Notes under the pieces: model-generated
Database searches by the model: none
Told to the model about the DNA's origin: nothing
The model's input: only the letters and a program-made list of their open reading frames with translations
In this document: one piece after another, positions 1 to 64,000 of the stretch
How the letters are laid out: each line of letters starts with the position of its first letter
Position numbering within the stretch: position 1 is the first letter of the stretch
Program-made: the position numbers and the translations under genes
From: Alphaproteobacteria bacterium
GTDB taxonomy: Bacteria > Pseudomonadota > Alphaproteobacteria > UBA9219 > RFNS01
Length of the DNA: 64,000 bases
Assembly: GCA_037200005.1 (NCBI GenBank)
Contig: JBBCGY010000001.1
Coordinates: 1,263,812-1,327,811 of the forward strand
Direction of reading: 5' to 3'

Positions 1-550
1 TCACATAAGCATGCACCGTGCGCGGCGCGATTTCATCGACGGCAACCGCGCCGTCCAGCGCGGCAGCCGAGGCGGGCGCCAGTCCGGCGGCGCGCCCGAT
101 TGCCGTAATGACCGTCCCGGCCTCGAACGCGCCCGAGCCTTTCCCGATCTTGATCTCGCCGCCGTAAGGAAGCGCTTCGTCGGCCAGCAAAATGAGATTA
201 AGGATCACTTTAAGCGCGCCATGACGCTCCGCAAGCCCGGCAACCGAAAGATCGGGAGCGAAATTCAATTTGATCTTGGTGCCGTCGAAATGCGCGGCGA
301 TGGTTTCGGCCATATCCTTGAAAGTCAGATTGCCTTCGCTGCCGGCGCGGCCATAAGCGAGCCGGAACAGCCGCAAACGCCGCGATGCCTGCGTGGCGCT
401 ATCGCCGATCAGCTTCATGGCTTCATCCACGACGCTGCCCCCGACATCTTCGATCAATTCAACCCCGTTATTGATGGCGCCCACGGGACTTACCAGGTCA
501 TGGCATATCTTGGACGTCAGCAATTCGAGAATACGGATATCGATTTGCAT
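1..550 (-). CDS. chpT: Histidine phosphotransferase ChpT (3' end cut by window)
   Basis: The minus strand is open from an ATG at 550 to the window edge without a stop, so the C-terminus is missing. The protein begins MQIDIRILELLTSKICHDLV and continues SPVGAINNGVELIED. The H-D-L-V-S-P-V-G-A-I-N-N-G segment near residue 18 is the phospho-accepting helix typical of ChpT, with His18 the expected phosphate carrier. A degenerate histidine-kinase-like ATPase fold follows. In Alphaproteobacteria ChpT passes phosphate from CckA to CtrA and CpdR to control the cell cycle. It is divergent from the NAD kinase gene, about 100 bp away. The opposite-strand reading frame here is a shadow. The gene name follows from the motif and length; confirmation needs the missing end. 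Confidence 0.85.
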   Translation of the reverse strand, partial: MQIDIRILELLTSKICHDLVSPVGAINNGVELIEDVGGSVVDEAMKLIGDSATQASRRLRLFRLAYGRAGSEGNLTFKDMAETIAAHFDGTKIKLNFAPDLSVAGLAERHGALKVILNLILLADEALPYGGEIKIGKGSGAFEAGTVITAIGRAAGLAPASAAALDGAVAVDEIAPRTVHAYV

Positions 551-648
551 TAACCTTCTCCCGATGCCGCGAAATGCCGCAATCTAAGCCATGCGTTGAC
601 AGTGGTTACAAAATCTTTAACGGTAGGGCCTAAGGAGCTTCTATCCAC

Positions 649-1407
649 ATGAAAATTTCTTTCCAAGCAGCCGAGCAGGCCGAAGCCCAAGCCGCCCTGG
701 CCGAATGCATCGCCCGGTATGGCCAATCGGACATCGACGAGGCCGATTATGCCGTCGCGCTGGGCGGCGACGGATTTCTGCTTGAAATCCTTCATCTCAT
801 GCTGACGCACCACAAGCCGGTGTTCGGAATGCGGCGCGGCTCCGTCGGCTTTCTGCTGAACGAATATCGTTCCGACGGCCTGCCCGAACGGCTTAAGCAG
901 GCCCAGGACGTCTTGCTGCATCCGCTGGTCATGGCGGCGCGGAACGCCAAGGGCGAGACCGCCACGGCCTTCGCCTTTAACGAAGTGTCGTTGCTCCGCG
1001 AAACCCGGCAGGCGGCCAAGCTGCGGGTCGGCATCGACGGCGTAGACCGGATTCGGGAATTAATCTGCGACGGGGTGCTGGTCGCCACCCCGGCGGGCAG
1101 CACGGCCTATAATCTCTCCGCGCACGGCCCGATTTTGCCGCTGACGGCCAATGTGCTGGCGCTGACGCCCATCAGCGCTTTCCGCCCGCGCCGCTGGCGC
1201 GGCGCGCTGTTGCCGACGAATGCCAGGATTACATTCGAGGTGCTTGAGGCCGAAAAGCGGCCCGTCAGCGCGGTGGCCGATTTCACCGAAATCCGCGAGG
1301 TTCTCTACGTCGAAGTCAAGCAGGAGAAGGACGTCAACGTCACCCTGCTCTTCGATCCCGAAGCAGCCCTGGAAGAGCGGATTATCCAGGAACAGTTTTT
1401 GGAATGA
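649..1407 (+). CDS. nadK: NAD kinase
   Basis: This 252-residue protein matches NAD kinase, which phosphorylates NAD to NADP in the cytoplasm. The nucleotide-binding GGDGFLLE motif lies at about residues 44-51, followed by [13 protein letters not shown]. The [20 protein letters not shown] segment near residues 142-160 is the second conserved block that binds the NAD ribose. Length is normal for the short alphaproteobacterial form. The ATG at 649 is preceded by AAGGAG, though with a rather long 11-base gap. The gene is divergent from chpT; the next gene downstream is unknown, so no operon role can be inferred. Confidence 0.93.
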
Positions 1408-1515
1408 CTGGTTAATGAAACTATTGAGGACGTGAAAGTATTTAAAAAGCTATTTAAAAGCCGTTTGTATGCTACATTAAAGAGGTAAGAAGTAACTCTT
1501 TTTAGGCATATTAAA

Positions 1516-1788
1516 ATGTGCAAGATGTTAGTCAGAAATAACGAAGAAGGAACGCCGATCATCAGCATTAACGAAATGCTGCGGGCTGAACCCCTCGGAC
1601 TTTATTTTAACCATACGACGGGCGAGATCAATCTCTCGATGACCGACGGCAAAAGCTTCGCGCTGGGCCGGATCGAAAAAGATCAGCAGTCGGAATGGCT
1701 TACCAGCATGAGTGAAATCACCATCCAAAGCGAACTGGCGGGCCTTCTCGCCGCCGGATATCGCGTCGGCGTGCATAGCGCACATTAA
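1516..1788 (+). CDS. Hypothetical protein, 90 residues
   Basis: I do not recognise this protein. It is small and soluble with no signal peptide or membrane segment, and has mixed charged and hydrophobic composition with one DGKSFALGRI turn. It ends 15 bp before the next gene on the same strand, so the two are probably cotranscribed. The start is uncertain: ATG at 1516 and a second ATG at 1525 both lack a strong Shine-Dalgarno site. Upstream (1408-1515) is an AT-rich stretch with a weak hairpin, AAAGAG pairing with CTCTTT, that could end the nadK transcript. Confidence 0.6.
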   Translation: MCKMLVRNNEEGTPIISINEMLRAEPLGLYFNHTTGEINLSMTDGKSFALGRIEKDQQSEWLTSMSEITIQSELAGLLAAGYRVGVHSAH

Positions 1789-1803
1789 TCAAAAGATATC
1801 CGC

Positions 1804-2631
1804 ATGCATGGACTTCTCACCTTGTGGCGTCATAACAAGACGCAGACCACCCCGGCAGAGGCAGGCTTATCCAAAGATCGAGCGCCCGAAACCGCCCTAA
1901 CGCCGTTTACGCCCGAATTCTGGGACTCGGCGCCGCCAAGCGTTCAATCTCTCAAAAAACAAGTGGACGGATGGCTTGCCGCCGCGGCGAATAATGGCGC
2001 GCAATCCCTGGAAGACATGAAAATCATGCCCGTGGGCATGGGCGATTTCCCGAACATCTATTTCGACCTTCGCGAGACGGTGAAATTCGCCGAATCCAAC
2101 GGCAATAATCCGTTGGCCTATGCCGCAATCGGGAATTTGATCGATAACGGCCTTAAGGGGTCGGTTCTCTATAGTTTTTTCAGGGACAGCGGATCGGAGC
2201 GCGAATGGTCTTATAACGGCTGCGTGCGGACCTGCGCCGATCTATTGAAATTGACGGCGCCGGGATCGCCCTTGGAGGAAAAAATTTCCAGCCGGTTCGC
2301 AAGCACCCTGAAATCAGTTTACCAGAAGAAAGTCCTGAACGGCACCGGCCTTGATGCGGATTATCTTCTGAACACGGTCGGAACCTACGGCTTTCAGCCT
2401 GACAACCCGCCCGCCACGCAGGCAGCGGTGATCGGGGCTTTCCGGGACATATACGCGGCCTCTACCGACGAGCAGCGCCTGCATATCAAGAGCAGGCTCC
2501 ATGACCCCGAGCGTCGCCTGTATAATCCGGAATTCGCCCCATGGGTGGAATCCCTGATAGGCGGATCGACGGAGCCTGAGCGCAAAAGCAAGGCTTTCGG
2601 CTCGCGGCCCCTGCCGGAATTGAATCCGTAA
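1804..2631 (+). CDS. Hypothetical protein, 275 residues
   Basis: I do not recognise this protein. It has no signal peptide or transmembrane helix and appears largely helical, with an N-terminal low-complexity Thr/Pro/Ala stretch (about residues 10-35) before an ordered domain. Codon use and GC content match the surrounding chromosome. It lies 15 bp after the 90-residue gene, so the pair may form a small operon. It ends 5 bp before the convergent DUF4139 gene. Nothing in the sequence points to a catalytic site. Confidence 0.65.
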   Translation: MHGLLTLWRHNKTQTTPAEAGLSKDRAPETALTPFTPEFWDSAPPSVQSLKKQVDGWLAAAANNGAQSLEDMKIMPVGMGDFPNIYFDLRETVKFAESNGNNPLAYAAIGNLIDNGLKGSVLYSFFRDSGSEREWSYNGCVRTCADLLKLTAPGSPLEEKISSRFASTLKSVYQKKVLNGTGLDADYLLNTVGTYGFQPDNPPATQAAVIGAFRDIYAASTDEQRLHIKSRLHDPERRLYNPEFAPWVESLIGGSTEPERKSKAFGSRPLPELNP

Positions 2632-2636
2632 GTGGT

Positions 2637-4334
2637 TTAGAACCCGCCCACCTTGCTTCCCTTGGGATATTTGACGCGGAAGGCGACGTCGAAGGATTTC
2701 TCCTCCTGCGGCTTATAGTCGCCTTTCCACACCAGAACGCCCTGGCGGTTTTCCTCATCCTTGATGAAACCGCGCGTGGTTTTGTCCTCAAGCAATTCGG
2801 TCTTGATGTCGGGATCGCCCGCGACCGGATATTGGTCATAGACCGTAATGCTGATCGGGGTTTCGTGCAGACTCTTGACCTTGGTCTTATAAGCGCGCTC
2901 CACGGTGATATCGCCGACGAACATCAGCGTCGGATTATCCTGGGACTGGCTGACCTTCTGGAAATCAACTTTCACCCGGTCGTCGACCCCGAACGACAAT
3001 CCCTGCGCCTCGCCGGGCCGCAGCAGTTTCATCGCCGCGTTGCCCATGAAAGCGCCGTCGCGGTATTTGGCGGCCATGCCGGGAATGATCGGAAATTTCT
3101 CGGCATTCTCGATTCGGGCGAACAAATAGGCTTGCGACCCGAGGCGCGGGGTGGTTTGAGCATAGAGCGCGGCCTTCATCACCTGTTTGCCGACGAAGAA
3201 TTTGGCGGGCTCGGAAATCGATTTCACGTCGACGCGGCCGGGCACCTTGAATTCGGCGCTGTAGTCCGTGACGACCACTTCGGCGCTGTCGGCGCGCGCC
3301 TCTTCCTTGACTTTTTTGAGTTCCTGCAAGCCGTCCGCGGCATCCATGACGGCGGACAATTCTGCCGCCACGGGCGCGGCAGCCACGTTCATCGCCTGCC
3401 TCTTGGCGGCGAAAGCGGCGTTCTGGGCGTAAATCTCGCGCAGGGTCTGGATATACCAGGTCTCCAGGCGCGGCATTTCGGTGCCGAGTTCTGGCCGCGC
3501 CGTGGAAAGCGTCAGCGCCGCGTTATGCCAATCCTCGCCGGTCTGCTGGGCGACCTGACCATATTGCTCAAGCAACAGCTCGCCCTTGCCGGTATCGAGC
3601 CGCGCGTCATAGACGGGCCTCCACCATGCGCCAGGCGTCTGATAGGTCAGCGTGAAATCGAAATCGGTATCGGCCTTCGCCTCGACGCGGATATACACGT
3701 CGCGCCGCTCGCGCTGCGCGGTCTGCACCTGGCGGTAATTGTTTTCGAGCTGCGCGATGTCTTCGTCGATCTTGCGGATGGCGACGGCCTTGGCGGCAAG
3801 CTCTTTCTGCGTTTCCGCCATGCCGGTTTGCAGCGCCGTCCATGCCTGCGCCCATTTTTCCGGGGCGAAATCCAGCTTCGCCAGATCGGCCTGAGGACGG
3901 GTAATCGCGCCCGCCTCGGCGACGCGCTGGATGAATCCGGCGCGGGTCTGCAAAGCCGTGACTTCGGCCTCGATCATCGCCCTCTCGTCGCGCTTGGCCT
4001 GCAGGGCCTTGGCCCTGTCACGCTCCGCCGCCTGAGCCAGTTCCGCGAGATAGATATGTTTGACCTCCACCGCGCCGATCTTCACAGCGGCATCGGCGCT
4101 GCCCTGCACCCGCAGCGAGCTTTCATTAAAACCGGCGGGCATGTTCTCGGCGATAATGATATGCGCGCCCGCGGGCAATTTGACGCTGCCCTCGCGGTTG
4201 ATGAGCGCCCGGTCGGCATATATGGTAGCGGCGGCGACGGAGGTGGTTGAGCGGATTTCAGCGGCCCCGGCCAAGCCGGAACCTCCGAGACTGACTGCCA
4301 GAACCATAAGAAAAGTTTTCAGAACGTTGCTCAT
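2637..4334 (-). CDS. DUF4139/DUF4140 (MuiA-like) exported protein
   Basis: The 565-residue protein starts with a signal peptide (basic start, hydrophobic MVLAVSLGGSGLAG, cleavage near AGAAEI), so it is exported. An N-terminal DUF4140-like domain (about 30-130) with an ATIYADRALINREG segment is followed by a long coiled coil (about 95-210, rich in Ala, Lys, Glu and Arg). The C-terminal DUF4139 domain includes the conserved TYQTPGAWWRPVYDARLDT segment at about 228-246. This matches the family annotated as mucoidy inhibitor A; its molecular role is not established. AGGGGA sits 8 bases before the ATG. A 472-residue frame on the opposite strand is a shadow. Confidence 0.85.
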   Translation of the reverse strand: MSNVLKTFLMVLAVSLGGSGLAGAAEIRSTTSVAAATIYADRALINREGSVKLPAGAHIIIAENMPAGFNESSLRVQGSADAAVKIGAVEVKHIYLAELAQAAERDRAKALQAKRDERAMIEAEVTALQTRAGFIQRVAEAGAITRPQADLAKLDFAPEKWAQAWTALQTGMAETQKELAAKAVAIRKIDEDIAQLENNYRQVQTAQRERRDVYIRVEAKADTDFDFTLTYQTPGAWWRPVYDARLDTGKGELLLEQYGQVAQQTGEDWHNAALTLSTARPELGTEMPRLETWYIQTLREIYAQNAAFAAKRQAMNVAAAPVAAELSAVMDAADGLQELKKVKEEARADSAEVVVTDYSAEFKVPGRVDVKSISEPAKFFVGKQVMKAALYAQTTPRLGSQAYLFARIENAEKFPIIPGMAAKYRDGAFMGNAAMKLLRPGEAQGLSFGVDDRVKVDFQKVSQSQDNPTLMFVGDITVERAYKTKVKSLHETPISITVYDQYPVAGDPDIKTELLEDKTTRGFIKDEENRQGVLVWKGDYKPQEEKSFDVAFRVKYPKGSKVGGF

Positions 4335-4358
4335 GATCCTGTTCCCCTGTGATTTTAT

Positions 4359-5633
4359 TTAATTCGCTTCCTTGAAGATCAGGCAAGCGTTGGTGCCGCC
4401 GAAGCCGAAGGAATTGGACAGCGCAATCTTGATGTCGCGCTCCTGCGCCTTATGCGGCACGAGATTGATGCCCTGGCATTCCTCGGAAGGATTGTCGAGA
4501 TTGAGCGTCGGCGGCGCGATATTCGTCTTGGCCGCCATGATGCAATATATGGCCTCGACCGCTCCCGCCGCGCCGAGCAAATGCCCGATCGACGATTTGG
4601 TCGAGGACATAGCCGCTTTGCCCGCGCTATCGCCGAGCAGACGCATGACGGCCTTCAGCTCGATCTCGTCGCCCTTCGGCGTCGATGTGCCGTGCGCGTT
4701 GATATAATCGATTTCGTCCAGAGAAATCCCCGCGCGCTTGACCGCCATCTGCATCGCCCGGAAACCGCCATTGCCGTCTTCGGCAGGCGCGGTCATGTGA
4801 TAGGCGTCGCCTGAAAGCCCGTAGCCGATCAGTTCGGCGTAAATCTTCGCGCCGCGCTTCTTGGCATGCTCATATTCTTCCAGCATGACGATGCCCGCGC
4901 CTTCGCCCATGACGAAACCGTCGCGATCCTTATCGTAAGGACGCGAGGCTTTTTCCGGCGTGGCGTTAAAGCTGGTGGACATGGCCCGCGCGGCACAGAA
5001 ACCCGCGACGCCGATGCGGCACAGCGCGGATTCCGCGCCGCCCGCCAGCATGACGTCGGCGTCGTCCAGCATGATCATGCGCGCCGCGTCGCCGATGGCA
5101 TGCGCGCCCGAAGCGCAGGCCGTGACGACGGCGTGATTGGGGCCGCGAAGATCGTGGATGATCGAAACCTGTCCCGCCGCCAGATTGATCAGCGAAGCGG
5201 GAATGAAGAACGGCGATACCCGCCGAGGGCCGCGCTCGAACAAGGTGACCGAGGTATCATAGATTTCAGGCAGGCCGCCGATGCCGGAACCGATCAGGAC
5301 TCCGGCGCGGTTGCGGGCCTCGTCATTGGCGGGCACATAGCCGCTGTCCTTCATCGCCTCATGCGCCGCCACGATGGCGAAATGGATGAAGGCGTCCATT
5401 TTCTTCTGGTCCTTGACCGGAATGTAATGGTCGAGATTCACCTGTCCCTCGGCGTCGCCGAACGGCACTTGCCCGGCGACCTGGCAGGGCAAATCATCGC
5501 AGGGAAATTTTTGGATCCTGCTGATGCCGCTTTCGCCCGCCGTCAGTCGTCGCCAATTATGCGCGACGCCTGCGCCAAGCGGCGACACCAAACCCATGCC
5601 GGTTACAACAACTCGCCTCATCGTCCTGCTCAT
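4359..5633 (-). CDS. fabF: 3-oxoacyl-[ACP] synthase II
   Basis: This 424-residue condensing enzyme extends acyl-ACP with malonyl-ACP in fatty acid synthesis. The nucleophile Cys173 sits in TACASGAHAIG. The two histidines of the Cys-His-His triad are in NAHGTSTPKGD and SSIGHLLGAAGAVEA, and the GFGGTNAC glycine-rich end is intact. It lies directly downstream of acpP, its substrate carrier, on the same strand. A strong terminator separates them, so fabF expression should depend on readthrough or its own promoter. The start could also be the ATG four codons later (MRRVVVTGMG); neither has a well-spaced ribosome site. Confidence 0.96.
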   Translation of the reverse strand: MSRTMRRVVVTGMGLVSPLGAGVAHNWRRLTAGESGISRIQKFPCDDLPCQVAGQVPFGDAEGQVNLDHYIPVKDQKKMDAFIHFAIVAAHEAMKDSGYVPANDEARNRAGVLIGSGIGGLPEIYDTSVTLFERGPRRVSPFFIPASLINLAAGQVSIIHDLRGPNHAVVTACASGAHAIGDAARMIMLDDADVMLAGGAESALCRIGVAGFCAARAMSTSFNATPEKASRPYDKDRDGFVMGEGAGIVMLEEYEHAKKRGAKIYAELIGYGLSGDAYHMTAPAEDGNGGFRAMQMAVKRAGISLDEIDYINAHGTSTPKGDEIELKAVMRLLGDSAGKAAMSSTKSSIGHLLGAAGAVEAIYCIMAAKTNIAPPTLNLDNPSEECQGINLVPHKAQERDIKIALSNSFGFGGTNACLIFKEAN

Positions 5634-5647
5634 AGCCCTGGATTAAT

Positions 5648-5685
5648 AAAAAAATCGCACGCCACATGGATTCATGTGCGTGCGA
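5648..5685 (-). terminator. Intrinsic terminator after acpP
   Basis: On the minus strand a 13-bp stem (arms TCGCACGCACATG and CATGT+GCGTGCGA with one bulged base) and a four-base loop are followed by seven T residues. It lies between the acpP stop and the fabF start, so it should stop or reduce acpP transcripts before fabF. Confidence 0.85.
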
Positions 5686-5730
5686 CTATTTTCTACCATG
5701 ATTGCCCGGCGGTCAAATCCACGCGGGAAA

Positions 5731-5970
5731 TCATGCAGCCTTTTTCTGATTGATGAAATCGATGGCGTCCTTGACGGTGGCGATCTTTTCCGCCGCGTCA
5801 TCGGGAATTTCCACGCCGAACGCCTCTTCAAAGGCCATGACGAGTTCGACCGTATCCAGGCTGTCCGCGCCCAGATCGTCAACAAAACTGGCATTCTCCG
5901 TTACCTTGACGGCATCGACGCCCAAATGCTCGACGACGATCTTTTTAACCTGTTCGGCCACATCACTCAT
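5731..5970 (-). CDS. acpP: Acyl carrier protein
   Basis: This 79-residue acidic protein begins [19 protein letters not shown] and carries the phosphopantetheine site [12 protein letters not shown], with Ser37 the attachment residue. It carries growing acyl chains in fatty acid and lipid A synthesis. The open frame extends upstream to 6006, but the start is placed at 5970 because family members begin here and GAAAGG lies upstream. It heads an acpP-fabF pair; fabD and fabG are not adjacent. The 220-bp gap to the divergent ABC gene holds its promoter and a CCCCG/CGGGG leader hairpin near 6090-6110. Confidence 0.96.
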
Positions 5971-6191
5971 GTTACGCTTGCCTTTCGATAAATTAAAACC
6001 CGTCAATCGGGGAATCGGTTATGCATACCTAAGCAATTGTCTATGCTTGAAATGTATGGCTGTCCAGTCTCTTGCCGCAATAGCGCAAAACCCCGCTCCC
6101 CGTTCGGGGGTAACGAATAGCGCATGACAAACCCCATGAAAAGAGATTATTTTTCATTGCGTTCAATGGGTTAATATGAAGGTTAGAGCAA

Positions 6192-8000
6192 ATGCATCCG
6201 GCGGTTGACAGCCAAAAGGCAAGCAATGGCGAAAGATTGCGCCCTCTTCGCCAGATCGCGCCCTATCTCAAACCCTATCGTCCGGCCATGGCGGGCGCGG
6301 CGATCGCGCTGATCGTCGCCGCAGGCACGGTGCTGGCCGTCGGTTCGGGATTGCGGGCGGTCGTTGACCAAGGGTTCATCACCGCCAATCCGGCGATGCT
6401 CGATCATGCCCTGCTCACGCTGCTTGTCATGATCGTGCTGCTGTCCATCGCGACCTATATGCGTTTTTCGCTGGTGTCATGGCTGGGCGTACGCATCGTC
6501 TCCGACCTGCAGCGGGCGCTATACAGCCATATGCTAAAGCTTGATCCTGGATTCTTCGAGACCGCGCGCAGCGGCGATATTCTCGCGCGCCTGTCGGCGG
6601 ATACCGCTATCCTGCAGACGGTGGTGGGATCGTCGGTCTCGATGGCGCTGCGCAACTTTCTGCTGCTGGCCGGAGGGATGATCATGCTGATCGTCACCAG
6701 CGGCAAGCTCACGCTGCTGGTGCTGGTCGTCACGCCGCTGGCCGTCGCGCCCATCGTCGTGATCGGGCGGCGGGTGCGCCGCCATGCCAAGAATACGCAA
6801 GAGCGCGTGGCCGACATCGCCTCCTATGCCGAGGAAACCGTCCACGGCATCAAGACGGTGCAGGCCAACACGCATGAAGCCCGCGCCCGCGAGCGCTTTT
6901 ATGCATGCGTGGAAGACGCCACCGCCGCCGCCATGCGGCGGATTCGCGCCCGCGCCCTGATGTCCATGCTGGTCATCGCGCTGGTGTTCAGCGCCATCGG
7001 CATGGTGCTATGGGCCGGAGGCCATGACGTGCTGACAGGCCGCATGACGGCGGGCCAGCTTTCATCTTTTATTTTCTATGCCGTGCTGGTCGCGGGCGCG
7101 GTCGGCGCGCTCAGCGAAGTGATGGGTGATCTGCATCAGGCCGCAGGAGCTACCGAACGCATCTTCGAACTGCTGGCCGTCGCGCCCGCCATCGCCGCGC
7201 CGCCATCGCCGATGCCGATGCCAGAACCGCCGCGCGGCTCCATCGATTTCAAGGACGTGACTTTCTCCTATCCCTCGCGTCCGTCGCAACCGGCGCTGCA
7301 AGAACTTGGCTTCGCCGTGCAAGCGGGCGAGAGGCTGGCGCTGGTCGGGCCGAGCGGCGCGGGCAAAACCACCATCTTCCAGCTTCTTCTCCGTTTTTAC
7401 GATCCGCAACAGGGAAGCATCGCCATCGACGGCGTCGATATCAGCAAAGCCGATCCCGCCGAAGTGCGGCGGCGCATCGGCCTCGTAGCACAGGACCCGG
7501 TTATTTTCTCGGCCAATGCCTGGGACAATATCCGCTACGGACGCCCCGAGGCTTCGGACGTCGAAGTCATGGACGCCGCGCGCGCCGCCCATGCCGACGA
7601 ATTCCTGCTCAGGCTGCCCGACGGCCTCGACAGTTTTCTCGGCGAGAAAGGCGTAAGACTGTCAGGCGGGCAGCGGCAGCGTATCGCCATCGCGCGCGCC
7701 ATCCTGCGCAATCCGCCGATATTGCTGCTCGATGAAGCGACTTCGGCGCTGGATGCGGAGAGCGAGCGGCTGGTGCAAAACGCGCTGGAGAAGCTGATGC
7801 GAAACCGCACGACGCTGGTCATCGCCCACCGCCTCGCCACGGTCGTGAGCGCCGACCGTATCGCCGTCATGGAGGACGGGCGGCTCGTCACCACCGGCAA
7901 GCATCATGAATTGATCGAAGAAGGCGGATTATATGCAAGGCTGGCGGCGTTGCAGTTCAACAAAGATATATCATTCGACCGGCAGGCCGGACTTCTCTGA
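6192..8000 (+). CDS. ABC exporter, fused permease and ATPase (MsbA-like)
   Basis: The 602-residue half-transporter has an N-terminal membrane domain with six predicted helices (about 30-310) and a C-terminal ATPase. The ATPase carries Walker A GPSGAGKTT (about 387-395), the signature LSGGQRQRIAIARAIL (about 491-506), Walker B ILLLDEAT and the His of VIAHRLATV. It resembles the MsbA/LptE-type lipid and drug exporters; alphaproteobacterial relatives are often called lipid A exporters, but the substrate cannot be read from sequence. It is divergent from acpP. Its last 30 bp overlap the convergent dedA gene. Confidence 0.88.
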   Translation: MHPAVDSQKASNGERLRPLRQIAPYLKPYRPAMAGAAIALIVAAGTVLAVGSGLRAVVDQGFITANPAMLDHALLTLLVMIVLLSIATYMRFSLVSWLGVRIVSDLQRALYSHMLKLDPGFFETARSGDILARLSADTAILQTVVGSSVSMALRNFLLLAGGMIMLIVTSGKLTLLVLVVTPLAVAPIVVIGRRVRRHAKNTQERVADIASYAEETVHGIKTVQANTHEARARERFYACVEDATAAAMRRIRARALMSMLVIALVFSAIGMVLWAGGHDVLTGRMTAGQLSSFIFYAVLVAGAVGALSEVMGDLHQAAGATERIFELLAVAPAIAAPPSPMPMPEPPRGSIDFKDVTFSYPSRPSQPALQELGFAVQAGERLALVGPSGAGKTTIFQLLLRFYDPQQGSIAIDGVDISKADPAEVRRRIGLVAQDPVIFSANAWDNIRYGRPEASDVEVMDAARAAHADEFLLRLPDGLDSFLGEKGVRLSGGQRQRIAIARAILRNPPILLLDEATSALDAESERLVQNALEKLMRNRTTLVIAHRLATVVSADRIAVMEDGRLVTTGKHHELIEEGGLYARLAALQFNKDISFDRQAGLL

Positions 8001-8564
8001 TTTCCGCTTCTTCCATTGCGCCAGCAAATACCGCACGACCATGATCGCCGCGAACAGCAGCAGAACGGCGATCATGATGCTGATGACGGGATTTTCCTCG
8101 CGGGCGAAAATATCGCCGAACAGATAGCCCGCGCTGGCGAAACTAACCGCCCAGATTCCCGCGCCGCAGAAATTCAGCAGGAAATACCGCTGCCAGGTCA
8201 GATGGCTCATGCCGATGGCTACCGCGCTGATATTCCGCACGCCATAAATGAACCGGTAGGTCAGGATGAATCCGACGGCGTGGCGCTCCATCCAGCCGAT
8301 CACGACATCGCGGCCTTTTTTCAATTTCGGCCACTTCTCAATCAGCCACCCGCCGGCATGCCGCCCTAGCAGGAAGAATCCGAAATCGCCGCAAGCCGTG
8401 CCCAGCCACGCGGACAGGATCAAAAGATGGAGGTCGAGCAAGCCTTGCGACGCGGCCAGACCGGCAAACAGTAGAAAAGTTTCGCCTTCGAGAAATGCCC
8501 AAACAAAACAAATGACATAGAACAGCGCCCCGTATTCTTGCGCGAGTTGCTGAATTTCATTCAT
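7971..8564 (-). CDS. DedA-family membrane protein
   Basis: This 197-residue inner-membrane protein begins MNEIQQLAQEYGALFYVIC. It has the DedA/VTT arrangement: hydrophobic helices at about 13-32 and 42-64, then FGFFLLGRHAGGWLIEKWPK, and the conserved FILTYRFIYGVRNISAVAIG region, in which Arg and Gly positions are diagnostic. DedA proteins are membrane-potential-linked, and some flip lipids. The frame continues upstream to 8957, but that part is out-of-frame shadow of greA. The basic tail KKRKSEK is cytoplasmic. The 3' end overlaps the ABC gene by 30 bp tail to tail. Confidence 0.88.
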   Translation of the reverse strand: MNEIQQLAQEYGALFYVICFVWAFLEGETFLLFAGLAASQGLLDLHLLILSAWLGTACGDFGFFLLGRHAGGWLIEKWPKLKKGRDVVIGWMERHAVGFILTYRFIYGVRNISAVAIGMSHLTWQRYFLLNFCGAGIWAVSFASAGYLFGDIFAREENPVISIMIAVLLLFAAIMVVRYLLAQWKKRKSEKSGLPVE

Positions 8565-8580
8565 GCCATGCAACCGGGGG

Positions 8581-9057
8581 TCATTTATACGCGACTTTAA
8601 TAATTTCGTATGATTTCGAACCGCCGGGGGTGCTGACCTCAACCTTATCCTTGACCGTCTTGCCGATGAGCGCGCGCGCGAGCGGCGCGGTGACGGACAG
8701 GCGGCCTTCCTTGATGTCGCTCTCGTCCTGGCCGACGATCTGATACTTGACCTGCTCTTCGCTGTCCTCGTCGACCAATACGACCGTCGCGCCGAATTTG
8801 ACGACCTTGCCGGCCAATTTGCTGACATCGATGACATCGGCCCGGCTGATCTTGTCTTCAAGCTCCTGAATCCGGCCTTCGACGAAGCTCTGGCGCTCGC
8901 GCGCCGCATGATATTCGGCGTTTTCGGACAAGTCTCCATGCTCGCGCGCCTCGGCAATCGCCTTGACGATGGCAGGGCGCTCGCTGGATTTCAGGTGTTT
9001 CAGCTCTTCTTCCAGACGCTCGAAACCAGGCAGCGTCATTGGAATCTTTTCTATCAT
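8581..9057 (-). CDS. greA: Transcription elongation factor GreA
   Basis: The 158-residue protein has the N-terminal antiparallel coiled coil (residues 8-75) with the tip acidic residues in [18 protein letters not shown], and a C-terminal FKBP-like domain ending [10 protein letters not shown]. GreA stimulates RNA polymerase to cleave backtracked transcripts. The start MIEKIPMT matches the family. It follows carB by 81 bp on the same strand, the common alphaproteobacterial order carB-greA, and may share the long car transcript. Confidence 0.97.
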
Positions 9058-9138
9058 TTACCGGCCCCGTGATCATTATAACATTACGAATAGCAACAAC
9101 CATCCCCGACGCAAAGCATGCGCGAGATGGTTATTCTT

Positions 9139-12364
<3,226 letters not shown>

Positions 12365-12381
<17 letters not shown>

Positions 12382-14524
12382 TGTGAAACACCTTTAAGCT
12401 TCCTAACAGATTGACATAATCGTCACGCCAGACGGGATAACCGTCGTCGTCTATTCTACGCCATCCCGACGTTTCCAGATGGCTTAAATCCTGATCGCCG
12501 CGCGCCAGCAGCACCCAGTTGCTCATGATCGTATTATAGAGGGGATTATAAAGGTCGTCATTACGGCGCCAAGCCTGCCATCCGGCCTCATGGGCGATGG
12601 CCGCGAGAGGCTCGTTAAAATCATAAAAAAGACTGTTGATATTGAAAACCGCGATTCCGTCGCGCTTCAGATGGGCATCATACACGGCAAGCGCTTCGCG
12701 CGTGAGCAAATGCACGGGAACCGCCGTGCCGGCGAACGCATCGACCATCAGCAAATCGTAACGCGCGTCTTTATCGCGCTGCAATTCCAATCTGCCGTCG
12801 CCGAGCCGCCAGCGCGGCTCGCCGCATTCCTCGATATAGGTAAATTCGTTTCTCGCGAAGTTTATGGCTTTTTGATCGATCTCATACACCGTGAATTTCC
12901 TGCCCGGCTTTTTAAAACATAAAGACATGCCCACTCCCAAGCCGATCAGACCCACGTCTTTAACATTGTCCCGGTCGAATAACTTTTGCAGCGACGTAAA
13001 ATTCATGCCCGGCTCCACATCCGGCTGAGGCGTCATGCGCTGCATGCCATGCACGCCCGATCCCGACACAAGGAGATGCCACAGATCGCCGTTATAATCG
13101 GCTCGTTCGCGCACAAGCAGCGTCCCGAAAAAATCGCGCGCGACGGCGATGGGGCGATGCCCGCCCGGAATAGCCACGCCCCAAAAAACCGCCATGGCCA
13201 TCACCGCCATGGCCAAGGCCACCGCCGCGAACTGCCGCGGCAAAGGCATCAAAAGGAGCAATCCGGCCAGCATCGCAATGGACTGAAGCGATATTCCCAT
13301 AATCTTGCCGGGTATCGCCGGAACCGCAAGCCCGTACAAAAAAACGCCGAGGGCAAGCACGTTCCTCCACTTCCATAGAAATCCGGCAGGCTTAATCTGC
13401 GCATAGGAAAACATGCTGGCAATCGCGACGAACCAGAATTCCATCGGGTAAGGAAACAAAGCCGGCGCCAGGAATGCGTTGAATATCCCGCCGAGCGCCC
13501 CGCCGAGCGCAAGCCACAGATAAAACTCCGTCAGCCTGCTCTCGTCCGGCGCGAGCGACGCAAGCCGCGTGTGGAATCGCAAGGCAGTCAGCAAGAATAT
13601 CGCGATCGGCAGAACGGCATAAATCCAGCCGATCATAAATATGCCGACGCTTTGCAAGACGACGATTTGTATTGCCAGCAGAACGCCGGCAATCAGTTCC
13701 AACCACCCCTCATCCGGCTTCCAGCCGCGCCCGAAAGCAATAACGAAAGTAAGCAGATAAAGCGCCAGCGGCACCACCCAGAACAGCGGCACCGATCCAA
13801 GGTCCGCCGTGATCAGCGCCGTCAGCCCCATGCTCAGGCTCGACGGCACGAACGCCAGCACCAGCCATTTCAGCTTCAGTTTGATCGGCGTCGGCAGTGC
13901 GGGTTCGGCTGGCGCAGATATTTCGGCCGCAGCTTCCTTCTTCACCGGCAGCAGCAGCAATCCTCCCACCAGCACGATCAGCAGCCCGTAACCGCAGGCC
14001 CACACCACGCTCTGCGCCGTCAGCGGCAGCGACGGCTCCACGATAAACGGATAGCTCAGCAATCCCGCGAAGCTCCCCAGATTGCTCGCCGCGTACAGGA
14101 AGTACGGCTTCTCGCCCGCCGTCTTCTCTCCCGCCGCGTATAATCTTTGCAGTCCGCTGCTCACCGTCGACAGCGCCACATAGGGCAGCGATATCCCCGT
14201 CAGCAGCAAGGTCAGAACTTGCAGCGCGCTGCCTATGTTAGAGTCCGATCCTGCCGTCAGGTGCGGCGGCAGCATGACCGCGCCCAGCACCAGCAGCCCC
14301 AGCGTCGCATAGCCCTGCGCCCGCGCCGGATACCGCGACAGCATATGCGCCACCCAGTATCCCCCCAGCAGCCCGATCTGGAAGAACGCCAGCGCCGTCA
14401 GCCACCCGCTCGGCGCTCCTCCCACCATCGGCAGCAGCATCTTCCCCAGCATCGGCTGCACCGCGAACATCAGTCCCGCAGACAAAAACAGCGTTAGCGA
14501 GAACATGCCGCTTTTATTTGTCAT
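12365..14524 (-). CDS. Membrane/spermidine-synthase-like fusion, paralogue A
   Basis: This 719-residue protein has a polytopic membrane half (about 12 helices up to residue 480) and a C-terminal Rossmann domain of the spermidine synthase/methyltransferase fold. The nucleotide loop is [10 protein letters not shown], the acidic strand VYEID, followed by [10 protein letters not shown] and DAFAGTAVP. It belongs to the 'fused MFS/spermidine synthase' group; aminopropyl transfer is not shown for most members, so substrate is unknown. Residues 7-266 are encoded by DNA that I read as identical to the two upstream paralogues, while most of the rest diverges. Its start overlaps paralogue B by 11 bp and its end overlaps carB. 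Confidence 0.85.
13728..14505. repeat. 778-bp identical segment, copy 1
   Basis: Line-by-line reading shows no difference or indel against copies at 15862-16639 (offset 2134) and 18062-18839 (offset 4334). It codes for the first eight or so membrane helices of paralogue A. Identity with copy 2 extends a little further on both sides (about 13706-14506, one mismatch). Confidence 0.93.
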
Positions 14525-16709
14525 TCTGCATGACCTTCATCGCCTTCAGCAGATTCGTATAATCGTCGCGCCATATGGTGAAGTTCCGGTCACGTATCTT
14601 GTGCCATCCCATGGCCTTGAACCGGCTTAAATCCTGATCCGATGGAGCCAAAAGCACCCACTTGCTCGCGCCGATGCCATGAAAGATATCATCCTGATCC
14701 GCGCCGTGCCGCCATGCCTGCCATCCGGCATCGCGCGCAAGAGCGGCGAGCGGCGCATGAAAATCGTAATAACGGTTGTTGATATTATAAAGAATGAATC
14801 CGCCCGGCTTAAGGCGCGCTCCATAGAGCGCCAGCGCCTCCCGGGTCAGCATATGCGTCGGAATCGATCCGCTGGAGAAAACGTCGATGATCAGCACGTC
14901 GTACCGGGCTTCGGCATCGCGCTGCAGTTCCAGTCTGCCGTCGCCGATCCGCCAGCGCGGCTCGCCGCACTCCTTGATATAAGTGAACCACTTTTCCGCC
15001 ATCTCTTTGACCAGCGGGTCGATCTCGTACACCGTGAAATGCCGGCCGGGCGCTTTGAAGCATAACCCCATCCCCGCTCCCAGGCCGATGACGCCCACAT
15101 CTTGAATGCGGCTGTCATGGAACATCTCCTCCAGCGGCTTGAAATATATCGGAGGCGTTACATCAGGAGGTTCCGGAGCTACCCGCTGCAGGCCATGCAC
15201 GGTCGAACCATGAATGAACAAGCGCCATGTTTCTCCTTCGGGATTATGGAAATCGGCAATCGTGGATACGCCGAAAAAATTCCTCCCGCGCGCGACGCGG
15301 TTGGTTTCCAGCAAAGGCGAGATCAACAAAACCACGACAAGAAGGCCCGTAATCGCCAGTTGGCGCGGGAAGTATCCCAGCAATAGAAAACTGACAAGCG
15401 TTCCGACGCTATATGCAACCAACGTCACAAAACCAGCCGCGCCGAAAACGCCGAACCGAATCAACACGAAGACAAACGCCGCGACGGCGATGACGTTGCT
15501 ATATCGCGCAAGCCGCGCCGGCGGCGTTTTGCGCAGCAATAAGACGCTGGCCGAGGTCACCAGCATAAATTCCACCGGATAGGAAAACAAAACCGGCGCC
15601 AGGAACGCGTTGAATATCCCGCCGAGCGCCCCGCCGAGCGCAAGCCACAGGTAAAACTCCGTCAGCCTGCTCTCGTCCGGGGCAAGCCCGGCCAGCCGCG
15701 TATGGCACAGAAGGGCAGTCGTGAAAAAAACGGCGAGCGGCAGGAGCGCGGATATCCAATCGGGGGCCAGCAATCCGCCATTTAAAACATAAACCGCCGT
15801 CATCAGGCCGATAAGCAACAGCGTCAGGGACGACAAGCCCCCCTCATCCGGTTTCCAGCCGCGCCCGAAAGCAATAACGAAAGTAAGCAGATAAAGCGCC
15901 AGCGGCACCACCCAGAACAGCGGCACCGATCCAAGGTCCGCCGTGATCAGCGCCGTCAGCCCCATGCTCAGGCTCGACGGCACGAACGCCAGCACCAGCC
16001 ATTTCAGCTTCAGTTTGATCGGCGTCGGCAGTGCGGGTTCGGCTGGCGCAGATATTTCGGCCGCAGCTTCCTTCTTCACCGGCAGCAGCAGCAATCCTCC
16101 CACCAGCACGATCAGCAGCCCGTAACCGCAGGCCCACACCACGCTCTGCGCCGTCAGCGGCAGCGACGGCTCCACGATAAACGGATAGCTCAGCAATCCC
16201 GCGAAGCTCCCCAGATTGCTCGCCGCGTACAGGAAGTACGGCTTCTCGCCCGCCGTCTTCTCTCCCGCCGCGTATAATCTTTGCAGTCCGCTGCTCACCG
16301 TCGACAGCGCCACATAGGGCAGCGATATCCCCGTCAGCAGCAAGGTCAGAACTTGCAGCGCGCTGCCTATGTTAGAGTCCGATCCTGCCGTCAGGTGCGG
16401 CGGCAGCATGACCGCGCCCAGCACCAGCAGCCCCAGCGTCGCATAGCCCTGCGCCCGCGCCGGATACCGCGACAGCATATGCGCCACCCAGTATCCCCCC
16501 AGCAGCCCGATCTGGAAGAACGCCAGCGCCGTCAGCCACCCGCTCGGCGCTCCTCCCACCATCGGCAGCAGCATCTTCCCCAGCATCGGCTGCACCGCGA
16601 ACATCAGTCCCGCAGACAAAAACAGCGTTAGCGAGAACATGATGGTCTGCGGACTCTCGCGTTGCCCCTCTTTCGCTATCTCTGTCATGGCCTTACGGCT
16701 TCTCCACAT
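14514..16709 (-). CDS. Membrane/spermidine-synthase-like fusion, paralogue B
   Basis: The 731-residue middle copy has the same layout as its neighbours: membrane helices, then a Rossmann domain with [28 protein letters not shown] and DVFSSGSIP. It has a longer N-terminus (about 17 extra residues, MWRSRKAMTEIAK) that overlaps the end of paralogue C by 17 bp; an internal ATG at 16688 (MTEIAKEGQ) is an alternative start. Residues 24-283 come from the shared 778-bp segment; the following membrane stretch is unlike A or C apart from the short [19 protein letters not shown] block. Function beyond the family fold is unknown. Confidence 0.85.
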   Translation of the reverse strand: MWRSRKAMTEIAKEGQRESPQTIMFSLTLFLSAGLMFAVQPMLGKMLLPMVGGAPSGWLTALAFFQIGLLGGYWVAHMLSRYPARAQGYATLGLLVLGAVMLPPHLTAGSDSNIGSALQVLTLLLTGISLPYVALSTVSSGLQRLYAAGEKTAGEKPYFLYAASNLGSFAGLLSYPFIVEPSLPLTAQSVVWACGYGLLIVLVGGLLLLPVKKEAAAEISAPAEPALPTPIKLKLKWLVLAFVPSSLSMGLTALITADLGSVPLFWVVPLALYLLTFVIAFGRGWKPDEGGLSSLTLLLIGLMTAVYVLNGGLLAPDWISALLPLAVFFTTALLCHTRLAGLAPDESRLTEFYLWLALGGALGGIFNAFLAPVLFSYPVEFMLVTSASVLLLRKTPPARLARYSNVIAVAAFVFVLIRFGVFGAAGFVTLVAYSVGTLVSFLLLGYFPRQLAITGLLVVVLLISPLLETNRVARGRNFFGVSTIADFHNPEGETWRLFIHGSTVHGLQRVAPEPPDVTPPIYFKPLEEMFHDSRIQDVGVIGLGAGMGLCFKAPGRHFTVYEIDPLVKEMAEKWFTYIKECGEPRWRIGDGRLELQRDAEARYDVLIIDVFSSGSIPTHMLTREALALYGARLKPGGFILYNINNRYYDFHAPLAALARDAGWQAWRHGADQDDIFHGIGASKWVLLAPSDQDLSRFKAMGWHKIRDRNFTIWRDDYTNLLKAMKVMQNDK
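15862..16639. repeat. 778-bp identical segment, copy 2
   Basis: Same segment in paralogue B. Identity at all codon positions, synonymous ones included, shows recent homogenisation or duplication rather than protein-level constraint. Confidence 0.93.
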
Positions 16710-18873
16710 TCTGCAAGATTCTCATTGTTCTCAGCAGATTTGCGTAATCGTCGCGCCAGATGGGGAATGAGTGTTCAGTCAGAGGCTGCCAACCATAAGT
16801 TTGCAACGCGCCTGCATCCGATCCAGGCGGCGCGATAATAACCCATTGGCTCGCGAGCTTCCCAAGCTTGAAGTCTACCCTCCGATCCGTAAACAACCAC
16901 GCTTGGCTGTTCAAGTCATGAGCCAGAGCACTGATCGGGCCGATAAGATCGTAATAGCGATTGCTTATGTGAAGCGTGAGCAATCCGCCAGAATTAAGCC
17001 TGCGAAGATATAACTCCAGCGCCTCCCGAGTCAGCAGATGCACCGGAATCGAGTCCGACGAAAAAGCATCCGCGATGATCATATCGTACCGTGCCTCGGT
17101 ATCGCGCTGCAGTTCCAGTCTGCCGTCGCCGATCCGCCAGCGTGGCTCGCCGCATTCTTTGATGAAGGTGAACCACTTCATCGCCATCTCCCGCACCAGC
17201 GGGTCGATCTCGTACACCGTGAAATGCCGGTCGGGTGCCTGGAGGCAAAGGATAATCCCGGCGCCAAGCCCCAGAACGGCAACGTCGCGAGGTTTCTGAA
17301 CCTCGAACACATTGCGCAGCGGCGCGTAATAGGAGACAACCGAAGTCTCCACCGTTGGCTTGATCATCTGCATGCCGTGGATCGTCGACCCATGCATGAA
17401 CCGTCTCCAAACTTGACCCTCCCAAGGGGAATCGACGATCTTCATGACTCCAAAGAAGTCGCGCTGAATATCGACCGGCTGGCGAATATTGAGCGGCGAT
17501 ACTATGAGCGCCATCAGAACGATGCCTGTGACGGCCAGCAGGTGCGGAAATAAGGCAGCCATGGCGATCCCGGCCAACACCACCAGGCCCATAGGCCGCA
17601 TAAAGAATTCTACGAGTTGATACTGCGCTTTGCCTGCCTCCGGATCGACGGAAAGAGTGCTCGCGCCCGCGACGATGAAAATTAAAGTGCCAAGCGTTCC
17701 CGAATACACCAGCCATCTTTTTCTGGGCATCGGATGCAGCATGACGCTCATCAGCAAAATCAGTACGAACTCCAGCGGATACATAAACAAAACCGGCGCC
17801 AGGAACGCGTTGAATATCCCGCCGAGCGCCCCGCCGAGCGCAAGCCACAGATAAAACTCCGTCAGCCTGCTCTCGTCCGGCGCGAGCGACGCCAACTGCA
17901 AATGACACCAGAGGGCGGTTACGAAAAACACCCCCACCAAAGGCGCCGCCATGGTCCATGAAGATACGCTACAATTGCCGAACGCGACAAATATGAGTAT
18001 CACCATGCCGGTGAGAATAAGATGGGAAATATCCAAATCTTCCGATTGCAGTTTTCTGTTCCGCCCGAAAGCAATAACGAAAGTAAGCAGATAAAGCGCC
18101 AGCGGCACCACCCAGAACAGCGGCACCGATCCAAGGTCCGCCGTGATCAGCGCCGTCAGCCCCATGCTCAGGCTCGACGGCACGAACGCCAGCACCAGCC
18201 ATTTCAGCTTCAGTTTGATCGGCGTCGGCAGTGCGGGTTCGGCTGGCGCAGATATTTCGGCCGCAGCTTCCTTCTTCACCGGCAGCAGCAGCAATCCTCC
18301 CACCAGCACGATCAGCAGCCCGTAACCGCAGGCCCACACCACGCTCTGCGCCGTCAGCGGCAGCGACGGCTCCACGATAAACGGATAGCTCAGCAATCCC
18401 GCGAAGCTCCCCAGATTGCTCGCCGCGTACAGGAAGTACGGCTTCTCGCCCGCCGTCTTCTCTCCCGCCGCGTATAATCTTTGCAGTCCGCTGCTCACCG
18501 TCGACAGCGCCACATAGGGCAGCGATATCCCCGTCAGCAGCAAGGTCAGAACTTGCAGCGCGCTGCCTATGTTAGAGTCCGATCCTGCCGTCAGGTGCGG
18601 CGGCAGCATGACCGCGCCCAGCACCAGCAGCCCCAGCGTCGCATAGCCCTGCGCCCGCGCCGGATACCGCGACAGCATATGCGCCACCCAGTATCCCCCC
18701 AGCAGCCCGATCTGGAAGAACGCCAGCGCCGTCAGCCACCCGCTCGGCGCTCCTCCCACCATCGGCAGCAGCATCTTCCCCAGCATCGGCTGCACCGCGA
18801 ACATCAGTCCCGCAGACAAAAACAGCGTTAGCGAGAACAGCGTCGTCGGCGATATCTTCGGCAATTTGCTCAC
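16693..18873 (-). CDS. Membrane/spermidine-synthase-like fusion, paralogue C
   Basis: The 726-residue copy next to carA starts MSKLPKISPTTLFSLTLFL; its ATG overlaps the carA stop by 4 bp. Residues 12-271 are encoded by the shared 778-bp segment. The Rossmann domain has [28 protein letters not shown] and DAFSSDSIP. Between these, residues 275-480 form membrane helices with little likeness to the other copies, except the [19 protein letters not shown] block. It is first of the three after carA, so the whole set should be transcribed with carAB. A polyamine or other small-molecule transfer at the membrane is possible but unproven. Confidence 0.85.
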   Translation of the reverse strand: MSKLPKISPTTLFSLTLFLSAGLMFAVQPMLGKMLLPMVGGAPSGWLTALAFFQIGLLGGYWVAHMLSRYPARAQGYATLGLLVLGAVMLPPHLTAGSDSNIGSALQVLTLLLTGISLPYVALSTVSSGLQRLYAAGEKTAGEKPYFLYAASNLGSFAGLLSYPFIVEPSLPLTAQSVVWACGYGLLIVLVGGLLLLPVKKEAAAEISAPAEPALPTPIKLKLKWLVLAFVPSSLSMGLTALITADLGSVPLFWVVPLALYLLTFVIAFGRNRKLQSEDLDISHLILTGMVILIFVAFGNCSVSSWTMAAPLVGVFFVTALWCHLQLASLAPDESRLTEFYLWLALGGALGGIFNAFLAPVLFMYPLEFVLILLMSVMLHPMPRKRWLVYSGTLGTLIFIVAGASTLSVDPEAGKAQYQLVEFFMRPMGLVVLAGIAMAALFPHLLAVTGIVLMALIVSPLNIRQPVDIQRDFFGVMKIVDSPWEGQVWRRFMHGSTIHGMQMIKPTVETSVVSYYAPLRNVFEVQKPRDVAVLGLGAGIILCLQAPDRHFTVYEIDPLVREMAMKWFTFIKECGEPRWRIGDGRLELQRDTEARYDMIIADAFSSDSIPVHLLTREALELYLRRLNSGGLLTLHISNRYYDLIGPISALAHDLNSQAWLFTDRRVDFKLGKLASQWVIIAPPGSDAGALQTYGWQPLTEHSFPIWRDDYANLLRTMRILQNVEKP
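17793..17880. repeat. Second short conserved block shared by the three paralogues
   Basis: A roughly 90-bp block coding for [19 protein letters not shown] and the next residues recurs at about 13462-13549, 15593-15680 and 17793-17880. It has only one to a few differences between copies, although DNA on both sides has diverged strongly. Confidence 0.85.
18062..18839. repeat. 778-bp identical segment, copy 3
   Basis: Same segment in paralogue C. Identity stops abruptly at both edges: the DNA next to CGCCCGAAAGC is unrelated in this copy. Confidence 0.93.
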
Positions 18874-20063
18874 TTGTTTTTCTCCATCATGTCCATAAAC
18901 CGCCCAAATAAATGCTGACTGTCATGCGGACCTGGGGAGGCTTCGGGATGATACTGGACGGAAAAGACCGGACGATTTTTCAGCCTTATGCCCTCATTGC
19001 TACCGTCGAACAGACTGACATGCGTGATTTCCGCATCGGCCGACAGGGTTTCCGGAACGACCATGAAACCGTGATTTTGGCTGGTGATCTCGATCTTGCC
19101 CGTCGCCAGTTCCTTGACCGGGTGATTGGCGCCACGATGGCCGCGAGGCATTTTTACGGTTTTGGCGCCAAGGGCAAGCGCGAGCAATTGATGCCCAAGA
19201 CAAATGCCGAAGATAGGAATGTTGCGTTCAAGCAAGGCATGAATGAGAGGCACCGCATAAACGCCGGTCGCGGCAGGATCGCCGGGACCGTTGGATAAAA
19301 ATACGCCGTCAGGCTTGAGCGCCAGAATGTCCTCTGCCTTGGTCTGGGCCGGCACCACGGTAACCCGGCAGCCGCTTTCCGCCAGAAGCCGCAGGATATT
19401 CCGCTTCGCCCCGTAATCGACGGCGACGACATGACGGCGAGGATGAGCTTGCTGGCCGTATCCCGCGCCTTGTTCCGCCCAACGCCACGCCGTTTCCTGC
19501 CATCCGTAAGTCTCGGCGCAAGTGACTTCCTTGGCGAGATCCATGCCTTCGAGACCAGGCCAGTCCCGCGCCTTGGCGATCAAGGCTTCGACATCAAAGC
19601 GCCCTTCGGGATCATGCGCGATCACGGCGTTGGGCGCGCCGATATCGCGAATGCGGATCGTCAGCGCTCGCGTATCGAGACCGGTGATGCCTATCAGGTT
19701 GTTGGCGGCGAGCCAGGGCGACAGATGCTCAAAGGCGCGCCAGTTGGAAGGCGACGATATATCGGCCCGCAGAACCAGCCCGCGCGCCGTGGGGCGCACG
19801 GTTTCGATATCCTGGAGGTTCGCGCCGACATTGCCGATATGGGGAAAGGTAAAAGTGATGATCTGGCCGGCATAGCTGGGATCGGTCAAAATCTCCTGAT
19901 ACCCTGTCATGGAGGTATTGAAGCATAGCTCGCCGACCGCCGAACCGGCGGCCCCTATTCCCCGTCCCCGGAATACCGAGCCGTCCGCCAGAACCAGAAT
20001 GCCTGTCATAATGTCGGAACTGGGCGCGCATGAAACGGCGCGCTGGTGAGGCGTACTTGGCAT
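18870..20063 (-). CDS. carA: Carbamoyl-phosphate synthase small chain
   Basis: The glutamine amidotransferase subunit of carbamoyl-phosphate synthase. It has the N-terminal CarA domain (GELCFNTSMTGYQEILTDPSY) and a class I amidotransferase domain with nucleophile Cys in FGICLGHQLLALA and the His-Glu pair in VQYHPEASPGP. The start is uncertain. ATG at 20063 (MPSTPHQ, 397 residues) is reported; ATG at 20009 (MTGILVLADG) fits family N-termini well, and the frame is open to 20108. It heads a five-gene unit carA-C-B-A-carB in which every junction overlaps. The gap to the divergent yqeY gene is 101 bp. Confidence 0.96.
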   Translation of the reverse strand: MPSTPHQRAVSCAPSSDIMTGILVLADGSVFRGRGIGAAGSAVGELCFNTSMTGYQEILTDPSYAGQIITFTFPHIGNVGANLQDIETVRPTARGLVLRADISSPSNWRAFEHLSPWLAANNLIGITGLDTRALTIRIRDIGAPNAVIAHDPEGRFDVEALIAKARDWPGLEGMDLAKEVTCAETYGWQETAWRWAEQGAGYGQQAHPRRHVVAVDYGAKRNILRLLAESGCRVTVVPAQTKAEDILALKPDGVFLSNGPGDPAATGVYAVPLIHALLERNIPIFGICLGHQLLALALGAKTVKMPRGHRGANHPVKELATGKIEITSQNHGFMVVPETLSADAEITHVSLFDGSNEGIRLKNRPVFSVQYHPEASPGPHDSQHLFGRFMDMMEKNK

Positions 20064-20164
20064 GAGCATATATTTACGGCTATGTTGGATATCAATGGCA
20101 AAGGCCATATCAAGGTTGAGAATATGGCCGATGCATCATACCGATGCAAGAAGGATTATCGAAA

Positions 20165-20632
20165 ATGTCGCTACGTCAACGAATTATGGATGCCCTCAAG
20201 GACGCCATGCGCGGCAAGCAGGAGCGGGAAACCGCCACCATCCGCATGATGATCGCCAAACTGCGCGAGCGGGATATCGAGGTCAGGCCGAGCGGCAATA
20301 TGGACGGCATCGGCGAAGCCGCGATTCTGAGCATGCTGGAAGGCATGGTCAAGCAGCGCCGCGAATCGGTGGTCATGTATGAAAAAGGCGGGCGGGCCGA
20401 TCTCGTGAAGCAGGAGAGCGAAGAAATCGCCATCATCGAAAGCTTCATGCCGAAAAGGCTGAGTGAAGAGGAAGTTAAAGCTGCTATCGCCCAAGTTGTG
20501 GCCGCCATCGGCGCCAAGGACATCAAGGATATGGGCAAGGTCATGGCCGAACTGAAGAACGCCTATGCCGGACAGATGGATTTCGCCCAGGCGGGCGCGC
20601 TGGTCAGGGCGCAGCTCGGCGCGGCGGCTTAA
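20165..20632 (+). CDS. GatB/YqeY domain protein
   Basis: This 155-residue protein begins MSLRQRIMDALKDAMRGKQE and is the free-standing YqeY form of the GatB tail domain, helical with KRLSEEEVKAAIAQVVA and the conserved DMGKVMAELKNAYAGQMD ending. The GatB tail binds tRNA in the amidotransferase; the free-standing protein's role is not settled. AAGGATT precedes the ATG at 20165, so the upstream in-frame ATG at 20144 is rejected. Its place between carA and dnaG is the usual alphaproteobacterial arrangement. It is followed 6 bp later by the BtpA-like gene. Confidence 0.92.
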   Translation: MSLRQRIMDALKDAMRGKQERETATIRMMIAKLRERDIEVRPSGNMDGIGEAAILSMLEGMVKQRRESVVMYEKGGRADLVKQESEEIAIIESFMPKRLSEEEVKAAIAQVVAAIGAKDIKDMGKVMAELKNAYAGQMDFAQAGALVRAQLGAAA

Positions 20633-20638
20633 TAATCT

Positions 20639-21436
20639 ATGCCCGCAGCCTCCCTCTTCTCCCGCCGCTGTCCGATCATCGGCTGCGTTCATCTGCCGCC
20701 GCTGCCGGGCGCGCCGCTTTATGACGGCGATATCGAGCGCGTCTATGAGACCGCCTTTGCAGAGGCGAAAATTCTCGCCGGGGCGGGCATCGACGGGCTG
20801 ATCGTCGAGAACTTCCACGACACGCCCTTTTATCCCGACAGCGTTCCGGCTGAAACCGTCGCCGCGCTGAGCGTCATCGCCCGGCAAATCGCCAAGGCGT
20901 TCAATATTCCGCTCGGCGTCAATGTCCTGCGCAATGATGCTCACGCCGCCGTCGCCATAGCCGTGGCCGCCGGAGCCGCCTTCGTGCGGATCAATATCCA
21001 TATGGGAGCCGTCGTCTCGGAGCAGGGATTGATCCTGGGCAAGAGCCATGAAACGCTGCGCCTGCGCGCGGCGCTAAAATCCAGGGCGCTGATTTTCGCC
21101 GATATCGGCGTCAAGCATGCCGCGCCGCTGGTGGATCGCGGGCTTGCCACGGACGCCATCGATGCCCAGCAGCGCGGCCTCGCCGACGCCCTGATCGTAT
21201 CGGGCACGAGAACCGGCCAGGCCACCGATCCGGGCGCCATAGAAGCGGTCAAATCGGCGTCGAGCCTGCCGGTTTACATAGGCAGCGGCATCACGGCGGA
21301 CAATCTGCCGGACTATGCCGGAAAAATCGACGGCGCGATCGTCGGCAGTTATTTCAAGCAAGACGGCAAAGCCGCCAATCCGGTCGATCCAGCGCGGGTG
21401 GCGGCATTGATGGCAGCCGCGCGGAAATTAGCCTAA
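20639..21436 (+). CDS. BtpA/SgcQ-family TIM-barrel protein
   Basis: The 265-residue protein has the BtpA family pattern: IIGCVHLPPLPGAPLY near residue 13, then GIDGLIVENFHDTPF, GVNVLRND, FVRINIHMGA, IFADIGVKHAAPL and ALIVSGTRTGQAT, ending with a phosphate-binding-like YIGSGITADNL. The fold is a TIM barrel. BtpA is known as a factor for photosystem I stability in cyanobacteria, but related proteins occur widely in non-phototrophs with unknown roles. No photosynthesis genes are visible here. The gene starts 6 bp after yqeY, so it is likely cotranscribed, and overlaps the convergent gene by 4 bp. Confidence 0.85.
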   Translation: MPAASLFSRRCPIIGCVHLPPLPGAPLYDGDIERVYETAFAEAKILAGAGIDGLIVENFHDTPFYPDSVPAETVAALSVIARQIAKAFNIPLGVNVLRNDAHAAVAIAVAAGAAFVRINIHMGAVVSEQGLILGKSHETLRLRAALKSRALIFADIGVKHAAPLVDRGLATDAIDAQQRGLADALIVSGTRTGQATDPGAIEAVKSASSLPVYIGSGITADNLPDYAGKIDGAIVGSYFKQDGKAANPVDPARVAALMAAARKLA

Positions 21437-22077
21437 ACGAATTTCACTACCGGCCCCTTTCTGGGCACCAAATAGCCGAAGGCGATGGAATCGCGGTCGG
21501 GATGCGGGACGATAAGGCCTCTGATTTCCGACGGACTGAGCAGAACATTCCCGACGAAATCCTTCGTCGCGGCATGCGCCTGCTGCGCCATCCGGAAACG
21601 CGCGCGGATGTCTTCTTCGGCGAAAATATCGTTATGCAACCTCACACCGAACAGTCCGGCATGGCCGTAAGCGAGATCGGCCGCCGCGCGCCAGTTGACG
21701 TAATAAGGGTTAAAGATGCCGCGCTTTTTCCCGGTGTGCGGATCGGCCAAGCGAATGGTTTTTCCGTCAACGACTTTCCGTAAGCCCTCGCAGTGCTTTT
21801 CTTCCGCTTGCCCACCCTTCGTGTACAGCTCGCTATACTCGGCACATATATTCATGAAGGCGGTATTCCATTGAATCCGCGCTTCCACAGGCAATCCATC
21901 GATGGTCTCGGTTACCTTGCCAAAAATCTTGTCCATGACCGTAAGATCGGCATTCATTTTCCCCACTTCACGGAGGGATGCGACGACTCCCGACCGCGCT
22001 TCATGTAAAATATCCGAGGTTTCGGTTGCAGGGGCAAAATCCTGCAAGCGGGCAAGCACCCTTTCTCCATGCGACAT
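21433..22077 (-). CDS. Hypothetical protein, 214 residues
   Basis: I do not recognise this protein. It is soluble, with a helical N-terminal half (about 1-110) and a C-terminal half with HTGKKRGIFNPYYVNWRAA and LLSPSEIRGLIVPHPD. No signal peptide, membrane helix or clear catalytic motif is visible. It is convergent with the BtpA-like gene (4-bp overlap) and divergent from dnaG. Base composition is like the backbone but slightly less GC-rich. It interrupts the usual yqeY-dnaG neighbourhood, so it may be an acquired gene. Confidence 0.65.
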   Translation of the reverse strand: MSHGERVLARLQDFAPATETSDILHEARSGVVASLREVGKMNADLTVMDKIFGKVTETIDGLPVEARIQWNTAFMNICAEYSELYTKGGQAEEKHCEGLRKVVDGKTIRLADPHTGKKRGIFNPYYVNWRAAADLAYGHAGLFGVRLHNDIFAEEDIRARFRMAQQAHAATKDFVGNVLLSPSEIRGLIVPHPDRDSIAFGYLVPRKGPVVKFV

Positions 22078-22173
22078 CTAAAATCTCCGTTTTAAATGAA
22101 TATCATGGGGACAATTTCTCGCACGAAAGTAAAACCATTGCCAGAAAATTGCTTTTACGCTTATTCATAATCC

Positions 22174-24051
22174 ATGCCCCTTCCCCCTTCCTTCCTCGAA
22201 GATATTCGCAATCGGCTTCCGGTGTCGGAAGTCGTCGGGAAGGCCGTGCGCCTGACCCGCGCCGGGCGGGAGTTCAAGGCCTGCTGTCCGTTCCATAACG
22301 AAAAGACGCCGAGCTTTTACGTCAATGACGACAAGCAGTTTTACCATTGCTTCGGCTGCGGCGCGCACGGCGACGTGATCGGCTTCGTCATGAAGCAAGG
22401 CGGGCTGACCTTCCCCGAGGCCATCGAAAGCCTCGCGGCGCAGGCGGGGCTGAGCGTCCCGCAATCCGACCCGAAAGAGCGCGAGGTTTATGACCGGCAA
22501 AAATCCTGGAGCCAGTTGATCGAGCGGGCGGCGCGATTCTTTCAGCAGCAGTTGCGCACCGGGCCGGGCCGCGCCGGGCTGGATTATTTCCATAATCGCG
22601 GCCTCGACGATGACGCCATCGAGCGGTTCCGGCTCGGCTATGCGCCGCAGGACGCCCAGGCGCTGATCGTCGCCCTCAAGCGCGAAGGCTTTAGCGAAGC
22701 CGATATGCTGGAACTCGGCCTGATAAAAAAATCAGAAAATTCAGAAGGTTATTATAGCTTCTTCAGGAATCGAGTGATTTTTCCGGTCGGCGACCGGCGC
22801 GGCAATATCGTCGCGTTCGGCGCGCGGCTGCTGGCGGGCGAAGGGCCGAAATACATCAACTCGCCCGACCATCCCCTGTTCCATAAAGGGAAGCTTCTTT
22901 TCGGCCTGTCGCGCGCCCGCGCCGCCGTGCAGCAGAAGCAACCTTTGATCGTCGCCGAAGGCTATATGGATGTGATTGCCTTGGCAGAAGCCGGTTATAT
23001 CGGCGCGGTCGCGCCGCTCGGCACGGCGATGACCGAGGATCAGATGCTGGCGCTGTGGAAACTGCTGCCGAAGCCCGAAGACCGGCAGCCGGACTATGAT
23101 TACAGCCCGATCCTGTGCTTCGACGGCGACAATGCCGGGCAAAAGGCCGCCGGACGGGCACTGGAGCGAGCCTTGCCGCTGATCAGCGCGGCGCAGACCC
23201 TGCGAATCGCCTTCATGCCCCTGGGCGAAGACCCGGACAGCCTGCTGCGCCGATCCGGCAAACTGGCGCTGCAGAACATCCTGGATCAGGCCCGCCCTTT
23301 AATCGACGTCATCTGGCATCAGGCGCTAGAAGGACGGCGGCTGCAAACCCCCGAAGACAAGGCCATGCTGAAAACTGTTCTGCGGCAATATATAGGCATG
23401 GTCGGCGACGAAAGCCTCCGTCGTCTTTATGAAAAAGATATACAGGATCGCCTAAGCCATTTATTTGGTTATAAAAATTACCAAAAGCAGGGGGCGGGCC
23501 AGACATCTGCCTTTACGCGCAACAAGCCGGAAACCGGCTTTATTGCCCGCCGCCTGCCGCCTAAGCCGAATGAAAGATGGGAGCGAATTATCCTGGCGAC
23601 GCTTATTAATCATCCCGATCTCATGGAGGAATTCGGCGAAGATTTGGCCCGCCATCCCTTCTCGCGCTCCGATTATCGGGACATAAGCGCCCATATGGAC
23701 AGGATTTTTGCCGAATTTAATCACGAACCCCTTGACGCAGCACAATTTTACGGCCATTTCTCGCAGGCGATAAAAAGTGCGCCAGATGCCGAAAGGCTCC
23801 AGGTTGGCTTGTCGGAGCTGCTGTCCGAAACAACCTACATCCACGCCGAGTTCGCGCGGCCGGAGCAAGGATCGGAAACGGCGCGCAATGGCCTTCGTGA
23901 AACCTGGAGTCACATACACGCCAAGCAAACCGACTCGGACATCGAAGCGGCCCGGCTGCGTTTCAATGCCGATCCCAGCGAGGAAAATGAGCAACGCCTG
24001 TTCGCCATCGTTAACGCCCAGCAGACATGGCAGAAGGCCGACGACGAATGA
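22174..24051 (+). CDS. dnaG: DNA primase
   Basis: The 625-residue primase has an N-terminal CHC2 zinc domain (CPFHNEKTPSFYVND and HCFGCGAHGDVIGF, about 37-70). A TOPRIM catalytic core follows, with LIVAEGYMDVIALAEAG (about 258-274) and the acidic FDGDNAGQKAA (about 315-325). A C-terminal helicase-binding region (about 460-625) completes it. It makes RNA primers for replication. It sits directly before rpoD (67-bp gap), the classical macromolecular-synthesis cluster. The ATG at 22174 gives MPLPPSFLEDIRNRLPVSEV, the standard family start. Confidence 0.97.
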   Translation: MPLPPSFLEDIRNRLPVSEVVGKAVRLTRAGREFKACCPFHNEKTPSFYVNDDKQFYHCFGCGAHGDVIGFVMKQGGLTFPEAIESLAAQAGLSVPQSDPKEREVYDRQKSWSQLIERAARFFQQQLRTGPGRAGLDYFHNRGLDDDAIERFRLGYAPQDAQALIVALKREGFSEADMLELGLIKKSENSEGYYSFFRNRVIFPVGDRRGNIVAFGARLLAGEGPKYINSPDHPLFHKGKLLFGLSRARAAVQQKQPLIVAEGYMDVIALAEAGYIGAVAPLGTAMTEDQMLALWKLLPKPEDRQPDYDYSPILCFDGDNAGQKAAGRALERALPLISAAQTLRIAFMPLGEDPDSLLRRSGKLALQNILDQARPLIDVIWHQALEGRRLQTPEDKAMLKTVLRQYIGMVGDESLRRLYEKDIQDRLSHLFGYKNYQKQGAGQTSAFTRNKPETGFIARRLPPKPNERWERIILATLINHPDLMEEFGEDLARHPFSRSDYRDISAHMDRIFAEFNHEPLDAAQFYGHFSQAIKSAPDAERLQVGLSELLSETTYIHAEFARPEQGSETARNGLRETWSHIHAKQTDSDIEAARLRFNADPSEENEQRLFAIVNAQQTWQKADDE

Positions 24052-24117
24052 TCTAACGCGACGCGACATAACCCGACGACGCCCCACAACAGGGCCCCAC
24101 AGCAGGATTGACTAAGC

Positions 24118-26279
<2,162 letters not shown>

Positions 26280-26283
<4 letters not shown>

Positions 26284-26783
26284 TCCATTTGCCGGCAAAG
26301 GATTTTTCGGATCGGCTCCCAGCCTTTTGATCGGGTTTGGCTGCCCTTCGGCTTGCTTATGGGGATATACCCCGCGCAACCCCACTCGCCATCTTCGCTC
26401 GTCAGCGCAAAATCGATGGTCAAGGCTCCATCGGGAAGCTTTTCCACGAACGGCCTTAATCGGTCGGCATCGATGACCAGCCGGTTAGCGCGCGGCTCAA
26501 GCCGCCATAAAAAGGCAAGATCGATGACCTGATTGCTGCCGTCTTTCTGCCTGAAAATAGTCATTGAAGAGGCGCGGGCATCTATGAGGCGGCGACCGGT
26601 GCTTTTGAATATCAAACGCGGTCCGATGATCGTGCCATCCGCCTCAATCCCCATAACCACGACGTGAGGAGCAGATGAAGAATCCTGTTGAGGCTCTTTT
26701 GCCGCCGCCGCGCCGGCATGAAATGCCAGCGCGCATAACAATGCTCCGCATAGGCGCCGGGACGGCAATCGAAAACGAATCAT
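26280..26783 (-). CDS. Hypothetical exported protein, 167 residues
   Basis: The start is placed at ATG 26783 because it begins a clear signal peptide: [20 protein letters not shown] followed by [11 protein letters not shown], cleavage near AAA-KE. The frame extends upstream to 26912, but that part is shadow of the next gene. The mature protein has no recognised domain; it contains [16 protein letters not shown] and ends in a Lys/Arg-rich tail with one Cys pair. It is convergent with rpoD, overlapping by 4 bp, and lies 13 bp after the small membrane gene on the same strand. Confidence 0.65.
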
Positions 26784-26796
26784 CGCGCTGTTCCTT

Positions 26797-27135
26797 TCAT
26801 CCCCCCGCAAGCAGCACGAGGGCAACCAAGCCCAGGCTGATTCCCAAATATTCGCGGACTCCGAGCTGTTCTCCGAAAAGCAGCGCTCCCAGCACGACAA
26901 GACCCAGCGCATTGGCGACCGGATAGAGCGAACCGAACACCGCCAGCTTTCGCGTCTGCAGCAAAACGAACCAGCCTACGCTGGTCGCCGAATAGGCGAC
27001 GAATCCGGCGGTAAACCACCACCAGTCCGTCTGGCCCTGCCCGGCTCGCTTCATGGCCACATCGCCGAACAGGCCGACCGCGACGGAAACCGTGAATATC
27101 AGCCACCATGCGGTTTTGGTGATGGATTCGGCCAT
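26797..27135 (-). CDS. Small four-helix transporter-like membrane protein (EamA/SMR type)
   Basis: At 112 residues this is four predicted transmembrane helices (about 9-26, 40-60, 66-84 and 91-110). The third-fourth region AVFGSLYPVANALGLVVLGALLF is long and Gly/Ala-rich as in EamA/SMR half-units, with LFGEQLGVREYLGISLGLV at the end (the conserved E-x-L motif of this superfamily). It resembles single-EamA proteins such as undecaprenyl-phosphate-arabinose flippase subunits, or SMR exporters; substrate unknown. A terminator lies just upstream, so it must have its own promoter between 27135 and 27165 or depend on readthrough. Confidence 0.75.
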   Translation of the reverse strand: MAESITKTAWWLIFTVSVAVGLFGDVAMKRAGQGQTDWWWFTAGFVAYSATSVGWFVLLQTRKLAVFGSLYPVANALGLVVLGALLFGEQLGVREYLGISLGLVALVLLAGG

Positions 27136-27164
27136 GGCTGCGCCTTCTTTTGCATATCCCCAAA

Positions 27165-27216
27165 CGAAAAACCCCCGTCCGATATTTCTGCCAAAGCGAG
27201 ATTTATCGAACGGGGG
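27165..27216 (-). terminator. Intrinsic terminator after the lysine-rich mini-gene
   Basis: On the minus strand the arm CCCCCGTTCGATA pairs with TATCGGACGGGGG (12 Watson-Crick pairs and one G-T) and is followed by five T residues. Just before it (27220-27240) alternative short hairpins GAAGC/GCTTC and GCTTCG/CGAAGC overlap. Confidence 0.85.
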
Positions 27217-27264
27217 CTGAAGCGTTAGCTTCGATAACGAAGCGTCCCTAAGGACGCCGTGAAG

Positions 27265-27342
27265 TTACTTCTTCTTCTTCACGACTTTCTTCGTTGCTTT
27301 TTTCACAACCTTTTTAGGGGCAGCTTTTTTCTTCGCAGGCAT
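27265..27342 (-). CDS. 25-residue lysine-rich mini-protein
   Basis: A short frame reads MPAKKKAAPKKVVKKATKKV followed by VKKKK: 14 of 25 residues are lysine, the rest Ala, Val, Pro and Thr. This resembles the tail of histone H1-like or HU-tail proteins, so nucleic acid binding is an inference. It is supported as a gene by a near-perfect Shine-Dalgarno (GAGGAGG, 7 bases before ATG), by an intrinsic terminator about 50 bp downstream, and by a long AT-rich upstream region with palindromes. It is easily missed by gene finders because of its size. Confidence 0.75.
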   Translation of the reverse strand: MPAKKKAAPKKVVKKATKKVVKKKK

Positions 27343-27372
27343 GTTGTTCCTCCTCGTAAGTGAAGTGCCGTC

Positions 27373-27407
27373 ATGTTGTTGATTGTTACGCGAACAGTCA
27401 ACAACAT
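27373..27407. promoter_or_regulatory. 35-bp inverted repeat upstream of the mini-gene
   Basis: The arms ATGTTGTTGATTGTT and AACAGTCAACAACAT pair at 14 of 15 positions around a five-base centre ACGCG. It lies 31 bp upstream of the mini-gene start. It may be an operator, or an RNA hairpin if transcription starts further out. It has no T-run, so a terminator is less likely. Confidence 0.6.
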
Positions 27408-27932
27408 ATTCACATCATCATCGTCATTCATGCTCATTCTATGTTGTTTGCCCGACTCACGTTGCAAGCTTGCAACAGATTCCTGCATACGACTTATCAC
27501 GAACATGCATCACGCGATGCGTGGATCATTTTCAAAACATCGCAGTGTCGCATCATGCGAATCATTTTTCTGCGCGCCTTGAAGATATGATCATGATCAT
27601 TTTGCCCTCGAGATACTAACGAAAAGTAAAATTGGTGGATGAAATAGCGACATGGCCATCACGGCAAGCATGACGACATGCTATGCGTTCGATCATTATC
27701 GGCGCTTAAGAGTCGGCGAGCCTCATGGAAGCATCGACGGCGCGGCGCAAGATTTCCGAACGCGCCGCTGCCAGTTCTTGAGCCGCGATAGGCGGAGATT
27801 TCTTACATCCGACTCTTCATTGTCCTCTCCTGCCCCCATAATATCCCCGCTCTTTCTTTGTCCATAAAATTGCCGTAAATTTCCGCCTTAATGCGCCCGC
27901 CGCGTCAATCCGCATCAATGGAGTGTGCCTAA
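27408..27932. other. Non-coding region before the DegP gene
   Basis: About 525 bp between the inverted repeat and the protease gene. The left part is AT-rich and holds a perfect 14-bp palindrome TTGCAAGCTTGCAA (about 27461-27474) and GCATC/GATGC arms near 27510. The right part is ordinary. I see no convincing gene; short frames lack ribosome sites and protein-like composition. Promoters for the mini-gene (minus) and the protease (plus) must lie here. Confidence 0.6.
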
Positions 27933-29465
27933 ATGTCCCATTTGCCGAAAATTTTCCTGTGCCTTCTGGTCGCCGGCCTGCTGGCTCCCGTGCCGAGCGC
28001 GCCCGCCAACGCCGCGGCCCCCATGGCCGGGTTTGCCGACATCGCGGAAAAGCTGCTTCCTGGCGTGGTCAATGTTTCGACGACCCAAAAACTCGATCCC
28101 GCGGCCGCCGCCGAGGATATGATGGAAGAAGACATGCCTAAATTTCCGCCCGGCTCGCCGTTCGAGGACTTCTTTCGGGAGTTTTACGACAAGCACCGCA
28201 AGGGAATGCCTCAGGAACAGCCCCAGAAGGTGACATCTCTCGGCTCGGGCTTCATTATCGACGCGGCGGGCTATATCGTCACCAACGGCCATGTGATCCA
28301 GGACGCCGATGAAATCAATGTCATTCTTCAGGACAATACGAATCTGAAGGCCGAATTAATCGGCGTGGACAAGAAAACCGATCTTGCCGTCCTTAAAGTC
28401 AAATCGTCCAAGCCGCTTCATGCCCTTGCCTGGGGCGATAGCGAAAAGATGCGGGTGGGCGACTGGGTGCTGGCGATCGGCAATCCCTACAGCATGGGCG
28501 GCACAGTAACGGCGGGCATTCTTTCCGCCCGCGCCCGCGATATCGGCGCGGGGCCTTATGACGATTTCCTGCAAACCGACGCCGCCATCAATCGCGGCAA
28601 TTCCGGCGGCCCGATGTTTAATTCCGGCGGCGAGGTGATCGGCGTCAATACCGCCATCTTCTCGCCCACGGGGGGATCGGTCGGGATCGGCTTCGCCATT
28701 CCGTCTTCGCTGGCGCAGGGAGTCGTCGAGCAGCTTAAGACCAACGGCCATACCCGGCGCGGGTGGCTCGGTGTGCGTATCCAGGTGGTCACGCCGGAAA
28801 TCGCCGAAAGTCTTGGCCTCGGCGCGCCGCGAGGCGCTTTAGTTAATAGCGTCACGCCCGGAGGCCCCGCCGACGCGGGAGGAATTAAATCCGGCGATAT
28901 CGTGCTGAGCTTCGACGATAAGGATGTGACCGAGATGCGGCGCCTGCCGCGCATTGTCGCCGAAACCGAAGTCGGGAAAACCGCCCCGATGAAAGTCTGG
29001 CGCGATGGCAAGGAGGTATCGCTGAAAGTCAAAATCGGCGAGCTTGAAAGCCAGGAGAAGGCCGAAGAGAAGCTGGCGGCCGGCGAAGAGAAGCCACCCG
29101 CTCCCGGTATGCCTAAAAAGGAAAAGCTCGAGGGTCTGGGCGTATCGGTTGCCGCGCTTACGTCCGAAACCAGGAGAAAGTATGAGATCAAGTCCGAGGT
29201 CAAGGGCGTGCTCATCACCGATGTCGCGCCCGACGGTCCCGCCTCCGAGCGGGGCATCGTGCCGGGAGACGTGATCATGGAAATCTCTCAGCAGGAGGTC
29301 GGTTCCGTCGCCGAGGTTACTCAGGCCGTCAAAGCGGCCAGAGACAGCGGCAAGCCCTTGCTGCTGCTCGTCCACCATCAAGGCGACGCCCGTTTCGTCG
29401 CGGTGCCTCTGAAGAAGGAAAAGGAAAAGGCAAAAGAGAAGGAAAAGGCGAAGGAGAAGGAATAA
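27933..29465 (+). CDS. Periplasmic serine protease, DegP/HtrA (Do) family
   Basis: The 510-residue protein has a signal peptide (MSHLPKIFLCLLVAGLLAPV, cleavage near ANA-A). A trypsin-like domain carries catalytic His120 (TNGHVIQDA), Asp150 (KKTDLAVLKV) and Ser224 (RGNSGGPMFN), followed by two PDZ domains (about 270-355 and 385-475). It degrades or refolds damaged envelope proteins. The C-terminus ends in a repetitive Lys/Glu tail of about 20 residues, KEKEKAKEKE repeated, unusual for the family. GGAG lies 9 bases before the ATG. It stops 1 bp before the convergent serB end. Confidence 0.95.
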   Translation: MSHLPKIFLCLLVAGLLAPVPSAPANAAAPMAGFADIAEKLLPGVVNVSTTQKLDPAAAAEDMMEEDMPKFPPGSPFEDFFREFYDKHRKGMPQEQPQKVTSLGSGFIIDAAGYIVTNGHVIQDADEINVILQDNTNLKAELIGVDKKTDLAVLKVKSSKPLHALAWGDSEKMRVGDWVLAIGNPYSMGGTVTAGILSARARDIGAGPYDDFLQTDAAINRGNSGGPMFNSGGEVIGVNTAIFSPTGGSVGIGFAIPSSLAQGVVEQLKTNGHTRRGWLGVRIQVVTPEIAESLGLGAPRGALVNSVTPGGPADAGGIKSGDIVLSFDDKDVTEMRRLPRIVAETEVGKTAPMKVWRDGKEVSLKVKIGELESQEKAEEKLAAGEEKPPAPGMPKKEKLEGLGVSVAALTSETRRKYEIKSEVKGVLITDVAPDGPASERGIVPGDVIMEISQQEVGSVAEVTQAVKAARDSGKPLLLLVHHQGDARFVAVPLKKEKEKAKEKEKAKEKE

Positions 29466-29466
29466 T

Positions 29467-30387
29467 TCACTTCGCCGCGAATTCTTGCGCAAATTCTTCC
29501 ACCCGGTAGCCTTGGGCGTAAAGCAGCGCGGTCAGATCGCCGTGCGCCACGCGATGCGCGGCCTTGGCCGCCACGGCGGGCTTGGCATGAAACGCGATGC
29601 CGAGGCCGCCATCCGCCGCGCAAGCCTCGATCATCGGCAGATCGTTCGCGCCGTCGCCGACGGTAATTGCTTCGCCGGGCGCGATGCCCAGTTGCTCCAT
29701 GCCCTGCCGGTAAAGCAGCAGCTTGGCGTTTTTGTCGAGAATCGGCTCCGCCACTTTCCCCGTGATCTTGCCGTCCTCGATTTCGAGATCATTGCCAAAA
29801 TGGGCATCAAATCCCAATCTGGAAGCGATCAGGCCGGTGAAGCACCGGAATCCCCCCGATACCAGCCAGCATGTCCCGCCATGACGGCGCATGGTCGTCA
29901 CCAGCGCCCGCGCGCCCGGCATGATCGTGATGCGTTCCGCCATTTGCTCCAGCAAGGCGGCGGGCTGTCCCGCGAACAGGGCCACACGCTCCCGAATGGC
30001 GGCGGAGAAATCGATCTCGCCATTCATCGCGCGGCGGGTGATCTCGGCGACATGCGCGCGGCAGCCGATGGCATCCGCCATTTCATCCAGCATTTCCTGC
30101 TCGATGATGGTCGATTCCATGTCGGCGACCAGAAACCGCTTACGGCGGCGCGAGGCGTCCTGGACCAGGGCATCGACCGGCCTGTCCGCGATCAACCCGT
30201 CGACGATATCGCGGACGGCGGTTTCGGCGTCCGTTTCCAGCAGCAAATCATGGGCTTGATGGGGGCACAGTTCGGCGCGTTCCGCGACGGGAAAGCCGCG
30301 CCTTGCCAATTCGGCGGCGCAATCATCGGCAAAAGAAGAAAAATTTTTGTCGCTCTTGGCGGCAATAAGCGTGACGGCAATCGGCAT
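29467..30387 (-). CDS. serB: Phosphoserine phosphatase
   Basis: This 306-residue HAD-family enzyme removes phosphate from phosphoserine, the last step of serine synthesis. The nucleophile is Asp89 in FLVADMESTIIEQEML, the general acid position in the usual DxDxT motif being Glu91 here, a variant common in alphaproteobacterial SerB. Later motifs are VSGGFRCFTGLIASRLGFD (motif II Ser) and AITVGDGANDLPMIEAC (motif IV). An N-terminal ACT-like region (about 1-80) precedes the core. It is convergent with the protease gene and 14 bp downstream of scpB. Confidence 0.95.
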   Translation of the reverse strand: MPIAVTLIAAKSDKNFSSFADDCAAELARRGFPVAERAELCPHQAHDLLLETDAETAVRDIVDGLIADRPVDALVQDASRRRKRFLVADMESTIIEQEMLDEMADAIGCRAHVAEITRRAMNGEIDFSAAIRERVALFAGQPAALLEQMAERITIMPGARALVTTMRRHGGTCWLVSGGFRCFTGLIASRLGFDAHFGNDLEIEDGKITGKVAEPILDKNAKLLLYRQGMEQLGIAPGEAITVGDGANDLPMIEACAADGGLGIAFHAKPAVAAKAAHRVAHGDLTALLYAQGYRVEEFAQEFAAK

Positions 30388-30401
30388 GATGGATGGGCCG
30401 T

Positions 30402-31061
30402 CTATTCCGCCGCCGTTTGCGCCGCGTCATCTTCCGCCACCCAGTGCGCGGGCTCTTCGGTATCGGTGGTCACGTTATGGTCGCGCAGCGTCGTATCGTC
30501 GTCCGGCGCGCCCAAGCCCGCGAGAACCGGCTGGGCGTTCAGAAGGCCGGAGGCTTTCAGCTCCTCAAGCCCCGGAAGGTCATTGAGCGAGGAAAGGTTG
30601 AAATGGCTCATGAAATCGGTGGTGGTCACCCAGGTGACCGGACGGCCCGGCGTGTCGCGCCGCCGTCCCGGCCTGATCCAGGCGCGCTCCAACAACAGGT
30701 CGAGCGTGCCGGTCGCGGTGGCGACGCCGCGAATGGCTTCGATCTCGGCCCGCGTGACCGGCTGGTGATAGGCGATGATCGCCAGGGTTTCCGACGCGGC
30801 GCGCGGCAGCTTGCGGCGCGGCTCGGTCACGATTTGCAATTGATCGGCAAGATCGGGCGCGGTGCGGAAGCCGTAGGCGTCGCCGATGGCGACCAGATTG
30901 ACGCCGCGCGGCGCGTAATCTTTTTTCAGCATATCGAGCAGCGCCTCCAGCGTCACGTCGTCGCCGACGCGGGCGAGCAGAGCGTTTCGCGTTACCGGTT
31001 CCGTGCTGGCGAACAGCAGCGCCTCGATCATACGTAACTGGGGATGCAGTTCTTCGGTCAT
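30402..31061 (-). CDS. scpB: Segregation and condensation protein B
   Basis: The 219-residue winged-helix kleisin partner begins MTEELHPQLRMIEALLFAST and contains the family motifs LPRAASETLAIIAYHQPVTR and EIEAIRGV near residues 86-113. It then has RPVTWVTTTDFMSHFNL and an acidic disordered tail. With ScpA and SMC it forms the bacterial condensin. Its start overlaps the scpA stop (ATGA), so translation is coupled. Confidence 0.95.
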   Translation of the reverse strand: MTEELHPQLRMIEALLFASTEPVTRNALLARVGDDVTLEALLDMLKKDYAPRGVNLVAIGDAYGFRTAPDLADQLQIVTEPRRKLPRAASETLAIIAYHQPVTRAEIEAIRGVATATGTLDLLLERAWIRPGRRRDTPGRPVTWVTTTDFMSHFNLSSLNDLPGLEELKASGLLNAQPVLAGLGAPDDDTTLRDHNVTTDTEEPAHWVAEDDAAQTAAE

Positions 31062-31852
31062 TGCCGTATTTCCTCGTTTTCTGGCTTGGCCTTGCGGAGA
31101 TAGATCGGGCCGAAATTGGCGTCCTGGCGCAATTCGACTTCGCCCAGCTTGACCATTTCCAGCGTCGCGGCGAAAGTCGAGGCCACGGCGGAGCGCGCCT
31201 CAAGATCGTCCACGGGTTCTTTCGGCATGAAGCGCGTGAGCACCGCCCATTCCGGCATGAATCCGATCATGCCGCGAAGCCGGACGAGAGCGTCTTCCAT
31301 GGAAAACAGCCTCCATTGCGGCATCAACGCATAGCTCGGCGATTTGGTTCTGCGCTGCGGCGCGGCGAGAGCCTGCAGCAAATCATAGAGCGGCAAGTGA
31401 TAGACAGGCTTCTCGATCCGGCGGATGGGTTCGGGAATGCCGCGCAGGAAAATCTCCGTTCCCAATTGCGGCAAAGCGGCCAGTTGCGCCGCCGCCTTCT
31501 GCATCGCTTCCAGGCGCAGCAGCTGGAATTTTAGCGCCGCCGCGAGCGAGGCGGGATCGGGTTCCTCGCCGGGAGGGGCGGGAAGCAGCAGGCGTGATTT
31601 CAGATAGGCAAGCCAGGCCGCCATGACCAGGTAATCCCCGGCGACTTCCAGCCGCAAGCGCCGCGCCGTCGTGATATAGGCAAGATATTGCTCGGCAAGC
31701 GCCAGAATCGAAATGGAGCCGAGATCGACCTTTTGCTCATGGGCGAGATTGAGCAACAGGTCGAGCGGCCCGTCATAATTGCCAAGCTTGACGACCAGAT
31801 CGTAATTCGATCCGCCGTCTTCCTGTTCGTTTGATGTCGCTGTCTCGGTCAT
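31058..31852 (-). CDS. scpA: Segregation and condensation protein A
   Basis: The kleisin subunit of the SMC-ScpAB complex, 264 residues. After a short acidic start the conserved LGNYDGPLDLLLNLAHEQKV and DLGSISILALAEQYL region appears at about 24-60, with LVMAAWLAYLKSRLLLP near 80 and a C-terminal winged helix. The start is placed at ATG 31852 (MTETATSNEQE); the frame is open to 31972, but the extra 40 residues do not look like the family. It overlaps scpB by 4 bp. nagZ lies upstream on the same strand beyond a small opposite-strand gene. Confidence 0.94.
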   Translation of the reverse strand: MTETATSNEQEDGGSNYDLVVKLGNYDGPLDLLLNLAHEQKVDLGSISILALAEQYLAYITTARRLRLEVAGDYLVMAAWLAYLKSRLLLPAPPGEEPDPASLAAALKFQLLRLEAMQKAAAQLAALPQLGTEIFLRGIPEPIRRIEKPVYHLPLYDLLQALAAPQRRTKSPSYALMPQWRLFSMEDALVRLRGMIGFMPEWAVLTRFMPKEPVDDLEARSAVASTFAATLEMVKLGEVELRQDANFGPIYLRKAKPENEEIRQ

Positions 31853-31940
31853 GGCCCTGAGAATACCTGCATTTTCTTGATTCGGGAAAGAATAGAATAT
31901 AGGCTCCCCGGCATCGGAATTAACCATAATGGAGGTTATC

Positions 31941-32231
31941 ATGGCCGGCGTGATTTCTCTATGGGTAGCCACCGCCCGCCAGCTTTATGCGCATAGAAAA
32001 ATCAAAATGGCCTACAGAGCCTATGCGCGCCAACTGCCGCAGTTGATAAAGGAACATAACAAAGAATGGATTGCCATGGACTGGAACCCCTTGACGGGTG
32101 CCAAACAGGTTGCGATCGCGCCGACCGCACAACAACTTTATGATCATCTCAATAAAAGAGAAATTCCTATCCACCCGCTGCTGATCCGACGGATCGAAGA
32201 ACAAAAGAAAAAACTCCAGCTTAATTGGTAA
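31941..32231 (+). CDS. Hypothetical protein, 96 residues
   Basis: I do not recognise this small basic protein. The start is placed at ATG 31941 (MAGVISLWVATARQLYAHRK) because GGAGG lies 7 bases upstream; an ATG at 31929 is closer to the divergent scpA start. After a short hydrophobic N-terminus it is helical and charged, ending in a Lys/Gln-rich helix (RRIEEQKKKLQLNW). It lies on the opposite strand between nagZ and scpA, two genes otherwise often neighbours, so it may be a local insertion. Confidence 0.6.
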   Translation: MAGVISLWVATARQLYAHRKIKMAYRAYARQLPQLIKEHNKEWIAMDWNPLTGAKQVAIAPTAQQLYDHLNKREIPIHPLLIRRIEEQKKKLQLNW

Positions 32232-32272
32232 TCCATAAAACAGAGCGGTTGAGCCTCAAGGCGTTCTCGGGT

Positions 32273-33298
32273 TTATGCCAGCGCGGCCTCCAGGCGACGA
32301 TAAAGTTCCTGGGCCAATAACGGTCGCTCGGGCTGATGAATGGCCCGTTTCGCCTTTTCCCAGCGCGACCAGGCCTGTTCGGTCATGGGTGGCAGCCCGG
32401 CGGCGAGATCATGCATATCGGCAACCTTGCTATTACAAATAAGCGCGACATCCGATCCCGCCGCGAGCGCCAGCCGCGCCCGGTCGGACAGCGCGCCGCC
32501 AAGCGCCCCCATATCCAGATCGTCCGTTATCAATAATCCATCGAAGCCGATTTCCCCGCGAATGATATCGCGGACAATCGCGGGCGATTGCGAAGCGGGC
32601 AGCACGGGATCGATGGCGGGAAAAAGAATATGGCTGCTCATGCCGACGGGCAGATGGCGCAGCCGCCGGAACGGCTCAAAATCCGGCGCGAGTTCGGCGC
32701 GGCTTTGATAAACCGTCGGCAGCTCGACATGCGGATCGACGACGGCCCTCCCATGGCCCGGCATATGCTTGATGACCGGCAAGACACCCTGGCTCAACAG
32801 ACCGTCGGCATAGGCTTGGCCAAGCGCGGCAACGGCCTCGGGGTCGGTGGCAAAGGCCCGGTCGCCGATAGCCTGATGCGTTTCGGGATGGGCGATATCC
32901 AGCACCGGCGCGCAATTCACCGTCACGCCAATTTGGCGCAATTCATCGCCGATCAGGCTCCCTGCGATCCGCGCCATGTCGAGGCCGAGCGCATGATCGC
33001 GCGCGTAAAGCATGCCCAGAGATGCGGCGGGAGGAAATTTCGGCCAGTGCGGGGGCTTGAGGCGGGCGACCCGTCCACCTTCCTGGTCGATTAAAATAGG
33101 CGCGTCGTCGCGGCCCACGCTGGCGCGAAGCTCGGCGATCAAGGCGCGCGCCTGATCTTTTGTGACGCAGTTCCGCCCCATAAGAATGAAACCGAACGGA
33201 CTGACCGAGGCGAAAAAATCGCGCTCTTCCTCCGTCAGTTCCGTCCCGCTGCAGCCGCAAATCAGTGGCGCGGGAAATTTTCGTTCAGGGCGGGGCAA
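32273..33298 (-). CDS. nagZ: Beta-N-acetylhexosaminidase NagZ
   Basis: The 341-residue glycoside hydrolase family 3 enzyme removes N-acetylglucosamine from anhydromuropeptides during peptidoglycan recycling in the cytoplasm. It shows PILIDQEGGRVARLKPPHWP (about 67-86), the catalytic loop motif VIKHMPGHGRAVVDPH (about 174-189) with the Asp-His dyad region, and LLITDDLDMGAL with the nucleophile Asp. No signal peptide. It starts inside the 3' end of the SPOR gene (14-bp overlap), so the two are cotranscribed. Confidence 0.94.
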   Translation of the reverse strand: MPRPERKFPAPLICGCSGTELTEEERDFFASVSPFGFILMGRNCVTKDQARALIAELRASVGRDDAPILIDQEGGRVARLKPPHWPKFPPAASLGMLYARDHALGLDMARIAGSLIGDELRQIGVTVNCAPVLDIAHPETHQAIGDRAFATDPEAVAALGQAYADGLLSQGVLPVIKHMPGHGRAVVDPHVELPTVYQSRAELAPDFEPFRRLRHLPVGMSSHILFPAIDPVLPASQSPAIVRDIIRGEIGFDGLLITDDLDMGALGGALSDRARLALAAGSDVALICNSKVADMHDLAAGLPPMTEQAWSRWEKAKRAIHQPERPLLAQELYRRLEAALA

Positions 33299-34316
33299 TC
33301 AGGCACCCCGCTCCGGCCGCCCTCAGATCGGCGCATACTTTCTGTGCCGTCGCAGAAGGCAATGGCTGGCTTTGAATGCGATAAGAGCCGCCGCTTTTGA
33401 CGACGGATAATTTAACGCTGCGCAGCATGCCTGCATGCCGCGTAACGATATCCATCAATTTCTCTTGGGCCCTGGCGGAATCAGGAAACGCGGCCAGTTG
33501 GATGCGCGTTTGGCCCGTCTCGGCCTTCGCCGGATTCGGTGGTGGCGGCGCGGGCGGTCTGATAAGCGGCTTAACCGGCTTGACCGGAACGGGCGCGGGC
33601 TTTTGCTTTGCCGGTTTTTCCTGCGCTATTTTTTCCTTGGGTTTTTCTTTCGCGGGAACGGTCTTCTCGGCCCCTGCCGCCGGAGGCTGAGATATGGGTT
33701 GGGGAGCAGGCTGGGGGGCGGGCTGCGGCTGGGACGCAGGCGTGACGACTTTCTCCGGCAACGGCGCGGGAACGGTAATCGGGGGAGGAACAACAGCCGG
33801 CAGCACGGCAGCGGGCGGAGACTGAGATGGAGGAGAAACTACAGGCGGCTCCACCGCTGGCTTCTCGGGAGCTTTTTCGGGCGGCTTTTCTGATGGCTTC
33901 TCTGCCGATGGAACCGGCACGGACGGAGGCGGCGGAACGACTTCGATAGGCGCCTGCACGGCATGCTCGTTCGGCGCTTCGGGCGGCGGCAGCAGATGCT
34001 CGACCTGCTCACTATCTTCTTCCTTTTGGCCAAGCCGGTCGAAGATCGTCACATCCTGGTGCGGCACGTCGATGCCGCCGGGCGCAGCGGGGCGCTGCTT
34101 GACCGGCCCCCGTTCCGCCATGATAAGCGGAATTTCGCGGGGCGTGGAAGGAAGTCCCGAGACATATTCATAAATGCCTCCGCCCGCGAAACACAGCAGG
34201 GATGCGGCGATAAGAATAATTCCTCGGCGCTGCCGCAGCGTCAGTTTCGGCCTGGAACGACGAGGCGGCTTCAGCGCCGGATCGGGAAAGAGCTCAGGCG
34301 GCAACGGATTGCTCAT
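33285..34316 (-). CDS. SPOR-domain membrane-anchored protein
   Basis: The 343-residue protein has a short cytoplasmic start (MSNPLPPELFPDPALKPPRR), one transmembrane helix (about 32-51, IILIAASLLCFAGGGIYEYV), a long Pro/Ala/Lys-rich periplasmic linker (about 75-265), and a C-terminal SPOR domain (about 268-343; TRIQLAAFPDSARAQEKLMD). SPOR domains bind denuded septal peptidoglycan, so a cell-division role is likely. The frame is open to 34421, but ATG 34316 is chosen because the protein from there fits the family; it overlaps argS by 23 bp. Confidence 0.88.
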   Translation of the reverse strand: MSNPLPPELFPDPALKPPRRSRPKLTLRQRRGIILIAASLLCFAGGGIYEYVSGLPSTPREIPLIMAERGPVKQRPAAPGGIDVPHQDVTIFDRLGQKEEDSEQVEHLLPPPEAPNEHAVQAPIEVVPPPPSVPVPSAEKPSEKPPEKAPEKPAVEPPVVSPPSQSPPAAVLPAVVPPPITVPAPLPEKVVTPASQPQPAPQPAPQPISQPPAAGAEKTVPAKEKPKEKIAQEKPAKQKPAPVPVKPVKPLIRPPAPPPPNPAKAETGQTRIQLAAFPDSARAQEKLMDIVTRHAGMLRSVKLSVVKSGGSYRIQSQPLPSATAQKVCADLRAAGAGCLIAPP

Positions 34317-36051
34317 CGCGCAGTTCCGCAAGCGGGGTGACGCCAAGCACGGCGAGGGCGGAGGCAAGCACGACCCGCGCCGCCTGCACCAGCGCGACGC
34401 GCGACAGCGAAACCTCGTCATCGCCGGGGATCAGGAAACGCATCGCGGCGTCCTCCCGGCCCTTGTTCCAAAGGCCATGGAAATGCCCGGCGAGGTCGAT
34501 CAGGTAATAGGCGATGCGGTGCGGCTCCTGCGCCTCCGCAGCCGTCGCCACGATACGCGGCCATCCGGCAAGAAATCGCAGCAGCCCCAGTTCCGCCGCG
34601 CCGTCGAGCCGTGCCAAGGGCAGCGCCGCCAGCTTCGCCAAATCTTCCGCCTTGTCGCCATAGGCTTCGCGCGCGTGGCGGATGACGGAGCAGCAGCGCG
34701 CATGCGCGTACTGAACGTAAAACACCGGGTTGTCGCGCGTCTGCTCGATGACCTTGGCGAAATCGAATTCCAGCTCGGCGTCGGGCGTGCGCGACAGCAT
34801 GAAAAAGCGCACCGCCCCCGCCCCGACTTGCTCCACCATCTCCTTGAGCGTAATCAGGTTGCCGGAACGCTTGGACAATTTCACCAACTCGCCGTTGTTA
34901 TAGAGCTTGACGATGGCGTTGAAGATGACGTTGAGATGCGCCTTGCCGTCGGTGAACGCCGCCACCGCCGGACGCAGGCGCTCCAGATAGCCGCCGTGAT
35001 CCTTGCCGAGGACATTGACCATCATCATATAGCCGCGCCGGATTTTGTCATAATGATAGGCGATGTCGGGCATGATATAGGCCCAGGTGCCGTCGCGCTT
35101 CTTCAAGGGCCGGTCGGTGTTGTCGCCGAACTTGCTGGAGCGGAACAAGGTGAGCGGCACGGGCTCCCAATCTTCCATGGTCTTGCCGCGCGGCGGCGGC
35201 AGCGTGCCGGTATAGATCAAATCCATATCCTGCAGAATCTTGAACGATTTTTCGAGCGTGCCGTCGGCGATGAGATCGCGCTCGTTGGTAAAAACGCTAT
35301 GCTGAATGCCGATCAGCGCCAAATCTTCCCGGATCACGCCCATCATATGCGCGACGGCGAAATCGCGGATCGGCTCGAGCCAAACAGCTTCATCCTGTTC
35401 CAGCCATTTTTTCCCGTCGCGCGCGGCCAGCGCCTGCCCGACATCTTTAAGGTACTCCCCCGGATAAAGCCCTTCGGGAATAGCGCCGATATCCTCGCCA
35501 AGCGCCTCGCGGTAACGCAGATAGGCCGTGCGCGCCAGCACATCGACCTGGGTTCCGGCGTCGTTGAAATAATACTCGCGGGTGACGTCGTAACCGGCTT
35601 TTTGCAGCAGGTTCGCGACCGTGTCGCCGATCACCGCGCCGCGCACATGCCCGGCATGCATCGGACCAGTCGGATTGGCGGAGACATATTCGACATTGAC
35701 CTTGACGCCCTTGCCGATATCGCAGTCGCCATAGGCAATCCCGGCCTGCAAAATCTTGCGAAGCTCGCCATGCCATGCATCGGGCTTAAGCCGCAGATTG
35801 ATGAAGCCCGGCCCGGCGATGGCCGCGTCGTCAATCGTCGGTTCGGCCAGCAGATGCGGAACCAGAGCTTCGGCAATCGCGCGCGGCGGCTTGCCGAGCG
35901 GCTTGGCCAGCGTCATCGCCGCATTGGTCGCGATATCGCCATGCGCGGCCTCGCGCGGCGGCTCGACGGTGAAGGCGGCTTGCGGCGCATCGGGAAAAGC
36001 AGCGGCTATGGCTGCGGCCACAACGTCGCGATATTGCTCGAAAATAGACAT
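34294..36051 (-). CDS. argS: Arginyl-tRNA synthetase
   Basis: The 585-residue class I synthetase has the N-terminal Add-1 domain, the HIGH motif as HAGH in SANPTGPMHAGHVRGAVIGD (about 122-141), and the KMSKS region as KLSKRSGNLITLKEMVEQ. The C-terminal anticodon-binding helical domain ends near RVVLASALAVLGV. Its ATG overlaps the stop of the upstream dGTPase gene (TGATG). Downstream it overlaps the SPOR gene, the usual alphaproteobacterial order dgt-argS-SPOR-nagZ-scpA-scpB. A 642-residue frame on the opposite strand is a shadow. Confidence 0.97.
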   Translation of the reverse strand: MSIFEQYRDVVAAAIAAAFPDAPQAAFTVEPPREAAHGDIATNAAMTLAKPLGKPPRAIAEALVPHLLAEPTIDDAAIAGPGFINLRLKPDAWHGELRKILQAGIAYGDCDIGKGVKVNVEYVSANPTGPMHAGHVRGAVIGDTVANLLQKAGYDVTREYYFNDAGTQVDVLARTAYLRYREALGEDIGAIPEGLYPGEYLKDVGQALAARDGKKWLEQDEAVWLEPIRDFAVAHMMGVIREDLALIGIQHSVFTNERDLIADGTLEKSFKILQDMDLIYTGTLPPPRGKTMEDWEPVPLTLFRSSKFGDNTDRPLKKRDGTWAYIMPDIAYHYDKIRRGYMMMVNVLGKDHGGYLERLRPAVAAFTDGKAHLNVIFNAIVKLYNNGELVKLSKRSGNLITLKEMVEQVGAGAVRFFMLSRTPDAELEFDFAKVIEQTRDNPVFYVQYAHARCCSVIRHAREAYGDKAEDLAKLAALPLARLDGAAELGLLRFLAGWPRIVATAAEAQEPHRIAYYLIDLAGHFHGLWNKGREDAAMRFLIPGDDEVSLSRVALVQAARVVLASALAVLGVTPLAELRDEQSVAA

Positions 36052-37220
36052 CAGACGAACTTTTCCATCGAAAACAGCCGGTTATATTCGGTCACAGCGT
36101 AGCGATCAGTCATACCGGCAATATAATCCGCGATCAAGCGCGCGCGACGGGCTTCCTCGTTTTTGCCGTCGAAAGCAGCGATTTCCGCCTGCCAGTCGGG
36201 CGGCAGGCAGTTCGGATATTTCACGAAAAAATGGAACAGATCGGTGACGATCCGCTCGGCCTTGGCGTTGAAGCGGTTGACCTGGGAATGGCGGTACATT
36301 TTCTGCATCAGGAAATCGCGGAAGGTGCGGAAATGGCCCTGGGTTTCCGTGCTGCATGAGACAGTCGCCCTCCCCGCCCCGCGGATATCCTCGACCCTCT
36401 CCGGCTTGAGCTTCGCCAGATTTTCGCGCGTGGCGGTCAGCAGGTCGTTGACAATGAAGCCGATCACCTGGCGCACGGTTTCATGCAGCAGCTTGTCGTC
36501 AGTGATGCCCGGATAGTTTTTCCGGCTCTCGGCCAGCACGGCGGAAAAGACCGGCAAAGCGGCCACGTCGTCGAGCGTCAGCAGCCCCGCGCGCACGCCG
36601 TCATCGACATCATGGCTGTTATAGGCGATATCATCCGCGAGCGCCGCGACCTGCCCTTCCGGCCCGCACCAGTTGCCGAGTTCCATATCCCATTTCTCGT
36701 TGAAGGCGGCGATGGTCGGCGGAATTTTTTTCTCCGGCGCGAGCGGGCCGTTATGCTTGACGATGCCCTCCAGCGTTTCCCAGCTTAGATTGAGGCCGTC
36801 GAAATTCGGATAACGCCGTTCGAGTTCCGTCAATATCCGGAATGTCTGCTCGTTATGATCGAAGCCGCCATAGGGCTGCATGACGGCGTTGAGCGCCTCC
36901 TCCCCGCGATGTCCGAAGCAGGTGTGGCCGAGATCATGGGCAAGCGCGATGGCTTCGGTCAAATCCTCGTCGAGATTGAGCTGGCGGCTGATCGAACGCG
37001 CGATCTGCGCCACCTCCAGCGTATGCGTGAGCCGCGTGCGGTAAAAATCGCCCTCGAATTCGACGAAGACCTGTGTCTTATTGCGCAGCTTGCGAAAAGC
37101 GCCGGAATGAACGATCCGGTCGCGATCCCGCTGGTATGCCGTGCGCGTCGCGCTGACCGGCTCCACGATCAAGCGGCCCTTCGATTTGTCGGCATGGGTG
37201 GCGTATGGGGCTAACGGCAT
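36051..37220 (-). CDS. Deoxyguanosinetriphosphate triphosphohydrolase-like protein
   Basis: This 389-residue HD-domain protein has the metal-binding residues in RLTHTLEVAQIARSISRQL (H of HT) and ALAHDLGHTCFGHRGEEAL (HD pair, about 100-118), later ALADDIAYNSHDVDDG. It matches the alphaproteobacterial dGTPase-like family 2, which hydrolyses dNTPs to nucleosides and triphosphate. It starts the run dgt-argS-SPOR-nagZ. The 84-bp gap to the divergent sulfhydrylase gene holds the promoters. Confidence 0.93.
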   Translation of the reverse strand: MPLAPYATHADKSKGRLIVEPVSATRTAYQRDRDRIVHSGAFRKLRNKTQVFVEFEGDFYRTRLTHTLEVAQIARSISRQLNLDEDLTEAIALAHDLGHTCFGHRGEEALNAVMQPYGGFDHNEQTFRILTELERRYPNFDGLNLSWETLEGIVKHNGPLAPEKKIPPTIAAFNEKWDMELGNWCGPEGQVAALADDIAYNSHDVDDGVRAGLLTLDDVAALPVFSAVLAESRKNYPGITDDKLLHETVRQVIGFIVNDLLTATRENLAKLKPERVEDIRGAGRATVSCSTETQGHFRTFRDFLMQKMYRHSQVNRFNAKAERIVTDLFHFFVKYPNCLPPDWQAEIAAFDGKNEEARRARLIADYIAGMTDRYAVTEYNRLFSMEKFV

Positions 37221-37304
37221 GGAAACCTTATGATTAACGTGGCTTTAACTACGATCATGGAATGGTGAGGCCAGTGTAGCCTATCGGCAAAACGAGTCCA
37301 AGGC

Positions 37305-38579
37305 ATGTCGGAATCATCGCATTTTGAAACCTTGGCCGTTCATGCGGGCGCGACGCCCGACCCCACGACCAAAGCCGTCATCACTCCCATATACCAGACC
37401 GCCGCTTACGCCTTCGACAGCGCCCAGGCGGCGGCGGAACTGTTCAGCCTCGACCGGCCCGGCGATTTTTACAGCCGGGGCGGCAATCCGACCAACGCCG
37501 TGCTGGAAAGCCGCATCGCCGCGCTCGAAGGCGGTGCGGGCGCGCTGGCGGTGGCGTCGGGACTGGCGGCGGAGTTCATCGCGTTTCATACGCTGATGGA
37601 TAAAGGCGGGCATATCGTCGCCTCGAACCGGCTTTACGGCGGATCGGTCTCGCAGCTCAAGCATGCCTGGCATAATCTCGGATGGCAGGTCAGCTTCGTC
37701 GATCTTGACGATCCGGCGGCGATCAAGGCCGCCATCACGACCAAGACGCGGGCGCTATTCGCCGAAAGCCTCGCCAATCCCGGCGGCGTGGTGACGGACA
37801 TGGAAGCGCTGGCGGAAATCGCCAAAGGCGCGAATATTCCGCTGGTCATCGATAACACGCTCGCCTCTCCCTATCTCTGCCGCCCGATAGCGCATGGCGC
37901 GGATATTGTCATCCATTCGGCGACGAAGTTTCTCGGCGGCCACGGCAATTCGATGGCCGGTCTGATCATCGATAGCGGCAAGTTCGACTGGGCGAAGAGC
38001 GGAAAATATCCCGCCCTCAGCCAGCCCAACCCCAGCTACAACGGCAAAATATTCACCGAAGCGTTCGGCAAGCAGGCTTTCATCGTCGGATGCAGGGCGC
38101 TGGGGCTGCGCGATTTCGGCCCGTGCCTGTCGCCGTTCAACGCCTTCCTGATCCTGACCGGCATCGAGACGCTGCATCTGCGCATGGCGCGGCATTGCGA
38201 GAATGCGCTCGCCATCGCCACATGGCTGCAAGAACATCCCAAGGTCGCGCGGGTGAATTACGCCGGACTGCCGGACGACAAATATTACGGGCGGGCGCTG
38301 AAATATCTGCCATGGGGCGCGGGAGCTGTTTTCACCTTCGGCCTCAAAGGCGGTTATGATTCCTGTGTGAAGCTGGTGGAGCGGGTCAAGCTGTTCTCGC
38401 ATCTCGCCAATATCGGCGATACGCGCAGCCTTATCATCCATCCGGCCTCGACCACCCACAGCCAGGTTTCGCCCGAAGCCCAGCGCGCCGTCGGCATCGG
38501 CCCGGACGTCATCCGCCTCTCCGTCGGCATCGAGCATGCGGCGGATCTGATCGCGGATTTGGCGCAGGGGCTGGAGTGA
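37305..38579 (+). CDS. O-acetylhomoserine sulfhydrylase / aminocarboxypropyltransferase
   Basis: The 424-residue PLP enzyme of the Cys/Met metabolism family begins SESSHFETLAVHAGATPDPT and carries YSRGGNPTNAVLESRIAALE. The PLP lysine is in VIHSATKFLGGHGNSMAG (about 203-220). Length and the C-terminal SHLANIGDTRSLIIHPASTT point to the MetY-type O-acetylhomoserine sulfhydrylase rather than cystathionine enzymes. It would make homocysteine from O-acetylhomoserine and sulfide. It is divergent from the dGTPase gene and convergent with the first alpha-CTD-like gene. Confidence 0.93.
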   Translation: MSESSHFETLAVHAGATPDPTTKAVITPIYQTAAYAFDSAQAAAELFSLDRPGDFYSRGGNPTNAVLESRIAALEGGAGALAVASGLAAEFIAFHTLMDKGGHIVASNRLYGGSVSQLKHAWHNLGWQVSFVDLDDPAAIKAAITTKTRALFAESLANPGGVVTDMEALAEIAKGANIPLVIDNTLASPYLCRPIAHGADIVIHSATKFLGGHGNSMAGLIIDSGKFDWAKSGKYPALSQPNPSYNGKIFTEAFGKQAFIVGCRALGLRDFGPCLSPFNAFLILTGIETLHLRMARHCENALAIATWLQEHPKVARVNYAGLPDDKYYGRALKYLPWGAGAVFTFGLKGGYDSCVKLVERVKLFSHLANIGDTRSLIIHPASTTHSQVSPEAQRAVGIGPDVIRLSVGIEHAADLIADLAQGLE

Positions 38580-38591
38580 GTTTAGCGGCGA

Positions 38592-39233
38592 TTATTGCTT
38601 GGGCGCTTGATGTTTCAGCATAAGTTTCTGCAATTGCTTTCTGAATTTCGGATCGGGCAAAAGACCCGCCACGGTTCCCAACAACTCGCTCGCCTGCCGA
38701 AAGCCTTTGACGATATCCTGTTCAGAGCGTTCGGCGACCAACTCGCGCACTTCGTTTTGGAGGCCACTGTCCGGACGTGGCGTGGCCGCCGGCGCTCGAA
38801 CCGCCTCCAATTGGGCGGCGCGGAAATCGGCTTGGGCATCGGATCCCTGCTCGGCTGGAACCATCTGGCCACCGGTAAATCTGAACTTTGCCAGTTCATA
38901 ATAATTCTGTTTAGCAAGCGCGTTCGCCTCCTCATGGCGGCTTGCCAATATCGCCAGGAATTCTTCTTCCGGAGGCTTGTCCACGATTTTCGTGTTGAGG
39001 CTAAGGCCTACTTTCCCAAGAACGCTCTTCAATTCACGAATGCTCTGCCTGCCGAAATTTTTCAATTTCGTGAAATCGCCTTCCGATTTCTGAATCAACT
39101 GCGCCACGAAAACAACATTTTCGGCAGAAAAAGCATTGGCAATACGAACCGACATGAACAAACAGTCCGTCGACATGGAAAATAACGGGTTAGCCTTAAC
39201 CTCGTCCATCGTTATGCGTGAGCCGTCCGTCAT
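38592..39233 (-). CDS. RNA polymerase alpha-CTD-like protein, paralogue 1
   Basis: The 213-residue protein has an N-terminal region (about 20-82) like the C-terminal domain of RNA polymerase alpha: CLFMSVRIANAFSAENVVFV, then QLIQKSEGDFTKLKNFGRQS and IRELKSVLGKVGLSLN. This has the helix-hairpin-helix pattern of DNA- and regulator-contacting alpha-CTD. There is no alpha N-terminal domain, so it cannot assemble as a normal alpha subunit. A variable middle (about 90-160) is followed by a conserved tail, LVAERSEQDIVKGFRQASEL and LGTVAGLLPDPKFRKQLQKL. The tail DNA is nearly identical to its neighbour. Role unknown; interaction with promoters or RNA polymerase is inference. Confidence 0.7.
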   Translation of the reverse strand: MTDGSRITMDEVKANPLFSMSTDCLFMSVRIANAFSAENVVFVAQLIQKSEGDFTKLKNFGRQSIRELKSVLGKVGLSLNTKIVDKPPEEEFLAILASRHEEANALAKQNYYELAKFRFTGGQMVPAEQGSDAQADFRAAQLEAVRAPAATPRPDSGLQNEVRELVAERSEQDIVKGFRQASELLGTVAGLLPDPKFRKQLQKLMLKHQAPKQ

Positions 39234-39276
39234 CCATCAATCCTTCGTTATAGTATGCTCGCATGGCTATGAGCGA

Positions 39277-39969
39277 TTATTGCTTGGGCGCCTGATATTT
39301 CAGCACAAGCTTCTGCAATTGCTTTCTGAATTTCGGATCGGGCAAAAGACCCGCCACGGTTCCCAATAGCTCGCCCGCCTGCTGAAAGCCTTTGACGATA
39401 TCTTGTTCAGAGCGCTCGGCGATGAGCGCCGCAACCTCTTGAAGACCTGGGGGCTTTTTCTGGACAGGCTGCTTCGCGGCCTTACCGGGCTGCGGAAGGA
39501 TCGCCGGCCCTTGAGTAAGAGAGTGAAGAATATCCGTGACAAGATCGTTTTTAACGACTTGAGAAGCTCCCTGCTTGAAAGCCGCGGCGGCGGAATCGTC
39601 AGGCACTGTCCGCCCGCCGCTGAATCTTTCCATTTGCGCATGGCCCAACGCAACATCGGCTTCCTTTTGACGGCCTTTTAAAATCGCAAGGAACTCCGGA
39701 TCGGAAGGCTTGCCTTCGATTTGGGTATTGAGGCTAAGGCCATGGTCTTCTCCCAATACTGTCCGCAGTTCGACAATGGTTTTTTTGCCACAGTTTTTCG
39801 TGTGCAGCAGATCTCCCTCGGTCTTCTGTATCAGCTGGCCGATATGCTCAATGCCCGCATTCTGCATCACATTAATCGCACGAATGGAAAGATTCAGATA
39901 GTCCACCGAAGCGGCAAATATAAGATTCGAGTTAACGTCTTCCATCGTTATGATTGTTTTTTCCGCCAT
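39277..39969 (-). CDS. RNA polymerase alpha-CTD-like protein, paralogue 2
   Basis: The 230-residue paralogue starts at ATG 39969 (MAEKTIITMEDVNSNLIFAA) with GGGGA upstream; the frame extends to 39999. Residues 24-84 are alpha-CTD-like: YLNLSIRAINVMQNAGIEHI, then GQLIQKTEGDLLHTKNCGKK and TIVELRTVLGEDHGLSLN. The C-terminal 50 residues match paralogue 1 almost exactly, while the middle is different. The pair is in one orientation 43 bp apart, probably one operon transcribed away from the island. It lies just outside the left island boundary. Confidence 0.7.
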   Translation of the reverse strand: MAEKTIITMEDVNSNLIFAASVDYLNLSIRAINVMQNAGIEHIGQLIQKTEGDLLHTKNCGKKTIVELRTVLGEDHGLSLNTQIEGKPSDPEFLAILKGRQKEADVALGHAQMERFSGGRTVPDDSAAAAFKQGASQVVKNDLVTDILHSLTQGPAILPQPGKAAKQPVQKKPPGLQEVAALIAERSEQDIVKGFQQAGELLGTVAGLLPDPKFRKQLQKLVLKYQAPKQ

Positions 39970-40123
39970 CGATAATCCCCACTTTTCGGCAATATGCAAA
40001 AATGAAAACTATCCGCAGAAAGCAGCGCGCAGCAAGCGCGTATTTACTTTCACGCGCTGCCTGAGCGCCAATGATGGTTAAAATTCTTGGGGATGACGCT
40101 CCTACGCCCGCAAGGGCGTAGGG

Positions 40124-40168
40124 TGGTCGGAGAAAGAGGATTTGAACCTCCGGCCCCTGCCTCCCGAA
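40124..40168. other. Left attachment site (displaced tRNA-Pro 3' end)
   Basis: These 45 bp are identical to 54736-54780, the 3' part of tRNA-Pro including the encoded CCA. The rest of the tRNA is missing here. Immediately to the left is a hairpin (CCTACGCCC / GGGCGTAGG, 40101-40122) that was probably the original terminator of the tRNA gene. Confidence 0.92.
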
Positions 40169-40252
40169 CGGCGTCCCATATAACGCAATCAGTGGGTTGG
40201 CGACGAAGCCCGTCGTCCAAAACCGCATAATTTCCATTGTTACTCATGGATT

Positions 40253-40269
40253 TTATTACAGTGTAATAA
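40253..40269. repeat. 17-bp palindrome near the left island end
   Basis: TTATTACA and TGTAATAA flank one G. The same arms occur in the longer palindrome near the right end (54675-54700). A recombinase or excisionase binding site is possible. Confidence 0.6.
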
Positions 40270-40307
40270 TCCGAATTAAAGAGGGCGCGGCAGACAATTT
40301 TGCTTCG

Positions 40308-40544
40308 CTACTCAAAATGAAATTCTTGCTTCAAGATATTAAAAAGAGAAAAAGCCCCCTCACGATCGAGCTGAATGACTTGGCTTTGCTTGCCTGGAAC
40401 GGCCCTGCTATCGCGGCCATAACTGTTGATCTGCAAGAAGATGCTCCCATCATCGTTTCTGAAACTGGTATAGGTAGCTTTAATTTCATCATGAACGGTT
40501 TGACGCTCATGATCTTTACGGTCGAAATTTCTAATTAATGCCAT
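40308..40544 (-). CDS. Small conserved island protein, 78 residues
   Basis: The protein starts MALIRNFDRKDHERQTVHDE and contains KATYTSFRNDDGSIFLQINS, YGRDSRAVPGKQSQVIQLDR and a hydrophobic end. I recall proteins of this type from many genomic islands, sometimes misannotated as methionyl-tRNA formyltransferase, with no known function. GGAGG lies 7 bases before the ATG. It sits 36 bp downstream of a broken ribbon-helix-helix gene, so the two once formed a pair. Confidence 0.7.
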   Translation of the reverse strand: MALIRNFDRKDHERQTVHDEIKATYTSFRNDDGSIFLQINSYGRDSRAVPGKQSQVIQLDREGAFSLFNILKQEFHFE

Positions 40545-40580
40545 TCCCGTCCTCCATTGCCATGAGGCAAAACTTTTAGC

Positions 40581-40756
40581 TTACTCATTGTCTTGCTGAC
40601 TTTTACGGCGTCGCATCAAATATTCCTTTATCGCTTTTCTGGTGATCCAAGCAAGGCTGCGTTCTTCTTCTTTTGCTATTCGTTCAAGCTCAATGCGCGC
40701 GGCGATTCCAGTGTTACCGTCAATCGACCGCTTGTATCACCAGTGGCGGCTACCAT
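40581..40756 (-). pseudogene. Frameshifted ribbon-helix-helix (CopG-like) regulator
   Basis: From ATG 40756 the frame reads MVAATGDTSGRLTVTLES and then runs into a stop. The other frame continues AARIELERIAKEEERSLAWI and TRKAIKEYLMRRRKSQQDNE to a stop at 40581. Together these are a typical ribbon-helix-helix protein (beta strand LTVTLE, then two helices). The span of 176 bp is one short of a multiple of three, consistent with a single-base deletion near 40702. Such proteins act as antitoxins or autorepressors. Confidence 0.7.
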
Positions 40757-40927
40757 AGGAGGCCTCGTTTAATGTGTGATGATGCTAGCTGCATCACTAA
40801 GATTCATATTAATGTTCATATATTATTTTTCAACTATCTTTTCGTAATTATGAATGTTATTATATTAGCGTTGCATCAGATGTGGAAAACTGCAATGAAA
40901 TCAATGATATTAAATGACAGGCGCAAA

Positions 40928-43252
40928 ATGCCAAGAACGGACAAGGAAGAAATGCCTCAGGGAATACAGGAATACATTGCCCACCTCGAAGCTATCGCCG
41001 CAGTCTTTAATGACCATGCGAGAACCTTAGGCTTGGGCGTATACCTCGATGCATCAAATGTAATTGCGGCCGCAAAGAGCGGCATAGGATTCTCTAAAAT
41101 CAAGAGATTCATAGACAGGGCAGATGATTCCGGCGTTCTGCACGATTCGCAACTTATGACGGCCCTGGATTGTATTGGGGAACTTTTGACTTCGCCTAAT
41201 CAGAATGGTCTCGTAACGGGCGCCATGCAATCTGGCAAAACGACCACGTCTTTAGCGCTGCAATTTTCTGGCCCTATTGTATATCTTCTTACGGGACGTC
41301 GTCTTTACCCGATTTATCTCATCACTAGCCATACCAGCCAAGAAGACCAGACGAAAACCGAGATTGCTCGATTCTTGGACTTTTATGGCGAACTAGCCAT
41401 CGTTGTGGATGAGAAAAATCGTTGCACGCTTATCGACTATGTCACGCAATTTGCCCTCGATGAAGGGTTTAAGCATTCACCCACGGTTAATACCTATCGC
41501 GAACATATTCTACAAAAAGCCTTGCCCGATACGTTCGCCGGCCCCCGATTGGATGACTTTATTCATCGCCGTGCGCCTGGGGAAGGCATAAAGCAAATAG
41601 CAAATCTTTGCCGGCGAGCGGCGTCGAAGGGATTTGAACCTTTGCTATTAATCGATGAACCACAATATGGAGCCAGCGATCGCCAAGTCACAACGGAAGA
41701 CGACAAGGTCGAATGGCGGTCTTGCGTATTAGCTCAAATTTTCAATCGTATCAAAGAAGCACTCGGCAAGGACGCCCCCGCCCATAGCTTTATTGGCCTT
41801 TCGGCCACCCCTTATGAACTGCATGACGTTAGGGCTGTATGGCAGGTAACTCAATACCTGACCTCCGCCTACTCTGGCTTTAATTATTTCGGTGGAATAG
41901 TTCTTGACCCTGACGCGGCAGTGACACCCCCCAGAACAATAAGCTTTGCGGATTTTAGTGCCGAAATCGAAGTGCCCTTTCTTGCTAAAGTCGACCTTAG
42001 AGCCTACGACGCGCGTCCGCGGGCGTTTCAATGGTTCGCGGATGAGAATGAGTATCTCGGAACCCAAGATGAATATCGCAAGGACGTAGAACAGGCATTA
42101 CGAAAGGCCATTATGTATATGGCTGGGAATGGAACCACGCCGGCCACGGGAATCTGCATAAGATTATTCAACAACAATAATCGCTCACATGAACTCCTGC
42201 GACGCCTATACCTGAACAACCAGGAAATCGAAATAATCGAATACTTCGGCTCGGATCATCATGGCCGAAGCGTTAAGCGAGCCATCGCGGAACGGTCTTG
42301 TCCAGATCTACCTTTCTTGATCGCGGTTACCAACCGCGCGCGCATGGGCGATGCGTTTCCAAATGAAGTCGAATGGTTCTTGGAATTTTCGAAAAAAGCA
42401 GCCGACCTGAACTCTTTATTGCAAGGTCTGCTAGGACGCGCCTGTGGATATGGAAAAAACTCCACCGTTATTATGTCCAACGAGAATATCCGTATCGTTG
42501 ACGCATATAAAAATAGGCAAGGTGGTTTTGTCCACAAGCCAAGTCGGCATAGCGTTCTAGTCGGAGGGTATCGACGGGGAGCGCCGACCAGCCTTATCCG
42601 CATTAGGCGGGATATGAACGATCCCCTAATTGCAAAATATTTCGCGCGCATCGATCAAGAAATTGTCAAACCATACACCATTCAAACCGAGCCTACCGCC
42701 TCTCTCAAAACCACGCGCACCAGAGGTGAAGATCACCGGAGAGGGCCTATTTTGACTATCGCGGAGGAAATCGGGCTGTTTGAATATATAGAAGCCGAAG
42801 AAAATAGGAGACGCCTTTTTCCCGCTTACGAACCATTCCAAATCGTGCGCGCTGGTGACGAAGTTTCTGATCCAAAAGACTCAACCCGTAAATTTCGTTA
42901 TACCTTGGGTGAAAATGGCGATTGCCGATTTACCTTTCGTACTCTGCGTAAAGAGAGTGCCCACAGCGGTATCCGCAGCCGTGGTCTTGGCCGCAAGGAT
43001 GCTACGGACCCAGAACAAGCAGGCAATACGCTAGAGCCTCAGGTAAATATGGTGAAGATCGACCCAGACAATGGTCAAATCATTGAAAATGAGAATGCAA
43101 AGGGATGGTGGCGCGCGGAAGCCGTGACGCTTCCACTTCTTAAACCAGTCCGCACATTACGAGATGGAGAAGCAACTTATCCCGTTCAGCATGGACCGTA
43201 TTCAGGGTTACTTGACGATGAAGAAAGAACGGCGGCCGGCTATGAGGAATAG
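40928..43252 (+). CDS. Superfamily 2 helicase-like ATPase of a defence island
   Basis: About 774 residues from ATG 40928 (MPRTDKEEMPQGIQEYIAHL). Walker A is VTGAMQSGKTTTS (near 98-105), the DExx box LLLIDEPQYGASD (near 243) and motif III FIGLSATPYELHDV (near 290). A motif VI-like LLQGLLGRACGYGK is near 500. The QSGKT loop and the overall order resemble helicases linked to restriction systems, including Z1-domain proteins; I cannot confirm a Z1 domain. The C-terminal 200 residues are unrecognised. The start is uncertain: the frame is open to 40673, and an ATG at 40772 follows AGGAGG, but the encoded N-terminus is unlikely; ATG 40952 is also possible. It is convergent with the Eco29kI-like gene, 18 bp away. 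Confidence 0.78.
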   Translation: MPRTDKEEMPQGIQEYIAHLEAIAAVFNDHARTLGLGVYLDASNVIAAAKSGIGFSKIKRFIDRADDSGVLHDSQLMTALDCIGELLTSPNQNGLVTGAMQSGKTTTSLALQFSGPIVYLLTGRRLYPIYLITSHTSQEDQTKTEIARFLDFYGELAIVVDEKNRCTLIDYVTQFALDEGFKHSPTVNTYREHILQKALPDTFAGPRLDDFIHRRAPGEGIKQIANLCRRAASKGFEPLLLIDEPQYGASDRQVTTEDDKVEWRSCVLAQIFNRIKEALGKDAPAHSFIGLSATPYELHDVRAVWQVTQYLTSAYSGFNYFGGIVLDPDAAVTPPRTISFADFSAEIEVPFLAKVDLRAYDARPRAFQWFADENEYLGTQDEYRKDVEQALRKAIMYMAGNGTTPATGICIRLFNNNNRSHELLRRLYLNNQEIEIIEYFGSDHHGRSVKRAIAERSCPDLPFLIAVTNRARMGDAFPNEVEWFLEFSKKAADLNSLLQGLLGRACGYGKNSTVIMSNENIRIVDAYKNRQGGFVHKPSRHSVLVGGYRRGAPTSLIRIRRDMNDPLIAKYFARIDQEIVKPYTIQTEPTASLKTTRTRGEDHRRGPILTIAEEIGLFEYIEAEENRRRLFPAYEPFQIVRAGDEVSDPKDSTRKFRYTLGENGDCRFTFRTLRKESAHSGIRSRGLGRKDATDPEQAGNTLEPQVNMVKIDPDNGQIIENENAKGWWRAEAVTLPLLKPVRTLRDGEATYPVQHGPYSGLLDDEERTAAGYEE

Positions 43253-43270
43253 CGGTTCTGCCGAATGGAT

Positions 43271-43957
43271 TTACGCCTCATCGGCGCTTTCCTCGGCTTC
43301 TTCTTGTTCTTTGGCTTGCTGTTCGGCGATTGCCTTCGGCAGTTTCGCCAAGGGACGACCAGCGAGATAATCGGTGACCTGTTGCTCCAAGAATTTTGGC
43401 GTTAGTCCGCCTTCAGCCAGCTTAACCGCGAACTTACGGCCAGGATGGAGCACGTCCCATGGCGATTTGTATTGCGTGGCGCGGCGATTTCCGGGGTCTT
43501 TGTTTCCGAAACCATCAATCGCGCGATTCCAGACCGGCTTGAACGTTTCGATGAGCATGTTTTCGCCAAGCGGAATCCATATGTCATCGACGATTAAATG
43601 CCTGAAGTAAAAATCGGCGAGATCGAGATTATTGGCCTCCTCTATGGAGGTAGCATGTTGGCGGAGACGATCGACCAAGGCATTGCCTTTCGCCGCGTCC
43701 TTGGTAAGTCCGCCTTTCCGCCCGCCTTTGGGTATTGCCTTGCCGATATAGATAGGGCTTTTGAATCCGCCCTTCTGGTTCTTGGCGGCGATAGGTACAT
43801 AAAAAGATAGTTTTCCGGTGTAATAAATGACGTAAATGCCCGCGCCCTTGATGCCATCCGTCGCGGTCAGCGGCAATGGATCGCGCTCCAGCAACTCGGT
43901 TTCGATGCTGCGCGCGAGGTTGAATTTATCAAGAGGATTATACGGCGTATCATTCAT
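43271..43957 (-). CDS. Eco29kI-like GIY-YIG restriction endonuclease
   Basis: The 228-residue protein has the GIY-YIG nuclease pattern of the Eco29kI family: GAGIYVIYYTGKLSFYVPIA (about 39-58), SPIYIGKAIPKGGRKG, DRLRQHATSIEEANNLDL, and MLIETFKPVWNRAIDGFG with the metal-binding Glu and catalytic Asn. It should cut unmethylated DNA at the site protected by the adjacent methyltransferase. Eco29kI itself recognises CCGCGG, but specificity here is not known. A Glu/Ala-rich tail ends the protein. It follows the methyltransferase gene by 20 bp on the same strand. Confidence 0.85.
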   Translation of the reverse strand: MNDTPYNPLDKFNLARSIETELLERDPLPLTATDGIKGAGIYVIYYTGKLSFYVPIAAKNQKGGFKSPIYIGKAIPKGGRKGGLTKDAAKGNALVDRLRQHATSIEEANNLDLADFYFRHLIVDDIWIPLGENMLIETFKPVWNRAIDGFGNKDPGNRRATQYKSPWDVLHPGRKFAVKLAEGGLTPKFLEQQVTDYLAGRPLAKLPKAIAEQQAKEQEEAEESADEA

Positions 43958-43977
43958 GGGTAGACCCTACAGCCGAA

Positions 43978-45162
43978 TCAGGCCGTTCGCCTCGTTTTTG
44001 TTTTCCGGCCCTGGCCGCAGGCGAGAGCTTTCCCCATGCTCGACGCGATGGCGGTCGCCATCGACACGGGCACGGCATTGCCAAGCTGCCGCATCGTTTC
44101 CGTCCACGATCCCGGAAAGATGAAATTGTCGGGAAAATCCTGGAGCCGCGCGGATTCCCTGACCGTCAAATATCGTACCTGTCCATCGGGGAAAAGCAGC
44201 ATGTTCTCTCCCCCTGGCACTCCATGATCTCCCGCTTTTAATGCCTTCGAGGGTTCGTCGAGCACGCTGCCGGTATGCCCCGCATAGGAACGAGCGCCCG
44301 GCTGGAAATGATGGTTTGGAATCCCATGCTTGCTCGATTTTTCTGGATCGGGAAGATCGGCCAGGGCGTCCCTTACCGTTCGCCAAGGCTTGGTATTGGG
44401 CTTGACGTTCAAAGCACCGCCCTTAAGCGATTTACTGCCTCCGATGATGGCGTCGCGAGTCTTGGACGAAATCCGGTGCCTCTTCCAATAATCGCGAGTG
44501 ATGAGCTGATCCCAAATCAGGGCATCACGCGAATGCGTGGGGTTGGGGAAGTTCCACTCGATTCCTAGGTCAAGACGAACGCCAGCGATGATGACACGAT
44601 GCCTTTTTTGGGCTGCCCCATAATCTGCCGCGTTGATCTTATGAATTTCGACCCGATAAAGGGGGCCATTGCCATGGCCAGCCGGAAGTCGCTTCAGGCG
44701 CTCTAAATGTTCATTCCAGCTTTCGCCCGGCTTCGCCATCATGGCGGGACGGCGCAAGCGCTCGACGATATATTGCAAATAGTCGGCGAAGGCCTCGCGC
44801 GCCAAGCCGCGGACGTTCTCGAATAGGAACATCTTGGGCGTCAGTTCCCGCACGGCTCGAATGGCATGCGGCCACATATCGCGAGGATCATTCGGCCCTT
44901 TATGCTTGCCCCCAATGGAAAATGGTTGGCAAGGCGGGCCACCAGCGACCAGGTCTATTTCTCCCATTCCCTGGAAAATCACGTCGCGCACGTCGCCGTG
45001 GTGGATGGGCCATCCTTGGGTGGGGCCGCCGCGCCCGGCATTTGCCTTGATGGTGGCGTATGCGTCGCCGTTCCATTCCACCATCAGAACAGGCTCGAAG
45101 CCCGCGCCTTGCAGGCCTAACGCCAGCCCCCCAGCCCCGGTGAACAACTCCACGCTATGCAT
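43978..45162 (-). CDS. DNA (cytosine-5) methyltransferase
   Basis: The 394-residue enzyme carries motif I ELFTGAGGLALGLQGAGF (5-22), motif IV GGPPCQPFSIGGK with catalytic Cys78 (PCQ at 77-79), motif VI FENVRG (114-119), motif VIII QKRHRVIIAGVR and motif X GNAVPVSMATAIA. It methylates cytosine C5 and would protect the host from the adjacent Eco29kI-like nuclease. The target-recognition region (about 230-310) is between motifs VIII and IX. It overlaps the vsr gene by 8 bp, so the order vsr-M-R is one operon. Confidence 0.95.
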   Translation of the reverse strand: MHSVELFTGAGGLALGLQGAGFEPVLMVEWNGDAYATIKANAGRGGPTQGWPIHHGDVRDVIFQGMGEIDLVAGGPPCQPFSIGGKHKGPNDPRDMWPHAIRAVRELTPKMFLFENVRGLAREAFADYLQYIVERLRRPAMMAKPGESWNEHLERLKRLPAGHGNGPLYRVEIHKINAADYGAAQKRHRVIIAGVRLDLGIEWNFPNPTHSRDALIWDQLITRDYWKRHRISSKTRDAIIGGSKSLKGGALNVKPNTKPWRTVRDALADLPDPEKSSKHGIPNHHFQPGARSYAGHTGSVLDEPSKALKAGDHGVPGGENMLLFPDGQVRYLTVRESARLQDFPDNFIFPGSWTETMRQLGNAVPVSMATAIASSMGKALACGQGRKTKTRRTA

Positions 45163-45565
45163 CCAAGAATCTCCTAATGGTTTTTTCCAGTTTTTCTTGG
45201 TCCTTCAATCCACATTCCCATAGCACCAAAACGCTCCAGCCCATCTTGCGAATGGCGCGACGAACGGCGGCATCTCGGTTTTTGTTGGAGGATATTTTCC
45301 CCAGCCAAAAATCCACGCGCGATTTGGGTACCCGCGCCCGCCCGGAATGACATGGATGTCCATGCCAAAAGCAGCCATGTATGAAAATCGCCTTTTGCAG
45401 ACGCTTCAGCACGATGTCCGGCGATCCTGGCAGCTTGGAATCGTGTAGCCGATAGCGATACCCCATCCCGTGCACGATCCGGCGAACAAGCAATTCCGGC
45501 TGGGTGTGCTTGGAACGAACGAGGCTCATGCGCTTGCTTCGTTCCTTGGGCGTCAAGGTATCCAA
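45155..45565 (-). CDS. vsr: Very short patch repair endonuclease (Vsr)
   Basis: The 136-residue protein has the Vsr active site: Asp50 in GSPDIVLKRLQKAIFIHG and the His residues of GCFWHGHPC (63-72), with the zinc-site Cys residues. Vsr nicks next to T in T:G mismatches formed by deamination of 5-methylcytosine, so it fits the adjacent cytosine-5 methyltransferase. It starts MDTLTPKERSKRMSLVRSKH. It is first in the vsr-M-R operon. Confidence 0.94.
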   Translation of the reverse strand: MDTLTPKERSKRMSLVRSKHTQPELLVRRIVHGMGYRYRLHDSKLPGSPDIVLKRLQKAIFIHGCFWHGHPCHSGRARVPKSRVDFWLGKISSNKNRDAAVRRAIRKMGWSVLVLWECGLKDQEKLEKTIRRFLDA

Positions 45566-45952
45566 GTCGCATCACCGTTCCTTATGGTTGGCTCCGAGAC
45601 GGGAAAATATCCGATTCGAAACGTTTTGCCCTATCTTTTTGACTCTATTAGCAAAGATGGTCAAGTGTTCTCTTTATGTTCTCAGTCTTTTGGAATCGTT
45701 TTTCGACATGTTGTAACCAGAAAGACTCATCCGCCTGATGGGGGGTTTTCGGTTTCTTCGTTAATTTTCATGGCCTTGAATTGAAACCGATGTAAGAAAG
45801 TCTTTGGCTCACAAAGGCAGACTACGCCGACTCTTGCGGTCGCTTCATCCGCCTTTGTGAATAAAATCCGTAGCCCACATAAGCCTCAATGAGAACCTAG
45901 CCGTGTCCGAAGGGAAGCTATGACGCCTTGCATGGCGTGACGGCAGTATATT
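45566..45952. other. Intergenic region with a large inverted repeat
   Basis: These 387 bp between vsr and the 830-residue helicase gene hold no convincing gene. They include an exact 10-bp inverted repeat, TCACAAAGGC (45809-45818) and GCCTTTGTGA (45851-45860), around a 32-base loop with an inner CGAC/GTCG stem. This is a candidate structured RNA or regulatory site. A small GACGCC/GGCG hairpin near 45927-45942 may help end the helicase transcript. The vsr promoter should be in the left part. Confidence 0.6.
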
Positions 45953-48445
45953 TTAAAGTTTCGCATCCTTACGCGACGAATAATTTTTGGAAGCCGGTCT
46001 TTGCGGATAAAATGCATCTTCGGCATTATGCGCAGGCTCCATGCCCAGTTCCTTTTTAATCCATTCAAGGACATTTCCATGAACGCAAAGGGCGGCTTGC
46101 TCCTCTGGATCGGCTAACGGCAGCCATTGCTTTGAATATCTCAAAGTCTGCTTGTACTTTCCTTTTCCAATCTCTGCTTGCCGCTCTTCCCCAACGCGCA
46201 TTCCGCGCGATTGGGATTTAAAGCTGGCAAACAAGGTCCGCACAAACTCCGTTTCCGGACTTGTGACCATTGGATTGGCTTCCAACGCCTCAACCACATT
46301 ACCAGCAGTGAGCCATTGCGACGTTTTGCACTGGCGGATAGAGGGCTGCTCTGCCCAAGCAATGGCTTTCTCTTCATCCGCGCCATATATATGGCGATAG
46401 GCAGGAACAAGAACGTCAGGGAATAGGAAGAACTCCGATGCACCTTCCCTATTTCTGTAGAATCCGAAGTGATCATATGAGAAATCCAGGCCATTCACTT
46501 CGGCGCGTCGCGCATAGGGCTTACGGTGGAAAAAGGCATGCTGCAATTCTTGCCAAAGCTTTCCTATTTGCTGATCATCGCAGCCAAGCAGACGTTTGGC
46601 GTTTTCTTTTCCAAGAACTTCCAACGGCGCTTTTTCCAAACGGCCATAAAGTGTATGCTCGCAAAGATGGATTAAGCCTTCATCAATGCAAAATACTTCC
46701 CGTGCTTTTTGCTGATAAAATCCCATGCGCCAAACAGGGAACATTTTTCCGCGCACATGCAGAACGTCTTGCTGATTAGCCACAATGTCTACGAATTTTT
46801 CCCGAGACTGCCTTTTTTCATAGGCTGCCTGCAAAGGAGCATAGACTCGTTCCTGCAATATGGTTTGGTCAATGCCGAGTGCCTGCGCCATGTCTTCCAA
46901 AACCAGCATATTCTTGAGCTTAATCGGAAGACCGTCTACATAACGCTGCTGCTTTCGCTCGCGGGCGAACATTTCCAAATGCCGTTCGGTATAAAAGACT
47001 TTAATCCCCTCTATATTCGGCCAGGGCTCAGGGTCAGACGGGTTGTTATGTTTTCCTGCGGTGGGCGGAAATTCATATCCACCGGGAAGCATGTAAAGTC
47101 CGCCCAGCAGCTCGCCGACTACCAACTGGTCAATGCCTTCAATATAAGGGCTTAGATAAATGGCGGTTTTTCTCCCGTCATGCCTGCGGCTGGCGCGTGT
47201 GTGAAATTGCACGATCTTGCCCGGCGAGAGGCTGGGCGCATGCTGCACGGTCATTTCCAGCGGAGGAAAGTCAATGCCACGCCCCCATAATTTGCATTGC
47301 ACGACCGCTTTTAGTTTTCCCTCCATGAAGGCGCGCTGGATGAGTCCATGCTCTTCCCGATCCATATTTCCCCACACAACGCCCGCGTAACCTTCACCAA
47401 ACGCTTCATTCAGTTTTTGGGCGATATGAATGCCATGCTGCACGTTCACGGCCTGATGCAGTTGCATCATGTCTTTCAAGGGTTTTCCTGTTTTGGGATG
47501 GAGGCCTTTCCTGATGACCTGCAATAACGCGTTGTCACTACCTGTTTGCTCGATAAACCGCATTTGTTCGGCTTCCGAATAATCCTCCCAACGATTGGTC
47601 TTGGGCTGGATAATAGAAGTCGGATCGATTTCGCGGCTGACGATGATGTTGACATGCGGCGCGATTTCCTTGCGCTGAACGCCCTCGAGATGCGTAATTT
47701 CGCATATAGGCTTTTTGCCGCCGAAAAGATAATCGCCGATTGTTTTTCCGCTTCTGAATAGCGGAGTCGCGGTGAATCCAATAATCAGACAGTTAGGGAA
47801 GAAAGCTTCCTGATAAAACTCTTTAGTGACATCCCCGCGCGGCTTGTCGTCGACTTCGTCGATCAATACGACATCAAATTCTTCCGGCTTTATCGAAGGT
47901 GCTGGCAGGCGCGTTTTGAGGTGAGCGCGGCCATGCAAAGCCCTGGCGGAATCATGGGTCGCGATTACAATAGCCTTCTTTAAAATTTCTCGTTTCTTAT
48001 CGTCGGGCAGATCGGCATGGTATAGGCCGATATTATCCTCGTTAAAACGATCTCCAAATATGCCCGCCTTACGCGCGCCGGGTTCTTCGTCTTTTTCTCC
48101 TAAAAGCCTGCTGCCCCACTGGTCAACCAGTTGATTGGTCGGAACCGTTATCAAAACGCGCTTGCATAACGCGGGATCGTTCAGCACATAGCGTCCGTTG
48201 GGCATGGTATTGATGCCTACGATGAAATCGCCGCCGCTGATGGTTTTGCCTAGGCCGCCGGGCGCGACGACGTGGCCGTTGGTATGAAGCTGCTGAGTTT
48301 CTGGATCGGACTCATGGAAATAAGCCACGATGCCATGCCCGATTTCTTGCTGGCTCCCCTCGCGCAGTACATGATCGCCACTCTCAAGATGGCGCTCGTA
48401 GCGCCTGATCATCGTGCGAACGTTATTGACGAGGGGATCGACCAT
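45953..48445 (-). CDS. Superfamily 2 helicase, 830 residues, of a two-gene unit
   Basis: This large ATPase shows motif I APGGLGKTIS (61-70), motif Ia ITVPTNQLVDQWG, motif II VLIDEVDD (193-200), motif III IGFTATPLF (222-230), motif V LWGRGIDFPP (386-395) and motif VI QFHTRASRR (413-421). It therefore has a complete type I/III restriction-type helicase core in residues 1-440. The C-terminal 390 residues are unrecognised, apart from a possible helix-turn-helix near 490 (LEDMAQALGIDQTILQERVY). It starts 3 bp after the stop of the 1161-residue gene, so the two are certainly cotranscribed. It is not paralogous in detail to the helicase at 40.9-43.3 kb. Confidence 0.82.
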   Translation of the reverse strand: MVDPLVNNVRTMIRRYERHLESGDHVLREGSQQEIGHGIVAYFHESDPETQQLHTNGHVVAPGGLGKTISGGDFIVGINTMPNGRYVLNDPALCKRVLITVPTNQLVDQWGSRLLGEKDEEPGARKAGIFGDRFNEDNIGLYHADLPDDKKREILKKAIVIATHDSARALHGRAHLKTRLPAPSIKPEEFDVVLIDEVDDKPRGDVTKEFYQEAFFPNCLIIGFTATPLFRSGKTIGDYLFGGKKPICEITHLEGVQRKEIAPHVNIIVSREIDPTSIIQPKTNRWEDYSEAEQMRFIEQTGSDNALLQVIRKGLHPKTGKPLKDMMQLHQAVNVQHGIHIAQKLNEAFGEGYAGVVWGNMDREEHGLIQRAFMEGKLKAVVQCKLWGRGIDFPPLEMTVQHAPSLSPGKIVQFHTRASRRHDGRKTAIYLSPYIEGIDQLVVGELLGGLYMLPGGYEFPPTAGKHNNPSDPEPWPNIEGIKVFYTERHLEMFARERKQQRYVDGLPIKLKNMLVLEDMAQALGIDQTILQERVYAPLQAAYEKRQSREKFVDIVANQQDVLHVRGKMFPVWRMGFYQQKAREVFCIDEGLIHLCEHTLYGRLEKAPLEVLGKENAKRLLGCDDQQIGKLWQELQHAFFHRKPYARRAEVNGLDFSYDHFGFYRNREGASEFFLFPDVLVPAYRHIYGADEEKAIAWAEQPSIRQCKTSQWLTAGNVVEALEANPMVTSPETEFVRTLFASFKSQSRGMRVGEERQAEIGKGKYKQTLRYSKQWLPLADPEEQAALCVHGNVLEWIKKELGMEPAHNAEDAFYPQRPASKNYSSRKDAKL

Positions 48446-48448
48446 AGA

Positions 48449-51400
48449 TTAACCCAATTGAAGTCTTGTCTGGGATGAACTGTCGACAGGCGCACTTCTG
48501 GAGGGTTCGAAATCCGCCTCCGCTGGCGCTTTATGCCAGTCCCTGGGCAGCGTCAGTTGGAAGCATTCTTGATACGTTTTCTCTACAGCACGAATAATGC
48601 CTTTGCGAATTTGCGCCGCGCGATATTTCAGCGGCTTCTTGCGCTTACTCTCCTGGCTGTTATCTCCTAATGCAATGGAGCTATAGGCCTCGTCTGCATA
48701 CCAGCGAACCTCGCTGTGAACCTTGGCGAGAAACCCATCGATCTTATCAGCCTTGTCGTTAGGCACCGGCACCACGAAAGTCACCGGTTTTCTCGCCGCA
48801 CCGCCTTCGCTTTCGTAAACAAGTTCCGGTATGGGCTTGATCGTCCCCCTCTGATCGCCGGTCAGGCTGCGAATGGCTTGAATTGTGAGCTTTATGGCAC
48901 TATCGTTCGTTTCGCGCTTATCCAGCGTGACCCCAATATCGCGCTCATAACGCGCCATGTCGTCCAGGAAATGTTGCAACGGCTGATCGCCGATATAGAC
49001 TTCATCCAGCATGGCATGGTTTTTCTTCACGCGCCATTCATGATCGGTGGAACGCATGTGCCGCTGTAAGCTAGGAATAAACCCCTCGAAAACTTGCTGC
49101 CCTGTTCCACTGTTTGCGCCAAGCAAAGATTCCAAAGCCCTGGCGACGGCCAGCTTCTGACTGCGCGTATGGAGATTCAGAGAGCGCGTGCGTACGGCCT
49201 CTCCCATTACCGGCTGATCTTTGTCACCAACATGAAAATGAAGGTCGCAATGCCAGAATGGATTTTCGCCACCGACATCCAAATGCATGGAAACCGGAGC
49301 AAGAGTAATTTTCTGGCTGCCCCGCGATGAAACATGAATAAGGGTGTTATTCTCAAAGCCAGGAAGATTGAAGCGCTCCGCCGTTGCCCATTCCTTGCCC
49401 TGCTCTTCCAGCCAGTATTGAAAGCTCTCCATGACGTCGCGTTTGGTCACATGAATGCGCTGGCCTTCCGATGTGCGCCGCTCTCCCATTCTTTGCAGGA
49501 AATCGACCACATAGCCCGCGCGGCTATCGAGTTCACGTTGTTCCGTTTCCTCGCCGTCGCACAACGCGGCAAGACCTAAAGGAATGCTGAACGTCAGTTT
49601 ATCCTTCTTCGAATATGGGTTTGTAGACGTGAAGAACACTGTATGCATGCCGGAACGATGCTTTATATCGAAACTTTCCGCAGGCAGAGGCAGCGATGTG
49701 TTGAGATCGATGGCGTGATCTCCAGCGGCGGTAAGATCACGAGCGGGAACGATCCCTTCCGTATTGTAAATCATGCTTTGCACGGCTATTTTTAGATCGA
49801 CCGCGTCTTCCATCGTCAGAGGAATGCCGCGTTCCGCATAGGCTTGATCGTACTTCTCAAGCGTATAATTGGCCTTTTGAGCTTTTCTCCCATCAGCGTC
49901 TTCACCTCTGGAAAAGAGCATTTGAATAGGGAAATCCGGCCTGCGAAGGTCGATACGACATTCAAATCTATTAAGCTCCTTGTTTTGCGCCTGCATCAAA
50001 TACATCTGGGCGTCGGCAAGCAGGCGCGTTCGCGTTTCTTCAAAAGCCTCGTCACGCTTGATCATTCGTTCGAGAATCTCATCTTCCGTGAGCGCGCGCG
50101 CCGGGCTAAGAACGGCCTCGCTTGGCTTGGCTTGCACATCGGTTGCGACTTGCACGGACTCGGCAGGTTTTTCGGACGGAGCCTCCGGCGCTTTTGCTGG
50201 GGCAAGCGACGGATTCTCGACAGGCGGCAGCGCAGCCGTAATATCGGCTGCCGCTGCCGGAAAAGTCGACACACCTGCTCCGTTCTGTACGGATTCAGTT
50301 GGTTTTTCCGGCGCAGGCAGCAGAGGGGGACTATTATCGACCGGCTTCAGCATCTCCGGTTTATCCACTGGCGGCACGATAATGCCGATCCCCGCCAGCA
50401 ACATTCTGGCTTTTTCTCCGCGCTCCCATACCAATAATGCGCGCTTTCCCTCGCCGCTTTCAGCATGAGAAGAAAGGTTGCTATGCAGGGGCAGCGTATA
50501 TTTATCACGCAATTCCTTCAGCGACTTCTCGTCACCCAATGCGGCAATGACGAGGCCTGAAAACTCAGCGATATGCTGTTTCAGCGCATTGTTACGCTCC
50601 AAATCGCCGATGCCAAGCTTCGGGTGCTTCTTGCCATCGACAGCAAAAATCTTCTGCATGGCCTGCACGAGATTTTCGCGCGTCGCGGCGGCGACAACGG
50701 GAACCTTGCTCTTACCGTTCACGGGAATAACGTGCGCGAATTCCAGCGGGCGCATGATTTCATCGCCAAACAGCACGGATGCCAATTCGGCATGAGGCGG
50801 AAATTTGGCATTCATATATGCGAGTGTCCCGAATGGCTTTAGCTGCCCACTCAACCAGCTCATGCGCGCGATATCGTCATTGCGCTCAGGAGAATTGCTT
50901 GAATGTGCCTTGTCAGCCTCGCGGAAAATGCGCCGTATTACCACGCCGTTTAGAGCAACGGGGACGGGGGTGTTATCTTCTTTTTTGGGTTTTTCTTCTT
51001 CGATTTTTACGTCATCGACCCTCGGAGATGTAACGTCGGATTTTGCCGCGAGAGCTTCTTGTTGTATTTGTGGCTTTGGCGCTTCTATTTCCTTGAGGCG
51101 GCGAGCATGGCCCAAAAGTTCCAGGATATTATCTCCCAGAAAACCGTCAGAGAATGTACTTTTTTCTCCAATTGCGGCCTGTACTCGATGAGAGTTCCCG
51201 AACGTTAACAAGGCAGGAGATTTTCCACGGAATTCTTGCTTAAACGGAGGAATCACTGTCAAATCCTGACGAGATTTCATCGTTGTTAGTGCATATATGG
51301 CCATTAGATATGCAAAATGGCTTTGTTGATTCAGTTTTTCAGCCATATCCTCTTCAAATTTTTTCATTTGAAAAGATGCAGGCAAGCTCAGCGGATATAT

Positions 51401-51934
51401 CCGCTGAGCTTGCATATGCCCCGGTGTTCCAAATGTCATCGAGATTGGGCTATTGAGCGACGGATATAGATGGCCCTCATTGCCCTGGATAAGGGTAACC
51501 CTAATCCCAGATTTTTTGCTCTGGCGACCGATGTCTTCTATAAAAACGCCTTGCTTATACGCATTTCCGCCATGCTTGATATCCCATTCTAACCACATGA
51601 GGGGATATGGTGGCGAGTATAACTGAGGAGATTTTTCTAGATGCGAAATAGATTGCTGAATCTGTTTTGCACTAGAATTACGTTTGTTCACTGAATCATT
51701 TATGACGTTGAACACATCTGTATCCAGAGCATAACCCGGGCTTTTTTCAATGCAATGAGCGAGCCAGACGATATCCCTGTCGTTAACGGGTATCGCCATG
51801 AGTTTTTCTGCCGAAAGTTCGGTATATTCATTGGTCTTACGCGCATCCGTCAACATGGCATACGCGCGGAACTGACTAGACAGCGCAATATCTTGTCTCA
51901 GCGATAATGTCGCAGGGTCATATGTTTTATTCAT
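48449..51934 (-). CDS. Unrecognised 1161-residue island protein
   Basis: I cannot assign this protein. An N-terminal domain (about 1-270) includes YSPPYPLMWLEWDIKHGG and IRVTLIQGNEGHLYPSLNSP, a pattern reminiscent of uncharacterised alphaproteobacterial phage and plasmid proteins. Then come a charged linker (about 280-330), a second domain (about 335-525), a Pro/Ala-rich linker (about 535-650), and a large C-terminal region (about 660-1120) with mixed alpha/beta composition and several His residues (FWHCDLHFHVGD). There is no Walker motif, signal peptide or membrane helix. It is the first gene of the unit with the 830-residue helicase. GC content is lower than the backbone. Confidence 0.7.
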   Translation of the reverse strand: MNKTYDPATLSLRQDIALSSQFRAYAMLTDARKTNEYTELSAEKLMAIPVNDRDIVWLAHCIEKSPGYALDTDVFNVINDSVNKRNSSAKQIQQSISHLEKSPQLYSPPYPLMWLEWDIKHGGNAYKQGVFIEDIGRQSKKSGIRVTLIQGNEGHLYPSLNSPISMTFGTPGHMQAQRIYPLSLPASFQMKKFEEDMAEKLNQQSHFAYLMAIYALTTMKSRQDLTVIPPFKQEFRGKSPALLTFGNSHRVQAAIGEKSTFSDGFLGDNILELLGHARRLKEIEAPKPQIQQEALAAKSDVTSPRVDDVKIEEEKPKKEDNTPVPVALNGVVIRRIFREADKAHSSNSPERNDDIARMSWLSGQLKPFGTLAYMNAKFPPHAELASVLFGDEIMRPLEFAHVIPVNGKSKVPVVAAATRENLVQAMQKIFAVDGKKHPKLGIGDLERNNALKQHIAEFSGLVIAALGDEKSLKELRDKYTLPLHSNLSSHAESGEGKRALLVWERGEKARMLLAGIGIIVPPVDKPEMLKPVDNSPPLLPAPEKPTESVQNGAGVSTFPAAAADITAALPPVENPSLAPAKAPEAPSEKPAESVQVATDVQAKPSEAVLSPARALTEDEILERMIKRDEAFEETRTRLLADAQMYLMQAQNKELNRFECRIDLRRPDFPIQMLFSRGEDADGRKAQKANYTLEKYDQAYAERGIPLTMEDAVDLKIAVQSMIYNTEGIVPARDLTAAGDHAIDLNTSLPLPAESFDIKHRSGMHTVFFTSTNPYSKKDKLTFSIPLGLAALCDGEETEQRELDSRAGYVVDFLQRMGERRTSEGQRIHVTKRDVMESFQYWLEEQGKEWATAERFNLPGFENNTLIHVSSRGSQKITLAPVSMHLDVGGENPFWHCDLHFHVGDKDQPVMGEAVRTRSLNLHTRSQKLAVARALESLLGANSGTGQQVFEGFIPSLQRHMRSTDHEWRVKKNHAMLDEVYIGDQPLQHFLDDMARYERDIGVTLDKRETNDSAIKLTIQAIRSLTGDQRGTIKPIPELVYESEGGAARKPVTFVVPVPNDKADKIDGFLAKVHSEVRWYADEAYSSIALGDNSQESKRKKPLKYRAAQIRKGIIRAVEKTYQECFQLTLPRDWHKAPAEADFEPSRSAPVDSSSQTRLQLG

Positions 51935-52295
51935 ACTGTAAACTGCTCTTATAAATTTTATTCAGAACTCCGAAACGCATACAATATGCCGAAATCATGA
52001 AAGTAAAAAACTTAAACGCTTTCTTTTTCTTGCCAAGCGTCAAATTATTCATTTTTTCTGATTTTACCCAACGCATAAGACACGGCCATTAACCATGTCT
52101 AATGCCTCCCAACTCAAACACGGGGGTGCATCCCCCTATATATGGGAGAACAGACTCGCTTTTCATGACGACGCGCCAATTATTTCATTCTCCCAACATC
52201 GCTCATGTAAACTTTGGACGCCATGGAATGTCTGGAGAGAATGGGAGATATTATCGGACACTCCGCCAAAAATTTCCTGAAACTATTGAATTTTC

Positions 52296-52323
52296 TTGAC
52301 TTTCCGCGATCTCGTGATATAGA
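52296..52323 (+). promoter_or_regulatory. Sigma-70-type promoter for the MobC-like gene
   Basis: The -35 box TTGACT (52296-52301) and the -10 box TATAGA (52318-52323) are 16 bp apart. Transcription would begin near 52330 and run through the two hairpins into the gene at 52454. Confidence 0.6.
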
Positions 52324-52353
52324 TATAGTATCAGCATAGATGACCTTTCCGTG

Positions 52354-52433
52354 GCCGCTTGGATTCTGTCTCCGGCGGCTTTTTTGTTGCCCTCACGAAC
52401 CCAAGCCGGTTTTTTCCGCGCTTGGGTTTTTTT
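52354..52433 (+). terminator. Two tandem terminator-like hairpins in the leader
   Basis: The first has GCCGC/GCGGC arms (52354-52358, 52375-52379) followed by six T. The second, much stronger, has arms AACCCAAGC and GCTTGGGTT plus an inner CGG/CCG (52398-52428) and ends in seven T. Both lie between promoter and start codon, which suggests attenuation of downstream genes. Confidence 0.75.
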
Positions 52434-52453
52434 ATTGCCCGCGAGGAGGCCGC

Positions 52454-53038
52454 ATGTCCGAAGACGATGCCCCTTCCTTGCCGATCAAACCTCTGCTCCA
52501 TAAATCGGCGCGATCCGTTCACCGGCTCCAAGGAGCTTATGCGGGTCTAAAAGATGTTCGACATTCATCGGACAAGCCCGTCAGCCATGATGATAGTACA
52601 GGCGGTAGGACTAAAAGCTACGCGCAAGTTGCGACTTTGGTCAGACCACGGGTGGTCAGACCAAAGTCATGCGGGCTGAAGCCCAATCGGAAACGCCCCT
52701 ACCGCCTCATGGGAAGGTTCTCGAAGGAAGAACGAAACGCAGTCATTTCAAAGGCGACGGCGGCCCGGTTGTCGGTCAATGAATTCATTCGCCTGTCGAC
52801 GCTGGAAACCGATTACGCGGCGTCTCTTAATCCGGCCTTGCGGCAATTGTTCGTCGCCGTCCACCGGGAGCTTTGCAGGCAGGGACAAGATTTGGGGCGG
52901 ATAGCCGATCACCTGGGCGCGAATTTCCTGTCGCCCAACGAAACGAATTCCATGCTTGGCATGATCGGCTGGGATTTAATGGCCGCCATTCGAGCCGTCA
53001 CGAACGCCCTAGCCGAAGGGCGAAGCCCGCCCGATTAA
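52454..53038 (+). CDS. MobC-like mobilisation/relaxosome accessory protein
   Basis: The 194-residue protein starts at ATG 52454, preceded by GAGGAGG at good distance; the frame extends to 52340 through the terminator hairpins, which is implausible as coding. The basic N-terminal 90 residues are disordered. The C-terminal 110 residues fit the MobC pattern: RFSKEERNAVISKATAARLS and VNEFIRLSTLE as a ribbon-helix-helix-like start, then GQDLGRIADHLGANFLSPNE. MobC-type proteins help relaxases at oriT. No relaxase is in the island, so it could be mobilised only with outside help. Confidence 0.7.
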   Translation: MSEDDAPSLPIKPLLHKSARSVHRLQGAYAGLKDVRHSSDKPVSHDDSTGGRTKSYAQVATLVRPRVVRPKSCGLKPNRKRPYRLMGRFSKEERNAVISKATAARLSVNEFIRLSTLETDYAASLNPALRQLFVAVHRELCRQGQDLGRIADHLGANFLSPNETNSMLGMIGWDLMAAIRAVTNALAEGRSPPD

Positions 53039-53124
53039 GGGCCTGCCCGTTCCGAACTCTCAAACGCCTCTTTCGCCGGAAGGGGCGTTTTTTATTTCCA
53101 ACAACCAGCAAAGGAGGAATCGCC

Positions 53125-53484
53125 ATGAGCGATAGCAACGGCGCGTTACCGGCACGGCACTTCACCGTGCAAACACTGGCCCGATATTGGGAAGTCTCGC
53201 CCAGCCATATCTACAACCTCGTTCATAGCAACACGCTTCGCCATCTGCGGATCGGCAAGGCCATTCGCATTCCAAGTCATTTTGTCAAAGAATTTGAGGA
53301 GGCGGCATGTCAAATCACAAGGAGAAATATCGACTCTGGCAGCATCCAAACGGAACAATTTATGTCATCTGGACGGAACGGGACGCAACAAGCAGCACCG
53401 GCGCGCAGACAAAACGCGTTTCAACGGGGGCAACGGATTGGAACGCCGCCGAACAGTACCGCGCCCAATTCATCGCGGGACTAA
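53125..53484 (+). CDS. AlpA/excisionase-like DNA-binding protein
   Basis: The 119-residue protein begins at ATG 53125 after a perfect AAGGAGG. Residues 10-60 form an excisionase-type winged helix: FTVQTLARYWEVSPSHIYNL followed by VHSNTLRHLRIGKAIRIPSH. These proteins direct excision or regulate integrase genes. The frame continues 178 bp into the integrase gene in another phase. The last 60 residues (Gln/Arg/Asn-rich) are therefore encoded by the overlap and are probably unstructured. Confidence 0.8.
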   Translation: MSDSNGALPARHFTVQTLARYWEVSPSHIYNLVHSNTLRHLRIGKAIRIPSHFVKEFEEAACQITRRNIDSGSIQTEQFMSSGRNGTQQAAPARRQNAFQRGQRIGTPPNSTAPNSSRD

Positions 53485-54341
53485 ATAATCCGGCCCCGCC
53501 TGCGGAGCCGACGATTGGCTATCTGCTCGACCGTTATCGGAACGAACATGGGCCGAAAACCCGCTCGCCAGAAACGATTGATTTCCATCTGAAGGTACTC
53601 AAGCCCTTCTTTGGCAATCTAATGCCGAGCCATGTCAGCAATAAATTGCTTGAACAATACGCCCAGCGGCAGGGAGGAATTTCTAATGGCACGATCTTGC
53701 GTCAATTGAGCACTTTGAAGGCCGCTTTACGCTATGCTGCCGGCAACAGGTGGATCGCGCCCTTGCCGCCGTTCAAAATGCCCGTGCGCAAGCCGCCGCC
53801 GCGCGACCTGTGGCTTACACGGGAACAGGTGGCTACGCTGCTGGAGAAGGCAAAAACGCCGCATCTTCGCCTTTTCATCTTGCTGGCGGTCTCCACGGCA
53901 GCGCGGTCGGGCGCGATCCTTGATTTGAAATGGTCGCAAATCGATTTCGCGGAACGCCTGATCGATTTCGGCGCGGGATGGGGCAACAAGCGCCGCGCCA
54001 TCGTGCCGATGAACGACGACGTTCACGCGGCCCTGAAAACGGCGAGGGAGTTAGCGCAGACCGAGCACGTCGTCGAATTTAACGGCAAGCCGATAAAATC
54101 GGTCAAGGGAGCGTTCTGGAGCCTGTGCAATGATTGCCGCATCAAAGCCAGCCCGCACGTCCTGCGCCACACGGCGGCGACATGGCTGGTCATGGACGGC
54201 GTACCGTTACGGGAAGTCGCCCGCTTGCTCGGCAATAGCGAGGCGATGGTGGAACAGGTTTACGGGAAGCATTCGCCAGACTATTTGCGGCGGGCCGTGC
54301 GCGCCTTGGCCGTTCAGAAGCCTAAAACTCTGGAGCCATAG
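53307..54341 (+). CDS. Tyrosine recombinase (island integrase)
   Basis: The 344-residue integrase has an N-terminal arm-binding/SAM-like region (about 70-150) and a catalytic domain with Arg200 (STAARSGAILDL), His284 and Arg287 (SPHVLRHTAATW) and nucleophile Tyr319 (VEQVYGKHSP). The usual GH of box III is GN (309-310). GAGGAGG lies before ATG 53307, inside the excisionase gene. It is adjacent to and points at the tRNA-Pro gene, whose 3' end is duplicated at the island ends, so it is the likely enzyme of integration. Confidence 0.93.
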   Translation: MSNHKEKYRLWQHPNGTIYVIWTERDATSSTGAQTKRVSTGATDWNAAEQYRAQFIAGLNNPAPPAEPTIGYLLDRYRNEHGPKTRSPETIDFHLKVLKPFFGNLMPSHVSNKLLEQYAQRQGGISNGTILRQLSTLKAALRYAAGNRWIAPLPPFKMPVRKPPPRDLWLTREQVATLLEKAKTPHLRLFILLAVSTAARSGAILDLKWSQIDFAERLIDFGAGWGNKRRAIVPMNDDVHAALKTARELAQTEHVVEFNGKPIKSVKGAFWSLCNDCRIKASPHVLRHTAATWLVMDGVPLREVARLLGNSEAMVEQVYGKHSPDYLRRAVRALAVQKPKTLEP

Positions 54342-54369
54342 AGCCAAAATAACAGATCGAAGATAGCGG

Positions 54370-54654
54370 CTATTTTTTTGACTCGTGCTTCCGGAATTGA
54401 TTCTCACATGCATTCCATAGAGCGCCGCCAAATCCAGCCCCACCCGCTGGAAACAGGATTATTCCGACCAATAAGTATTTCTCCCAGTTGAAGGGTAGGC
54501 CAAGCCATCGTGGCACGACGGCCATTAAAATGAACATGGGCAAGCCCCAGCCCAATACTCCATGAAGAAGAATAAATCTCATGCGTCCTTTGGCGCGAAT
54601 AACACGCCATTTCTCATGCGCCTTTTCAGTCCATTTCGAGCTAGGAATTTTCAT
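54370..54654 (-). CDS. Small membrane protein, 94 residues
   Basis: The protein begins MKIPSSKWTEKAHEKWRVIR and has two predicted membrane helices (about 28-48 and 59-78; FILLHGVLGWGLPMFILMAV and LLVGIILFPAGGAGFGGALW), with charged ends. I do not recognise it. It is convergent with the integrase and lies in the island next to the right end. No good Shine-Dalgarno is visible, and a TTG three codons earlier is an alternative start. Confidence 0.55.
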   Translation of the reverse strand: MKIPSSKWTEKAHEKWRVIRAKGRMRFILLHGVLGWGLPMFILMAVVPRWLGLPFNWEKYLLVGIILFPAGGAGFGGALWNACENQFRKHESKK

Positions 54655-54674
54655 GTGCGGCAAACTATACGGCC

Positions 54675-54700
54675 AAAATTATTACACCTGTAATAATTTT
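54675..54700. repeat. 26-bp palindrome near the right island end
   Basis: AAAATTATTACA and TGTAATAATTTT are perfect 12-bp arms around CC. The inner TTATTACA/TGTAATAA is shared with the palindrome at 40253. It lies 36 bp inside the right attachment site. Confidence 0.7.
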
Positions 54701-54735
54701 CAGAAACGGGCAACGACCTAACCTATTGAAAAAAT

Positions 54736-54780
54736 TGGTCGGAGAAAGAGGATTTGAACCTCCGGCCCCTGCCTCCCGAA
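54736..54780. other. Right attachment site within tRNA-Pro
   Basis: The 45-bp sequence from the CCA end into the anticodon loop is identical to 40124-40168. Together they mark the island ends. Confidence 0.92.
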
Positions 54781-54812
54781 AGCAGTGCTCTACCAGGCTG
54801 AGCTATTCTCCG
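54736..54812 (-). tRNA. tRNA-Pro (CGG anticodon)
   Basis: The minus strand folds as a cloverleaf: acceptor arms CGGAGAA and TTCTCCG, D-arm TAGCTCAGCCTGGTAGAGCA, anticodon stem CTGCT/GGCAG with loop TTCGGGA (anticodon CGG, reading CCG), T-arm with GGTTCAAATC, discriminator A and encoded CCA. Its 3' 45 bp form the right attachment site, so the tRNA stays intact after integration. Confidence 0.93.
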
Positions 54813-54830
54813 ATTTACGCGCAGGCGGAT

Positions 54831-54859
54831 TTTATAGCGGGTCAAAAGGGGATTGTCCA
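54831..54859 (-). promoter_or_regulatory. Promoter of tRNA-Pro
   Basis: On the minus strand, TGGACA (54859-54854) and TATAAA (54836-54831) are separated by 17 bp. The tRNA begins 19 bp downstream of the -10 box. Confidence 0.75.
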
Positions 54860-54973
54860 TTATTCCCGCCATACCCCCCGCTACGCCCCTTGCGACCCCC
54901 TTCGCAAAGCATCCTCTTGACCCTTTCCCGCCTTTTCTGGACAATGCGGCCATTATTGATAGGGGAGCGGATT

Positions 54974-55348
54974 ATGGGCGGCCTGCGCCAGGATATCGCA
55001 AAGCTCAGCCTCGGCGATTACCTTATATTGCTCGGCCTTCTAAGCGGCTTTACGGGACTGACAACGCGTCTCGTCATGGAGACCTGCTCCGATTGGCAAG
55101 CCTATCGGGATGCCCGAACGCCGATAGAGGCCTTGCCCGTCAAAAAACAAATCGCGCATGTGGATGCCAAACGCGCCATGATCCTGTGCAGGAATTCGAT
55201 CACCGGACGGGAAGGCTATATCGACCTTCCGCGAAACGGCCCCCAGCGCGAGACACTGATTAAAATACTGGAGAGCCCCGACAGAGCGGTTTCCTGTCAC
55301 ATCCGCACGGGAACACCGAATAGAACGGCTCTCTTCCACGGCTTATGA
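54974..55348 (+). CDS. Hypothetical protein, 124 residues
   Basis: I do not recognise this protein. ATG 54974 (MGGLRQDIAKLSLGDYLILL) gives one hydrophobic helix near 16-34, then a soluble domain with KRAMILCRNSITGREGYIDL and two Cys residues. The open frame goes back to 54785 through the tRNA region, which is not coding; an ATG at 54941 (MRPLLIGERI) is an alternative. A GGGGAG sequence lies 7 bases upstream. It is convergent with the next small gene, 2 bp away. It is the first chromosomal gene right of the island. Confidence 0.6.
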   Translation: MGGLRQDIAKLSLGDYLILLGLLSGFTGLTTRLVMETCSDWQAYRDARTPIEALPVKKQIAHVDAKRAMILCRNSITGREGYIDLPRNGPQRETLIKILESPDRAVSCHIRTGTPNRTALFHGL

Positions 55349-55350
55349 CA

Positions 55351-55617
55351 CTACCGCACGATCTGGCATAAACTCATCTGGCATTGCACCGTAATGCTAG
55401 TGGGAGAGCCTTCCCGCTGATCGGTCGCTTTCGGAATATTGCATTCGACCTTATAGGTCACGTCGGACTGAAGCCCGATCGATTGCCGCAGGATTTCGAT
55501 TTTCTTCGGAATGCAGTTATTCTGCTTGGCGATATCGCGCACTTCCGCCTGGCCCGCGAAGCTCGTGCCCGCCAGCAGCAGCGCCAATAACCCAAGAAAA
55601 ATTGCGAATCTCATCAT
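55351..55617 (-). CDS. Hypothetical secreted protein, 88 residues
   Basis: The protein begins with a clear signal peptide (MMRFAIFLGLLALLLAGTSF, cleavage near FAG-QA). The mature part of about 65 residues has three Cys (QNNCIPKK, KVECNIPK and QCQMSLCQIV), suggesting disulfides in the periplasm. I do not recognise the family. It lies 35 bp after the TPR-methyltransferase gene on the same strand, so it may be in its transcript. Confidence 0.65.
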   Translation of the reverse strand: MMRFAIFLGLLALLLAGTSFAGQAEVRDIAKQNNCIPKKIEILRQSIGLQSDVTYKVECNIPKATDQREGSPTSITVQCQMSLCQIVR

Positions 55618-55652
55618 CCGGACAGAATGGGCGCCTGCCGGTTAAGAAAAAT

Positions 55653-56801
55653 TTAATCCGCCTTTTCCAATACAAATAAAAATCCATCGACCGGCTTTCC
55701 TTTTTCGTGCCGCGGCACGCAAGGCTCGAATGTGCAGATGCGAAACCCGTTTTCGGCGGCAAGGCGGCGTAAATAAGCCTCGCCATGGGCATAGCGCCGC
55801 TGCGGCTGAAGGATGAAATCTTCCCCGGATTCCAACCGCTCCACCGTGGCCGCGAATAGCCCGCCGGGACGCAACGCGGCGTAGACGGCGCGGAACAACG
55901 GCGCGAGATCACCCAGATAGACCAGCACATCGGCGGCCAGCGCCAGATCGAAAGCACGCCTGATTTCAGGAATGGCCGCCACCACCTCTCCGGCGATCAG
56001 CTGGTGATAAAACCCTGTCGCTTCCGCATGCGCCAGCATGCGCGGCGACAGATCGATCCCGGCCATGAAACGCGCCAGGCTCGCGAACTCCCGTCCGGCC
56101 AAGCCCGTGCCGCAGCCGAGATCAAGGATATCGCACGGTTCCATGCCGGGACGCGCGCGTTCGACCGCCCGGCGCAGAAGGCTCGGCGCCTGATAGCGAA
56201 GCTTGCCCCGCAGATTATCGTCGAATTCCGCCGCATAGCCGTCAAACAGCGCGCGCACATAATCCGGCGACAAATTCTCTCCGCTCGCCGCCGCCAGCCG
56301 CACCGCCGTCCGCGCCGGGTCTTCGGGGCACAGCGCCCGATAATGCTCCCACGCCCTGCCCGCCTTCTCGGATTCCTGCACCGCGAGCCATAAATCGCCG
56401 AGATGCAGCCATGCTTCGGCATCTTCATCCCGATCCCGCAGATAGCGCGTCAAATGCTCGATAGCGGCGCGATACTCGCCGGTTTCCGCGCACCAGGCGC
56501 AAAATTGCCGGACAAAATCTCCGTCGGGATGGCCGAGCATAAAAACTTCCCGCCCCAGCGCCACGGCATCCTCATGACGGTGTTGATCGGCCATGATAGC
56601 GGCGAGCATCCGCATGACCGAAGCGGCGGGCGTGTGCGACAGAAATTCCCGTAGAACGCGTTCGGCCTCGGCAAAACGGCCCGCCGCGCGGCAAGCGTCG
56701 GCCAGCGCCAGCGCGAGATCGCTGCGTTTCGGCTCATCGGCCAGCGCGGCCTTGAGTGCGGCGCGGGCTTCTGGCACATCTTGCGGATGAATTACCGTCA
56801 T
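55653..56801 (-). CDS. TPR-repeat SAM-dependent methyltransferase
   Basis: From ATG 56801 ([20 protein letters not shown]) the 382-residue protein has tetratricopeptide-like helices in residues 10-165 and a class I methyltransferase domain from about 190. Motif I is CDILDLGCGTGLAGREFA, followed by AGIDLSPRMLAHAEATG. Upstream frame to 57425 is shadow of rlmJ. The substrate is unknown; similar TPR-methyltransferases occur in many Proteobacteria. Its start overlaps the divergent rlmJ start by 15 bp. Confidence 0.82.
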   Translation of the reverse strand: MTVIHPQDVPEARAALKAALADEPKRSDLALALADACRAAGRFAEAERVLREFLSHTPAASVMRMLAAIMADQHRHEDAVALGREVFMLGHPDGDFVRQFCAWCAETGEYRAAIEHLTRYLRDRDEDAEAWLHLGDLWLAVQESEKAGRAWEHYRALCPEDPARTAVRLAAASGENLSPDYVRALFDGYAAEFDDNLRGKLRYQAPSLLRRAVERARPGMEPCDILDLGCGTGLAGREFASLARFMAGIDLSPRMLAHAEATGFYHQLIAGEVVAAIPEIRRAFDLALAADVLVYLGDLAPLFRAVYAALRPGGLFAATVERLESGEDFILQPQRRYAHGEAYLRRLAAENGFRICTFEPCVPRHEKGKPVDGFLFVLEKAD

Positions 56802-57617
56802 ATCTATCACGCTGGCAATGTCTGCGATGTCGTCAAGCATGTCACGCTGCTCGCTCTGCTTGCCCATCTCAAGCAAAAAACCGCGCCATTCGCCGCGATC
56901 GACACGCATGCGGGCTGCGGGCTTTACGATCTCGACAGCGAAGCGGCCCGCAAGACCGCCGAAGCGGATGACGGCGTTAGCGCCTTGCTGCGAAGCCCTG
57001 CCGCGCCGGAATTTATGGATTACCGCGCGGCGCTGGGCAAGGCAAATCCCGGCATCTATCCCGGCTCGCCGCATTTGATCCTGCATGCGCTGCGGCCCGG
57101 CGACCGTTATATCGGCTGCGAGCTTCATCCGGAAGATTATGCGGAATTGCGCAACAATTTGGGGCGCAGTCCGCAGGCGCAGCTTCACCAGCGCGACGGC
57201 TATGAGGCCTTGGCCGCGCTGGTTCCGCCGCAGGAGAAACGCGGCCTCGCGCTGATCGATCCGCCCTATGAGCAGCCGGACGAATATGCGCGCGTCGTTG
57301 CCGCCGTCGCTGCCGCCTACCGCCGCTGGCCGGCCGGGATTTACGCCATCTGGTATCCGATCAAAGACCGCCCCGCTTTGTGGCAATTCCATGAAGCCAT
57401 GGCCTCGACCGGCATCGGCAGGCAACTGCTACTGGAATTCATTTATCGCGACGAAACCCGCGCCGACCGCCTGAACGGCAGCGGCATGATCGTCATCAAT
57501 CCGCCCTGGCAATTCGACGCCGCGATGCGCGCAACCTATGCCAAATTGCACGAAACGCTGGCGACCGAAGCCAAAACAACCAAAATCAGCTGGCTAACGC
57601 CCGAAAGTAATGCGTGA
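56787..57617 (+). CDS. rlmJ: 23S rRNA (adenine2030-N6)-methyltransferase RlmJ
   Basis: The 276-residue enzyme starts [20 protein letters not shown], the hallmark N-terminus of RlmJ. It has the SAM-binding [13 protein letters not shown] and the catalytic [13 protein letters not shown] motif (about 159-171). It methylates A2030 of 23S rRNA. ATG 56787 is used; the TTG two codons earlier is rejected. It overlaps rlmN's possible GTG start at its 3' end, so two rRNA methyltransferase genes are adjacent. Confidence 0.93.
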
Positions 57618-57658
57618 AAGCTTTGACTTTGACACCCGCAATCGGGCATCTATCACCC

Positions 57659-58840
57659 ATGACACAATCGGAAAAACACGCAGCCGCGCCCGTTGCCGGA
57701 AACGCAGGCCGCAATCTCGTCGGCCTGTCGTTCGACGAGATGCGGGCGGAATTCGACGCGCTCGGCATGGAGAAATTCCGCGCCAAGCAGGTCTGGTCGT
57801 GGATTTACTGCCGCGGCGTCACGGACTTCGCGGCGATGACCAATCTCGCCAAGCCCGCGCGCGAGAAGTTGGCGGAGCATTTCACCATCGCCCGGCCCGC
57901 CGTCACGCAGGATCAGCAGTCGGAAGACGGCACGCGCAAATGGCTGCTCAAGATGGCGGACGGTCAGGAAGTCGAAGCCGTGCATATCCCGGAGGAGGAT
58001 CGCGGCGCGCTATGCGTCTCGTCGCAGGTCGGCTGCACGCTGACCTGCCGCTTCTGCCATACCGGCACGCAAAAGCTGGTGCGCAATCTTAGCGCGGCGG
58101 AAATCGTCGGCCAGGTAATGCTGGCGCGCGACATGCTGGGCGAATGGCCGTCCACCAAGGAAACCCGCATGCTGTCCAACATCGTGATGATGGGCATGGG
58201 CGAGCCGCTTTACAATTTCGACAATGTGGCGAAGGCGCTGAAAATCGTCATGGACAATGAAGGCATCGCGATTTCCAGGCGGCGCATCACGCTCTCGACC
58301 TCCGGCGTCGTGCCGGAAATCAAGCGCTGCGGCGAAGAACTCGGCGTCAATCTCGCTATCAGCCTGCATGCCGTGAATGACGAGCTGCGCGACAAGATCA
58401 TCCCGCTGAACCGCAAATATCCGATCAAGGATTTGATGCAGGCTTGCCGCGACTATCCGGGCCTGTCGAACGCGAGGCGGATCACGTTCGAATATGTGAT
58501 GCTGAAAGGCGTCAATGACAGCGACGCCGACGCCCGCGCCCTGGTGAAGCTCATCGGCAGCATTCCCGCCAAGATCAACCTGATCCCCTTCAACGCCTGG
58601 CCCGGCGCGCCGTTCGAATGCTCGGACGACGACCGCATCGAGAAATTCGGCGACATCGTCAATCGCGCCGGTTACGCCAGCCCCGTGCGCACGCCGCGCG
58701 GGCGCGACATCATGGCGGCTTGCGGCCAGCTTAAATCCGCCAGCCTGCGCCTCTCCGCCGCCGAGCGCGCCGCCATCGACGCGCTCATCGCCGCCAAGGA
58801 CAAAGCGGAAGGGCTGGAAACCCCCGGTTTTACTGGTTAA
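57659..58840 (+). CDS. rlmN: Dual-specificity RNA methyltransferase RlmN
   Basis: This radical-SAM enzyme methylates C2 of A2503 in 23S rRNA (and A37 of some tRNAs). The iron-sulfur cluster motif is [14 protein letters not shown] (CxxxCxxC). [12 protein letters not shown] and the C-terminal catalytic Cys region [11 protein letters not shown] are intact. ATG 57659 gives 393 residues; the frame is open to a GTG at 57614 that overlaps the rlmJ stop, so a longer form of 408 residues is possible. Both starts lack a strong ribosome site. Confidence 0.95.
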
Positions 58841-58942
58841 CGCTCGGATTCTTCCGCCGTGAAAATAAATACGGCATTGGGAATCCCGCCCGCGAATGAT
58901 ACGTTGCGCGGATATTATTCTACCTAGCAACAGGAGATCGGC

Positions 58943-59425
58943 ATGCCGGTAAGCAAAAAATTCAGTCGCGCCAAGACGGCATTGTTATTTGTCGTTACGG
59001 TCGGCGGGGGCGCCGCGACATTTAAATACCTTTCCGATGCTACAAAGGCCCAATGGCAGGAAACGCGCCAGCGAGCCGGTATCCTCGACAAGGCAGAAAA
59101 GACGGGCGCCTTCAATACGACGGAAGAAACGCCTGTAAGTGATTGCGTGAATCGGGGCTATGCTCCCGACGCTTGCGCTGCCGCCTACGAGTCCGCGAAC
59201 GACCTCGCCGCGCGCTACATTAATTCCGATATAGCGCCGCCCGTCGTGGCGGTGCAATTCAAGCTCGACGATCCGAAGATCGCATTGGCGCTGCGCGGCG
59301 GACATCTCTCGCAGCGGCCCGCCAAACCCGGCCATGCCGTGCGTCAGGATAACAAGGAAATCGATACCCGGCCCGCTCGCCCCATTATCACCGGCCTGAG
59401 CGGACAGCAAACGCCGTCTCCGTAA
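58943..59425 (+). CDS. Hypothetical membrane-anchored protein, 160 residues
   Basis: The protein has a basic start (MPVSKKFSRAKTALLFVVTV) and one hydrophobic segment (about 12-27), so it is anchored or exported. The rest is soluble with two Cys (VSDCVNRGYAPDACAAAYES) and a Pro/Arg-rich tail. I do not recognise it. CAGGAGAT lies 6 bases before the ATG. It is upstream of the ABC-F gene on the same strand. Confidence 0.65.
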   Translation: MPVSKKFSRAKTALLFVVTVGGGAATFKYLSDATKAQWQETRQRAGILDKAEKTGAFNTTEETPVSDCVNRGYAPDACAAAYESANDLAARYINSDIAPPVVAVQFKLDDPKIALALRGGHLSQRPAKPGHAVRQDNKEIDTRPARPIITGLSGQQTPSP

Positions 59426-59517
59426 CTTGATGAAGCAGAGCGGCGCGGCCTCCCTCCTTTCCGGAGGCGAGATTCCGCCGCTTTGCCGTCCGTCCCGCAC
59501 TCCGTCACCTGAAATCC

Positions 59518-61389
59518 ATGGCCGCCACCGTCCTGCTCAACGTCCAAAATGCCTGCATCCGCTTCGGCGATAAGGTTCTGTTCGAGGATTTGACCTTCAA
59601 CATCCGCCAGGGCGATAAAATCTGTCTTGTCGGCAAGAACGGCGCGGGCAAGACCACGCTGATGAACATCATCACCGATCAATGCGAGCTTGACGGCGGC
59701 ACGCGCTGGCAGCTGCAAAGCACGACCATCGGCTATCTGAAGCAGGAAGTGGCGCCGAAGCCGGGGCAGACCGTTTATGAATATATCTTCGAGGAATTCA
59801 TCGGCCGGGAAGACGCCGAGCTTCACGCCTATAAGATCGAGGCAGTGATCCAGCCGCTCGACCTGCATGTCGAAGACCGCATGGACGCGCTGTCGGGCGG
59901 GCAGCTACGGCGCGCCGCTTTGGCCCGCGCGCTGGTCGAGGAGCCGGAAATCCTGCTGCTCGACGAGCCGACCAATCATCTCGATCTCGACGTCATCGAA
60001 TGGCTGGAGAATTACCTGCGCTATTACAACGGCGCGCTGGTCTGCGTCAGCCACGACAAGACTTTCCTCGGCAATATCTCCGATCAGGTATTCTGGCTGG
60101 ATCGCGGCAGGCTGAAAATCTGCCCGAAGGGCTTCGCCGATTTCGAGGAATGGTCGGCCATGCTGCTGGAGCAAGAAGAACGCGAGCTTCACAACCGGCA
60201 GAAAGTGCTGGACCTGGAACTGGAATGGGCCAGCCGGGGGGTGAAGGCGCGGCGCAAGCGCAATGTTCGCCGCCTCGATCTGATGAAAGAAGAGCGCAAA
60301 AAACTGAAATCGGACAAGCACGCCCTCGCCCGCATGCTGGCCAAGATCGAATTGCCGGGACTCGATACCGACGCCGCCTCGTCGCGCATCGCCGCGGAAT
60401 TCTACCGAGCGGATAAATCATACACGGACGAAAGAAACGGGCGCACCAAGACCATCCTCAAGAAATTCAGCCTGCGGATTCTGCGCGGCGACCGCATCGG
60501 CATCGTCGGCAAGAACGGCGCGGGCAAGACCAGCTTCCTGAAAATGCTGGTCGGTGAGGAAAAGCCGGATATGGGATCGGTCAAACTGGCGCGTGACATC
60601 GCCTTCTCCTATTTCGACCAGAAGCGCCAAGAACTCAACCCGGATCATTCGCTGCAACGGACTTTATGCCCCGGTGGCGGCGATTACATCGAAGTCATGG
60701 GCAAGACACGTCATGTCTGCGGCTATCTGAAAGATTTCCTGTTCGATCCCAAGATGGCCGCCCATCCCGTATCGGTGCTTTCCGGCGGGCAGAAAAACCG
60801 CCTGCTGCTCGCCAAAATCCTCGCCAATCCCGGCCAGTTGCTGATCCTCGACGAACCGACCAACGATCTCGACATGGATACGCTCGACCGGCTCGAGGAT
60901 ATTCTGTCGCACTATACCGGCACGCTGATCGTCGTCAGCCATGACCGCGATTTTCTTGACCAGACGGTAACGAAAATCCTCGCCTTCGAGGGCGAAGGGC
61001 GCATCGACGGTTATATCGGCGGCTATCAGGATTATCTGGCGGCAAAGCGCGACGGCCTTCGCCCGAGGCAAGATTACGACGACGAGGAGGAGGCCGAAAT
61101 CACCGCGCCGCCGCCGAAACCGGCAAGCGCGCCGAAACAGAAAGCTGCCGCGCCGCGTATGTCCTTCAAGCAGCAATTCGAGCTGGACAAGCTGCCGGAA
61201 CGCATTCGTGCGCTAGAGGAAGAAATCGCTTACATCGAAGTGCAAATGGCCGATCCGACGCTCTATACGCGCGAGCCGGAAAGCTTCGACAAACTGTCGC
61301 GCCGCATCGGCGCGGCTAAGTTCGAACTGGAGCAGGCGGAAACGCGATGGCTGGAGCTGGAGGCGATGCGGGCGGCATCAGGCGGATAG
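59518..61389 (+). CDS. ABC-F family ATPase (Uup-like)
   Basis: The 623-residue soluble protein has two ABC ATPase domains. They carry Walker A GKNGAGKTT (about 39-47) and GKNGAGKTS (about 333-341), signatures LSGGQLRRAALARAL and LSGGQKNRLLLAKIL, and Walker B LLLDEPTNHLDLD and LILDEPTNDLDMD. No membrane domain is present. A linker helix pair lies between the domains (about 225-300), and a C-terminal coiled coil (about 540-623) follows a Pro/Ala/Lys-rich region, as in Uup. ABC-F proteins act on ribosomes or replication intermediates; exact role unknown. Confidence 0.93.
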   Translation: MAATVLLNVQNACIRFGDKVLFEDLTFNIRQGDKICLVGKNGAGKTTLMNIITDQCELDGGTRWQLQSTTIGYLKQEVAPKPGQTVYEYIFEEFIGREDAELHAYKIEAVIQPLDLHVEDRMDALSGGQLRRAALARALVEEPEILLLDEPTNHLDLDVIEWLENYLRYYNGALVCVSHDKTFLGNISDQVFWLDRGRLKICPKGFADFEEWSAMLLEQEERELHNRQKVLDLELEWASRGVKARRKRNVRRLDLMKEERKKLKSDKHALARMLAKIELPGLDTDAASSRIAAEFYRADKSYTDERNGRTKTILKKFSLRILRGDRIGIVGKNGAGKTSFLKMLVGEEKPDMGSVKLARDIAFSYFDQKRQELNPDHSLQRTLCPGGGDYIEVMGKTRHVCGYLKDFLFDPKMAAHPVSVLSGGQKNRLLLAKILANPGQLLILDEPTNDLDMDTLDRLEDILSHYTGTLIVVSHDRDFLDQTVTKILAFEGEGRIDGYIGGYQDYLAAKRDGLRPRQDYDDEEEAEITAPPPKPASAPKQKAAAPRMSFKQQFELDKLPERIRALEEEIAYIEVQMADPTLYTREPESFDKLSRRIGAAKFELEQAETRWLELEAMRAASGG

Positions 61390-61402
61390 GCTTCTGCCGA
61401 CG

Positions 61403-61789
61403 CTATTCTTTCGCGTCGGCCTTCTTCTTGAAAGCCGCCGCGATGGTCTGCCAGGTATTCGCCTGACGCACGGGATCGACGAGGATGGGTTCCTGCTCCG
61501 CGCCCTGCGATGCGGGAACCGAGCGGCGCAAACCGACTTGATCCATGATCCTCGATAAAATATCCGGCGGCAGGGTTCCGCCTTTCACGCCGCCATGCTC
61601 GGCGATTTCCTTCGCCGCCTGATCCAGCGCGAAACTCGCCATGGATTTCATGTGCGGCTTGGCAAGGCCGAGCAGCAAAGTCTGGTCGCGCACCGCCCAG
61701 GCGATGAGCAGCTTCTGCGCCTCGTCCTTGTTGCCTCGCATGGCAGAAAGCGCCTGCCGGGCCTTGGTTTGCGCGTAGTCTTCGGTCAT
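61403..61789 (-). CDS. Hypothetical protein, 128 residues
   Basis: I do not recognise this soluble, mostly helical protein. It begins MTEDYAQTKARQALSAMRGN, has LLIAWAVRDQTLLLGLAKPH in the middle and ends in a Lys-rich helix (FKKKADAKE). It lies downstream of tauE on the same strand and just left of the left copy of the 26-bp direct repeat. Before the tauE insertion it would have followed mfd directly. Confidence 0.65.
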   Translation of the reverse strand: MTEDYAQTKARQALSAMRGNKDEAQKLLIAWAVRDQTLLLGLAKPHMKSMASFALDQAAKEIAEHGGVKGGTLPPDILSRIMDQVGLRRSVPASQGAEQEPILVDPVRQANTWQTIAAAFKKKADAKE

Positions 61790-61803
61790 GATTCTTTCAT
61801 ACC

Positions 61804-61829
61804 CTTAAGCCGCCAATTCCGCAAGCTGG
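61804..61829. repeat. 26-bp direct repeat, left copy
   Basis: Exact copy of 62652-62677. Read on the minus strand it encodes the last residues of Mfd (QLAELAA and stop), but here it follows the tauE gene rather than an mfd frame. Confidence 0.9.
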
Positions 61830-61853
61830 CGAAGATGGGAAAACAGCCCGCCA

Positions 61854-62636
61854 CTAAAAACCGAAAACTTTTTGCAGCAGTCCCTCTTGCCACAGCAATT
61901 TCAGGCTCATGCTTAGGGATACCACGACCAGCAAAGGCTTAAGCAGGCCAGCTCCATGACGAAGCACCATGCGGGCGCCAATATTGCCGCCGATGACCAT
62001 GCCAATCGCCATCACGGCGCCCTGAAGCCACGCAATTTGCCCGCCGAAGAGAAAAAACAGGCACGCGCCGACACTGCTCATGAAATTATAGATTTTGGCC
62101 CGCATGGTGGCTTCATCCAGCCTTAATCCCAGAAAACTTACCAGCCCCATGGCGAAGAAAGTTCCCGTCCCAGGGCCGAAGAATCCATTGTAAAAACCGA
62201 TGAGAGGAATGAGAGTGAAGTTAGAGACGGCGAAAGATAATCGCGCCGCCCGTGGCACCTCGCCTAGTTTGGGGCTGCACAAAATCCATAAAGCGATTCC
62301 GATCAATAAGAACGGTATCAGAATTCGCAAAACGCCTTGATCCAGGAAAGAAACGCTTAAGGCTCCTACGATCGATCCGGCGAACGCCGTCAGCGCGGGA
62401 ATCCAATGATCACGCAGCCGCAGCTTGCCCATGCGCCAGAAATGAATAGTCGCGCTTAATGTGCTGAAGATGCCCTGGAATTTATTGGTGGCGAGGGCGG
62501 CAACGGGAGACAGGCCGCTCGCCATCAGGCCGGGCACCGTCAATAGCCCACCGCCGCCCACCATCGCATCGATCGTGCCCGCGATTAAGGCTAGAAGAAA
62601 AAGCCCGCCGAGGCCGAAAAAGGAAATATCATCCAT
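61854..62636 (-). CDS. TauE/SafE-family sulfite exporter-like permease
   Basis: The 260-residue membrane protein has about eight hydrophobic helices and the TSUP family start: LIAGTIDAMVGGGGLLTVPG (about 17-36), LATNKFQGIFSTLSATIHFW (about 49-68) and GFYNGFFGPGTGTFFAMGLV (about 147-166). The family exports sulfite, sulfoacetate or other organosulfur anions, but the substrate is unknown here. The gene is tightly enclosed between 26-bp direct repeats, immediately downstream of mfd. Confidence 0.88.
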   Translation of the reverse strand: MDDISFFGLGGLFLLALIAGTIDAMVGGGGLLTVPGLMASGLSPVAALATNKFQGIFSTLSATIHFWRMGKLRLRDHWIPALTAFAGSIVGALSVSFLDQGVLRILIPFLLIGIALWILCSPKLGEVPRAARLSFAVSNFTLIPLIGFYNGFFGPGTGTFFAMGLVSFLGLRLDEATMRAKIYNFMSSVGACLFFLFGGQIAWLQGAVMAIGMVIGGNIGARMVLRHGAGLLKPLLVVVSLSMSLKLLWQEGLLQKVFGF

Positions 62637-62651
62637 CTATCGGCAATATAT

Positions 62652-62677
62652 CTTAAGCCGCCAATTCCGCAAGCTGG
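62652..62677. repeat. 26-bp direct repeat, right copy (end of mfd)
   Basis: Lies over the mfd stop codon and its last seven or so codons; identical to 61804-61829. Confidence 0.9.
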
Positions 62678-64000
62678 GTCAGTTCCCGGCGCAGGCCGCG
62701 CAAACGTCCGGCGGGATCATCCCAAGTGCGGATCAAAACCAACTTCTGGTCGGGGCGCATTTTAGCCAGACCGCTTTGCTTGTTAAGCCAGGCGATCAAC
62801 TTCTCCGGATTGCCGAAGCTGTTTTGGTAGAATGAAATGACCGCGCCCTTCGGCCCGACATCGACGCGGTCGATCCCGGCCTGCTTGCAGATTTGCTTGA
62901 CAGCGATGGTGTGCAGCAGGTTTTCCACTTCGTCCGGCAGCTTGCCGAAACGGTCGGCAAGCTCCGCCGCGAAGCCGTCGATCTCCGCCTGATCGACCAG
63001 CCCCGCGATCCGACGGTAAAGCCCGAGCCGGACATGCAGATCGGCGACATAGGTTTCCGGAATCAAGACCGGCACGCCGAGATGAATTTGCGGCGTCCAA
63101 TCGCGCTCGACATGTTCCGCGCCGCCCGCCCGCGCCGCCGCGACGGCATCCTCCAGCATCTGCTGATAAAGTTCGATGCCGACTTCGCGGATATGGCCCG
63201 ACTGCTCTTCGCCGAGCAGATTGCCGGAGCCGCGAATATCCATGTCGTGACTCGCAAGTTGGAAGCCCGCGCCCAACTGGTCGAGAGTCTGGATCACCTC
63301 CAGCCGCCGCTGTGCGGTCTGCGCCAGAATCTGCTGCGGCGCGTAGGTGAAATAGGCATAGGCGCGCTGCTTGCCGCGCCCGACGCGCCCGCGCAGCTGG
63401 TAAAGCTGCCCGAGGCCGAACATATCGGCGCGATGAATGATCAGCGTGTTGGCGTTCGGAATATCGAGGCCGGATTCGACGATATTGGTCGAAAGCAGCA
63501 CATCGAACTGCCCGGCGTCGAACGCGGTCATGATATCTTCAAGCGCCGTCGGACTCATGCGTCCGTGGGCGCTGACCATCCGCGCTTCGGGCACCAGTTC
63601 GCGCAGGCCGCGCTCGACCTCCGCCATATCCTCGATGCGCGGACAGACATAGAAAATCTGCCCGCCTCGGAAATGCTCGCGCATGATCGCCTCGCGGATC
63701 ACCATCGGATCGTAGGGCAGCACGAACGTATGCACCGCGAGCCTATCGACCGGCGGCGTGGCGATCAGGCTGAGCTCGCGCACGCCCGCGAGCGCCAGTT
63801 GCAGCGTGCGCGGAATCGGCGTGGCGGTGAGCGTCAGCACATGAACCTCGCTGCGCAACTGTTTCAGCTTTTCCTTCTGCTTGACACCGAAATGCTGCTC
63901 TTCGTCGATGATGAGCAGGCCGAGATTCTTGAACGCCATATCTTTCGCCAGCAGCGCGTGGGTGCCGATGACGATGTCCACATTGCCGTCGCGCGCCTCC
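62653..64000 (-). CDS. mfd: Transcription-repair coupling factor Mfd (C-terminal part)
   Basis: The frame enters from the right window edge, so about the last 449 residues of a roughly 1150-residue protein are visible. It shows the helicase motifs [34 protein letters not shown] (DEEQ), [32 protein letters not shown] and [19 protein letters not shown], then the C-terminal TRCF domain. Mfd removes stalled RNA polymerase and recruits UvrA for repair. The stop is within a 26-bp repeat that also occurs beyond tauE. Confidence 0.96.

Follow-up and report, generated by a model that had tools for sequence, protein, structure and literature searches.

Two long reading frames, adjacent on one strand of a 64,000-nucleotide stretch of an alphaproteobacterial genome (hereafter the window), had been singled out in an earlier note as a candidate two-gene defence system, composed of a large protein of unrecognised family and a helicase. 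This raises the question of whether the pair indeed functions in immunity, or whether it serves the mobile DNA on which it resides or has some other role.

The two genes and their products

Both genes of the pair begin with ATG and, as previously described, they are confirmed to lie on the same strand and to be separated by 3 bp (Table 1), a spacing from which we infer a joint function. An uninterrupted frame of 1161 codons lies far outside what chance would produce, and both genes display a coding-type distribution of GC over the three codon positions (0.59-0.61/0.37-0.40/0.53-0.54). Their third-position GC (0.53-0.54) is well below that of the flanking host genes (0.76-0.81), which implies that the pair is foreign DNA. 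We recovered no convincing evidence that parts of the pair resemble one another or are internally repeated (top z of 3.3 in 15 comparisons), and a scan for promoters and terminators yielded no more sites than were seen in shuffled sequences.

Table 1. Positions in the window of the pair, its constituent regions and the other features of the surrounding element
Feature	Position	Strand	Evidence or remark
attL, left 45-bp direct repeat	40124..40168	.	perfect copy of 54736-54780
P-loop/SF2-like ATPase	40673..43252	+	motifs GAMQSGKT, LLIDEPQ, GLSATP read from sequence
Eco29kI-type (GIY-YIG) restriction endonuclease	43271..43957	-	PF09517 9e-61
C5-cytosine methyltransferase	43978..45162	-	PF00145 1e-54; PADLOC MTase_II 2e-124
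Vsr mismatch endonuclease	45155..45565	-	PF03852 2e-30; of the R-M system, not the pair
830-aa SF2 helicase	45953..48445	-	second gene of pair
Helicase C-terminal region, aa 435-830	45956..47143	-	orphan; no family match
Helicase SF2 core, aa 44-434	47144..48316	-	nearest RadD/ResIII-like phage helicases
1161-aa orphan protein	48449..51934	-	first gene of pair; no family match
1161-aa protein, C region, aa 613-1135	48530..50098	-	composition only
1161-aa protein, Pro/Ala-rich linker, aa 521-612	50099..50374	-	21% P, 18% A
1161-aa protein, middle region, aa 326-520	50375..50959	-	composition only
1161-aa protein, KE-rich linker	aa 289-325	-	composition
1161-aa protein, N region, aa 1-288	51071..51934	-	composition only
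MobC/NikA-like mobilisation accessory protein, 232 aa	52340..53038	+	PF21983 1.4e-7
HTH_17 (AlpA/excisionase-like) protein, 119 aa	53125..53484	+	PF12728 7e-8
Tyrosine integrase, 344 aa	53307..54341	+	PF00589 2e-19
attR, right 45-bp repeat, 3' part of tRNA-Pro(CGG)	54736..54780	.	
tRNA-Pro (cgg), integration target	54736..54812	-	ARAGORN + Rfam RF00005

The 830-residue protein is a member of helicase superfamily 2 (SF2), as had been supposed: motifs I (GGLGKT, residues 63-68), II (DEVD, 196-199), III (TATP, 225-228), V (GRGIDFP, 388-394) and VI (QFHTRASRR, 413-421) can all be read directly, and the region from about residue 44 to 434 is matched by Pfam ResIII (4.8e-8) and by PHROG helicase family 16 (4e-25). 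The nearest relatives of this core are not defence helicases but phage and plasmid helicases encoded beside replication or recombination genes (Cas4-type exonuclease, clamp, primase). With the RadD/ResIII-like SF2 helicases of phages (PHROG 16; for example those of Acinetobacter phage HD01 and Pseudomonas phage LPPA15) it shares all five core motifs, at 21-27% identity over about residues 32-434. Unlike these proteins, which are about 550-610 residues long and in several cases contain a cysteine-rich region, the 830-residue helicase lacks such a region and bears a 400-residue C-terminus unrelated to them; furthermore, the phage genes adjoin genes for Cas4-like exonucleases or clamps and not one for an 1161-residue protein. 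Residues 435-830 had no match in the family libraries or sequence collections searched; short, weak matches within 388-450-residue proteins of three genomes (G088, G159 and G385) were taken as chance. When viral and genome contigs were scanned for peptide patterns of whole proteins and fragments, one generic helicase (L108) was the sole relative recovered, and an AlphaFold2 model computed with one relative was unusable (mean pLDDT 31.0).

The 1161-residue protein had no match in Pfam, PADLOC, NCBIfam, PHROGs or PDB sequences, and its fragments returned insignificant matches only from family and sequence libraries. By composition it falls into three parts joined by linkers, the second linker being rich in proline and alanine, in agreement with the multidomain layout, Pro-rich linker and want of recognisable motifs that had been noted. 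A single-sequence AlphaFold2 prediction was likewise unusable (mean pLDDT 34.8). We considered whether this protein might be a relaxase and rejected the idea, there being neither a family match nor an HUH-type motif visible by eye. Family searches revealed no recognisable nuclease, NADase, protease, sensor or other effector domain in either member of the pair.

No relative of the 1161-residue protein was found by tblastn among 72,556 plasmids and 50,697 phage records, by blastn among E. coli genomes, or outside its own genome in the genome samples (up to 385 of the class, 96 of relatives and 179 of the phylum). Scanning viral and genome contigs for peptide patterns, a method that detects close relatives only, also recovered none, and no viral or phage contig searched holds either this protein or the helicase C-terminus. 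The pair was seen once in all the collections searched, these being plasmids, phage records, genome samples and viral contigs. Given the short reach of the pattern scans and the small genome samples, this absence of relatives is no proof. What we have is a real, uncommon and well-placed orphan pair.

The host element and its siblings

The pair is embedded in an integrative element of 14.6 kb (40124-54780), whose ends are a perfect 45-bp direct repeat corresponding to the 3' part of tRNA-Pro(CGG). The defence-type island perceived earlier is therefore real, with its boundaries now fixed by the att repeats. In four other genomes (G002, G003, G005 and G014) the same tRNA-Pro gene has one att copy in the stretches examined and looks empty. 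The element resembles integrative mobilisable elements (IMEs) in its tRNA-gene integration with att repeats, its tyrosine integrase, HTH protein and MobC/NikA-like mobilisation protein, its small size and its accessory cargo; it differs in that no relaxase was recognised among the element's proteins tested, whereas siblings do have one (PF03432). The same genome contains a second MobC locus (C1:1165368; L044/L045) with a relaxase, an XRE-HTH gene and backbone genes for 427- and 130-residue proteins, and it is possible that this locus acts as a helper for the relaxase-less element. The P-loop/SF2-like ATPase at the left end of the element, which probably starts downstream of the listed TTG, had no Pfam, PADLOC or plasmid match and is, after the pair, the third large protein here to escape classification. 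Two paralogues arranged in tandem just outside attL (38592-39999, minus strand) encode RNA polymerase alpha C-terminal domains (PF03118), and their 150-bp 3' ends are 93% identical.

The element also encodes an Eco29kI-type Type II restriction-modification (R-M) system, for which both the endonuclease and its cognate C5-methyltransferase are present; the latter also matches the DruM and DrmMII models, its best PADLOC match being MTase_II. As the pair shares its strand and element with the Vsr gene and begins to its upstream side, at a distance of about 390 bp, it might be thought to comprise accessory genes of this system. However, that intergenic gap is large, and four of four independent Eco29kI loci in other bacteria (L123, L124, L125 and L126) have the arrangement (Vsr)-MTase-REase with no trace of the pair, which indicates that the latter is a separate unit; the proposal is largely refuted and in our view highly improbable.

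In the same order, close relatives of the integrase (E<=1e-60) occur in 9 of 33 genomes, its own genome counted, and MobC relatives in 10 of 33; full-length integrase relatives are 59-76% identical. The usual backbone of these sibling elements consists of genes for an XRE-HTH, a 432-residue and a 129-residue protein, diverging from genes for a 172-residue protein, MobC, a MobA/VirD2-type relaxase, often ArdC, and the integrase, which tRNA genes adjoin in most siblings. Their cargo or adjacent genes include a Type III R-M system with an HKD+SNF2 helicase (L072), a C5-methyltransferase accompanied by Vsr and by LlaJI/McrC-like and AAA proteins (L075), an LmuB-like (Lamassu-like) ATPase between tRNA and integrase along with genes for Type III Res and a DrmD-like protein (L079/L105), Type I R-M systems (L100 and L107), and AbiEii and DUF6088 beside a 1664-residue metalloprotease-like M48-domain protein (L046); both boundaries are fixed for L046 only, and elsewhere the element may end short of some of the genes listed. 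The sibling region of one genome (G017) additionally encodes a LanM-type lanthipeptide synthetase with DUF4135 and LANC_like domains (L105, 9164-12289, minus strand), near the DrmD-like helicase and Type III Res. Giant proteins of 1664 and 1684 residues with an N-terminal Peptidase_M48 domain (L046, 3970-8964; L052, 4186-9240) are encoded next to MobC on siblings, and the former had no PADLOC match.

In one sibling locus (G007:C23; L150/L046) a tRNA-Pro(cgg) array contains copies of att at positions of about 1373, 4877 and 14624, which suggests stacked elements. The 9.7-kb unit there resembles the window element in its tRNA-Pro(cgg) target, in having MobC and an integrase (76% identical to that of the window) with no relaxase, and in carrying one very large, poorly known cargo protein, but its cargo of AbiEii, DUF6088 and the 1664-residue protein has no detectable similarity to the pair. 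As the same site and MobC-integrase backbone are here combined with other cargo, the pair occupies a cargo slot. More generally, sibling proteins show no likeness to the pair beyond generic helicase motifs, and, since siblings with the same integrase carry unrelated cargo, we regard the pair as exchangeable cargo on defence-carrying elements rather than as part of the element core. This lineage-specific family of tRNA-integrating elements, with its shared integrase/MobC backbone and swappable cargo, could be a source from which to mine more systems: in siblings this slot is filled by known R-M, Abi and helicase systems as well as by the other giant proteins.

Defence and its alternatives

Mobile elements commonly carry defence genes (PMC8791490; PMC11389934). 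Based on this, and on the analogy with systems that combine a helicase and a partner, defence is the likeliest role of the pair, which we interpret as bicistronic cargo of an integrative mobilisable-type element and, with confidence poised midway between acceptance and doubt, as an uncharacterised anti-phage or anti-plasmid defence system. The att-bounded element, the foreign codon composition and the complete SF2 motifs are consistent with this proposal, as is the presence of recognised defence genes in the place of the pair on siblings with the same integrase and/or MobC; its location makes a defence role plausible. In such a system the SF2 motor core might translocate on or remodel invading DNA, the orphan protein would supply recognition and/or effector activity, and the C-terminal 400 residues of the helicase could form an interface for the partner or DNA. 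Against it, a pair found once provides no independent co-occurrence with defence genes, and the LanM-type synthetase near a sibling indicates that the cargo of these elements can be non-defence. The want of a recognised effector domain in either protein and the kinship of the helicase core with phage and plasmid helicases, not with those of defence systems, likewise count against it. The sibling elements bear out the earlier suggestion as far as candidacy is concerned, but not as an established system, as the pair was found nowhere else and the partner has no assignable domain, fold or active site. Only tentatively would we go further and envisage an undescribed two-gene immune system, with an SF2 motor bearing an uncharacterised 400-residue C-terminus and a partner founding a new family, whose vehicles would be the tRNA-targeting mobilisable elements of a single alphaproteobacterial order.

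The main rival to defence is that the pair works for the element itself, in replicating it once excised, in stabilising it or in mobilising it in trans; the helicase would be the motor, and the 1161-residue protein would stand in for missing backbone genes as an initiator or accessory factor. The element retains MobC, HTH and integrase genes and lacks the relaxase, ArdC, XRE-HTH, 432-residue and 129-residue genes of its siblings, the pair faces MobC directly, in the position taken by the HTH-432-129 block in siblings, and the affinities of the helicase core are with replication-recombination helicases. Yet no sibling has the pair, including relaxase-less ones such as G007:C23, in which the integrase comes next after MobC and the cargo is unrelated, and neither protein matches a relaxase or primase family; the proposal is thereby weakened, and we judge it rather unlikely. 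The match to PHROG family 16 and the RadD-like phage relatives could alternatively point to a repair, recombination or anti-restriction (counter-defence) function derived from a phage or plasmid, conferring no direct immunity on element or host. As the resemblance extends no further than the generic SF2 core, and none of the phage or viral contigs searched was found to encode the 1161-residue protein or the helicase C-terminus, such a function is distinctly improbable. That the pair is confined to one genome among all those searched would also fit a recent, non-functional or lineage-specific acquisition with no selected function, but two intact long frames with coding-type composition and intact helicase motifs make this very hard to credit.

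Relationship to known systems

Returning to the preferred interpretation of the pair as a defence system, the earlier note had been unable to match it to BREX, DISARM, Zorya, Hachiman or Druantia, and our PADLOC searches matched neither of its proteins to a component of these. The helicase is not a member of their helicase families (BrxHI, DrmA/DrmD, ZorD, HamB and DruE); the only five models reaching E<=1 (mREase_IV at 3e-7, C3a193 and three PbeA) all align over its generic core. The 1161-residue protein hit 0 families, and the other element proteins tested include no partner component of these systems, with Type II R-M and Vsr alone being detected. Judged by such profile comparisons, the pair is a member of none of the five.

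Hachiman and Druantia type III have a two-gene layout, with an SF2 helicase and a partner lacking obvious enzymatic motifs. Although neither protein of the pair matches their components at E<=1 in PADLOC, the organisation is similar: here too an SF2 helicase is encoded beside a partner with no obvious enzymatic motif, in a defence context. Should the pair prove to be a defence system, a partner protein with no known relatives would join the helicase-based immune systems.
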